Shown: one piece after another, positions 1-42,025 of the stretch | Numbering within the stretch: the first letter of the stretch is position 1 | How the letters are laid out: each line of letters opens with the position of its first letter | Origin: Prevotellaceae bacterium | Lineage (GTDB): Bacteria; Bacteroidota; Bacteroidia; Bacteroidales; UBA932 | Assembly: GCA_031269545.1 (NCBI GenBank) | Contig: JAISYZ010000206.1 | Coordinates: 1-42,025, forward strand | DNA: 42,025 nucleotides | Reading direction: 5' to 3' | Position numbers and translations under genes: made by a program | The notes under the pieces: generated by a model | Database searches by the model: none | Seen by the model: only the letters and a program-made list of their open reading frames with translations | What the model was told of the DNA's origin: nothing

Positions 1-135
1 CCGTACAATTTGGAACGACCTACTCAAGATCTGGAAACACTGAAAAAAATCGACCTCGTTGACAGGTATTACAGAGAAAGAGAATGGAGAGATAAAGAAA
101 GAGGACAAATAATCCCTAAGTATATACCGAGATAA
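1..135 (+). CDS. C-terminal end of an unrecognised protein (5' end outside window)
   Basis: Frame 1 is open from the window edge to a TAA at 133-135 and gives 44 residues. They are charged (RYYREREWRDKERGQ) and end in IIPKYIPR. I do not recognise the family. It runs in the same direction as the esterase, serine hydrolase and GH8 genes that follow, so it may be the preceding member of the same carbohydrate locus, but the hairpin at 160-180 suggests that its transcript ends here. The missing 5' part lies to the left of the window. Confidence 0.6.
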   Translation, partial: PYNLERPTQDLETLKKIDLVDRYYREREWRDKERGQIIPKYIPR

Positions 136-159
136 TTAATATAAAACAATTATGAAATG

Positions 160-190
160 AGGCAATCATTTCGGTTGCCTTATTTCTTTA
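160..190 (+). terminator. Probable intrinsic terminator after the partial gene
   Basis: An 8-bp stem (AGGCAATC at 160-167 with GGTTGCCT at 173-180, one G-T pair, 5-base loop) is followed by the T-rich run TATTTCTTT. It sits between the partial gene and the esterase. It also contains the upstream in-frame ATG region at 157, which argues against that codon as the esterase start. Confidence 0.55.
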
Positions 191-216
191 AATTTTTAAA
201 TATAATTTTAATTAAC

Positions 217-1056
217 ATGAGACAATTACGATTTTTATTTATTCTGCTAAATATTGGTTTATGTACATCGATGATTGCACAAAACACGGAAATGATAAGA
301 TTGTGGTCGAACGGTGCGCCAAACAACAATGGACTTACAGGAGAAGAAGTTCTATTGGAAAACGGACGAATTGGAAATGTAACCGATCCGACAATAACAG
401 TATATCATCCTGAAAAACCAAATGGAATGGCTGTTATTATGTGTCCCGGTGGTGGATATTTCCGATTAGCGCCTAATCATGAAGGATTTGACATGAATAA
501 ATGGTTTACTTCATTGGGCATCACTTATGCCGTATTAAAATATCGCATGCCAAACGGACATCCAGAGGTTCCCGTTTCAGACGCCGAACAGGCAATACAC
601 ATATTCAGGCAACATGCTGCAGAATGGAACATTGATCCGAATAAAATAGGAATAATGGGAGCATCTGCTGGCGGACATTTGGCGTCAACAATATCTACTC
701 AACCTTCAAGTAAGAATGTTCAGCCTGATTTTCAAATATTATTATACCCTGCTATAAGCCACCGAAACAGTTTATATTCAAGTTTACTTGGAGAAAACCC
801 TTCAGAAGAATTAAAAATTAAATATTCAAGTGAATTACAGGTTACAGAAAATACTCCTCCTGCTTTTATAGCCGTTTCCTCTAACGATAATTTAGTTTTA
901 AATTGTATTACTTACTATTTATCTTTAAGAGAACATAATGTATCTGCAACATTACACATATACCCAACAGGAGGACACGGATGGGGATATAATGATGAGT
1001 TTTATTATAAACGAGAATGGACTCAGGAACTTGAAAAATGGTTACGAACATTTTAA
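217..1056 (+). CDS. Secreted alpha/beta-hydrolase, acetyl-xylan/feruloyl esterase-like
   Basis: A 279-residue alpha/beta-hydrolase of the kind annotated in Bacteroidota as acetyl esterase or endo-1,4-beta-xylanase B-like (BD-FAE/Abhydrolase_3 group). An N-terminal signal peptide ends near CTSMIAQ. The oxyanion segment CPGGGYF is followed by the nucleophile motif GASAGG with Ser150. Asp224 (SSNDN) and His254 (GGHGWGY) complete the expected triad. The frame is open from 157, but ATG 217 is preferred: it places the hydrophobic leader at the N terminus and avoids the hairpin at 160-180. The protein probably acts in the periplasm or at the surface, removing acyl groups from hemicellulose before the GH8 enzyme downstream acts. 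The exact ester substrate cannot be read from the sequence. Confidence 0.85.
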   Translation: MRQLRFLFILLNIGLCTSMIAQNTEMIRLWSNGAPNNNGLTGEEVLLENGRIGNVTDPTITVYHPEKPNGMAVIMCPGGGYFRLAPNHEGFDMNKWFTSLGITYAVLKYRMPNGHPEVPVSDAEQAIHIFRQHAAEWNIDPNKIGIMGASAGGHLASTISTQPSSKNVQPDFQILLYPAISHRNSLYSSLLGENPSEELKIKYSSELQVTENTPPAFIAVSSNDNLVLNCITYYLSLREHNVSATLHIYPTGGHGWGYNDEFYYKREWTQELEKWLRTF

Positions 1057-1100
1057 TAAAATTACTGTTTATTATAATTACTATTAACAATATAAAATAA

Positions 1101-2183
1101 ATGAAAACAAAAATAATTAAAAAAATCGGAAGTAGATTATTATGCATTGCTTTGTGTATGCAATTTTTCTGTCTGGTATCATACGCCCAAAAAGATACGG
1201 CGAAAGGTTTGTTGCGTACTGCGCCGGAGACAGAAAATGTGGACGCTGATTATATTATGCAATATATGGAAGCATTTAAAAGAGAAAAACAGGACATCCA
1301 CAGTTTGATGATTCTTCGCCATGGAAAAGTGGTAGCGGAACATTGGTTTGGCAATAATTCCGCCGACAAGCCTCATCCTTTATGGTCTATAAGTAAAACA
1401 TTTACGGCAACAGCCATTGCCTTTTGCATGGCAGAAGGGAAATTAAAAGTAACAGATAAAGTAATTTCTTTTTTTCCTGATAAATTGCCTGCGGAAATAA
1501 ATGAAAACTTAAAGAAAATGGAAATACATCATCTGCTAACTATGACAACAGGGAATGATGTTGCGCCAAATCATGTTCGCTTTATTCAGGATGCCGACTG
1601 GGTGAAAGGTTTCCTCTCCGCTCCTGTTGAACACGAACCGGGAACTTTTTTTATATATAACAGCATGGCTTCTTATATGTTGTCATCTATCGTACAAAAG
1701 GTAACAGGTGAAAAAATTATTGATTATCTGACTCCTCGATTATTTAATCCATTAGGAATAACTAATGTAACATGGGAAGAAAGCCCGCAAGGCATAAATG
1801 CAGGAGGATGGGGTTTATCGCTTGTAACAGAGGATTTGGCAAAAATGGGACTGTTTATCCTTCAAAAAGGAGTATGGAACGGAAAACGACTTTTACCCGA
1901 AGAATGGTTTGACATGGCTACTGTTCGTCATACGGCGTCAATTCCGGCGGGACAAAGACCTGAAAACATTACTCCCGATACAAAAGAAGTTGACTGGCTG
2001 CAAGGATACTGTTATCAAATGTGGCGCGGACGTCATAATACATTCAGAGCAGACGGAACAGGCGGACAATATATCATTATCATACCGGATAAAGATGCTG
2101 TTATTGTTACTACGGCTTTCGTTCAAAATATGCAGGCAGAACTTGACCTGATTTGGGAATACCTGCTTCCCGCATTTAAATAA
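1101..2183 (+). CDS. Secreted serine hydrolase, class C beta-lactamase fold
   Basis: A 360-residue protein with a signal peptide ending near VSYAQ. It shows the SxxK motif of the beta-lactamase/EstB family as SISK with Ser96 and Lys99. The second motif is present as YNS in IYNSMASYML, and a C-terminal GTGGQ stands where the KTG/HTG box normally lies. Family members are esterases, amidases or D-aminopeptidases rather than true beta-lactamases. The gene starts 44 bases after the esterase and ends 28 bases before the GH8 fusion, all in the same direction, so a shared operon and a role in deacylating plant polysaccharide or its oligomers is likely. That role is an inference from context. Confidence 0.85.
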   Translation: MKTKIIKKIGSRLLCIALCMQFFCLVSYAQKDTAKGLLRTAPETENVDADYIMQYMEAFKREKQDIHSLMILRHGKVVAEHWFGNNSADKPHPLWSISKTFTATAIAFCMAEGKLKVTDKVISFFPDKLPAEINENLKKMEIHHLLTMTTGNDVAPNHVRFIQDADWVKGFLSAPVEHEPGTFFIYNSMASYMLSSIVQKVTGEKIIDYLTPRLFNPLGITNVTWEESPQGINAGGWGLSLVTEDLAKMGLFILQKGVWNGKRLLPEEWFDMATVRHTASIPAGQRPENITPDTKEVDWLQGYCYQMWRGRHNTFRADGTGGQYIIIIPDKDAVIVTTAFVQNMQAELDLIWEYLLPAFK

Positions 2184-2211
2184 TAAATATTTTATCATAC
2201 TGATTAATATC

Positions 2212-4554
2212 ATGAAAGCAATATTTTTTTTGAGTTTTTTAACAGCGATGACATTTATTCCTGCACATTCCCAAACAGCGCTTGATCCGGTTCCATGGGA
2301 AAAGGGCGCTTTTGAAACAAAACAATATCGTAACCTCTTTGCTGAAGCAGGATATTCGCAAGATGAAATCAATGCAAAATTACAACAGATTTTTTATAAT
2401 ATTTTTGAAGGACCAAATAGAATTTATTTTGAACAAAGCGATTCACTTGCCTGTATATCAGATATTAAAAATCACGATGTTCGTACAGAAGGAATGTCAT
2501 ACGGAATGATGATAGCAGTCCAATTTGATAAAAAAGATATTTTCGACAGGTTATGGAGATGGACAACAAAATATATGCAACATCACAATGGTCCTTTTGA
2601 GGGTTATTTTGCATGGAATTGCAAAATAGATGGAACACGTAATGCTCAAGGTCCTGCATCGGATGGAGAACTTTATTTTGTTACTGCGCTTATATTTGCA
2701 TCCAATCGTTGGGGAAATGATACTGGTATTGACTATTTGAAAGAAGCCCAGTATATATTGAATTGCGCAATGGCAAAAGATGGAAGCAATGGTGTTACTA
2801 ATTTTATAAATTTGGAACATAAACTTATTAGCTTTGTAGCAGACACAAGAGGAAATAATTATACAGATCCTTCATATCATGTTCCTGCATTTTATGAAGT
2901 ATGGGCAAAATGGGCAAATGATGGACGCTCGGAACTTTGGCTCGAATGTGCAGCAGCAAGTCGTGCCTATCTCCATAAAGCCATTCATCCGATAACAGGA
3001 TTAAATCCTGATCAAACCGAATACGATGGAACACCCCGTGATAACGTACGTATTATTGGAAAAGAATTTCGTTTTGATTCATGGAGAGTTCCTATGAATA
3101 TTGCTCTGGACTATTCATGGGCATGTAAAGACAAAGACTGGCAACAATCATACGGATATAAAATTCAAGATTTTCTTTATTCACAAGGTATTGATTCTTT
3201 TGTTGACCAATATAATATAGATGGCACGCCTGTTAAAGATACCTTACAGGCAGGCGGATATAAGGCTCTGCGTCATTCGTTGGGACTTGTATCTACTTCT
3301 GCAACCGTTTCTTTGGTTTGCTCACATCCTAAAAGATTGGAATTTATTGACAGGATTTGGAAATCAGAAAACAAACCTTACGATGACGGATATTTCGATG
3401 CTTATTATGATGGTTTACTTCAATTTTTCGCTTTTATGCATTTGAGTGGAAACTATAGAATTATATATCCTAAGGAAAAAATTACACTTTCAGGATTAAA
3501 ACCATCTGATTTTGATACAGAAATTGATGGTAAACCAATTTCCTTGTACACATTAAAAAACAAGAATGGGATTGAAGCCTGCATTACAAATTATGGAGGA
3601 CGATTGGTGTCTTTGATGATACCGGACAAAAATGGAAAATTTACAGATGTGGTTTTAGGCTTTGATAATATTGACGATTATCTCAAATCATTTAGTTTTT
3701 TTGGAGCATTAATAGGCAGATATGCCAACCGCATTGCAAATGCAAGTTTCACATTAGATGGAGTTGAATATAAACTTCCTGCAGGAGCAGGTGGACATTG
3801 TTTACATGGCGGATTTAAGGGATATCATGCAGGTGTATGGAATCCTGTTCAAATAGATAAACAAACTCTGAAATTATCATATCTTTCTACAGATGGAGAA
3901 TCTGGTTTTCCCGGTAATCTCAATATTACAGTAATTTACATCTTAACTGATGACAACGCTATTGATATACAATATGAAGCAACTACAGATAAAACAACAG
4001 TTGTAAATTTAACTAATCATAGTTATTTTAATCTTTCAGGTATTTCAGGTTCAGATATATTAGATCATTTGATTCAAATTAATGCAGATTCTTTTACACC
4101 TTTGGATAAAACTTTCATCCCGACAGGCATTATTGAATCTGTAAGTGGAACTCCCATGGATTTACGTAAACCCACATTAATAAATAAAAATATTAATGAT
4201 GCTTACGAACAATTGATAATATGTAAAGGATATGATCATAACTGGGTATTAAATACATGCAAAGATATTAATAATATAGCAGCTAAAGCTATATCGGAAA
4301 TTAGTGGTATTGTAATGGAGGTTTACACCAATGAGCCTGGTATCCAATTTTATACGGGCATGGGCGCTTCTCGATTGAAAGGAAAATCAGGAATTAATTA
4401 CCCTGCGCATGGTGCATTTTGTTTGGAAACGCAACATTATCCCAATAGTCCTAATCAATCAAATTTCCCAAGTACAGTCATTCGTCAAGGAGATAAGTAT
4501 GTAAGTCGATGTATATATAAGTTTTCTCTTCAAAATAACGTATCGTCTAATTAA
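2212..4554 (+). CDS. GH8 glycosidase fused to aldose 1-epimerase (secreted)
   Basis: A 780-residue two-domain protein with a signal peptide (about residues 1-20). Residues about 25-425 are glycoside hydrolase family 8. Glu93 in TEGMSYGMM is the proton donor, Asp151 lies in GPASDGELY, and Asp289 in FDSWRVP is the likely base. Their spacing fits the subgroup of reducing-end xylose-releasing exo-oligoxylanases (Rex). Residues about 435-775 are a complete galactose mutarotase: LHGG with His532, LTNHSYFNLSG with His603 and CLETQHYPNSP with Glu739 match the catalytic residues of GalM. GH8 enzymes invert the anomeric centre, and a linked mutarotase would equilibrate the released sugar anomers. Xylo-oligosaccharides are the best guess for substrate. 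The linker (about 425-440) has no stop or frame break, so the fusion is genuine in this sequence. Confidence 0.9.
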   Translation: MKAIFFLSFLTAMTFIPAHSQTALDPVPWEKGAFETKQYRNLFAEAGYSQDEINAKLQQIFYNIFEGPNRIYFEQSDSLACISDIKNHDVRTEGMSYGMMIAVQFDKKDIFDRLWRWTTKYMQHHNGPFEGYFAWNCKIDGTRNAQGPASDGELYFVTALIFASNRWGNDTGIDYLKEAQYILNCAMAKDGSNGVTNFINLEHKLISFVADTRGNNYTDPSYHVPAFYEVWAKWANDGRSELWLECAAASRAYLHKAIHPITGLNPDQTEYDGTPRDNVRIIGKEFRFDSWRVPMNIALDYSWACKDKDWQQSYGYKIQDFLYSQGIDSFVDQYNIDGTPVKDTLQAGGYKALRHSLGLVSTSATVSLVCSHPKRLEFIDRIWKSENKPYDDGYFDAYYDGLLQFFAFMHLSGNYRIIYPKEKITLSGLKPSDFDTEIDGKPISLYTLKNKNGIEACITNYGGRLVSLMIPDKNGKFTDVVLGFDNIDDYLKSFSFFGALIGRYANRIANASFTLDGVEYKLPAGAGGHCLHGGFKGYHAGVWNPVQIDKQTLKLSYLSTDGESGFPGNLNITVIYILTDDNAIDIQYEATTDKTTVVNLTNHSYFNLSGISGSDILDHLIQINADSFTPLDKTFIPTGIIESVSGTPMDLRKPTLINKNINDAYEQLIICKGYDHNWVLNTCKDINNIAAKAISEISGIVMEVYTNEPGIQFYTGMGASRLKGKSGINYPAHGAFCLETQHYPNSPNQSNFPSTVIRQGDKYVSRCIYKFSLQNNVSSN

Positions 4555-4611
4555 ATTATATTTTTCAACAAACTATTAATTATCTATGATGTTTCATCAT
4601 TAGTGTCCACT

Positions 4612-4797
4612 TCATATAAAATTGATAGTCAATTGATTAAAATTTAGTTCTTTGACATTTTGATACTCTGTTTGATTAAATAGTTGATTTATAGGCGTTT
4701 TATCGAGTAGCGATATTCCTAAAATTTGTAAAATTTCGTAGGTTGAGCGCTCAATGTTGAGTTCATGACCAACGATTGCCCAAACAATAGGCTATTA
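4612..4797 (-). pseudogene. IS4-type transposase, C-terminal remnant
   Basis: On the reverse strand one frame reads WAIVGHELNIERSTYEIL, continues through LGISLLDKTPINQLF and KELNFNQLTINFI, and ends at a stop at 4612-4614. This strongly resembles the C-terminal tail of Bacteroidota IS4-family transposases (YEILQILxISLxDKTPI...NVKE). Stops at 4792-4797 close the frame upstream, so only about 60 residues survive. The remnant abuts the truncated sugar-binding gene at about 4797. I did not find inverted repeats or target duplications. The family call rests on remembered motif similarity only. Confidence 0.65.
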
Positions 4798-5053
4798 TTG
4801 CCAAGTACCAAAAATCATCATCCCACAACATTTTTACCTGTGTTTTGTATTCAGGAAATCCGCCTCCGCGAATATCTTCAAAATCATCAATCCATTCTGT
4901 TTTTTCCCATGCCGATTCATCAAAATATCCATCAATCTTGATTTTTTCGGACGCTTTATGACAAACAGTATATTTTACATTGTCAACATTTTGCGCATCA
5001 GCAAATATAAATATGAAAATAGTTGTTAAAAATATTATAAATAATTGTTTCAT
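4763..5053 (-). pseudogene. Truncated secreted CBM9-like carbohydrate-binding protein
   Basis: The first about 85 residues form a signal peptide (MKQLFIIFLTTIFIFIFADAQ) followed by the start of a family-9-like carbohydrate-binding domain: IKIDGYFDESAWEKTEW and KMLWDDDFWYLA are the characteristic KIDG...W and LWDDxxLY strands. After WYLA (about 4800) the reading runs into the transposase remnant and ends after 11 unrelated residues. Intact members are usually several hundred residues long, so this is a fragment and probably non-functional. Its original role, binding plant polysaccharide, fits the GH8 locus next to it. Confidence 0.75.
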
Positions 5054-5075
5054 TCTGTATTTTTATTTATCTTTG
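5045..5075 (+). promoter_or_regulatory. Bacteroidota-type promoter for the secreted protein gene at 5116
   Basis: TTG at 5045-5047 is separated by 20 bases from TATCTTTG at 5068-5075, matching the -33/-7 form used by the primary sigma factor of Bacteroidota. Transcription would begin about 5082. The element overlaps the start of the divergent truncated gene. Confidence 0.7.
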
Positions 5076-5115
5076 CAACGATAATTCTAATTTTTATAAT
5101 TAAAAACATGGCGAT

Positions 5116-5841
5116 ATGAAAAATATTATTTTAATAACAACTGCATTGTTGTTTGTTACGTGCGGCTTTTGCGCTGCACAGGAAAAAATTAAAATAGAAA
5201 ACGTAAATGTTCTTTCTAATGAGAACATTAATGAAAGATTACCTCGTAATGCCGTTTATATCTTTCCTGATTTTACAGAAGGCAAAGTATTTTTTAAGAA
5301 CGGAACCATAACTTCGGCAAAACTTAACTACAATACTCTTGCCGAAGAGATGCAATTTGTTGATAATAAAGAAAATATTATGACATTATCAAATCCGCAA
5401 GATATTGATTTTATCATTATTGACAAAAAAGTATTTTATTACGTATCAGATAAAAGTTTTGGTGAACTTTTAGCAAATAATGATGTTTCTAAACTATGCG
5501 TAAAACGCCACACGGAATTAGCAGAAACGAAATCCCGAGGTGCTTACGGACAAAGTAATGCTACATCTGCAATTACCCATATTAATAGTTTAAACAAACT
5601 TAAACATAATGAATTAGCGATATTTCGTGATTTAGAGTTTACTATTAAAGATGATTTTTTACTTGCACGAAATGGGAAATTCACTAAAATCACCAATGCA
5701 AAATCTTTCATAAAAATATTTCCGCAATATAAGGATGAAATAAACAGATTTGTAGATGTTAATAAAACAAATTTCAAAAACGAAAAAGATTTAATTAAAC
5801 TGGCAAACTACTGCACACAATTGTCGTTAGTGAAAAAATAA
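5116..5841 (+). CDS. Secreted protein of unknown function
   Basis: A 241-residue protein with a clear signal peptide (hydrophobic leader ending near CAAQE). The mature part contains FKNGTITSAKLNYNTL, a pattern I associate with uncharacterised Bacteroidota exported proteins, then a mixed alpha/beta stretch and a lysine-rich C terminus. There is no recognisable enzyme motif and no transmembrane segment after the leader. It has its own good promoter and stands alone between two mobile-element relics, so context does not suggest a role. A periplasmic or outer-membrane-associated location is inferred from the leader. Confidence 0.75.
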   Translation: MKNIILITTALLFVTCGFCAAQEKIKIENVNVLSNENINERLPRNAVYIFPDFTEGKVFFKNGTITSAKLNYNTLAEEMQFVDNKENIMTLSNPQDIDFIIIDKKVFYYVSDKSFGELLANNDVSKLCVKRHTELAETKSRGAYGQSNATSAITHINSLNKLKHNELAIFRDLEFTIKDDFLLARNGKFTKITNAKSFIKIFPQYKDEINRFVDVNKTNFKNEKDLIKLANYCTQLSLVKK

Positions 5842-6055
5842 ATTTAAAGAACTTTTGTATATTACAATACTTTATTATAAAAGATCACTAATTTAAGTGG
5901 CGATTAAGCCGTAATCACAGAGTTTTTTGATAATTTGTTGGTTTATTCGCGTGTTCGGGTTGATTGATAGCGAACCTGCAACTAAATAATTTATTCTTAA
6001 CGAGAAAAATTTATGCGACAGTGTAATAAAAATTTTGCGAAATCAACAAAAAATC

Positions 6056-6446
6056 GGTTAATTCTTTTTTTGAGGCGCTATGAATTTTTGCGTACTTTTG
6101 TCATCAACTAAAAAGAGAAGAAATAAGGGACGCACACGAATACAGTGATCGCTGGGTGATAAAGATGCGGGAAAAAGAGAACTGTACACTCAAATAATTG
6201 ATGGGTTTCGACGATGTTGTATTTGCAGGCGTCCCCAATCGCAGAATTTAAAAGTGTTATAAAAATGCTACGCAAGCACGAAATACAGATTATCAATTAT
6301 TTCCGACATGGTGCAACAAACGCTAAAGATGAACGACTGAATGGTAAAATACAACGTTTCATTACACAAAACTGCGGATTGAAAGACAAAGATTTTTTTC
6401 TATAGAACTGCCGAATATTTTTCATAGCACCTCAAAAAAATTAACC
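6056..6446 (+). mobile_element. 391-bp relic of an ISL3-type insertion sequence with terminal inverted repeats
   Basis: The ends are imperfect inverted repeats: 6056-6084 (GGTTAATTC, seven T, GAGGCGCTATGAA) and 6421-6446 (TTCATAGCACCTC, seven A, TTAACC). After allowing a 3-base insertion they differ at one position. Both ends begin with GG as in the ISL3 family, and the interior encodes an ISL3-type transposase tail. Only about 0.4 kb remains, so most of the transposase is deleted. No 8-bp target duplication is visible on the flanks. The 5842-6055 segment before it holds nothing I recognise. Confidence 0.7.
6214..6427 (+). pseudogene. ISL3-family transposase, frameshifted C-terminal remnant
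   Basis: The fragment reads EFKSVIKMLRKHEIQIINYF, then GATNAKDERLNGKIQRF and GLKDKDFF, the conserved C-terminal end of ISL3/IS204-type DDE transposases (TNAxAExxNxxIK). A run of seven T at about 6392-6398 shifts the frame and makes an immediate stop. Removing one T continues the protein as YRTAEYFS to a TAG at 6425-6427, inside the right inverted repeat. The N-terminal three quarters of the protein are missing. It is not functional. Confidence 0.75.
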
Positions 6447-6648
6447 TTTAAACTGTATTTTGGCGATACAAAATGTAATTATGCAAAAAACAGCGGATAT
6501 TTGTATTAAAACACACAAACAGCATAAACAAATCAAAATTAATCTGTTACGACAATATAAAATTAATTAAAACTATATTTTTAACTAAAATATTTTCATA
6601 TTTACAAAAAAAATCAATTGTTTATCATCCAAAACAATATTTTTTAAT

Positions 6649-6656
6649 TACCTTTG
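6649..6656 (+). promoter_or_regulatory. -7 element of the rpsA promoter
   Basis: TACCTTTG followed by C at 6649-6656 matches the TAnnTTTG consensus, about 70 bases before the rpsA ATG. No TTTG box lies at the usual 19-21-base distance, so only the -7 half is supported. Confidence 0.6.
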
Positions 6657-6723
6657 CAGCCCTCTTTTTATTGTAAGAGTTTAAACATAATGTCTAACCC
6701 ATTAATAAAAAACAGAAAATTAA

Positions 6724-8811
6724 ATGGAAGATTATCAAGAAAATTTAGTAAACGAGGAACAGCCTGCCGTTGCAGAAGAAACCTCATACGAGCAACAGGA
6801 AACAAATGATGTTGCAGAAACTGTTGAAACAGACGAAACAATTGATGAACAGACTGAAACGTCAGAAATAACTAATGAACAGGCTGAAATGTCAGAAACA
6901 ACTGATGAACAGACTGAAATGTCAGAAGCAATTGATGAACAGATTGAAACGTCAGAAGCATTAAAAGCAACCGAAACGCTTGAAGTTGAAGCAGAAGACA
7001 AAAGCGAAAAAAGCGTAAAACGCAATGCGGTAAGCAATGCATCTGTGCCTGTCGAACAGTTTGACTGGGACAAACTCGATGAAGACGATTTGTACAAAGG
7101 CAATAAAGCCGAAATCGAAGCACAGTACAATCAAACATTATCGAAAGTTGCCGAAAACGAAATTGTAGAAGGCGTTGTTGTTGCTATCACAAAACGCGAA
7201 GTGATAGTGAATATTGGTTACAAAAGCGAAGGCGTGATAAGTATTACGGAATTTCGTTACAATCCCGATTTAAAAGTCGGAGACAAAATTGAAGTTTATG
7301 TCGAAACCGCCGAAGATAAACGCGGACAACTTATTTTATCGCATAAACAGGCGCGTGCGTTGCGCTCGTGGGACAGAGTAAACGAAGCGCTCGAAAACGA
7401 CGAAATAATAAAAGGTTATATCAAATGCCGCACCAAAGGCGGTATGATTGTCGATGTGTTTGGAATAGAAGCATTTTTGCCCGGTTCGCAAATTGACGTT
7501 AAACCTATACGCGACTACGATATGTTTGTTGATAAAACTATGGAATTTAAAGTTGTGAAAATAAATCAGGAATTTCGCAATGTAGTTGTATCGCACAAAG
7601 CGCTTATCGAAGCAGAAATTGAAGCGCAAAAGAAAGAAATCATTTCGCATCTCGAAAAAGGACAGGTACTTGAAGGAACAGTTAAAAATATCACATCTTA
7701 CGGAGTATTTATTGATCTTGGCGGAGTTGACGGACTTATTCATATCACCGACTTGTCGTGGGGACGCGTTACACATCCCGAAGAAGTTGTTGCGCTTGAC
7801 CAAAAAGTCAATGTAGTAATACTTGATTTCGATAATGAGAAAAAACGCATAGCGCTTGGAATAAAACAACTTACTCCACATCCTTGGGATTCGCTTGATA
7901 CGAATTTGAAAGTTGGCGACAAAGTTAAAGGGAAAGTTGTTGTCATGGCAGACTACGGCGCATTCATTGAAATATCTCCCGGAGTCGAAGGTTTGATACA
8001 CGTGTCGGAAATGTCGTGGTCGCAGCATCTTAGAAGCGCTCAGGATTTTATGAAAGTCGGCGACGAAGTTGAGGCTGTTATTCTGACAATCGACAGAGAC
8101 GAACGTAAAATGTCGCTCGGCATAAAACAGTTGAAAGAAGATCCATGGATTAACATCGAAGCAAAATATGCTGTCGGAAGCAAACATGTAGCAAAAGTTC
8201 GTAACTTTACAAACTTCGGTATATTTGTCGAAATAGAAGAAGGCGTTGATGGATTGATACATATAAGCGACTTGTCGTGGACGAAGAAAATAAAACATCC
8301 CGCAGAATTTACGCAAATAGGCTCTATGATTGATGTTCAGGTTCTCGAAATAGACAAGGAAAACCGCCGATTAAGTCTTGGACATAAACAATTGGAAGAA
8401 AATCCATGGGATGTATTCGAATCATTGTTTACAGTCGAATCAATTCACGAAGGAACGATTACCGAAATAAGCGACAAGGGAGCAATAATTTCGATGTCGT
8501 ACGGAGTCGAAGGTTTTGCGCCTGTTAAAGGATTGAAAAAACAGGATGGCTCGATAGCGAAGATAGATGAAAAACTTACTTTCAAAGTTATCGAATTTTC
8601 TAAAGCGGCTAAAAAAATCATAGTTTCGCATACCCGCACCTTTGAAGATGAAATGAAAGAAGCCGAAGCAAAAGAAAAAGCAACAAACGAAAGTTCGACA
8701 AAAGATGCTATAAAAAAAGTGCAGTCGTCAATCGAAAAAACAACGCTCGGCGATGTTGAAGCATTAGCCGCATTGAGAGACGAAATGGCAGAAAATCAAA
8801 GTGATAAATAA
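6724..8811 (+). CDS. rpsA: 30S ribosomal protein S1
   Basis: A 695-residue S1 protein that binds mRNA on the small ribosomal subunit through OB-fold S1 domains. Six S1 domains follow one another from about residue 140 to 650. The third to fifth are the most canonical, with GVFIDLGGVDGLIHITDLSW, GAFIEISPGVEGLIHVSEMSW and GIFVEIEEGVDGLIHISDLSW. The first about 105 residues are an acidic low-complexity extension with four 10-residue repeats. This makes the protein longer than the usual Bacteroidota S1 (about 600 residues) and E. coli S1 (557). The ATG at 6724 follows a promoter -7 box by about 70 bases. rnz starts 38 bases downstream and may be co-transcribed. Confidence 0.95.
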   Translation: MEDYQENLVNEEQPAVAEETSYEQQETNDVAETVETDETIDEQTETSEITNEQAEMSETTDEQTEMSEAIDEQIETSEALKATETLEVEAEDKSEKSVKRNAVSNASVPVEQFDWDKLDEDDLYKGNKAEIEAQYNQTLSKVAENEIVEGVVVAITKREVIVNIGYKSEGVISITEFRYNPDLKVGDKIEVYVETAEDKRGQLILSHKQARALRSWDRVNEALENDEIIKGYIKCRTKGGMIVDVFGIEAFLPGSQIDVKPIRDYDMFVDKTMEFKVVKINQEFRNVVVSHKALIEAEIEAQKKEIISHLEKGQVLEGTVKNITSYGVFIDLGGVDGLIHITDLSWGRVTHPEEVVALDQKVNVVILDFDNEKKRIALGIKQLTPHPWDSLDTNLKVGDKVKGKVVVMADYGAFIEISPGVEGLIHVSEMSWSQHLRSAQDFMKVGDEVEAVILTIDRDERKMSLGIKQLKEDPWINIEAKYAVGSKHVAKVRNFTNFGIFVEIEEGVDGLIHISDLSWTKKIKHPAEFTQIGSMIDVQVLEIDKENRRLSLGHKQLEENPWDVFESLFTVESIHEGTITEISDKGAIISMSYGVEGFAPVKGLKKQDGSIAKIDEKLTFKVIEFSKAAKKIIVSHTRTFEDEMKEAEAKEKATNESSTKDAIKKVQSSIEKTTLGDVEALAALRDEMAENQSDK
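6844..6963 (+). repeat. 30-bp tandem repeat (4 copies) inside rpsA
   Basis: Units starting at 6844, 6874, 6904 and 6934 are each 30 bp and encode DEQTETSEIT, NEQAEMSETT, DEQTEMSEAI and DEQIETSEAL. The copies differ at only a few bases, so the array looks recent and could vary in length between strains. Confidence 0.9.
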
Positions 8812-8849
8812 AACTGTTTAATGCAACCGACTAAAACTCGGATATTATA

Positions 8850-9782
8850 ATGAAATTCAAAGTTACAATATTGGGAAGCAGCTCGGCATTGCCAACAACA
8901 AACAGATTTCAAACCGCTCATGCAATAAATATACATGAGCGGCTTTTTTTGATTGATTGCGGCGAAGGCACACAAATACAAATGATGCGCAACAATATAA
9001 ATTTTGCACGTCTCAATCATATTTTTATAACACATTTGCACGGCGACCATATTTTTGGACTTTACGGATTGCTGTCAACATTAAGCCTTTATAACAGAAC
9101 ACGCGAATTGAACATTTACGGATTCAGCATGCTGGAATATATTTTGAATGATTTTTTAAAATATTTCGGCAGCGAATTTAAATACGAAATAATCTTTCAT
9201 GCAGTCAACGTTCGTCAGCAAAAATTGATTTACGAAGACAAAAATATAAGCATAGAAACAATCCCATTGAAACATCGAGTGCCTTGTTGCGGTTATCTTT
9301 TCAGAGAAAAAGTTCCGGAACTTAACATCCGAAAAGAAATGATTGGACGTTATAAATTAACGCTTGCCGAAATCACAAAAATAAAAAAAGGCTATGATTT
9401 AATGTGCGAAGATGGCTCAATAATTTCGAACGAAAAACTCACTTACAAACCTTATACGCCGCGCTCGTATGCATTTTGCTCCGATACCGAATACAGCAAA
9501 AAAGTTGCAGATATTGTAAAAGACGTTGATTTGCTTTATCACGAAGCAACCTTTACTCAAAATTTTATGAAAATGGCAAAGCAGACGGGACATTCCACAA
9601 CAATTCAGGCTGCCGAAATTGCAAAACAAGCCAAAGTAAAAAAACTGATTATCGGACATTTTTCATCCCGTTATAAAGATTTAAATCCATTATTGCACGA
9701 AGCCCGCAGCGTATTTCCCGAAACATATATTGCAAAAGAAAACGATGTTTTCGAGATTGCTCTGGAAAAATTTAAAGAATAA
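8850..9782 (+). CDS. rnz: Ribonuclease Z (tRNA 3'-processing endonuclease)
   Basis: A 310-residue metallo-beta-lactamase-fold enzyme that cuts tRNA precursors at the 3' end. The zinc-binding motif HxHxDH is THLHGDHIFG with His62, His64, Asp66 and His67. The N-terminal LGSSSALPTTNRFQTA and the later CSDTEYS, LYHEATF and GHSTTIQAA with GHFSSRY are all typical of RNase Z. This fits the nearby tRNA-Lys gene, which carries no encoded CCA end, so its 3' end must be made by processing. It lies 38 bases after rpsA in the same direction. Confidence 0.93.
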   Translation: MKFKVTILGSSSALPTTNRFQTAHAINIHERLFLIDCGEGTQIQMMRNNINFARLNHIFITHLHGDHIFGLYGLLSTLSLYNRTRELNIYGFSMLEYILNDFLKYFGSEFKYEIIFHAVNVRQQKLIYEDKNISIETIPLKHRVPCCGYLFREKVPELNIRKEMIGRYKLTLAEITKIKKGYDLMCEDGSIISNEKLTYKPYTPRSYAFCSDTEYSKKVADIVKDVDLLYHEATFTQNFMKMAKQTGHSTTIQAAEIAKQAKVKKLIIGHFSSRYKDLNPLLHEARSVFPETYIAKENDVFEIALEKFKE

Positions 9783-9837
9783 AAAGCGAACTTAAATCAG
9801 TTGCGCCTAAAAATTCAAATTCCCTGCACAGAAAAAA

Positions 9838-10269
9838 TCAAACATATATTTTACTGTAATCGTCCATTGCCTTTGTAACTGCTATCTGCGCCTCTGCTTC
9901 GGCTTTGTTTTGCCTGTTCTTTTCGGCTATTTCGAGCCTCAATTTCTGTACGGCTACTGCTTCCTTATCTTCCATTGCAGCCAAACGAGCCGTTAATGTT
10001 TCTATTGTTTTTTTCTGCGCTGCATATTCTTTTTGTGCGGTCGTAAGTTCTTCGACTGCCTGCGTTGATTTTTTTGCCGCCGCATTAAATTCAGTAAAAT
10101 TTGCCGCTGTCTTTACTTCTTTAAGCACGGCGACAGCATCCTTTAACGCCTCTGTAACTCGTTGCCCAAAGGTGGTCAACCCTTCCTTTGCGCTGTCTAA
10201 TTCTGCTGTTACTGACTTGATTTCTTTTACTATTTCGTCAAGCCCTAATGCTTCAATAATTCCTTTCAT
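9838..10269 (-). CDS. Small coiled-coil protein, function unknown
   Basis: 143 residues, rich in Ala, Lys and Glu, with long heptad-like stretches (EELTTAQKEYAAQKKTIETL and KLRLEIAEKNRQN). There is no signal peptide and no membrane segment. The composition and the repeated AAKK/TAQKEYAAQ pattern resemble the N-terminal coiled coil of phage tail tape-measure proteins, but I cannot confirm homology and the protein is far too short to be a complete one. Its reverse-strand neighbour at 10499-11041 is similarly orphan-like, and a tiny forward gene lies between them. It could be a decayed phage-type module or an unrelated structural protein. Confidence 0.6.
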   Translation of the reverse strand: MKGIIEALGLDEIVKEIKSVTAELDSAKEGLTTFGQRVTEALKDAVAVLKEVKTAANFTEFNAAAKKSTQAVEELTTAQKEYAAQKKTIETLTARLAAMEDKEAVAVQKLRLEIAEKNRQNKAEAEAQIAVTKAMDDYSKIYV

Positions 10270-10380
10270 GATTTTTAAATTTTTTTATTTTTTTTTAATT
10301 TTATTTTGTCGATTAAATTTTTTTTTATTTACTTTGCCGCTGAAAATTATTTTTTATAAACTTTATAAATTTTTAATGTT

Positions 10381-10509
10381 ATGAATAAACACGAAAAAAT
10401 ACCGTATGACAAAAAGTATCCAAAGACATGTGAAATTTTAACCGATATTGCGGGTTTTATACTTGCCGTTTTATTTTTTTTTGTATTTTTTGTGCATGCT
10501 ATACTTTAA
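10381..10509 (+). CDS. 42-residue single-pass membrane protein
   Basis: ATG at 10381 opens a 42-codon frame ending TAA at 10507-10509. The N-terminal half is polar (MNKHEKIPYDKKYPKTCE), the C-terminal half is one hydrophobic helix (DIAGFILAVLFFFVFFVHAI). A near-consensus -7 box, TTACTTTG followed by C at 10329-10336, lies about 45 bases upstream, supporting expression. The last 11 bases overlap the end of the convergent gene at 10499. It is too short for standard gene callers. Possible roles include a toxin-like peptide, a holin-like peptide or a membrane anchor; none is proven. Confidence 0.5.
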   Translation: MNKHEKIPYDKKYPKTCEILTDIAGFILAVLFFFVFFVHAIL

Positions 10510-11041
10510 TCCTTTTCCGCTTTACTTCGTTTTCCCTTATCATTGCTTTGTTTGCCGATAAAAATTCGGACAGTAGCATTTCCTTTCTGCGTATCTGATA
10601 ACCCAGATATTTACCTACTGAAACAATCCAGTCGTCAAAATCACTTTCTTTTATCGTGCCTGTCTGTTTGTCTGTTAACTTGGTTAATTCTTTTTCCTTT
10701 GCCTGCAAATTCACCGTATCAAACTTTATTTTTGCTATTATCTGTTTAGCGCCACCCTTGTATCCTAACTGTTCCAACTGTTCGGGGTTTTCTAATAATA
10801 ATAATGACTGTGCTAAATGCAGTTTTAATTTCAAATAATACATCGCCCTGTACAGGGTGAAATAATAAACGTGCTGCCTGTCTCCGCTCATCTCACAATA
10901 TTCAGTATAAAGTTGCTCCCATGCTGCCTGTAACTCGGCTTCGGTTGCTTCGGTTTTTGCCAACCGCTGCAAATTGCCGTTCAACAAACAGTCGATAAAT
11001 GCATCGAGCGTTACTTCGCTGCATTTAGATGATATATTCAA
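10499..11041 (-). CDS. Conserved-looking protein of unknown function (180 residues)
   Basis: A helical, soluble 180-residue protein: residues 10-110 form an all-alpha region (FIDCLLNGNLQRL, AAWEQLYTEYCEM, YLKLKLHLAQSLLLLENPEQ), followed by a basic C terminus ending KRKRIKV. No enzyme motif, leader or membrane segment is visible. I see no clear TAnnTTTG promoter on the reverse strand. It is paired in direction with the coiled-coil gene at 9838, with 229 bases and a forward mini-gene between them. A link to phage-like or mobile DNA is possible from the company it keeps, not from its own motifs. Confidence 0.6.
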   Translation of the reverse strand: MNISSKCSEVTLDAFIDCLLNGNLQRLAKTEATEAELQAAWEQLYTEYCEMSGDRQHVYYFTLYRAMYYLKLKLHLAQSLLLLENPEQLEQLGYKGGAKQIIAKIKFDTVNLQAKEKELTKLTDKQTGTIKESDFDDWIVSVGKYLGYQIRRKEMLLSEFLSANKAMIRENEVKRKRIKV

Positions 11042-11079
11042 TTTCTCTTTTTTTTTGTAATTTGCATATATTTATTTTG

Positions 11080-11087
11080 TATCTTTG
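11080..11087 (+). promoter_or_regulatory. -7 element for the amidase/golvesin gene
   Basis: TATCTTTG followed by C at 11080-11087 matches TAnnTTTG, 26 bases before the ATG at 11114. A TTTG at 11054-11057 lies 22 bases upstream, slightly longer than usual. Confidence 0.6.
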
Positions 11088-11113
11088 CCATCGTTTTAAT
11101 AAAATTTATAATT

Positions 11114-14100
11114 ATGCGAAATATATTTACCAGAACATCTTTGGCTTTTGCAATGTTTTTTATATCTGTCAACATTGAAGCGCAGACAGATTCGCTGCAA
11201 ATAAAAATAGGCGAAAAACTTACCGAAATCTCTAAAACATATACGGATATCGGAAATCTGCAAATACGTAGAATAACCATAGACGACAAAGCCAGACAAA
11301 TTGTTATAAACGCTTCGGAATCACTTTCGTATGTGCCGTTTCGTCCCGACAATACGGAAGAAATGTATAACGCCGTAAAACCTTTATTTACGGAAAAGCA
11401 ACAGAAATATAAATTTGTTATTCGCACAAACGGAATGAGTATAGACGACTTAATTCCTAACTTTTATCGCGAAAAAAACTTTGACAAACTCAGAAAATTC
11501 AAACGTAAAGCCGAAGAGCAGTTGGCTACGAATATCTCAAAACCATACAAAATTTCATCTGGACTGCAAAACCGCCATATTGCCATGTGGCAAAGTCATG
11601 GCTGGTATTACGAACAAAAACTTGCCCGCTGGGAATGGCAACGCTCGCGAATTTTCCAAACGGTTGAAGATTTGTTTACGCAAAGTTTTGTTTTGCCTTA
11701 TTTAGTTCCCATGCTCGAAAATGCAGGTGCAAACGTTTTGCTTCCGCGCGAGCGCGATATTCAAATAAATGAAGTGATTGTCGATAACGATGGAAGCAGT
11801 TTTTCGTCTAAATATATCGAAAAAAATAATCTGGAAGTATGGAAAACGCCCGTAGATTCGGGATTTGCACATACTAAAAATTTTTATGTCGAAAACGAAA
11901 ATCCTTTCAGAATGGGAACATACAGGGAAATAGAAACAGTAAAAGATGAAGATGATGAAAGTTACGCAGAATGGATCCCAAATATTCCCGAAGATGGATA
12001 TTACGCCGTATATGTTTCGTATAAAACTTTGAAAAACAGCAGCGATAATGCAACATATACCGTTTTTCACAAAGGCGGCGAAACAAAATTTGCTGTCAAT
12101 CAAACAATGGGAGGCGAAACTTGGATTTATCTGGGAACTTTCGCATTTGACAAAGGATGTAATGACAATATCGGCGTACGCTTGTCGAATGTTGCAAAAC
12201 GAAAAAATAAAATTATCACTGCCGATGCCGTAAAGTTCGGCGGAGGAATGGGAAACATAGCGCGGCGTCCGAATCCCGAAGGATTGGAACGTTCAAATAC
12301 AAAAAGTTCGGAACATAAATCAGATACGGCAAAAATAATTCCCGCTATTGATTACGAATATGAAATAAGCGGTTATCCGCGTTTCACCGAAGGCGCACGA
12401 TACTGGATGCAGTGGGCGGGCATTCCCGATTCGGTTTACAATCGCAACGAAAATAAAAACGATTATGTTGACGATTACAGTTCACGTGGAAATTGGGTGA
12501 ATTATATTGCCGGCGGCTCGTCGGAGATGGAAGAAGAAAAAGGATTGAATATTCCTGTCGATTTGTCTTTTGCCTTTCACAGCGATGCAGGTACAACAAA
12601 AAACGATTCTATTATAGGAACACTCGGAATTTTTATGACACGACACAACGACGAAAAGTTTAAAAACGGTATTTCGCGTTACGCTTCGCGCGATTTGACG
12701 GATTTAATAATGACAAATATAGTAAACGACATTCGCAATACCTTCAACGATACAACATGGACGCGGCGAGGAATGTGGAACAGATCGTACAGCGAAGCCC
12801 GCGTGCCGGAAGTTCCCACAATGCTGCTCGAACTCTTATCGCATCAAAATCTTGCGGATATGCGCTACGGACTTGATCCTCGTTTTCGTTTTGTCGTGAG
12901 TCGCGCCATATACAAAGGCATGTTAAAATTCATATCCAGTCAAAACGATTATAAATATGTTGTACAACCTTTGCCTGTCGAACAGTTCAGCGTTGAGTTT
13001 ATAAACGACAGCGAAGTTGAACTTAAATGGAAATCGGTCGAAGATAAATACGAACCAACAGCAAAACCAACACAATATTTGATTTACACCAGAATAGATG
13101 ATGGCGATTTTGACAACGGCATTGCAGCCGACGACGAATCGTGCAGCGTAAATATCATATCTGGGAAAATGTACAGTTTCAAAATAGCGGCAGTGAACGA
13201 TGGAGGCGAAAGTTTTCATTCCGAAATCTTATCGGTATATAAATCCCCAAACGAAAAGGCAATTGTTCTCGTTGTCAATGCATTCGACAGATTGAGCGCT
13301 CCTGCAAGTTTTCAGGTTGATACTGTTATCGGCGGTTTTGTTGACAGACTTGACCACGGCGTTCCCGACAAGGTTGATATAAGTTATATCGGAAGCCAAT
13401 ATGAATATCGGCGCGATATTCCTTGGTCTGATGACGATTCTCCCGGATTCGGAGCGAGTCATGCAAATTACGAAACCAAAGTCATTGCAGGAAATTCATT
13501 CGATTATCCTTTGATTCACGGAAAAGCAATAATCGAAAATAATGGTTTTTCGTTTGTTTCGTGCAGCGCAAAGGCAATCGAAAACGGACAGGTTGATTTG
13601 AAAAATTATAAAATAACAGATGTTATTCTTGGCAAACAGAGGCAAACCAAAACAGGCGCAGGAAAAAATATTCCTCAATTTAAAACATTCTCCGAAAAAT
13701 TTCAAACGGCAATAAGCGATTATTGCAGACAGGGCGGAAATATTTTTGTAAGCGGCGCTTTTGTTGCAAGCGATTTGTGGGATTCGGGAATTATTGTTGA
13801 AAGCGATACCTCGTTTGCTCAAAAAGTTTTGCGCTATAAATGGCGCACAGGCATGGCTTCGACAGATGGACGAATAAAAGGCGTCGCATCGGCGTTGATG
13901 CAAAAATGCGGAAATTACGAATTTCACAGCGTCTTAAATCAACAGTCTTATGTTGTCGAAGCGCCCGACGGGATTGAGCCTGCCGACCATGAGGCAACTA
14001 CTGTTTTGCGTTATTCCGAAAACAATATAAGCGCAGGAATAGCATACAGCGGCAAAAATTACAAAACATGCGTGCTTGGATTTCCATTTGAAGCACTAAA

Positions 14101-14161
14101 AACCGATGCCGAAAGAGCCGATTTGATGCAAAAAATTCTGCTGTTCTTCATAAAGCAATAA
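11114..14161 (+). CDS. Secreted N-acetylmuramoyl-alanine amidase-like protein with golvesin domain ('xanthan lyase' type)
   Basis: A 1015-residue exported protein (leader ending near VNIEAQ). An amidase_3-like zinc hydrolase domain is split around an inserted domain. Its first part holds NRHIAMWQSHGWYYE, the second part LSFAFHSDAGTT and VPTMLLELLSHQNLADM, giving the expected His and Glu ligand positions. The insert (about residues 265-375) is a golvesin C-terminal-like beta domain (YYAVYVSYKT, WIYLGTFAFD, ADAVKFGG). A fibronectin type III segment (about 620-710) and a C-terminal alpha/beta domain of about 300 residues follow. Bacteroidota homologues are often labelled xanthan lyase by old transfer; cell-wall peptide cleavage is the better-supported function. 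The gene stands alone with its own promoter. Confidence 0.8.
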   Translation: MRNIFTRTSLAFAMFFISVNIEAQTDSLQIKIGEKLTEISKTYTDIGNLQIRRITIDDKARQIVINASESLSYVPFRPDNTEEMYNAVKPLFTEKQQKYKFVIRTNGMSIDDLIPNFYREKNFDKLRKFKRKAEEQLATNISKPYKISSGLQNRHIAMWQSHGWYYEQKLARWEWQRSRIFQTVEDLFTQSFVLPYLVPMLENAGANVLLPRERDIQINEVIVDNDGSSFSSKYIEKNNLEVWKTPVDSGFAHTKNFYVENENPFRMGTYREIETVKDEDDESYAEWIPNIPEDGYYAVYVSYKTLKNSSDNATYTVFHKGGETKFAVNQTMGGETWIYLGTFAFDKGCNDNIGVRLSNVAKRKNKIITADAVKFGGGMGNIARRPNPEGLERSNTKSSEHKSDTAKIIPAIDYEYEISGYPRFTEGARYWMQWAGIPDSVYNRNENKNDYVDDYSSRGNWVNYIAGGSSEMEEEKGLNIPVDLSFAFHSDAGTTKNDSIIGTLGIFMTRHNDEKFKNGISRYASRDLTDLIMTNIVNDIRNTFNDTTWTRRGMWNRSYSEARVPEVPTMLLELLSHQNLADMRYGLDPRFRFVVSRAIYKGMLKFISSQNDYKYVVQPLPVEQFSVEFINDSEVELKWKSVEDKYEPTAKPTQYLIYTRIDDGDFDNGIAADDESCSVNIISGKMYSFKIAAVNDGGESFHSEILSVYKSPNEKAIVLVVNAFDRLSAPASFQVDTVIGGFVDRLDHGVPDKVDISYIGSQYEYRRDIPWSDDDSPGFGASHANYETKVIAGNSFDYPLIHGKAIIENNGFSFVSCSAKAIENGQVDLKNYKITDVILGKQRQTKTGAGKNIPQFKTFSEKFQTAISDYCRQGGNIFVSGAFVASDLWDSGIIVESDTSFAQKVLRYKWRTGMASTDGRIKGVASALMQKCGNYEFHSVLNQQSYVVEAPDGIEPADHEATTVLRYSENNISAGIAYSGKNYKTCVLGFPFEALKTDAERADLMQKILLFFIKQ

Positions 14162-14202
14162 TTTAGTATTATATGTCAAATTTTTTAGTGACATGTTCAT
14201 TA

Positions 14203-14226
14203 TTAATTAATTTACTAATTTTGTCG
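14203..14226 (+). promoter_or_regulatory. Promoter block before ruvX, identical to the one before the phosphofructokinase gene
   Basis: The -7 box TAATTTTG is at 14216-14223, inside a 24-base block that recurs without change at 15697-15720. The start codon of ruvX lies 40 bases after the box. No strong -33 TTTG is visible here. Confidence 0.6.
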
Positions 14227-14263
14227 TGCAATAAAAGAAGAAATTTAAAAATAAGCAATAATT

Positions 14264-14701
14264 TTGGCACGAATTTTAGCAATAGATTACGGACAAAAAC
14301 GCACTGGACTTGCAGTTACCGATAATTTGCAAATAATAGCAACAGCATTGGACACAGTACATTCGAAAGATGTTATTAAATACATTTTTGAATATATTGA
14401 ACACGAAACAGTAGAATTGTTTGTTGTTGGCTTTCCAAAGGATTTGCAAAATAAAAATACCGATGCAACAAAATATGTAGAAGCATTTATAAAACAACTC
14501 GGTAAAGCGTTTCCATATATTGCCGTTGCAAAAATCGACGAACGCTTTACATCTAAAATTGCATTCCGCGCAATGATAGACGGTGGTTTGAAAAAATCTG
14601 ACAGACGCGATAAGGCTATGATTGACAAAATAAGCGCTGTGATAATTTTACAGTCGTATTTGGAACAAAGACAAAACGAAAAAAATAGAAATACAATATA
14701 A
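14264..14701 (+). CDS. ruvX: YqgF/RuvX family Holliday-junction resolvase-like nuclease
   Basis: 145 residues with the RNase H-like fold signature of the YqgF family: the N-terminal ILAIDYGQKRTGLAVTD carries the first catalytic Asp, KIDERFTS the middle acidic residue, and DKISAVIILQSYLE the last Asp. Proposed roles are Holliday-junction resolution and processing of pre-16S rRNA 5' ends. The frame starts with TTG at 14264, which directly precedes ARILAIDYG; no ATG precedes the motif, so TTG is the probable start codon. def follows 40 bases downstream, a ruvX-def order common in Bacteroidota. Confidence 0.9.
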   Translation: MARILAIDYGQKRTGLAVTDNLQIIATALDTVHSKDVIKYIFEYIEHETVELFVVGFPKDLQNKNTDATKYVEAFIKQLGKAFPYIAVAKIDERFTSKIAFRAMIDGGLKKSDRRDKAMIDKISAVIILQSYLEQRQNEKNRNTI

Positions 14702-14741
14702 AACAATAAATACAGATTAACGCATAAATTAAATTTTATTC

Positions 14742-15290
14742 ATGATATTACCGATTTACGTTTACGGCTCGCCCGTATTGAAAAAAGAAGCTGAAGAAAT
14801 AGACAAAACATATCCCGAACTGCAAACATTCATTGCCGACATGTTCGAAACAATGGCAAACAGCGAAGGCGTTGGCTTGGCTGCTCCTCAGGTAGGAAAG
14901 TCAATCCGCCTGTTTGTGCTTGATGCGAGCATATTTGCCGAAGATAATCCCGAACTTAAAAATTACAGAAAAGTTTTTATAAACCCTATAATATTGGAAC
15001 GTGCAGGCGAAAAAGTTTGCTACAACGAAGGTTGCCTTAGTTTTCCAAAACTTCACGAAGATGTTTATCGAGAACAGCGCGTAAGAGTTGAATATTTTGA
15101 TGCAAATTTTGAAAAACATGACGAATGGTTCGATGGAATTGTTGCACGCATAATTCAGCATGAATACGATCATTTGGAAGGAAAACTTTTTGTAGAACGA
15201 TTATCGTCAATACGCCGAAAATTAATAGCCTCAAAACTGAAACGCATTACAAAAGGCGATTTTTCAGCATCTTATAAAACAAAATTATAA
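14742..15290 (+). CDS. def: Peptide deformylase
   Basis: A 182-residue enzyme that removes the N-formyl group from new proteins. All three family motifs are intact: GVGLAAPQ (residues about 44-51), EGCLS (Glu96 to Ser100, with Cys98 as metal ligand) and HEYDH (His140, Glu141, His144). The N-terminal segment PIYVYGSPVLKKEAEEI is also typical. It is probably co-transcribed with ruvX. Its product serves initiation, as do rpsA and the synthetases elsewhere in the window. Confidence 0.95.
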   Translation: MILPIYVYGSPVLKKEAEEIDKTYPELQTFIADMFETMANSEGVGLAAPQVGKSIRLFVLDASIFAEDNPELKNYRKVFINPIILERAGEKVCYNEGCLSFPKLHEDVYREQRVRVEYFDANFEKHDEWFDGIVARIIQHEYDHLEGKLFVERLSSIRRKLIASKLKRITKGDFSASYKTKL

Positions 15291-15334
15291 AACAAATAAA
15301 CTTCCAAAAACTGGTTTTTGTCAAATCAGGCAGA

Positions 15335-15538
15335 ATAATATTTTTAAAATTTGTCTGAAATGTGATTTTTTTGATTTGCATGATTAAATGATTTTGTTTA
15401 TTTGACAATTAGTAATGAATAACGAAGCGCGTCATTGCGAGGAGAGAAGCGACAAAGCAATCCAAGAACAAAAATCATTAAATCAAACATTTACACTTCT
15501 GCCAACAAGTGTTTTGAAATGTCCCGCCAGGGACAAAA
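15335..15538 (+). repeat. Dispersed intergenic repeat, copy A
   Basis: About 200 bp nearly identical to 38792-38995. It contains the REP-like hairpin ATTGC...GCAAT (in CATTGCGAGGAGAGAAGCG), the shared core beginning AAATCATTAAATCAAACA, and the hairpin TGTCCC-GCCA-GGGACA at about 15519-15534. The sequence after it, up to the pfk promoter, contains two copies of the palindrome TCGCGCGA and no gene; the 89-codon frame at 15435-15704 is repeat DNA. Confidence 0.9.
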
Positions 15539-15686
15539 CGTTGGTAGAAACATAATCACTGCCGAGGTTTTCGCGCGAAGCTCTGCCAATGACTTGAAAA
15601 ACCGTCGGAAACTCGCGCGATATGCACGTTACGGTATTATTTTCTCCCGAGCTGTAATTCCTGATGGAATATTTTTTAATTATTCG

Positions 15687-15720
15687 TTGTTAATTGTTAA
15701 TTAATTTACTAATTTTGTCG
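15687..15720 (+). promoter_or_regulatory. Promoter of the phosphofructokinase gene
   Basis: TTG at 15687-15689, 20 bases, then TAATTTTG at 15710-15717. The block 15697-15720 is identical to 14203-14226 before ruvX. The preferred start codon is ATG 15748; an upstream in-frame ATG at 15694 lies inside this promoter and is rejected. Confidence 0.65.
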
Positions 15721-15747
15721 CGTGATAAAATAAAATTTTATAAAAAC

Positions 15748-16983
15748 ATGAACGAACAAAAGTCAATTCTTATTCTTTGCGGCGGAGGTCCCGCACCCGG
15801 AATAAACACTGTTATCAGTGCAGTATCAAAACAGTTTCTTGCAGCAGGCTACAGAGTTATAGGCTTGCACGAAGGCTATCGAAATCTGTTCAATGGTAAA
15901 GCCGAAACCATTGATATTAATTTTGAATTTGCCGATAAAATTTTTAACATGGGAGGTTCTACTTTGCAGATGAGCAGATATAAACCTAAAAATGAAGAAT
16001 TTAATCCCGATTTTTTTGTGAAAAACAATATTAAACTTTTAGTTACTATCGGAGGAGACGATACGGCATCTACGGCAACACGAATATCTAATTATTTGGC
16101 TGAACATAATGTTAAAATTCAAAATATTCATGTTCCAAAAACTATCGACAACGACCTTCCCCTGCCCGAAGGAATTTCTACTTTCGGTTATCAATCGGCA
16201 AAAGACGAAGGCGCACGAATTACGGCAGCCGTTTATGAAGATTCGCGCACAGGCGGAGTTTGGTTTGTGCTTTGCGCAATGGGACGCGAAGCAGGGCATT
16301 TGGCTTTTGGAATTGGAGCGGCAAGCCACGCACCAATGATTATAATTCCCGAAATGTTCAACGAAAACAATCCTGTAACTCTCAACAAAATTGTTAAACT
16401 GATTATTTCGTCAATCGTAAAACGTAAAATCATGGGAATACCTTACGGCGTTGCAATAGTAAGCGAAGGTGTTTTTCACAATCTTTCAGAAGATGAGTTG
16501 AAAAATTCGGGAATTACATTTACCTACGACGAACATGGACATCCCGAACTTGGAATTGTAAGCAAGGCTCATATTTTTAACGTGCTGGTACAAAATAAAC
16601 TTAAAGAATTAAGCCTGAATGTAAAAACACGTCCTGTTGAATTGGGTTACGAATTACGCTGTATTGCTCCAAAGGCATTCGATTTGTTCTACTGCAACCT
16701 GCTTGGAATTGGAGTGAAAATTCTTTACGATCAGGGATATACAGGCTGCATGGTTACAGGAAATCAACGCGGCGACATAAAAGGCGTTTTTCTGAAAGAT
16801 ATGGTTGATCCCGCAACAGGAAAAATTGCAACTCGTCTTGTAAATATGAAAGGCAACAAATGCCAAATGATATATCGTTACGGATTGCAGTATGTTACTG
16901 AAAAAGATTATGAAGCGGCGCATAAATATTTGCAAAATCCCGAAGACTACGATTTCAACAAACTGGTAAATCTTCCTGAATAA
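15748..16983 (+). CDS. 6-phosphofructokinase, PPi-dependent type
   Basis: A 411-residue phosphofructokinase that phosphorylates fructose 6-phosphate in glycolysis. The nucleotide/PPi-binding loop reads GGDD with Asp105 instead of the Gly found in ATP enzymes (GGDGS), and the catalytic loop reads PKTIDND with Lys131 instead of PGTIDND. Both substitutions are the established signature of pyrophosphate-dependent enzymes, so the reaction is probably reversible and saves ATP. Further motifs are GGGPAPGIN at the N terminus, AMGREAGHLA and ELGYELRC. The frame is open from ATG 15694, but that codon lies in the promoter; ATG 15748 begins MNEQKSILIL, as in relatives. Confidence 0.9.
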   Translation: MNEQKSILILCGGGPAPGINTVISAVSKQFLAAGYRVIGLHEGYRNLFNGKAETIDINFEFADKIFNMGGSTLQMSRYKPKNEEFNPDFFVKNNIKLLVTIGGDDTASTATRISNYLAEHNVKIQNIHVPKTIDNDLPLPEGISTFGYQSAKDEGARITAAVYEDSRTGGVWFVLCAMGREAGHLAFGIGAASHAPMIIIPEMFNENNPVTLNKIVKLIISSIVKRKIMGIPYGVAIVSEGVFHNLSEDELKNSGITFTYDEHGHPELGIVSKAHIFNVLVQNKLKELSLNVKTRPVELGYELRCIAPKAFDLFYCNLLGIGVKILYDQGYTGCMVTGNQRGDIKGVFLKDMVDPATGKIATRLVNMKGNKCQMIYRYGLQYVTEKDYEAAHKYLQNPEDYDFNKLVNLPE

Positions 16984-17056
16984 TGTAAACTGTTTTTTCT
17001 GATACTGCAATATCGCTGAGCCAACTGTTGCAAGCGTAATTATTAATATTGCTTTT

Positions 17057-18757
17057 TCATGGTTTATTTATTTTAGCCCAGGTATCTTTAAGCGTTGCCG
17101 TACGGTTGAATACAAGTTTGTCATCGGTTGAATCCTTGTCAACACAAAAATATCCTACACGTTCAAACTGTACTTTATCGAGAACTTTCAGCGTTTTCAA
17201 TGCGGGTTCGATAAAAGCAGTTACCTTTTTCAACGAGTCGGGATTTAGAAAATCCTTGTAGTCTTTATCTTCGGGAATATTATCCATAAACGGTTCGGTA
17301 AACAGGCGGTCGAACAGACGCACTTCGGCTTGCGCTGCATGTTGAACCGATACCCAATGAATTGTTCCCTGCACTTTGCGTCCGTCAGGCGAATTTCCTC
17401 CGCGTGAAGCAGGATCGTAAGTGCAGTGAATTTCTGTTATTTCGCCGTTTTCATCTTTCACAACATCCGTGCATTTTATGAAATATGCATAACGCAAACG
17501 CACTTCGCTTCCGGGCGAAAGCCGAAAATACTTTTTAGGCGGATTTTCCATAAAGTCATCTCGTTCTATATAAATTATTTTTGAAAACGGAACCTCATGC
17601 GTACCGGCGTTTTCATCTTCGGGATTATTTATCGCCTTCAACATTTCGGTTTCGCTGTCGCGATAGTTTGTAATCACAACTTTCAGCGGATTCAATACAG
17701 CCATACAGCGATTTGCGCGTTTGTTCAAATCTTCGCGCAAACACCATTCAAGCAGCGACAAATCGATAACATTATCGCGTTTTGCAACTCCTACCTTTTC
17801 GGCAAACATGCGTATGCTTTCGGGCGTATATCCTCTTCGGCGTATTCCGCAGATTGTCGGCATTCGCGGATCGTCCCAGCCCGAAACATAACTGTTTTTT
17901 ACAAGTTCCAATAATTTGCGCTTGCTCATTATGGTATAAGTGAGATTTAAGCGTGCAAATTCGTACTGATGCGATGGAAATATTCCAAGTTTTTCGATAA
18001 ACCAGTCGTAAAGCGGACGATGTACATCAAACTCAAGTGTACAAATGGAATGAGTAATATTTTCGATCGAATCGCATTGTCCGTGAGCATAATCGTACAT
18101 TGGATAAATGCACCATTTATTGCCTGTCCTGTGATGTTCGGCATGAATTATTCGATACAAAATAGGATCGCGCAGCAACATATTGGAATGCGCCATATCG
18201 ATTTTTGCGCGTAAAACTTTTTCTCCATCGGCAAATTCGCCTGCTCGCATTCGTCCGAATAAATCAAGGTTTTCGTCTGCGCTGCGATTTCGATACGGAC
18301 TGTTTGTTCCTGCAAGGCTTATGGTTCCTCGCGTCTGGCGAATTTCATCCTGAGTCTGGTCGTCAACGTAAGCCAAATCTTTTTTTATAAGCGTCAAAGC
18401 CCATTCGTAAAGTTGTTCAAAATAGTCGGATGCATAAAATTCGTTTGCCCAGTTGAATCCGAGCCAGTTAACATCTTCTTTGATTGAATCTACATATTCG
18501 GTATCTTCCTTGACGGGATTTGTGTCGTCAAAGCGAAGATTGGTTTTGCCTCCGTATTTTTGAGCAATGCCAAAATTCAGACATATAGATTTTGCATGCC
18601 CTATATGCAAATATCCGTTTGGTTCGGGCGGAAAACGGGTAAGAATACTTTTATGTTTGCCTGTCTGCAAATCGTTTTCAACAATTTCTTCGATAAAATT
18701 AAGCGTTTTAGCCTCTGTTTCGCCGGCTTCTGTTTTGTTATTCATTTCCTTAAACAT
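17057..18757 (-). CDS. glnS: Glutaminyl-tRNA synthetase
   Basis: A 566-residue class I synthetase that charges tRNA-Gln. [17 protein letters not shown] near residue 45 contains the HIGH motif, LRFDDTNP follows, and IMSKRKLL is the KMSKS-type loop. The C-terminal anticodon-binding beta-barrels include [12 protein letters not shown] and KVQGTIHWV. Length and motifs fit bacterial GlnRS rather than GluRS ([12 protein letters not shown] near the C terminus). ATG 18757 (MFKEMNNK) is preferred; MNNK at 18745 is an alternative. The frame extends 15 codons further upstream, but those overlap the likely promoter at 18770-18799. It converges with the phosphofructokinase gene. Confidence 0.95.
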
Positions 18758-18769
18758 TTTATTAATTTG

Positions 18770-18799
18770 TAAAATTACAAAAAAGAAACATATTACAAA
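18770..18799 (-). promoter_or_regulatory. Possible glnS promoter
   Basis: On the reverse strand TTTG (18799-18796), 18 bases, then TAATTTTA (18777-18770). The -7 box has A in place of the final G, so this is a moderate match. It lies 13 bases before the preferred start. Confidence 0.4.
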
Positions 18800-18953
18800 C
18801 AATTTTTCTCAATTATGATAAATTCTGCTAAATTGCAGTATGACAAAATCGTTTTTAAGTAGAGTTTTATTGTGTACCTGCAAAGACGGAAGGTGTACAG
18901 GGAGAGTCATAATGTCTTTACGGAATCTTATACTGTTGAATTTGTTACATTTT

Positions 18954-20279
18954 CTATTCAAGCAGCAAATCGCATTTTGAGTGTAAACTGTATTGTTGTT
19001 TTTCGAAAAAGAAATGTTCTTCACCGAAAGCAGGTTTCAGTTGATTAAACCAGGTCGCTTTTGAGTCGTATTTGGCAAAAAACGGAATATCAACCCATTT
19101 GGGATTACGTCCCTGCAAAAAGCGGAGAACAAAAATCTTTTCGCCTTTAACTTCCTGAATTCCCAGAATCTGTATTTTACCCGCCATGTCGCTCATGCTT
19201 GGTCCGCGCACCGTTCGGCAAATTCCGCTGACGTTGCGATACGCTTTTCTGTATATTTCCCAGCATTTTTCCAGAGGCAGTTCAAAATAATGTTTCGCTC
19301 CCGTGTCGCGCGGAACGAACATATAATAGGGAATACATCCCAAATCTACCTGTTTGCGCCACATCTGCGACCAAAGTTCGGGCTTGTCGTTGATATGGTT
19401 CAGCACAGGCGATTGTGTTCTTATCTGCGAACCTGTATTCCGTATGCGTTTGATGGCTTGCTGCACTGCATTTGTCGATAATTCTACCGGATGATTAAAG
19501 TGCGCCTGCAACGAAAGATTTTTTCCCGATGCATTTACCTGTTCAAACAGCCTGATAATGTCGTCGCTGTCTTTGTCGTTGATGTAACGATAAGGATAAT
19601 AACTGAGCGATTTTGTTCCTATCCGTACGGTATGAATATGATTAAATTCTTTCGCAAACAGAGGACGGATATACATTGCCAGCATTTCTGCCGACATCAC
19701 CATAGGGTCGCCGCCTGTGAACAGTATATCGGTTACTTCTTTATGTGCTTTAAGATATTTCAGAAACAAATCGGCTTCTTTCATGGCAAATTTAAATTCG
19801 TTCATTCCCGAAAACTGAGGCCAGCGAAAACAAAAGGTGCAGTATGCATGACATGTTTGTCCCTGACTTGGAAAAAACAGTATCGTTTCGGGATATTTGT
19901 GCTGAATGCCTTTCAATTTTATTTCGCCCAGATACGGAACATTATGTTCCTGTCCGGCAGGATTAGGATTGAGCGACAAACGGATGCGTTTAACAACTTC
20001 GTCGATTAAGTTTTTGTCGGCATTGTCATTCAAAAGTTTTTTAATAACATCATAATGTCGTTTTCTTAACATTCCGCGGCGTGGAAAGTTGAGCGTAAAT
20101 ACAGGATCTGTATCAACACTGTTCCAGTCAATCAGTTCATTTACTACGTAATTGTTTGTTTTGAAAGGTAAAACTCGTCCTACAATTTCTATATCTCTGA
20201 TTATTTCGTCAGACAGATACGATATTTGAGGAATATTCTTAAAATTATGCAGCGAGTATGATTTTATAACATTTTCCAT
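18954..20279 (-). CDS. KamA-family radical SAM protein (lysine 2,3-aminomutase-like)
   Basis: 441 residues. The radical SAM cluster CHAYCTFCF (Cys143, Cys147, Cys150) is followed by FTGGDPMVMS, the SAM-binding GGDP motif of lysine 2,3-aminomutases, and later by an AGKIQILGI segment that aligns with the PLP-lysine region. True lysine aminomutases keep two substrate-binding Asp residues that I cannot place with confidence here, and the C terminus (WVDIPFFAKYDSKATWF) differs from KamA proper. The call is therefore at family level: an aminomutase acting on an unidentified amino acid. It stands alone; a -7-like TAACTTTA lies about 45 bases upstream on the reverse strand. Confidence 0.8.
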   Translation of the reverse strand: MENVIKSYSLHNFKNIPQISYLSDEIIRDIEIVGRVLPFKTNNYVVNELIDWNSVDTDPVFTLNFPRRGMLRKRHYDVIKKLLNDNADKNLIDEVVKRIRLSLNPNPAGQEHNVPYLGEIKLKGIQHKYPETILFFPSQGQTCHAYCTFCFRWPQFSGMNEFKFAMKEADLFLKYLKAHKEVTDILFTGGDPMVMSAEMLAMYIRPLFAKEFNHIHTVRIGTKSLSYYPYRYINDKDSDDIIRLFEQVNASGKNLSLQAHFNHPVELSTNAVQQAIKRIRNTGSQIRTQSPVLNHINDKPELWSQMWRKQVDLGCIPYYMFVPRDTGAKHYFELPLEKCWEIYRKAYRNVSGICRTVRGPSMSDMAGKIQILGIQEVKGEKIFVLRFLQGRNPKWVDIPFFAKYDSKATWFNQLKPAFGEEHFFFEKQQYSLHSKCDLLLE

Positions 20280-20496
20280 AATTAATTTGATGTTAATGGT
20301 TACTAATTGCGGTAAAGTTATAAAAAATTATTTAAAAACAAAGAAAATGTTAAGATTTTTAACAAAATAAAAACACAGTCAATCGCACTGCGAATGATGT
20401 TTTTACAGGCATGAAGCCCTTAATTATCTAATGCTCAACAAAATTATATAGTTTAATACTGAATACCCGATACTGCTGATTACAGAGTAATAAAAA

Positions 20497-21612
20497 TCAT
20501 TTCACTCTGTCAAGTATCCATGTTGAAATTTCGTTTAATGCAGTTGGCGAAAATGTTTGTTTGACAGTTGCATATTCCGTTAGCGCTCCTGTCTTACATT
20601 CCTGAAAAAGATGATTTAATCCGTCAAGTTCTTTTACTGTAAAATCGCCGTTTCCGCCCTTTTCAAGAGCCGTTTTTATTGCATCCAGATTTACCTGCGA
20701 TGGAACTTGCAAATCCTTGCTTCCATTCAGCGCAAGCACGGGGCATTTTATCTGTTCCAAAACAGGCGCAGGATTATGACGCAGGAAATATTTTATCCAC
20801 GGACTGTTTATTTCTTTGATAGTTTCCGAAATAATATTTTCGTCGGTCTGACCGCCTTTCATATTCGCAGGCATTTCAGACAGATATTGTTTGGCTCTTT
20901 CCGTTGCTTTTTCTTCAAGTTCTTTTTTATCGTCTATTGTGCATATCATTTCATACAGATCTCTGTTCACAGCGCTCGACTGTTCTATTACGCTATCCGG
21001 CATTCCCATTGATTTTGCGATGAGCGCCGTTTGCAACAGCAGTAAATCTTTGCCTTGAATACCCGGACCTGCAAGCATAACAATAAATGCAATGTCCTTC
21101 GATTTTGCAGCGAGCATGGGCGCAATGATTCCGCCTTCGCTGTGTCCAATAAGTCCGATTTTTGTTTTGTCGATTTCGTTGCGCGATAAAAGATAATTTA
21201 CCGCCGCTTCAACATCATCCGCAAAATTTTCGGTAGTTGCATCGGAATTGTAGCCTTCCGACTCGCCAAAGCCTCTGTCATCGAAGCGCAAAACGGCAAT
21301 GCCGTTACGCGTAAGGTGATCGGCTAAAACGAGAAAGGGTTTATGTCCCATTATCTCTTCGTTTCGGTTTTGAGCGCCGCTTCCCGAAATCAGCACTACC
21401 GCAGGAAAAACGCCTTTGCTCGAAGGCATGGTGAGCGTTCCTGCAAGAGTAAAGTTTTCTTTTTCGTTGGTGAATTTCACATCTTCCGAATAATAGGCTT
21501 CGGGGTTTATTTCTTTTTCCTGATAGCCAAATTCAAGTTCAGCATGTTCTTTTTTATTACTTTTGCAGGCAAATAAACTTGCAGCAAGCAAAACGAATAA
21601 TATCTTTTTCAT
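20497..21612 (-). CDS. Alpha/beta-hydrolase lipoprotein
   Basis: A 371-residue lipoprotein: the lipobox LFAC lies at about residues 13-16 (MKKILFVLLAASLFACKS), so the mature protein is anchored through Cys16. The hydrolase has the oxyanion region VLISGSGAQNRNE, RFDDRGFGES, the nucleophile elbow GHSEGG with Ser158, and the late Asp (NGSKDLQV) and His (DGLNHLF). This layout is that of the dienelactone-hydrolase/serine aminopeptidase-like S9 group often annotated as alpha/beta fold hydrolase. The substrate is not evident. ATG 21612 is chosen over 21624 because it places Lys-Lys and the hydrophobic core correctly for a lipoprotein leader. Confidence 0.85.
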   Translation of the reverse strand: MKKILFVLLAASLFACKSNKKEHAELEFGYQEKEINPEAYYSEDVKFTNEKENFTLAGTLTMPSSKGVFPAVVLISGSGAQNRNEEIMGHKPFLVLADHLTRNGIAVLRFDDRGFGESEGYNSDATTENFADDVEAAVNYLLSRNEIDKTKIGLIGHSEGGIIAPMLAAKSKDIAFIVMLAGPGIQGKDLLLLQTALIAKSMGMPDSVIEQSSAVNRDLYEMICTIDDKKELEEKATERAKQYLSEMPANMKGGQTDENIISETIKEINSPWIKYFLRHNPAPVLEQIKCPVLALNGSKDLQVPSQVNLDAIKTALEKGGNGDFTVKELDGLNHLFQECKTGALTEYATVKQTFSPTALNEISTWILDRVK

Positions 21613-21729
21613 ATAGAATAACAATTAAAAATTATAACACAAAATTAATATTATTTTAGCGATTGACAATAATTGTCTGTTCTTTTATTTCCACCGTAGC
21701 GAAAGCGCTATGCCAAATGGGAAATATTA

Positions 21730-22776
21730 TCATTTGCTTTTCCGTTTTGCAAATGCTTCGTTCAGCCAGTTGGGAATAATAATCATGCCAAGTATCAGAT
21801 AAAAATAATAAGTGATTATGCGCCATATAACTGCTACAAGTAAAACAATGCTGCCTGATGTAAAAATATCGCTGTAATATTGTTTAAATGTCAATTCGCT
21901 CATTCCGCTGCCTCCGGGAGTAGGCATTACTGCAATGAATATCCAGATTATTATTTGTCGCGCAAAAACGGTAAAGTGATTGCCGACAGGAACAAAAGCC
22001 ATGAAAACAGCATTGACAACTAAAAATCGCGCAGACCATATAACTAATGTTAACAATGCGTTTGTGAGCCAGAAAGCGAACGAACAGTGTCCTATGTCGT
22101 GAGATGCCTGTATAATATTAGCCGTCATTTTTTCTATTTTCGGTTTCCATCGTCTTAAAAATGGCAGTTTGAAAAGCAGCAACAATATTTTTTGTACTAA
22201 TTGAGGACGGATAAAAATGCCTGTGTACAGCAAAATGACCCAAATGAGATGAATCAGATAAAGAATGATAAAGATATATCCTGCAAAAGCCATTACTGTT
22301 GATGGCGGAAAAATTTCCCGAACAGGAAGCAATATAAATAATATCGGACATATTATGACAAAATATAATTCATCAAGCAACAGATTTACCAGCATGATTG
22401 TAGCGCTTCGACCTGTTTCTACGCCTTCTTTTGTCAGAAAAAAAGCAATGAGAGTTGACCCGCCGATTGCCGTAGGCGTGATGGCAGATGTAAATTCGGT
22501 GAGTACATTTACAACAAATGATTGTTTCCACGAAATAATATTGCCCGACAGCAGTCTGAAACGCCACATAAGAGCAAAATCGCGCACGAGAATCAGCAAA
22601 AATGCCAGCATGATAAAAAGTATGCTCGCAAGCGTGAAATTAAAAGTAGAAAATACCGACATGTCAAATTCGCGCAGAAACAGCCACACAATTACTGCTG
22701 TTCCTATTACTACGGGAAGATATATCCAATATCGTTTGAACGGTTTAAATGCAGGTGTTTGAGGCGTTTGTTGCAT
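21730..22776 (-). CDS. Flippase-like membrane protein (LPG synthase TM-region family)
   Basis: A 348-residue polytopic membrane protein with about eight hydrophobic segments and no catalytic extracellular domain. The motifs SAITPTAIGGSTLIAFFL and PTPGGSGMSELTF are those of the UPF0104/AglD-type family, whose fold matches the flippase half of MprF. Members are thought to move or help synthesise glycolipids or lipid-linked sugars. Its start lies 32 bases inside the end of the upstream glycosyltransferase gene, so the two are very likely translationally coupled and act in one envelope-lipid pathway. The product of that pathway cannot be read from the sequence. Confidence 0.85.
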   Translation of the reverse strand: MQQTPQTPAFKPFKRYWIYLPVVIGTAVIVWLFLREFDMSVFSTFNFTLASILFIMLAFLLILVRDFALMWRFRLLSGNIISWKQSFVVNVLTEFTSAITPTAIGGSTLIAFFLTKEGVETGRSATIMLVNLLLDELYFVIICPILFILLPVREIFPPSTVMAFAGYIFIILYLIHLIWVILLYTGIFIRPQLVQKILLLLFKLPFLRRWKPKIEKMTANIIQASHDIGHCSFAFWLTNALLTLVIWSARFLVVNAVFMAFVPVGNHFTVFARQIIIWIFIAVMPTPGGSGMSELTFKQYYSDIFTSGSIVLLVAVIWRIITYYFYLILGMIIIPNWLNEAFAKRKSK

Positions 22777-23917
22777 ATTTGTTTAATATTTGACTGTATC
22801 GTTGCAAAACTTCTTCGGTTATATTTTCCCACGAGCGTACAACGGTGCGTGCAGCGTTTTTGCCTGCCTGCTTCATGTTTTGCGGCGAGCGTACAAGTCC
22901 GCAAATGCGGGCAGCCATCTTTTCGCTTGAGTTTTCGGTAAGAAATCCGTTATAATTGTCGGTAAGTATTTTCGATGCAGTAGAACCGGCTATCATAAGC
23001 GTTGGTGTGTGCAGAGCGCCTGCTTCGCGTACAACTAACGGAGCGTTGTCGTACAGAGATGGAAAAACAAACAGGTCGGCTGCCGCATAATAATTTTTTA
23101 ACTGTTCGCGGTCGGATATTACGCCCCTAAACTTGACTTTTGACGATAAGCCGTACTGCACAACCATCGTGCGCATCTCGCGTTCGGCATATCCTGTTCC
23201 GATAAAAAACATTATGAACTGTTCATCTTTCATTGCCGCCAGCGATTCAATTATGAGCCGCGTATTTTTTTCCCAAATATGCTGTCCAACAAAAAGAAAT
23301 ACCGGCATATCATCAGGTATATTCATGCTTGCACGCGCCTGCTTTTTGAATGATTCTATATTTTGTTCGTCGGCAACGAAATCACAACCGTTATCCATCA
23401 CAGTTACTTCGCCTTTATAACCGTATGCGCGGATGGTATCTTCTACCGATGCCTGCGGAATCCACACCTCATCGGCTTTTTCGTAGAATGTGATTACTTT
23501 TTTTGTCATCCATTCCGCAATTTTTTTGTTGTGTGTAGCGCGTTCAAAATCGTCTTTATATTTGGAATGAAAAGTAGCCACAAGCGGAATTTTTTTTTGT
23601 CGAGCAATTTCCAGCGCAAGTTGCGCCGACGAAAAGGGACAGTGAACATGTATTATCGAAAATGGAATATCCTTTATCTCTCGCATAAAACGATAATCAA
23701 GGCGAGGTATTCCGTAGCGGTAAGGTTTGCGGCTCCACAAAGGAAGCGATGCATACCGGTAAACGGGATAGTCGGTATTGTCGATATGCTTCGGCATTTT
23801 GGCGGTAACAACACAAACCTGCTGATTTTTCCTGTGCATCCAGTATGCATAATTCTGCACTGTTAATGCTACGCCATCAAGCATGGGAGGAAAACTGTCG
23901 TTGAATAAGCCTATCAT
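22745..23917 (-). CDS. Glycosyltransferase family 4 (GT-B fold)
   Basis: A 390-residue glycosyltransferase. The N-terminal Rossmann half starts MIGLFNDSFPPMLDGVALTV, the pattern of GT4 enzymes that glycosylate diacylglycerol or phosphatidylinositol. HVHCPFSSAQLALEIA and ATFHSKYKDDF follow. The C-terminal half has FLFVGQHIWEKN, YYAAADLFVFPSLYDNAPLVVREA (the EX7E-like donor-binding region, with RxxG at the expected place) and the closing helix. There is no leader or membrane segment. The coupled flippase-like gene suggests a cytoplasmic glycolipid synthase whose product is moved across the membrane. Only weak promoter-like sequence is seen upstream. Confidence 0.9.
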   Translation of the reverse strand: MIGLFNDSFPPMLDGVALTVQNYAYWMHRKNQQVCVVTAKMPKHIDNTDYPVYRYASLPLWSRKPYRYGIPRLDYRFMREIKDIPFSIIHVHCPFSSAQLALEIARQKKIPLVATFHSKYKDDFERATHNKKIAEWMTKKVITFYEKADEVWIPQASVEDTIRAYGYKGEVTVMDNGCDFVADEQNIESFKKQARASMNIPDDMPVFLFVGQHIWEKNTRLIIESLAAMKDEQFIMFFIGTGYAEREMRTMVVQYGLSSKVKFRGVISDREQLKNYYAAADLFVFPSLYDNAPLVVREAGALHTPTLMIAGSTASKILTDNYNGFLTENSSEKMAARICGLVRSPQNMKQAGKNAARTVVRSWENITEEVLQRYSQILNKYATNASNTCI

Positions 23918-23984
23918 TTGTTGATTTGTTTGTTGATTCAGTTATAAAGTTTATCAAGTTTTTACATTAACCATTATTTTTCTC

Positions 23985-24039
23985 TTAATTGTTAATTGTT
24001 AATTGTTAATTGTTAATTGTTAATTGTTAATTGTTAATT
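23985..24039. repeat. Heptamer tandem repeat TTAATTG, seven copies plus a partial copy
   Basis: Seven exact TTAATTG units occupy 23985-24033 and a TTAATT remnant follows. The array lies between the glycosyltransferase start and the DUF6261-like gene, and supplies that gene's TAA stop (24027-24029). Because 7 is not a multiple of 3, every reading frame meets TAA within 21 bases in both directions. Confidence 0.95.
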
Positions 24040-24755
24040 AAATCATTCTTCGTTCTTTTTCCTGCGGTTTTGGCGAGTTGATTTTTGTAGCGTTCGCTTA
24101 CGGCGTTCAGTTCGTTTATAAGCGTTTTGTAACTGTCAATACCGTTTACCATAACCAGAGCCTCAATCATATTTAGCAACAATCGCAAAGCCCTGTCGGT
24201 TGCGAAGCGTGCTGTTTTCATTTTTGCTGCAGGGCGTCGGGCGATTTCGGCATATCGAGCAGCCATTAGTTGCCTGAATGTTTGATTTTCGGCGTCAAGT
24301 TGCGTCAGCCAGTCGTTCAGACTCAGCAGTTGCACCTCGGCGACATGCCTGTCGTTGAGTTCGCGCAGCAGGTCATCAATAGCAACCGTTTCTTCATCAA
24401 AAGTTTTTCGTGCGACATTGCCGTAATGTTCAATCACTGTATTTAATTTAGCGGCAGCGTGGCGCTTTGATGTGTCAAAATGATGCATTGCCGACTTTAC
24501 GCCATCAATAAAGCCGCGAAGAATACCGTCTCGAACATTATCCTGTGCATTGATTTCGCCTGTATATCCGCTTTTGCGAATTACGTCAAGCGCCGATACT
24601 TCCGTATCAAGCGCCGTCTTATAGTCATCGTACTGCTGCTGCACTCCAAGCGCTTGCGGGTTGTGCCTGACAATGATGCTGTCGAAAGTTTCGTTGTATT
24701 CTACATGCGCCTCGTTACGAAGTGCGGTGTAGTTGAATCTGATAAACTTTTTCAT
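24027..24755 (-). CDS. DUF6261-like protein
   Basis: A 242-residue soluble, mainly helical protein. The N-terminal FIRFNYTALRNEAHVEYNETF, a central HYGNVARKTFDEETVAI and the C-terminal NELNAVSERYKNQLA match my memory of DUF6261, a family of about 240 residues found in Bacteroidales with no assigned function. It has no leader and no enzymatic motif. It follows the 42-bp-repeat gene by 18 bases on the same strand, so both are likely read from the promoter at 25155-25201. The last residues and the stop codon are encoded by the TTAATTG heptamer array, so the C terminus may differ between strains. Family call from memory, not from a search. Confidence 0.7.
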   Translation of the reverse strand: MKKFIRFNYTALRNEAHVEYNETFDSIIVRHNPQALGVQQQYDDYKTALDTEVSALDVIRKSGYTGEINAQDNVRDGILRGFIDGVKSAMHHFDTSKRHAAAKLNTVIEHYGNVARKTFDEETVAIDDLLRELNDRHVAEVQLLSLNDWLTQLDAENQTFRQLMAARYAEIARRPAAKMKTARFATDRALRLLLNMIEALVMVNGIDSYKTLINELNAVSERYKNQLAKTAGKRTKNDLINN

Positions 24756-24773
24756 GTCAATTATGTTTTAAGG

Positions 24774-25124
24774 TTAAAAAATATGTTGTTTTTTGAATAC
24801 TGTATGCTGGTGAAAATGTAAATACTCTTGCATTGCGCTTTCACTTGTTTGGTGAAAATGCAAATCTGCTCGCATTGCTCTCTCACTTGTTTGGTGAAAA
24901 TGTAAATCCGCCCGTATTGCTCTTTCACTTGTTTGGTGAAAGTGTAAATCCATTTGCATTGCACTTTCACTCGTTTGGTGAAAACATAAATCCGCTCGCA
25001 TTGCACTTTCACTTGAGCGGTGAAGATACGAAGATAACTGACTGGATATTTTCATCTGCATAATGGAAGCGAAAATATGCCACATTGCAGATGTTTCGGC
25101 GGTATTTTCATACGATTTTTTCAT
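24774..25124 (-). CDS. Small protein built from 14-residue His-rich repeats
   Basis: 116 residues. The first about 38 (MKKSYENTAETSAMWHIFAS...) are unique. Five repeats with consensus S-E-S/R-A-M-R-A-D-L-H-F-H-Q-T follow, then a short tail. Each repeat is 42 bp. Three frames are open across the array. This one is preferred for two reasons: its ATG at 25124 lies 30 bases downstream of a consensus -7 box at 25155-25162, and most differences between units fall at its third codon positions (GAA/GAG, TTA/TTG, CAC/CAT, ACG/ACA, AGT/AGA/AGC). It ends 18 bases before the DUF6261-like gene. I do not know the family. The HFH pairs could bind metal, but that is speculation. Confidence 0.6.
   Translation of the reverse strand: MKKSYENTAETSAMWHIFASIMQMKISSQLSSYLHRSSESAMRADLCFHQTSESAMQMDLHFHQTSERAIRADLHFHQTSERAMRADLHFHQTSESAMQEYLHFHQHTVFKKQHIF
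24808..25028. repeat. 42-bp tandem repeat array
   Basis: The anchor TTTGGTGAAA recurs at 24848, 24890, 24932 and 24974, exactly 42 bases apart, with degenerate units before (about 24806) and after (about 25016). The unit length is a multiple of three, so frame is kept whatever the copy number. Confidence 0.95.
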
Positions 25125-25154
25125 TGTTAATATTTTTCTTCGATATTAATACCG

Positions 25155-25201
25155 CAAAGTTAATATAAAATCCTCAATTATACACAACCGGATAAAAATG
25201 T
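25155..25201 (-). promoter_or_regulatory. Promoter region of the repeat-protein/DUF6261-like operon
   Basis: On the reverse strand the -7 box TAACTTTG followed by C lies at 25162-25155, 30 bases before the ATG at 25124. The 47 bases 25201-25155 align without gaps to 37223-37269 upstream of the purine nucleoside phosphorylase gene, differing at about seven positions. A GTTG lies near the expected -33 position. The rest of 25202-25520 holds degenerate repeat debris (for example AATGAATAACGAA at about 25420) and no gene. Confidence 0.7.
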
Positions 25202-25524
25202 TTGAGAGACTTTATAGGGGAAATTTACGAATAAAAATTTTAATACCGACGATAGTTAAAACAATTTGAGGCGCTGTTCGTTTTCCGTTTGTATTTTATG
25301 GTTTTTCATTTTCAACTTGGTTGGCAAGCCTGACTGACTGTTGTTTGCTCGTTGATTTGTCCGTCTTTGCAAGGAACGCAGCGACAAGTCAACGAATAAT
25401 TGGTAATTAGCAAATAATAATGAATAACGAAACGAAGATATTAACTGAAAGCAAAGATTTTTATTATACTGCCGCATAAATTTTTCCTGTTAAAGACAAA
25501 CTGAGTAATCTCATAAAACACCAC

Positions 25525-25546
25525 AGCCCGCTTGAATTGGCGGGCT
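25525..25546 (-). terminator. Possible terminator after tRNA-Lys
   Basis: A 7-bp GC-rich stem (AGCCCGC at 25525-25531 with GCGGGCT at 25540-25546, 8-base loop) lies about 100 bases beyond the tRNA 3' end. On the reverse strand it is followed by GTGGTGTTTT, a weak T-run, so termination is plausible but not certain. Confidence 0.4.
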
Positions 25547-25643
25547 TGGAAGTAATTTAGAAGTAAATGTTTCTAAATTTTTCGCATCTATATAATTGTC
25601 TTTTATCTTTCAGATGTTTATATAAATGTATTTTGTTGTTTTG

Positions 25644-25716
25644 TGATCCAGCTGGGATTCGAACCCAGGACCCCATCCTTAAAAGGGATGTGCTCTACCT
25701 GCTGAGCTACTGAATC
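25644..25716 (-). tRNA. tRNA-Lys (anticodon TTT)
   Basis: The reverse strand folds as a 73-base tRNA. Acceptor GATTCAG pairs with CTGGATC (one T-G pair), the D arm is GCTC...GAGC, the anticodon stem CATCC/GGATG encloses loop CTTTTAA with anticodon TTT (25683-25681), and the T arm is CTGGG-TTCGAAT-CCCAG. The discriminator is A, and no CCA is encoded, so the end must be added after cleavage by RNase Z, whose gene lies at 8850. Confidence 0.95.
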
Positions 25717-25748
25717 AATACCGCTCATTCGTTTTTAAAATGAGGCTG

Positions 25749-25779
25749 CAAAGGTAGTTATATTTTTTGTTATTGCAAA
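25749..25779 (-). promoter_or_regulatory. tRNA-Lys promoter, full consensus
   Basis: On the reverse strand TTTG (25779-25776), 19 bases, then TACCTTTG followed by C (25756-25749). Both boxes match the Bacteroidota consensus exactly. The mature tRNA starts 32 bases after the -7 box. Confidence 0.8.
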
Positions 25780-25803
25780 TTTCAAGTCATTTTTTTTGAC
25801 TGG

Positions 25804-28446
25804 TTACATATTATTTGCCTGTAAACGAGCAATATTTTCTTCCAAAATTTTTATCTTTGATTCTGCATCCGACTGTTTTTTACGCTCCGATTCGACTACG
25901 TTTGACGGTGCGCTGTTCACAAATTTATCATTGTTTAATTTTTTATTCACAACCGATAAAAATCCTTTGGCGTATTCGAGTTCATTTTCTAATTTATTCA
26001 ATTCTTCGTCAATATTTATTTTGTTGCCGAGCGGTATGTAATATTCGTTTGTTCTTACCCGAAAAGTCGAAGCGTTTTCGATGTCGGTTTCTATTTTTTC
26101 AACCTTTGAAAGGTTTGCCAATTTCATCAAAATGCTTGCAAACGACAAATCAAAATTACCTTTCACAAACAACTCGAGACTTTGTTTAGGCGAAATATTT
26201 TTATTCTGCCTCAATGCTCTTACGTTTATAATAATCTCTTTTATCTGCTCGAATATTTCAACAATTTTCTCATCAAAATCGCAAGGTTTCGGTTGAAGCG
26301 TGAGCATTATGGTTTTACCTTCTTCTTTTCTGTCATTATTCAGGATTAGCCATATTTCTTCGGTTATAAAAGGCATGAAAGGATGCAGGATTTTCAAAAG
26401 ATTTTCAAATATTTTTAATGTTTCGTCGTATGTCGATTTGTCAACAGGAGAGCCGTAAGCGGGTTTTATTATTTCGAGATAATAAGCGCAAAAGTCGTCC
26501 CAAAACAGTTTATATGCGTCCATCAGCGCTTCCGATATTCTGTATTTGTCGAAATTATCATAAATATCTTTAAGCGTTTTGTTAAATTTTGCATTAAACC
26601 ATTCTATTGCTTTTGATGCATAATCGGGTTGCGGAATTTGCTCTGCGTTCCAATATTTTATCAATCTAAATGCATTCCATATCTTGTTACAGAAATTGCG
26701 TCCCTGTTCAACTTGTGAATTATCGTACAAAATATCGTTGCCTGCCGCCGAACAAAGCAACATTCCGATGCGGACTCCATCTGCGCCGTACTGTTTTATT
26801 AATTCCAAAAGATCGGGCGAATTTCCGAGCGACTTGCTCATCTTTCTTCCTTCCTTGTCGCGTACGATACCTGTCAGATATACATTTGAGAATGGCGCTT
26901 TGCCGCGAAATTCATGTCCTGCGATAATCATACGCGCTACCCAGAAAAACAGAATTTCGGGAGCCGTTACCAAATCGTTGGTAGGATAATAATAATTCAA
27001 ATCGGCGTTGCCTTTGTTTTCGGGATGTCCGCACACCGATGGATCGAAAACCGAAAGAGACCAAAGCCACGACGAAAACCACGTATCTACAACATCTTCG
27101 TCTTGATGTAAATCGGAGATATTTATATTTTTATATTTTTTTTGAGCAAGCGTAAATGCTTCGTCAACAGTTTTTGCAACAACAAAGTTTCCATCGGGCA
27201 AATACCACGCAGGAATACGCTGTCCCCACCAAAGTTGACGCGAAATGCACCAGTCGCGCACGTTTTCCATCCAATATTTATAAGTGTTTTTGAATTTGTC
27301 GGGAATAAGTTTTATGTCGCCATCAAGTACATAATTGAGTGCGGGCTTCGATATTTCTTCCATCTTCAAAAACCATTGCATCGACAGTTTGGGTTCGATT
27401 ACAGCATCGGTGCGTTCTGAAAAACCTACGGAACTTTTGTAATCTTCGGTTTTGACGAGAAATCCTGCTGCATCAAGCATTTTTACAATTTTCCTGCGAG
27501 CATCAAAACGGTCTTCGCCAACGAGAATCTGCGCTTTTTCGTTCAGTCGTCCATCATTATCAATAATATCAATCACAGGCAGTTTGTATTTTATTCCGAG
27601 CGTATAATCGTTGATGTCGTGGGCGGGAGTAACTTTGAGGCAACCTGTTCCGAAATCCATGCTGACATATTCGTCAAAAATCACAGGAATTTCTTTATTT
27701 ATTAACGGAATAAGCGCTTTTTTACCTTTCATTTGGCTGTAACGCTCATCGTTTGGATTTATGCAAATTGCAACGTCAGCCATAATCGTTTCGGGACGCG
27801 TGGTTGCTATTGTGAGGCTTGTATTTTCGCCAACTATCGGATACGACAAATAATAAAGAGTTGAATTTACATCTTTATGGATGACTTCTTCGTCCGACAC
27901 CGCCGTTTTGCTTGCCGGATCCCAATTCACCATTCGCACGCCGCGATATATCAGTCCTTTGTTGTAAAGGTAAAGAAAAGTATCGATAACGGCTTCCGAC
28001 AGTTTTTCGTCCATAGTGAAGCGTGTACGCCGCCAGTCGCACGAAGCGCCGAGTTTTTTAAGTTGTTCGAGGATTATTCCGCCATGTTTTTCTTTCCATT
28101 CCCATGCGTGCTTCAAAAATTCGTCACGCGAAAGTTTATCTTTGCTTATTCCCTGTTCGCGAAGTTTTGCAACGACCTTTGCTTCGGTAGCAATCGAAGC
28201 GTGGTCTGTTCCCGGAACCCAACAGGCATTTTTTCCCAACATTCGGGCGCGGCGTACCAAAACGTCCTGTATGGTGTTGTTGAGCATGTGTCCCATGTGC
28301 AAAACGCCTGTAACGTTTGGCGGCGGTATAACTATTGTATAAGGTTCGCGCTCGTCGGGATCGGAATTGAAAAATCCGTTTTCCAACCAATAAGCATAAA
28401 GTCTGTCTTCAACTTCAACAGGATTGTATTTTGCTGCAATGTTCAT
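25804..28446 (-). CDS. valS: Valyl-tRNA synthetase
   Basis: An 880-residue class I synthetase that charges tRNA-Val and edits mischarged threonine. HMGH (VLHMGHML) and KMSKS (RKMSKSLGN) form the catalytic site. GTDHASIATEAKV and the inserted CP1 editing domain (TTRPETIMADVAI, GTGCLKVTPAHD) are present, and the C terminus is a valine-type coiled coil (LNKLENELEYAKGFLSVVNK). The frame is open up to 28494, but that codon overlaps the promoter -7 box at 28492-28499. ATG 28446 begins MNIAAKYNPVEVED, which matches the usual start of the family; ATG 28461 is the alternative. Confidence 0.96.
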   Translation of the reverse strand: MNIAAKYNPVEVEDRLYAYWLENGFFNSDPDEREPYTIVIPPPNVTGVLHMGHMLNNTIQDVLVRRARMLGKNACWVPGTDHASIATEAKVVAKLREQGISKDKLSRDEFLKHAWEWKEKHGGIILEQLKKLGASCDWRRTRFTMDEKLSEAVIDTFLYLYNKGLIYRGVRMVNWDPASKTAVSDEEVIHKDVNSTLYYLSYPIVGENTSLTIATTRPETIMADVAICINPNDERYSQMKGKKALIPLINKEIPVIFDEYVSMDFGTGCLKVTPAHDINDYTLGIKYKLPVIDIIDNDGRLNEKAQILVGEDRFDARRKIVKMLDAAGFLVKTEDYKSSVGFSERTDAVIEPKLSMQWFLKMEEISKPALNYVLDGDIKLIPDKFKNTYKYWMENVRDWCISRQLWWGQRIPAWYLPDGNFVVAKTVDEAFTLAQKKYKNINISDLHQDEDVVDTWFSSWLWSLSVFDPSVCGHPENKGNADLNYYYPTNDLVTAPEILFFWVARMIIAGHEFRGKAPFSNVYLTGIVRDKEGRKMSKSLGNSPDLLELIKQYGADGVRIGMLLCSAAGNDILYDNSQVEQGRNFCNKIWNAFRLIKYWNAEQIPQPDYASKAIEWFNAKFNKTLKDIYDNFDKYRISEALMDAYKLFWDDFCAYYLEIIKPAYGSPVDKSTYDETLKIFENLLKILHPFMPFITEEIWLILNNDRKEEGKTIMLTLQPKPCDFDEKIVEIFEQIKEIIINVRALRQNKNISPKQSLELFVKGNFDLSFASILMKLANLSKVEKIETDIENASTFRVRTNEYYIPLGNKINIDEELNKLENELEYAKGFLSVVNKKLNNDKFVNSAPSNVVESERKKQSDAESKIKILEENIARLQANNM

Positions 28447-28491
28447 AAGAACGATACTCATAATTAAAATATTTTTCAAAAAGTGGAGCGA

Positions 28492-28499
28492 CAAAAGTA
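28492..28499 (-). promoter_or_regulatory. -7 element of the valS promoter
   Basis: TACTTTTG on the reverse strand (28499-28492) matches TAnnTTTG. A TTTG at 28517-28514 is only 14 bases upstream, shorter than usual. The box excludes the longest valS start codon. Confidence 0.5.
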
Positions 28500-28692
28500 C
28501 AAATAAAAGTTCACAAACACAGAAGATGTTTTTAATTTTATGAAATTATTTTCTTTTATTTCAGACATAAGAAACATTATATCATTATAATCAATATGCA
28601 CAGGTGCTTAAATCAACAGAAAATATGAACGCAGAGGATATAATAAAAAACGTTAACTTTATAATCTTTATCTTAACCACTTAATTGCATTG

Positions 28693-28723
28693 TTGGATGA
28701 TTATATATTTTTAATTAATTTTG
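28693..28723 (+). promoter_or_regulatory. Promoter of the cysteine desulfurase gene
   Basis: TTG at 28693-28695, 20 bases, then TAATTTTG followed by C at 28716-28723. The ATG at 28746 lies 22 bases downstream. Confidence 0.65.
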
Positions 28724-28745
28724 CCGTAATTTACAAATTTTGATA

Positions 28746-29963
28746 ATGATTGATATTATAAATATTCGAAAATATTTCCCGATTTTGAACGCAACTGTTT
28801 ACGGAAATCCTTTGATTTATCTTGATAATGCTGCAACTACGCAAAAACCTGAATGTGTAATTCAAACTATCGATGAACTGTATAGAACAGGCAATGCAAA
28901 TATTCATCGCGGAGTTCATTTTTTGAGCGAACAGTGTACCGAAAAATATGAACAGGCACGCGAAAAAATCCGCCAATTTATAAATGCCGAAAAGACATCC
29001 GAAATTATTTTTACATCGGGAACAACAGGCTCTATAAATACGGTTGCAAGTTCGTTTGGCGAACGCTTCGTTTCTGCTGGCGACGAAATCATTGTCAGCG
29101 AAATGGAACATCACTCAAACATCGTGCCGTGGCAACTTCTGTGCGAACGCAAAGGCGCAACTGTCAAAATAATTCCGTTTGACGATAAAGGTGTTTTGCG
29201 TATTGACCTGCTCGATGCGCTAATAAGCGAACGCACAAAAATTATTGCTGTTACTCATGCTTCCAACGTTTTGGGAACAATAAATCCGGTAAAAGAAATT
29301 ATTGCAAAAGCACATTTGCATAACATTCCAGTACTTGTGGACGGAGCGCAGGCTGTACCGCATGGAATTGTGGATGTGAGCGATTTGGATTGTGATTTTT
29401 ATACTTTTTCGGGACATAAAATTTATGCTCCGACAGGAATCGGCATACTTTACGGAAAAGAAAAACTGCTCGAACAAATGCCTCCTTATCAGGGCGGAGG
29501 CGATATGATTTCGACCGTAACTTTTGACAAAACAACTTACGCTCAACTTCCGCTGAAATTTGAAGCAGGAACGCTCAATTTCATTGATGCAATTGCTCTT
29601 GGCGCTGCTATTGATTATGTCAACAATATCGGACGGCAAAATATTATCGAATACGAAAACAAACTGCTTGATTATGCAACACAAAAAATGTCGTCAGTCG
29701 AAGGTTTGAAAATATATGGCGAAGCAAATGATAAAGTTGCGATTGTGTCGTTTCTGTTAAAAGATATTCACCATCTTGATACAGGAATGATTCTGGATAA
29801 GAAAGGAATTGCCGTGCGTACAGGAACTCTTTGCACCGAGCCGCTTTTGGCGCATTTTGATAAAACAGGAATGGTAAGAGCATCTTTTGCATTTTACAAT
29901 ACTTTTGATGAGATCGATATTTTGTGCGAAAATCTCGAAAAAATTTTATTAATGTTTAAATAA
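28746..29963 (+). CDS. sufS: Cysteine desulfurase, SufS type
   Basis: A 405-residue PLP enzyme that takes sulfur from cysteine for Fe-S cluster assembly. Lys225 in SGHKIYAPTGIGILYG binds PLP. Cys363 in VRTGTLCTEPLL is the persulfide-forming residue of group II desulfurases. The usual RxGHHC context is altered: Leu replaces the second His-type position. EMEHHSNIVPWQ and HASNVLGTINPV are further family motifs. No other suf genes are adjacent, so the assignment to SufS rather than a CsdA-like paralogue rests on sequence type only. ATG 28746 is preferred over TTG 28740 because it follows the promoter at normal distance and is a standard codon. Confidence 0.88.
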   Translation: MIDIINIRKYFPILNATVYGNPLIYLDNAATTQKPECVIQTIDELYRTGNANIHRGVHFLSEQCTEKYEQAREKIRQFINAEKTSEIIFTSGTTGSINTVASSFGERFVSAGDEIIVSEMEHHSNIVPWQLLCERKGATVKIIPFDDKGVLRIDLLDALISERTKIIAVTHASNVLGTINPVKEIIAKAHLHNIPVLVDGAQAVPHGIVDVSDLDCDFYTFSGHKIYAPTGIGILYGKEKLLEQMPPYQGGGDMISTVTFDKTTYAQLPLKFEAGTLNFIDAIALGAAIDYVNNIGRQNIIEYENKLLDYATQKMSSVEGLKIYGEANDKVAIVSFLLKDIHHLDTGMILDKKGIAVRTGTLCTEPLLAHFDKTGMVRASFAFYNTFDEIDILCENLEKILLMFK

Positions 29964-30151
29964 TTTTGTCTGCAATTAATAAAATTTGCACACAGATACA
30001 ACAGATTTTCGCAGATAAAGAATATTAAAAATCTGTGTAAATGCTCTGTTCGGCGCAATTTCCTGACACTGAGTTGTATTAAAAGCAAAACTTTTGTTTT
30101 GAGGTTACGTTGAACGGAGGAATAAAAAATCTTAGTTATACCAAACCGCCA

Positions 30152-31354
30152 TCATACGATATACTGTTTAATCACATTCAACTCTTTACCTACTTTTACA
30201 AATGCTTCGATTGCCTTGTCGAGATGTTCCTGTTCGTGTCCTGCTGAAATTTGTACGCGAATACGCGCCTGATCTTTCGGTACAACAGGATAATAAAAAC
30301 CGACAACGTAAATTCCTTCGTCCAGCATACGCGAAGCAAATATCTGCGAAAGTTTTGCATCGTAAAGCATTACGGCGCATATTGCCGATTGTGTAGGTTT
30401 TATGTCAAAACCTGCATTTATCATTTTGTTTCTGAAATATTCGACATTGCGTTGTTGTTTGTCGTGAATTTCGGTACTTTCGTCCAGCATTTTAAACATT
30501 TCTATTCCTGCTCCTACAACAGCCGGAGGTATTGAATTTGAGAACAGATAAGGGCGAGAACGCTGACGCAGCAAATCGATAATTTCTTTGCGTCCTGTGG
30601 TAAATCCGCCGATAGCGCCGCCAAACGATTTTCCGAGCGTTCCGGTATGAATGTCAATACGTCCGTACAAATTAAACTGTTCGCTGACACCGCGTCCTGT
30701 TTTGCCAACCACGCCGGCAGAATGACATTCATCAACCATAACCAAAGCATCGTATTTATCTGCCAAATCGCAAATTTTATCCATAGGCGCAACATTTCCA
30801 TCCATCGAAAAAACGCCGTCAGTAACAATTATGCGATGACGCTGTGCCTGCGCTTCAATCAGACATTTTTCAAGTTCTGCCATGTCGGCGTTTGCGTAGC
30901 GATAGCGAACGGCTTTGCAAAGTCGCACGCCATCAATAATAGATGCATGATTCAAAGCATCGGAAATTATTGCATCATTTTCGTCAAACAAAGGTTCGAA
31001 AACGCCTCCGTTTGCATCAAAACAGGCAGCGTACAATATGGTGTCTTCCGTTCCGAAATATCGGGCAATTGCAGTTTCAAGTTCTTTGTGAATATCCTGT
31101 GTTCCGCAAATAAACCGCACACTCGAAAGTCCAAAACCATGAGTATCCATAGCGCGTTTTGCAGCATCAATCAGTCGTTGATTATTCGACAGTCCCAAAT
31201 AATTGTTTGCGCAGAAATTAAGCACATCCCTGCCTGTATTTATTTTTATATCTGCTTTTTGAGACGAAACAATAATTCGCTCGTTTTTATAAAGTCCTGC
31301 CGCTTCGATGTCGGCAAGAGTTTGCTGTAAATAATTTTTTATTTTTCCGTACAT
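30152..31354 (-). CDS. kbl: Glycine C-acetyltransferase (2-amino-3-ketobutyrate CoA ligase)
   Basis: A 400-residue PLP enzyme of the alpha-oxoamine synthase family that joins glycine and acetyl-CoA, or in the catabolic direction splits 2-amino-3-ketobutyrate made from threonine. Motifs: NFCANNYLGLSNNQRLI, GTQDIHKELE, DGVFSMDGNVAPM, VDECHSAG, and TGTLGKSFGGAIGG with the PLP lysine. The length is typical of Kbl (about 397), and the C-terminal RIRVQISAGHEQEHLDKAI is standard. threonine dehydrogenase is not in the window. gcvH at 38351 belongs to connected glycine metabolism. The gene converges with sufS. A TAATTTTG box lies 27 bases upstream on the reverse strand (31388-31381). Confidence 0.93.
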   Translation of the reverse strand: MYGKIKNYLQQTLADIEAAGLYKNERIIVSSQKADIKINTGRDVLNFCANNYLGLSNNQRLIDAAKRAMDTHGFGLSSVRFICGTQDIHKELETAIARYFGTEDTILYAACFDANGGVFEPLFDENDAIISDALNHASIIDGVRLCKAVRYRYANADMAELEKCLIEAQAQRHRIIVTDGVFSMDGNVAPMDKICDLADKYDALVMVDECHSAGVVGKTGRGVSEQFNLYGRIDIHTGTLGKSFGGAIGGFTTGRKEIIDLLRQRSRPYLFSNSIPPAVVGAGIEMFKMLDESTEIHDKQQRNVEYFRNKMINAGFDIKPTQSAICAVMLYDAKLSQIFASRMLDEGIYVVGFYYPVVPKDQARIRVQISAGHEQEHLDKAIEAFVKVGKELNVIKQYIV

Positions 31355-31380
31355 ATTGTTGATATTTTTTCAAATTTGCT

Positions 31381-31388
31381 CAAAATTA
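31381..31388 (-). promoter_or_regulatory. -7 element of the kbl promoter
   Basis: TAATTTTG on the reverse strand (31388-31381), 27 bases before the kbl ATG. No -33 box is found at the standard distance. Confidence 0.5.
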
Positions 31389-31558
31389 CAAATAATTTGC
31401 AAATCATTAATATTTTTAAAATATTTTTATTAAAAACAGAAGGTAACGAATATTTAGTTGCTCCTTAAAAAGAATATGAATTGTTTATTAATAGATAATT
31501 ATTAACGAAAATCAGGATACGAAATTGCAAGGTTTTGCGCAATACGAGTTAAAACTCT

Positions 31559-31740
31559 TCAAATATTTTTAAATATTATTCCAAAATCATTAAATCAAAC
31601 ATTTACAGTTTAGCCAACAAATGTTTTGAAAATGTACCGTCAAGGACAATAAGTGTCATCCCACCTGACAGGTTTCGAGAACCTGTCAGGTGGGAAATGC
31701 TGTTTATTGATTTTTGTATCTTAAAGTTTTATTTTTAATG
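31559..31740 (+). repeat. Dispersed intergenic repeat, copy B, with a perfect 15-bp hairpin
   Basis: Shares the core starting AAATCATTAAATCAAACA (31584 onward) with the other copies, and the tail GTTTATTGATTTTTG-like with copy D. A perfect inverted repeat, CCCACCTGACAGGTT at 31660-31674 and its complement at 31680-31694 around a 5-base loop, lies in the middle. No T-run follows directly. The rest of 31355-31921 contains no gene I can support. Confidence 0.85.
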
Positions 31741-31921
31741 ATTGACTGTTTATACTTGCCGTCTGATATTTTGCTTTCTGTGCGCTGTTGCGGTATCCAG
31801 AAATATAAAACAATGAAAAGAAGGTATTGTTTTTTAATCTACATTTAAACCTTTTTGATTTCATCTTATCAAAGATATTGTGAAACAAGTTAAATTTATT
31901 AATTTTTAAACAAATTATATT

Positions 31922-32458
31922 ATGAAAAAATTGTTAATTCTTTTATTAAGCGCTGTTTTGTGCTTTTCGGCTTCGGCACAGCAAAAAGTTACAAAAAACA
32001 GACAGTTCAAAGATGGCGAAAAGCCAAACAAAGAAGAAATCGTTGAGAAAAAATGCAAGAGAATGGCGGACAAACTTATGCTTGACGATGCTGCCGCTGC
32101 AAAATTTATGCCTGTGTATAAAAATTATCTGAATGAATTAAGCGAAAATCTTGATTTCAAAAAATTGAATAAAGATAGCGAACCAAACGATTCGGATATT
32201 GACAAAGCAGTACAGGATAAATTTGCCAAATCGCGTAAAATTGTTGATGTTCGTGAGAAATATTACAATGAATTTCGTAAATTTCTTACAGCAAAACAAG
32301 CAAAAACCGTGATAAAAACACGCGAGTGGAAAAAGTTGAAAGAAAAACGACTTGCCAATACTGACAATTCGCGACAGCAATTAATCAAAAAACGCTTGGA
32401 ATTTAATCACGACAAACAGCGGCTTGACAAGAACAGTCCATCGTTGAAAACGGAATGA
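31922..32458 (+). CDS. Small secreted helical protein, Spy/DUF4890-like
   Basis: 178 residues with a clean signal peptide (leader ending CFSASAQ). The mature protein is Lys-rich and helical: KCKRMADKLMLDDAAAAKFMPVYKNYLNEL followed by YYNEFRKFLTAKQAKTVIKTRE. The LTxxQ-like LTAKQAK and spacing recall the periplasmic chaperone Spy and the Bacteroidota DUF4890 group, where two such motifs flank a helical hairpin. The role would be envelope-stress protection or metal response, but the match is distant. It has a good terminator at 32485 shared with the converging YiiX-like gene. The upstream promoter is not clear. Confidence 0.65.
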   Translation: MKKLLILLLSAVLCFSASAQQKVTKNRQFKDGEKPNKEEIVEKKCKRMADKLMLDDAAAAKFMPVYKNYLNELSENLDFKKLNKDSEPNDSDIDKAVQDKFAKSRKIVDVREKYYNEFRKFLTAKQAKTVIKTREWKKLKEKRLANTDNSRQQLIKKRLEFNHDKQRLDKNSPSLKTE

Positions 32459-32484
32459 CAAACGATTCTGTATCGAACAAAAAG

Positions 32485-32516
32485 AGACGGTATTAATTCA
32501 ATATCGTCTTTTTTTA
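32485..32516. terminator. Bidirectional terminator
   Basis: A 10-bp stem, AGACGGTATT at 32485-32494 with AATATCGTCT at 32500-32509 (one G-T pair), 5-base loop, then seven T to 32515; A-rich on the other side. It separates two converging genes. Confidence 0.8.
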
Positions 32517-33149
32517 ATCAAAATATCTATACAGAATTGTTATTTCTTTTGATTTCGACATTTCACCGGGGTTTGTTCCTTTGCGTCCTTCGGGAATTGG
32601 CGCTTTGTATTTTGCAAAATGCCGAATCCATGAAGCGCTCATATTTCCTTTGTCATCGCAGAAAGTCATTTTTTTTGCCTTGAATACAGGTTTGCCTTTT
32701 TTATTTTTGAATGTAAGATAAACCAGCTCGCTGCAATAATATTCGTCATTATCGGGCGAATAAACATAATCGTAAGGTTTGCCCAAATACGTTTCTGCAT
32801 TTTTTATTGCTTGAGGAATAATATCAAAATATTTGCTTTGCAGCCGTCCGACCGCAACAATAGGTTTTCCGTTGATTTTGCGAGCATCGTTAAGAAAAGT
32901 ATCAATAATCACTTTTCGCACTTTTGGCGATGTGGCTTCTATCACAAAAACCTTATCATTTTCTATCGAAACAATACCGACATGAGTGTAATTTACACTG
33001 TCGGCGCCAGATGTTACCTGAGCAATGGCGTCGGTTAACGTTGTACTTTTTCCTACCTGAAACAGCAAATCGCCCGATTGCAGATTAAATTGAGCAAAAA
33101 CGCCTGTTGCACCGACAAATAAACCAATTAATAAACTTATTTTTTTCAT
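32514..33149 (-). CDS. Secreted YiiX/YebB-like NlpC/P60-superfamily cysteine hydrolase
   Basis: 211 residues with a signal peptide (leader ending GVFAQ). GDLLFQ near the N terminus, the His motif NYTHVGIV, FVIEATSP and then EYYCSELVYLTF with the nucleophile Cys are the pattern of the permuted papain-like YiiX family. Relatives act on peptidoglycan peptides or amide/ester bonds of lipids; the substrate here is unknown. The stop codon lies inside the terminator shared with the converging secreted-protein gene. Confidence 0.85.
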   Translation of the reverse strand: MKKISLLIGLFVGATGVFAQFNLQSGDLLFQVGKSTTLTDAIAQVTSGADSVNYTHVGIVSIENDKVFVIEATSPKVRKVIIDTFLNDARKINGKPIVAVGRLQSKYFDIIPQAIKNAETYLGKPYDYVYSPDNDEYYCSELVYLTFKNKKGKPVFKAKKMTFCDDKGNMSASWIRHFAKYKAPIPEGRKGTNPGEMSKSKEITILYRYFD

Positions 33150-33169
33150 ACCATTTATAATATTTTTTA

Positions 33170-33201
33170 CAAAGGAACAAATTAATAGTCAATATACCAA
33201 T
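33170..33201 (-). promoter_or_regulatory. Possible promoter of the YiiX-like gene
   Basis: On the reverse strand ATTG (33201-33198), 20 bases, then TTCCTTTG (33177-33170), one mismatch to TAnnTTTG. The ATG lies 21 bases downstream. It overlaps the start of the divergent rubrerythrin promoter region. Confidence 0.45.
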
Positions 33202-33215
33202 ACAAAGATATGAAA

Positions 33216-33247
33216 TTTGCAGGAATAGCAAATTATATATATTTTTG
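33216..33247 (+). promoter_or_regulatory. Rubrerythrin promoter
   Basis: TTTG at 33216-33219, 20 bases, then TATTTTTG followed by C at 33240-33247: both boxes match consensus. The 5' untranslated region would be about 35 bases. Confidence 0.75.
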
Positions 33248-33288
33248 CATTTACAAAAAAACATAAATGTAAACTAAAAAACAAAAAA

Positions 33289-33864
33289 ATGAAAAGCGTT
33301 AAAGGAACAAAAACAGAAAAAAACCTGCTGACATCGTTTGCAGGCGAATCGCAGGCTCGTATGCGTTACACATATTTTGCGAGCAAGGCAAAAAAAGAAG
33401 GCTTTGAACAGATTGCGGCAATTTTTGACGAAACTGCCAATCAGGAAAAAGAACATGCAGAACGTATGTTTAAATATCTTGAAGGCGGAATGGTTGAAAT
33501 TACAGCAAGTTATCCTGCCGGAATGATAAGTACGACAGCCGAAAATCTTTTGGCGGCAGCACAGGGCGAAAACGAAGAATGGACACACGATTATCCAATG
33601 TTTGCAGATGTTGCCGAAGAAGAAGGTTTCACAGAAATTGCAAGCATGTACCGAAATATCTCGGTTGCCGAAAAAGGACACGAAGAACGTTATCGTAAAT
33701 TACTGTCGAATATCGAATGTGGAACAGTATTTGCAAAAGACAGAGAAATTACCTGGCAATGTCGCAACTGCGGATTTATATATGTCGGAAAATCTGCTCC
33801 GCAACTATGTCCTGCCTGTAAGCATCCGCAAGCATATTTTGAAATCATGAAAGCAAATTATTAA
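33289..33864 (+). CDS. rbr: Rubrerythrin
   Basis: A 191-residue di-iron peroxidase that removes hydrogen peroxide in anaerobes. The N-terminal four-helix bundle has the Glu ligands in [24 protein letters not shown], and [13 protein letters not shown]. The C-terminal rubredoxin domain has [10 protein letters not shown] and [11 protein letters not shown], giving four Cys for the iron centre. Length and order fit classical rubrerythrin. It has its own strong promoter and terminator, so is a single-gene unit. It supports an anaerobic lifestyle with some oxygen exposure. Confidence 0.95.
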
Positions 33865-33885
33865 TTTGTGTATTTTGCTAAAATT

Positions 33886-33915
33886 AAAGGCTGTTTCGCT
33901 TTTGGAACAGCCTTT
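33886..33915. terminator. Bidirectional terminator between rubrerythrin and lon
   Basis: A perfect 10-bp stem, AAAGGCTGTT (33886-33895) with AACAGCCTTT (33906-33915), 10-base loop, T-rich on the right and A-rich on the left. It serves both converging genes. Confidence 0.8.
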
Positions 33916-33921
33916 ATTATT

Positions 33922-36375
33922 TCATTCAACCTTTATTGCATTTTTAACTTTTTCTTTTAGCAAAGCTAAGTCAAGAACATCCGCAATTGTTTCAACGTAA
34001 TGAAATTTCAATCCTTTGATGTAAACAGGTTTGATTTCGGATATATCTTTTTCGTTATCTTTCGACAGCACAATATCATTTATTCCTGCGCGTTTTGCCG
34101 CAAGTATTTTTTCTTTAATTCCGCCTACGGGAAGAACTTTTCCGCGTAAGGTTATTTCGCCTGTCATGGCAATACCTTTGCGTACTTTGCGTTGCGTGAA
34201 AATCGATGCAAGCGCTGTTGTCATTGTTATTCCGGCTGACGGTCCGTCTTTTGGAATTGCTCCTTCGGGCACGTGAAGATGAATATCCCATTTTTCAAAA
34301 ACATCGTTGTTTATTTCGAGTAGCGATGCGTGCGATTTTATATATTCGAGAGCAATCAGAGCCGATTCTTTCATCACTTCGCCGAGATTTCCTGTAATTG
34401 TAAGTTTACCTTTGCCTTTGCTCAAACTTGTTTCTACAAACAGAATTTCGCCGCCAAGTTCTGTCCACGCAAGTCCTGTAACGACTCCTGCAAAATCGTT
34501 TCCCTGATATTCGTCTTTTGCAAATCGTGGCACGCCGAGAATTTCTCTGATTTTTTGTTTTGAGATTGCAGCCGTTATGTTTTCTGAAAGTGCAATTTGT
34601 TTTGCATAATAGCGCGTGATTTTTGCAATTTGTTTGTCGAGTGCGCGTACGCCTGATTCTTTGGTGTATGATTCGATGATTATTTCAATAACGGCATCGT
34701 TGAATTTTATTGTTTTTGTCGGTATTCCGTGTATTTCCAACTGTTTCGGGATAAGATGCCGTTTTGCAATTTCCACTTTTTCTTCAACCAAATATCCATT
34801 CATTGGAATCATTTCCATACGGTCGCGCAAGGCTGCATTTATTGTGCTTATATTGTTTGCCGTTGTAATGAACATTGTTTTCGACAAATCAAAATTAAGA
34901 TCGAGATAATTGTCGTGGAAGGCGAAATTTTGTTCAGGATCAAGCACTTCGAGCAGAGCCGAAGCGGGATCGCCGCGAAAATCGTTTCCTATTTTATCAA
35001 TTTCGTCGAGAATTATCACAGGATTTGCCGCTTTGCAGCGTTTTATGGTTTGAATAATTCGTCCGGGCATTGCGCCTATATACGTTTTGCGATGTCCGCG
35101 AATTTCGGCTTCATCGTGCAAACCGCCAAGCGAAATTCTGCCGAACTGTCGTCCTATTGCGCGTGCAACTGATTTTCCGAGCGAAGTTTTTCCAATTCCC
35201 GGAGGTCCATAAAGGCAAATTATCGGCGATTTCAAGTCGTTTTTTAATTTTATCACGGCAAGATATTCGAGAATTCTGTCTTTCACCTGATCAAGTCCGT
35301 AATGATCTTCGTCGAGTATTTTTTGCGCTTTTTTTATGTCTATTCTGTCTTCGGTATATTCGTTCCAAGGCAAATCCAGTAAGAGTTGCAGATAATTCAA
35401 TTGAACTGAAAATTCGCCCACGGCTGGATTCATGTGTTCGAGTTTTGCAGTTTCTTTTTCAAAAAATTCGGCGGTTTCGGTATTCCATTTTTTTGTTTTT
35501 GCACGTTCGCGCAATTCTGTAATTTCCTGGTCAACAGGATTTCCGCCCAGTTCGTCCTGAATTGTTTTCATTTGCTGATGCAAATAATATTCGCGCTGCT
35601 GCTGATCTATTTCCTGACGGACTTTGCGTTGAATATCGTTTTTTATTTCGATTTGTTTCAGTTCCTTTTGTAATATTTCAAGCAGTTTTAAGGCTCTTTC
35701 TTTCAGATTATCAATTTCGAGCAGCGATTGCTGATCGATTACGCTGCGAGTAATATCAAGATTTGAACCTATGAAATTTATCAAAAAATTTCGACTGTCC
35801 ACATTTTTGATAACGAATGTAATATCTTGCGGCATTGGTGATTGTCGGATAATTTGAAGTGTAATATCTTTTATCGAACCTATTATTGCATCATAATCAT
35901 CGTCTGGCATTTTGGGGTTTTCATCGTTAAGATATTCAACGTTTGCAACAAAATACGGATCTTCGTTAATTATGCTTTTTATTTCAAAACGTGTTATGCC
36001 CTGTAATATTACTGTGATTGCGCCGTCGGGCATTTCAAAAAATTTGAGGATACGCGCAACCGTACCTACTTTGTTCAAATCTTTTTTTGCAGGATTTTCG
36101 ATTTTGGAATCAGATTGAGCAACCGTTCCCAGAATTTTTGATTTTGAGAAAACTTCGCGAACAAGTTTAATTGATTTTTCGCGGCTTACTGTTATAGGAA
36201 TAAGAGTTTCGGGAAAAAGCACCGAATTTCGTAAAACAAGTAATGGTAAGGATTCAGGTAAATCTCTTGTATTTATTTTTGCAAAATCTTCGCCTAACGA
36301 AATCGGAATATAATTTACGTTTTCGGCTTCTTCTCCATCGTGGAAAAATTGTCGTAATTTTATGTCAATTGCCAT
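33922..36375 (-). CDS. lon: ATP-dependent protease Lon
   Basis: An 817-residue AAA+ serine protease that degrades misfolded and regulatory proteins. The N-terminal substrate domain ([19 protein letters not shown]) is followed by a coiled coil, the Walker A loop GPPGIGKTS, Walker [12 protein letters not shown], and a C-terminal protease domain with the catalytic dyad Ser713 in PKDGPSAG and Lys756 in GGIKEK. The frame is open to 36423, but ATG 36375 ([11 protein letters not shown]) is preferred, because the 16 extra residues are not part of the family. It converges with rubrerythrin. Confidence 0.95.
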
Positions 36376-36591
36376 GATTTTATAAGTCAATTTGTCAGCA
36401 AAACCTCGTCTTCTGTCAAACAAAGTATTTGCTTCGATTATTATTATTTTATTTTATTGTTAACTAAATGCCTCAATATCAATTATTAATATTGCGCTGT
36501 TATATATTGAAATTTAATCAAATATAAAACTATTTCTACAATAGTACACACATTATGCCAAAATTTTTGAATTAAATTTCAAATATTAATC

Positions 36592-36622
36592 AAAAAAAAA
36601 CCTCGACAGACAAGAGTCGAGG
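36592..36622 (-). terminator. Terminator of rpmE2
   Basis: On the reverse strand a 7-bp GC-rich stem (CCTCGAC/GTCGAGG at 36601-36607 and 36616-36622, 8-base loop) is followed by nine T (36600-36592). It lies 26 bases after the rpmE2 stop. Confidence 0.85.
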
Positions 36623-36647
36623 CAATTTTTATGTTATATTGCAAAAA

Positions 36648-36908
36648 TTATTTGCTTTTGTTTGCGTAGTTTTTATATCTGTTCATAAACTTGTCAACAC
36701 GACCTGCGGTATCTACAAGTTTCATCTTGCCTGTGTAAAAAGGATGAGATGTGTTTGAAATTTCAAGTTTATACAAAGGATATTCAACACTATCAACAGT
36801 GATTGTTTCTTTTGTATTAACCGATGAGCGTGTTAAAAAAATATGTTCGTTCGACATATCTTTGAATGCCACTACGCGATAACTCGATGGATGAATTTCT
36901 TTTTTCAT
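36648..36908 (-). CDS. rpmE2: 50S ribosomal protein L31 type B
   Basis: 86 residues: [18 protein letters not shown] at the N terminus and [21 protein letters not shown] near the C terminus identify L31. It lacks the CxxC zinc ligands of the C+ form, so it is the zinc-free type B paralogue, the usual L31 in Bacteroidota. It has its own promoter (36953-36946) and terminator, so it is a single-gene unit. Confidence 0.96.
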
Positions 36909-36945
36909 TTTATTTAATTTTAAGAATTTTCACAAATTTGGGCTG

Positions 36946-36953
36946 CAAAGATA
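36946..36953 (-). promoter_or_regulatory. -7 element of the rpmE2 promoter
   Basis: TATCTTTG followed by C on the reverse strand (36953-36946), with ATTG 18 bases upstream (36975-36972). The ATG is 37 bases downstream. Confidence 0.65.
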
Positions 36954-37158
36954 GTAAAAAAAACTATACAACAATAAAAATATCGAAAAATAAATTTTTA
37001 TTTTTGATTTTGGAGTTGTAACAGTCGTTTCTGAATAAATTTAAATTATTGTTTAATAATGAATTATATGCAACTATTAATGAGAGAATGGAAAGGATTT
37101 GCTTACATTGATTAATACTATTCAAAATCTATAATGTTTTGTCATAAGATATTTTTAC

Positions 37159-37183
37159 TATACTTTGCGCCGGGCAAAGTATA
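37159..37183. repeat. Perfect 10-bp inverted repeat upstream of the pnp promoter
   Basis: TATACTTTGC (37159-37168) and GCAAAGTATA (37174-37183) flank GCCGG. It lies about 40 bases before the shared promoter block of the purine nucleoside phosphorylase gene. No T-run follows. It could be an operator or two opposed -7-like boxes. Nothing else is recognised in 36954-37222. Confidence 0.75.
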
Positions 37184-37222
37184 TCAAAAATATATGTATC
37201 TTTCCCCAATAAATTTTGTATA

Positions 37223-37269
37223 ACATTTTTATCCGTTTGTATGTAATTGAGGATTTTATGCTATCTTTG
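37223..37269 (+). promoter_or_regulatory. Promoter region of the purine nucleoside phosphorylase gene
   Basis: TTTG at 37236-37239, 22 bases, then TATCTTTG at 37262-37269. The whole 47-base segment matches the promoter region of the 42-bp-repeat operon (25201-25155, reverse strand). The leader to the ATG at 37383 would be about 107 bases. Confidence 0.7.
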
Positions 37270-37382
37270 TTTCAATAAAAGCCTTTGCAAAATGTTTCTT
37301 CATTCATTTTGTTATTTGTCGCTATCACAGCAAAAGGGCTGTATTGTATTTAATAACAACAAATTATAAAAAACTATATCTT

Positions 37383-38192
37383 ATGTTAGAAAGTATAAAA
37401 GAAGCAGCAAATTTTATTTGCAACAAAGTAAAAACAAAACCTGAAACAGGAATAATTCTCGGAACAGGTTTAGGCGGACTGGTAAAAAAAATCAACAACC
37501 AGGAAGCGCTTGAATATAAGGATATTCCCAATTTCCCCGTATCAACAGTCGAAGGACACAGCGGACGCTTGATTTTCGGAGAACTTGGAGGCAAAAACGT
37601 AATGGCAATGCAAGGTCGATTCCATTTTTACGAAGGTTACGATATGAAACAGGTAACATTTCCTGTCAGAGTGATGAAAGAACTCGGTATCAAATATTTG
37701 TTTGTGTCGAATGCAAGCGGCGGAGTTAATCCCGATTTTGAGATTGGCGATTTAATGATTTTGCGCGATCATATAAATCTTATGCCAAATCCGCTTTTAG
37801 GGAAAAATTATAAAGAACTTGGCGTACGTTTTCCCGATATGAGCGAAGCATACAGCAAAAAATTTATTACTATAGCCGACGAAACCGCAGCAGCGCTCGG
37901 AATAAAAGTACAGCACGGCGTTTATGTCGGCACAACAGGACCTACGTTTGAAACTCCATCAGAATATAAATATTTTCGTATCATCGGCGGCGATGCTGTT
38001 GGAATGTCAACGGTTCCTGAAGTAATTGTTGCTCGCCATTCCAACATTCCCGTTTTTGCAATTTCTATAATTACCGATCTTGGAGTCGAAGGTAAAATAA
38101 TAGAAGTTTCGCACGAAGAAGTACAGAAAGTAGGCGCGGCAGCCGAAGTTAAAATGACGGAATTAATAAAGAAAATGCTTGAAAAACTTTAA
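37383..38192 (+). CDS. Purine nucleoside phosphorylase, trimeric (class I) type
   Basis: 269 residues. The enzyme splits purine nucleosides with phosphate in salvage. Motifs: TGIILGTGLGGLV, VEGHSGRLIFG, MAMQGRFHFYEGY, VSNASGGVNP, GTTGPTFETPSE (with the base-binding Glu) and VGMSTVPEVIVARH. The base-specificity position, Asn243 in human PNP, is Asp232 here (ISIITDLGV), which may widen use towards adenosine. The frame is open from TTG 37344, but ATG 37383 starts the family-like MLESIKEAANFI. gcvH follows 158 bases later with its own promoter box. Confidence 0.93.
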   Translation: MLESIKEAANFICNKVKTKPETGIILGTGLGGLVKKINNQEALEYKDIPNFPVSTVEGHSGRLIFGELGGKNVMAMQGRFHFYEGYDMKQVTFPVRVMKELGIKYLFVSNASGGVNPDFEIGDLMILRDHINLMPNPLLGKNYKELGVRFPDMSEAYSKKFITIADETAAALGIKVQHGVYVGTTGPTFETPSEYKYFRIIGGDAVGMSTVPEVIVARHSNIPVFAISIITDLGVEGKIIEVSHEEVQKVGAAAEVKMTELIKKMLEKL

Positions 38193-38308
38193 ATTGAGTT
38201 TATAAATATCAAGTGCATAATGCATTGACATTTAATTTGTTTGCAGATTTATACACTCAGGTTGAAAATTAAAAGTCAATTTGCTATTTATAATTTACAA
38301 TTTATTTT

Positions 38309-38316
38309 TACCTTTG
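38309..38316 (+). promoter_or_regulatory. -7 element of the gcvH promoter
   Basis: TACCTTTG followed by C at 38309-38316, 35 bases before the ATG. No TTTG at 19-21 bases upstream. Confidence 0.6.
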
Positions 38317-38350
38317 CAGTAAATAAAAAATAACATCAAAATAATAAACA

Positions 38351-38731
38351 ATGAACATACCATCAAACTTAAAGTATTCCAGTGATCACGAATGGATTCG
38401 TGTTGAAGACAATAATATTGCCGTTGTTGGCATTACCGATTTTGCTCAAAGCCAGTTAGGCGATATTGTTTTTGTTGACATACAAACTGAAGGAGAAACA
38501 CTTTCGGCAGGCGAAGTTTTTGGCGCAATAGAAGCGGTAAAAACAGTTTCGGATGCATTAATGCCTGTTTCGGGAACAGTTATAGAAGTAAACGCCGAAC
38601 TCGAAGGCGCTCCCGAACTTGTAAATCAAGAGCCTTATGGCAAAGGCTGGATGATAAAAATAGAAATGTCAAATCCTGAAGAATTAAGCAGTTTGCTTAC
38701 AGCAGAACAGTATCAGGAAATTGCGCAATAA
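38351..38731 (+). CDS. gcvH: Glycine cleavage system H protein
   Basis: A 126-residue lipoyl carrier that shuttles the aminomethyl group among the P, T and L proteins of glycine cleavage. Lys64 in [13 protein letters not shown] is the lipoylation site. [20 protein letters not shown] and LGDIVFVDI are typical N-terminal strands, and [11 protein letters not shown] the C-terminal ones. The other gcv genes are not in the window. Together with kbl it points to active glycine/threonine interconversion. It ends in a hairpin terminator. Confidence 0.96.
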
Positions 38732-38751
38732 TTTTTAGACGTTTTCATTTT

Positions 38752-38786
38752 GCACGCTGTGGAAATCAAGTTTTTCTACAGCGTGC
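38752..38786 (+). terminator. gcvH terminator
   Basis: GCACGCTGT (38752-38760) pairs with ACAGCGTGC (38778-38786); the inner GGAAA/TTTTC extends the stem by about five pairs with a T-G step. TTATTATAA follows, a short T/A run. Confidence 0.7.
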
Positions 38787-38791
38787 TTATT

Positions 38792-38995
38792 ATAATATTT
38801 TAAAAATTTGTCTGAGCTGTAATTTTTTTGATTTGCATGATTAAATGATTTTGTTTATTTGACAATTAGTAATGAATAACGAAGCGCGTCATTGCGAGGA
38901 GAGAAGCGACAAAGCAATCCAAAAACAAAAATCATTAAATCAAACATTTACACTTCTGCCAACAAGTGTTTTGAAATGTCCCGTCAGGGACAAAA
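38792..38995 (+). repeat. Dispersed intergenic repeat, copy C
   Basis: Nearly identical to copy A (15335-15538). It keeps the REP-like hairpin and the hairpin TGTCCC-GTCA-GGGACA, with only the loop changed relative to copy A. An imperfect hairpin CTAACAGGTTT/AAACCTGCTAG follows at about 39009-39031. No gene in 38787-39111. Confidence 0.9.
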
Positions 38996-39111
38996 AGCGT
39001 CATCAAAGCTAACAGGTTTCCGAAACCTGCTAGGTGAGTTGTAAAAAAGGCTCAATATTTAATTTCTAATTTAAGATTGTTAGATAAAATATTTATACAT
39101 AATGAAATACA

Positions 39112-40944
39112 CTACTTATTCAGCAACTGCAAATCACAAAGATGCTTGTAAATTCCGTTTTTTGAGCTAAGTTCGTCGTGCGTTCCCTGTTCTGCAATTT
39201 CGCCGCCATCAATAACTATTATTTGATCGGCATTGCGAATTGTCGATAGTCGATGGGCAATAACAACGGAAGTTCTGTTTTTCATCAGATTTGCCAAAGC
39301 GTCCTGCACAAGACGTTCCGATTCAGTATCAAGCGCCGAAGTGGCTTCGTCTAAAATAAGTACAGGCGGATTTTTAAGTACTGCCCGCGCTATTGCTAAT
39401 CGTTGACGCTGTCCGCCCGAAAGTTTTCCGCCACGGTCGCCTATATTTGTGTAATAGCCCTGTTCGAGATTTACAATAAATTCGTGAGCGTTGGCGATTT
39501 TTGCCGCTTCGATAACATCATGTTCGCAAATATTTTCCAATCCATAAGCAATATTATTTATAACCGTATCGTTAAACAAGATTGCTTCCTGCGTAACTAT
39601 TCCCATCAGCGAAATCAAATCTTTGGGTTCGAGATTTTTTATATTTGTTCCATCAATCAGAATTTCGCCCGAAGTTACATCGTAAAAACGTGGAATAAGA
39701 TCGGCAATTGTCGATTTTCCTGCGCCCGAATGTCCAACAAGTGCGTACATTTTTCCTTTGGGAATTGTAAAACTGATATTTTTCAGTACAGGTTCCGATT
39801 CGTATTTAAATGATACATTATTAAATCGTATTTCGCTTTTAAATTCTTTGACTGGCTGCGGATTCTCCGATTTTTTTATTGTAACGGGAGTGTCAATAAT
39901 TTTAAAAATTCGTTCGGCGGCGGCAGTTCCCCGCTGAACGTTGCTGTATGCTTTCGAAACTTCTTTTATTGGATTTAAAACGCTGTAATACAAACCGAAA
40001 TATGCGATGAGCGCTTCTATTCCAAATTCAAAATTTCCGTTAAGAATAAGAATTCCGCCTGTCATCAATACGATAGCGGCAACTGTTACTCCCAAAAATT
40101 CGGACATCGGCGAAGCAAGTTCCTGACGATAAAACATTTTTTTCGTTACTTGACGATGCCGTTCATTCAGTTTGTCGAAACGTTTATTTTGATGCCGCTG
40201 TGCGTTGAATGCTTTTATAATTCTTATTCCCGAAACCGATTCTTCCATTGTACTCAAAATGTCGCCTTGCAGTTCCTGTGCTTCTGCTGCTCTGCGTTTC
40301 AGACGTTTGGCTATGCGACTAATCAGCAATCCCGACAAGGGCAAGGCAACAACTGTGATAAGCGTAAGCTGATACGACATCAAAAACAGTACGGTTAAAT
40401 ATCCTACAATATACACGGGATCTTTGAAAATCACCTGAAATGATGTTACTATTGTATTTTGAACTTCGGTAATATCGTTTGACATGCACGACAGCAGATT
40501 TCCTTTTCGCTGATCGGTAAAATATCCGACATCCATTTTTGTTATCTTTTCAAAAAGTTCCTTTCTCATTCCCCGCATTACGTATGTTCGCATCGATGCA
40601 AGTATTCGCTGCAGCCAGTATCTGAACAAATTTGTAAGAAAAGATGATAAAACGACAAAAATGCAAACAAGAAGCAATGTGTTTATTCTTCCGTAGGTTT
40701 GCACAAGATTATACATCATCAATTCGAAAGTGTCAATAAAATAATCTTTGGTAAGTTCGAACGAATGAGTCTGTACGGGAATTTCATAAACGTCGGGATT
40801 GAAAATGATTGTCAGCAGCGGAATTATCAAAAGAAAATTTAATGCGCTGAAAATAAACCCCGGAACAGTTACCAGAATGTATTTAGGAACAAATTTGCTG
40901 TATGGTTTTGCGTATTTAAGTAATCGTATTAAAGTTTTACCCAT
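39112..40944 (-). CDS. ABC exporter, MsbA-like (membrane and ATPase fused)
   Basis: A 610-residue half-transporter. The N-terminal part has about six membrane helices (residues about 20-330). The C-terminal ATPase has Walker A GHSGAGKST, the signature LSGGQRQR, Walker B VLILDEATSALD and the switch His in VIAHRLSTI. The type I exporter form fits lipid A flippase MsbA or a related lipid/drug exporter; sequence alone does not separate them. It follows a DUF4834-like gene by 40 bases on the same strand, probably one transcript from the promoter at 41280-41273. Confidence 0.88.
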   Translation of the reverse strand: MGKTLIRLLKYAKPYSKFVPKYILVTVPGFIFSALNFLLIIPLLTIIFNPDVYEIPVQTHSFELTKDYFIDTFELMMYNLVQTYGRINTLLLVCIFVVLSSFLTNLFRYWLQRILASMRTYVMRGMRKELFEKITKMDVGYFTDQRKGNLLSCMSNDITEVQNTIVTSFQVIFKDPVYIVGYLTVLFLMSYQLTLITVVALPLSGLLISRIAKRLKRRAAEAQELQGDILSTMEESVSGIRIIKAFNAQRHQNKRFDKLNERHRQVTKKMFYRQELASPMSEFLGVTVAAIVLMTGGILILNGNFEFGIEALIAYFGLYYSVLNPIKEVSKAYSNVQRGTAAAERIFKIIDTPVTIKKSENPQPVKEFKSEIRFNNVSFKYESEPVLKNISFTIPKGKMYALVGHSGAGKSTIADLIPRFYDVTSGEILIDGTNIKNLEPKDLISLMGIVTQEAILFNDTVINNIAYGLENICEHDVIEAAKIANAHEFIVNLEQGYYTNIGDRGGKLSGGQRQRLAIARAVLKNPPVLILDEATSALDTESERLVQDALANLMKNRTSVVIAHRLSTIRNADQIIVIDGGEIAEQGTHDELSSKNGIYKHLCDLQLLNK

Positions 40945-40984
40945 ATAAATTTATCGTGCTGATTTAATAATTTCAATGCTTTTT

Positions 40985-41239
40985 TCATTTTTCTTCTTCA
41001 AAGTCTATATAGTCGCCAATATTTTTATCAACTTTTTTCTCTTTCTTATCGGTTTGTTTTATCATGATTTGTCCTTCGCGCTTCGCCTGTTTTCGATTTG
41101 CCGTATTAGCATTATTAAACTGTTCGTTAATTTTTTTTTCCATCCGCTTCATAAACCGGCGCATCATATACGGCAGCAGCATACGAAATATGTAACCGAA
41201 CAAAAATATAAAAAATAAAATTGTAAAAACTACTTTCAT
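40985..41239 (-). CDS. DUF4834-like small membrane protein
   Basis: 84 residues: one N-terminal hydrophobic helix (VVFTILFFIFLFGYIFRMLL), a basic stretch RRFMKRMEKK, then a polar Lys/Glu-rich tail ending YIDFEEEK. The pattern fits DUF4834, a small Bacteroidota family of unknown function. Its position just upstream of the MsbA-like exporter suggests a common transcript and perhaps an accessory role for it, which is inference. The consensus promoter box lies 33 bases before the ATG. Confidence 0.75.
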   Translation of the reverse strand: MKVVFTILFFIFLFGYIFRMLLPYMMRRFMKRMEKKINEQFNNANTANRKQAKREGQIMIKQTDKKEKKVDKNIGDYIDFEEEK

Positions 41240-41272
41240 TGTTTTTTGTTTTATAAAAAATTATACAACCGA

Positions 41273-41280
41273 CAAAGGTA
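41273..41280 (-). promoter_or_regulatory. -7 element for the DUF4834-like gene and exporter operon
   Basis: TACCTTTG on the reverse strand (41280-41273), matching TAnnTTTG. No clear -33 box. Confidence 0.6.
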
Positions 41281-41747
41281 ACAATAATTTTCTTTAGGTT
41301 GGTTTTTTTGGATTTTTTTTGATAAAGACAACTCCGAAAAGTGTATTCAAGTTATTTTAATGGTAAGGCGCGGCAAGAACAGCCGTACATGAAGCGGTAC
41401 GCATTGTTAATATGATTTTTTCAAAGAAAAAGATTTTGTCCGATTTGGATAATGACGAATTTCAGGCGTATTTAACAGAATATGTTTTTAATCAGATAAC
41501 AAATGCGATAAAATAGATACAAAAAGATGAATAAAATTTACATATTAAAATTTAATGATAAAGATGTTTTACATTATTTTCAGCGATAACAGCAATTTTC
41601 ACAGTATTTGCGACAGAGGAAACAGGCTGCAACAAGCGTAATTTGTGGAACAGACAGGTAGCAAGAGGCGCAATATATAATGGCAAAAAATGCAAAATAT
41701 ACCGCCACAATATAAATTCTTCTACAAAGAAGCAAAAATGATTATAT
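41281..41747. other. Gene-poor stretch with one doubtful 34-codon frame
   Basis: No convincing gene is seen. The forward frame ATG 41412 to TAG 41516 would give 34 residues (MIFSKKKILSDLDNDEF...), hydrophilic and without recognised motif; no promoter box precedes it. The remainder is AT-rich with scattered short repeats. It may be decayed coding or mobile DNA. Confidence 0.3.
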
Positions 41748-41895
41748 TAAATATTTTTAAAATATCATTCCAAAATCATTAAATCAAACATTTACAGTTC
41801 AGCAATAAGTAAAACCTGACAGGTTTCGGCAATCAGTTAGGTTCGAGAATGTCTGTTTATTAATTTTTAGATCTGAAAATTTTATTTTTTAAGGG
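41748..41895 (+). repeat. Dispersed intergenic repeat, copy D
   Basis: Shares with copy B the lead-in ATATTTTTAAA, the core AAATCATTAAATCAAACA at about 41773, TTTACAGTT and the tail TCTGTTTATTAATTTTT. Its hairpin CCTGACAGGTTTCGG has decayed compared with copy B. Confidence 0.75.
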
Positions 41896-41971
41896 CTGGC
41901 TAAATAACTTAGTGTACCCCTTTCTTTGGACAGAAATTAATACTTTGTTAAACAAATTTATTATAACATTT

Positions 41972-42025
41972 CTTTTCTGAAGAAGTGGTAAAAACCACCT
42001 CTTCCTGAAAAGTTTTTTTCTTTTT
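41972..42025 (+). terminator. Strong stem-loop with T-run at the window edge
   Basis: CTTTTC (41972-41977) and GAAGAAGTGGT (41979-41989) pair with ACCACCTCTTC (41994-42004) and GAAAAG (42007-42012), a two-part stem with a 4-base loop, followed by TTTTTTTCTTTTT. On the forward strand this is a strong terminator shape, but no forward gene precedes it. The 41911-41931 sequence (AGTGTACCCCTTTCTTTGGAC) recalls the end of an IS3-type element, so the hairpin may belong to an insertion sequence continuing beyond the window. Confidence 0.4.

Follow-up and report, generated by a model that had tools for sequence, protein, structure and literature searches.

The window analysed here, a stretch of 42,025 nucleotides from a Prevotellaceae genome, carries a gene for a DUF6261 protein preceded by a tandem array of 42-bp units (Table 1). 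The protein scores 123.7 bits against the Pfam profile PF19775, whose curated cut-off is 27, and is therefore a member of the family. Upstream of the array lies a promoter of the Bacteroidetes type, its element TAACTTTG being 38 nt ahead of the ATG of a leader ORF, and the stop codon of this ORF is 18 bases ahead of the DUF6261 ATG at 24755. Three frames, two of them sense and one antisense, are open throughout the array, and its palindromes (TTTTCACCAAACAAGTGAAA and variants) are spaced at exactly 42 bp. An earlier sequence-only reading had described the array, an ORF running through it, the three open frames, the upstream promoter, a DUF6261-like gene 18 bases further on and a linked 7-bp array; all of these were confirmed, at the positions given in Table 1.

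Table 1. Features of the DUF6261 locus in the window.
Feature	Coordinates	Strand	Remarks
DUF6261 gene	24027..24755	minus	242 aa; PF19775, E 8e-36
Tandem array, 5.0 units of 42 bp	24808..25015	minus	TRF score 290, 83% matches
Palindrome 1, TCTTCACCGCTCAAGTGAAA	25007..25026	.	direct reading; next one 42 bp away
Palindrome 2, TTTTCACCAAACGAGTGAAA	24965..24984	.	direct reading
Palindrome 3, CTTTCACCAAACAAGTGAAA	24923..24942	.	direct reading
Palindrome 4, TTTTCACCAAACAAGTGAGA	24881..24900	.	direct reading
Palindrome 5, TTTTCACCAAACAAGTGAAA	24839..24858	.	direct reading
Bacteroidetes-type promoter	25155..25187	minus	TTG 25187-25185, TAACTTTG 25162-25155
Leader ORF, 116 aa, spans array	25124-24774	minus	possibly translated; peptide not conserved
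7-bp array, TTAATTG x 7.9	23985-24039	.	overlaps DUF6261 gene end

No hairpin terminator was found between the array and the DUF6261 gene in the window, and an Rfam scan of the window gave a neighbouring tRNA alone above threshold. The leader RNA of the window is predicted to fold somewhat better than shuffled sequences (z -2.3). When the repeat unit was searched in its own genome for targets in trans, chance-like short matches were obtained and nothing beyond these. A conserved insertion site was considered and rejected, since the stretch 23938-25640 is not common to the relatives covered, a difference that may be due to rearrangement or to insertion. The valS gene with its tRNA, and a glycosyltransferase gene, are conserved across the genus. 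Elsewhere in the window there is a 30-bp tandem array of 4.1 copies (6835-6957).

DUF6261 genes and their upstream arrays in Bacteroidales

The genome of the window has four DUF6261 genes and other genomes of the genus have one to eight, with at least one gene present in 46 of the 393 Bacteroidales genomes sampled. The relatives, mostly MAGs, are labelled as Prevotellaceae, Tannerella, Dysgonamonadaceae, Candidatus Symbiothrix and Proteiniphilum, together with Paludibacter. Most of them probably come from termite guts, as the isolate names and the occurrence of Symbiothrix suggest; these MAGs are called the termite group below, and judging from these relatives the host of the window is probably also of termite-gut origin. 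The family has a cultured carrier in the oral Prevotella nigrescens FDAARGOS_1486.

About 160 DUF6261 genes were collected for comparison, 148 of them distinct and with enough upstream DNA. An array with a period of 40-44 bp lies at most 400 bp upstream of 103 of these 148 genes (70%) as opposed to 13 of 746 control genes sampled from five genomes (1.7%), counts in which related loci are not independent of each other and which depend on the settings of Tandem Repeats Finder and on MAG assemblies that may shorten arrays. Downstream, an array is found at 7 of 158 genes. The array is a frequent companion of the DUF6261 family in Bacteroidales, both gut and environmental ones, and, as the sequence-only reading had proposed, array and gene form a fast-varying unit that recurs in other genomes. 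That reading would have been refuted by DUF6261 genes with no repeat upstream, and on this point the outcome is divided, 45 genes (30%) being without an array and 103 with one. As far as could be found the unit is undescribed so far: no published account of it was found, DUF6261 is named in passing by one paper, and PF19775 covers the domain alone, with the linked array missing from any description found.

Among 85 distinct upstream arrays the period is 42 bp in 58, 41 bp in 26 and 43 bp in one, and the number of units is about 2-12 (median 4.8). Unit sequences are unrelated between loci, with a median best-rotation similarity of 0.41. Where the proteins are more than about 80% identical the arrays are mostly very similar as well; at 76-79% identity some pairs (L021/L030 and L030/L038) are at background. 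Near relatives can differ by whole units, as seen for L009 with 5.0 and L037 with 4.0 copies, whose proteins are 94% identical. In P. nigrescens the layout is the same, with 3.6 units of 41 bp and the palindrome TGCCGAA-g-TTCGGCA. The gene start given by RefSeq falls inside the array in this species, and a 120-bp direct repeat (L275 2165-2560; 3.3 copies, annotated as a hypothetical protein) is located just upstream of the array. In one subgroup of the family (L012, L022, L023, L031 and L044) a 41-bp array lies 3' of the gene; its units are alike between genomes (ATGTTAAATCG...GGCAAA) and are also present at L085 15267-15356.

Over the 300 bp that precede each of 80 arrays, the element TAnnTTTG has counts of 48 in the sense and 17 in the antisense direction. 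The full promoter, TTG-N17-22-TAnnTTTG, is ahead of 15 of these 80 arrays (antisense 6), so that the statement that a promoter precedes the array is a statistical one and does not hold locus by locus. The spacer from array to gene has a median of 81.5 bp and is AT-rich, and terminators are not in excess there (11 of 81 loci, 9 in the reversed control). It would seem that the array usually lies between a Bacteroidetes promoter and the DUF6261 gene. Given the sense-biased promoter element before it and the lack of a terminator excess after it, the array is probably transcribed in the leader of the gene.

The AlphaFold2 model of the DUF6261 protein from the window (pLDDT 93.6, pTM 0.69) is all-helical with two four-helix groups. 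Searching with this model against the PDB and the BFVD viral models gave best E-values of 0.02 or worse, sequence-profile searches of the family assigned no function, and neither a helix-turn-helix nor any other DNA-binding domain was recognised by Pfam. The proteins are mostly acidic, with a median pI of 5.8. A Pfam scan of all members returned DUF6261 plus scattered weak matches and nothing else; in the family alignment some longer paralogs are seen to have a C-terminal extension like the extracellular Ig-like repeats of Bacteroidetes. An internal duplication was unsupported by profile comparison, and a phage origin was rejected, the protein having no match in IMG/VR or PHROGs. One unverified 6.3-kb scaffold labelled 'Bacteriophage sp.' matches DUF6261 and is without a 41-42-bp array. 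A defence system was likewise discarded, PADLOC yielding weak partial matches alone.

Coding capacity, palindromes and other repeats

The sequence-only reading had taken the array for a His-rich repeat protein with variation mostly at third codon positions. In the window 10 of the 18 variant letters are on third positions (p = 0.15, column permutation), and the bias does not emerge within a larger set of arrays: for 42 arrays whose sense strand has an ORF beginning with ATG, counted in the frame of the longest such ORF, the codon positions vary 228/264/271 times (mean third share 0.356, p = 0.45), and among 52 testable 42-bp arrays the variation has no codon periodicity, with one array below p 0.05. 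Between related loci a weak signal survives in a few pairs, such as L005/L004 with 18/18/32 changes. Nor are frame-preserving units general. In at least 11 arrays every sense frame is closed and, as 41 is not a multiple of three, the third of the arrays with this period cannot keep a 14-residue repeat. The peptides of the array ORFs are unrelated between loci, the His-rich motif is confined to the locus of the window, and no support was obtained for metal-binding HFH repeats across the family. The period of 41, the closed frames and the absent codon bias rule against a His-rich repeat protein as a conserved entity. Sense stop triplets number 66 where 100 are expected from a dinucleotide null (antisense 95, expected 108), and in 11 cases among the termite-group loci with 42-bp units an ORF that spans the array opens with an ATG 30-48 nt past the promoter element. 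These are hints that ribosomes pass the array in part of the family, and in these termite-group loci the leader ORF is possibly translated; if it is, the act of translation may be more important than the product.

Repeats of other kinds also occur in these genomes. Near DUF6261 genes of this genus there are 1.59 7-bp arrays per 10 kb compared with 0.04-0.20 in control contigs from the same genus, the density being approximate because some loci overlap, and in this respect the suggestion of repeat arrays at both ends of the unit was well founded. The 7-bp arrays, 8-40 times denser at DUF6261 loci, vary in unit sequence (TTAATTG in the window) and are found on either side of the gene. In one genome, G218 (L173-L192), arrays of 40-43 bp number about 22 in 400 kb and mostly lie apart from DUF6261; these orphan arrays are mostly intergenic between unrelated genes, with unrelated units that are mostly without palindromes. 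Seven 21-bp arrays per 400 kb are also present in G218. In two relatives that lack DUF6261, arrays of 40-43 bp come to 3 and 0 per 200 kb. Long 21-bp arrays of unrelated sequence are present at L054 3972-4283, L075 4196-4469, L076 19343-19664 and L080 4096-4671, and in L076 and L080 a common ORF start (...FAVFCETMPTIHKTLSFIFN...) enters different 21-bp repeats. Near the DUF6261 loci L030, from the window's own genome, and L071 there are 78-bp repeats coding for protein repeats of the KYDDKGN type.

Palindromes with arms of at least 6 are present in 66 of 112 units of the DUF6261 arrays (59%), as against 12% in shuffles and 5 of 21 units (24%) in orphan arrays (Fisher p 0.004), leaving about 40% of the units with no palindrome of this arm length. 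With arms of at least 7 the figures are 41% of units, 3.3% in shuffles and 1 of 21 in orphan arrays. The gaps are nearly all 0-6, and 0-2 in 23 of the 66. Within arrays the arms are less variable than the rest of the unit (10.7% and 16.6% respectively, p 3e-21). Comparison of homologous arrays gave 14 compensatory pair changes and 3 non-complementary double changes, a count that carries no formal probability since the stems were chosen on one member of a pair and some pairs share members; within arrays the trend is less marked (compensatory in 29 of 68 double changes). Mismatches in the arms are G-U 83 times and A-C 76 times within arrays, and 1 and 8 times between loci. Pairing in a sense-strand RNA should favour G-U, so the similar numbers of the two point to a strand-symmetric signal like that of a DNA site. 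The outer arms read TTKC...GMAA in 36 of 99 non-redundant units, where 17.6 would be expected. An array in genome G003 (L268 1406-1518) has a palindrome, CTTTCACCAATCAAGTGAAAC, similar to those of the window; the neighbouring gene resembles adenylosuccinate synthase, and no DUF6261 gene was seen within the surrounding 3 kb.

A possible phased operator and its alternatives

Taken together, the spacing of about four helical turns, the one dyad per unit, the strand symmetry and the adjacency to a promoter suggest phased DNA sites controlling the gene. Our preferred explanation, which we put forward tentatively, is that the array consists of helically phased DNA dyads in the leader of the DUF6261 gene, acting as its private operator. 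A unit of 41-42 bp corresponds to about four turns of the DNA helix and would place the palindromes on one helix face. A dimeric protein, perhaps DUF6261 itself, would bind them cooperatively and set transcription of the gene, the number of units would tune the output, and the paralog-specific sequence of the palindromes would keep the copies in one genome from cross-regulating. This explanation is supported by the observed association of array and gene, the fixed period, the palindromes with their strand-symmetric conservation, the turnover between loci, the position after the promoter, the whole-unit copy differences between near relatives and the matching layout in P. nigrescens. From these we infer the binding, the identity of the binder, the regulation and the insulation between paralogs.

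Plasmid iterons and partition-site arrays are whole-turn direct repeats beside the gene of a cognate autoregulating DNA-binding protein, and the DUF6261 loci are like them in having phased direct repeats with dyads near a gene for a candidate binder. They differ from iterons in being chromosomal, in the many paralogs per genome and in the absence of a recognised DNA-binding domain. This absence, together with the acidity of the proteins, counts against an operator, and the palindromes may be bound by some other protein, or by none. The same is true of the 30% of DUF6261 genes without an array and the roughly 40% of units without a palindrome of 6-letter arms, and of the L021/L030 and L030/L038 arrays, which at 76-79% protein identity are already unrelated, faster than most operator-protein pairs drift. 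The array is apparently transcribed, which suggests an unusual place for an operator, though one that would be possible for a roadblock. Perfect palindromes can, moreover, come from template switching without selection.

A mutational origin is the main rival to an operator. Some process in these genomes would then produce minisatellites roughly two or four turns of the helix in length, their inverted repeats would be perfected by quasi-palindrome correction, and the DUF6261 leaders would be no more than permissive sites; we think this unlikely, though well worth weighing. It is in keeping with the orphan arrays of the same period in G218, the clustering of 7-bp arrays at DUF6261 loci, the fast turnover of the arrays and the tandem repeats of 22, 23 and 41 nt known in P. 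gingivalis (PMC4596501), but would not lead one to expect arrays at 70% of DUF6261 genes in many families and 1.7% of controls, nearly all of them upstream, with palindromes far commoner than in orphan arrays and arms that are conserved within arrays. The P. gingivalis BrickBuilt and 464/PgRS minisatellite MITEs consist of units of 23 and 41 nt repeated in tandem between genes, with promoter activity and predicted stem loops in the case of BrickBuilt (PMC4596501). Although they share with the DUF6261 arrays the order Bacteroidales, the intergenic position and a similar unit length, they have one unit sequence per family, terminal repeats and a mobile-element-like character, whereas at DUF6261 genes the unit differs from locus to locus and the array goes with a single gene family; a unit sequence shared among copies was not found (median similarity 0.41). 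We regard as improbable that the array works as RNA, in the form of tandem hairpins in a leader or small RNA that DUF6261 binds or processes in the manner of a type III toxin-antitoxin system. The systems ToxIN, CptIN and TenpIN also have a promoter followed by a locus-specific tandem array upstream of one gene, with a similar range of periods (PMC8860590, PMC4627078), and the folding of the window's leader agrees with this. However, G-U mismatches do not exceed A-C, many of the palindromes have gaps of only 0-2, and the hairpin terminator that type III systems have between repeats and gene is not in excess at DUF6261 loci; on the lack of a G-U and a terminator excess, type III antitoxins and RNA hairpins were rejected. 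The toxins are endoribonucleases of the ToxN/CptN/TenpN type with the type II RNase toxin fold, whereas DUF6261 is all-helical, matched no known toxin fold and had no ToxN among the Foldseek or Pfam matches of the window's protein, and the antitoxins are RNA pseudoknots, unlike the strand-symmetric palindromes of the DUF6261 arrays.

The sequence-only reading itself, in which the array would code for a repeat protein and share an operon with DUF6261, appears quite improbable, the 11 ORFs of the 42-bp termite group, the shortage of sense stops, the third-position surplus in some related pairs and the gene-like G+C of the arrays being set against a period of 41 in a third of the arrays, at least 11 arrays closed in the sense frames, no overall third-position bias and peptides unrelated between loci. 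At most the array would be read by ribosomes as a leader, with a peptide of no consequence. Very doubtful in our view is a contingency locus, that is a length-variable 5' leader in which the number of units tunes the translation of DUF6261 or the stability of its transcript with no specific binder. The location of the array in the leader, the whole-unit copy differences between relatives and leader ORFs that could couple translation would all suit such a leader, but the fixed period and the strand-symmetric palindromes are left unexplained by it.

Going beyond the operator itself, each DUF6261 paralog might form a private pair with its array, the protein reading its own palindromes, while the entire array is rewritten even from one close relative to another and the protein fold and the 41-42-bp spacing are kept; we consider this rather improbable. 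If it were true, such pairs would be self-addressed DNA-binding units in which the address changes faster than the reader, and the protein would have a new helical DNA-binding fold. The phased palindrome array provides a first handle on the role of the multi-copy DUF6261 family, and a partner that is testable. The DUF6261 arrays are a case in which the spacing and symmetry of DNA are kept and the sequence is free, and so large a natural set of arrays could separate selection from the mutation mechanism.
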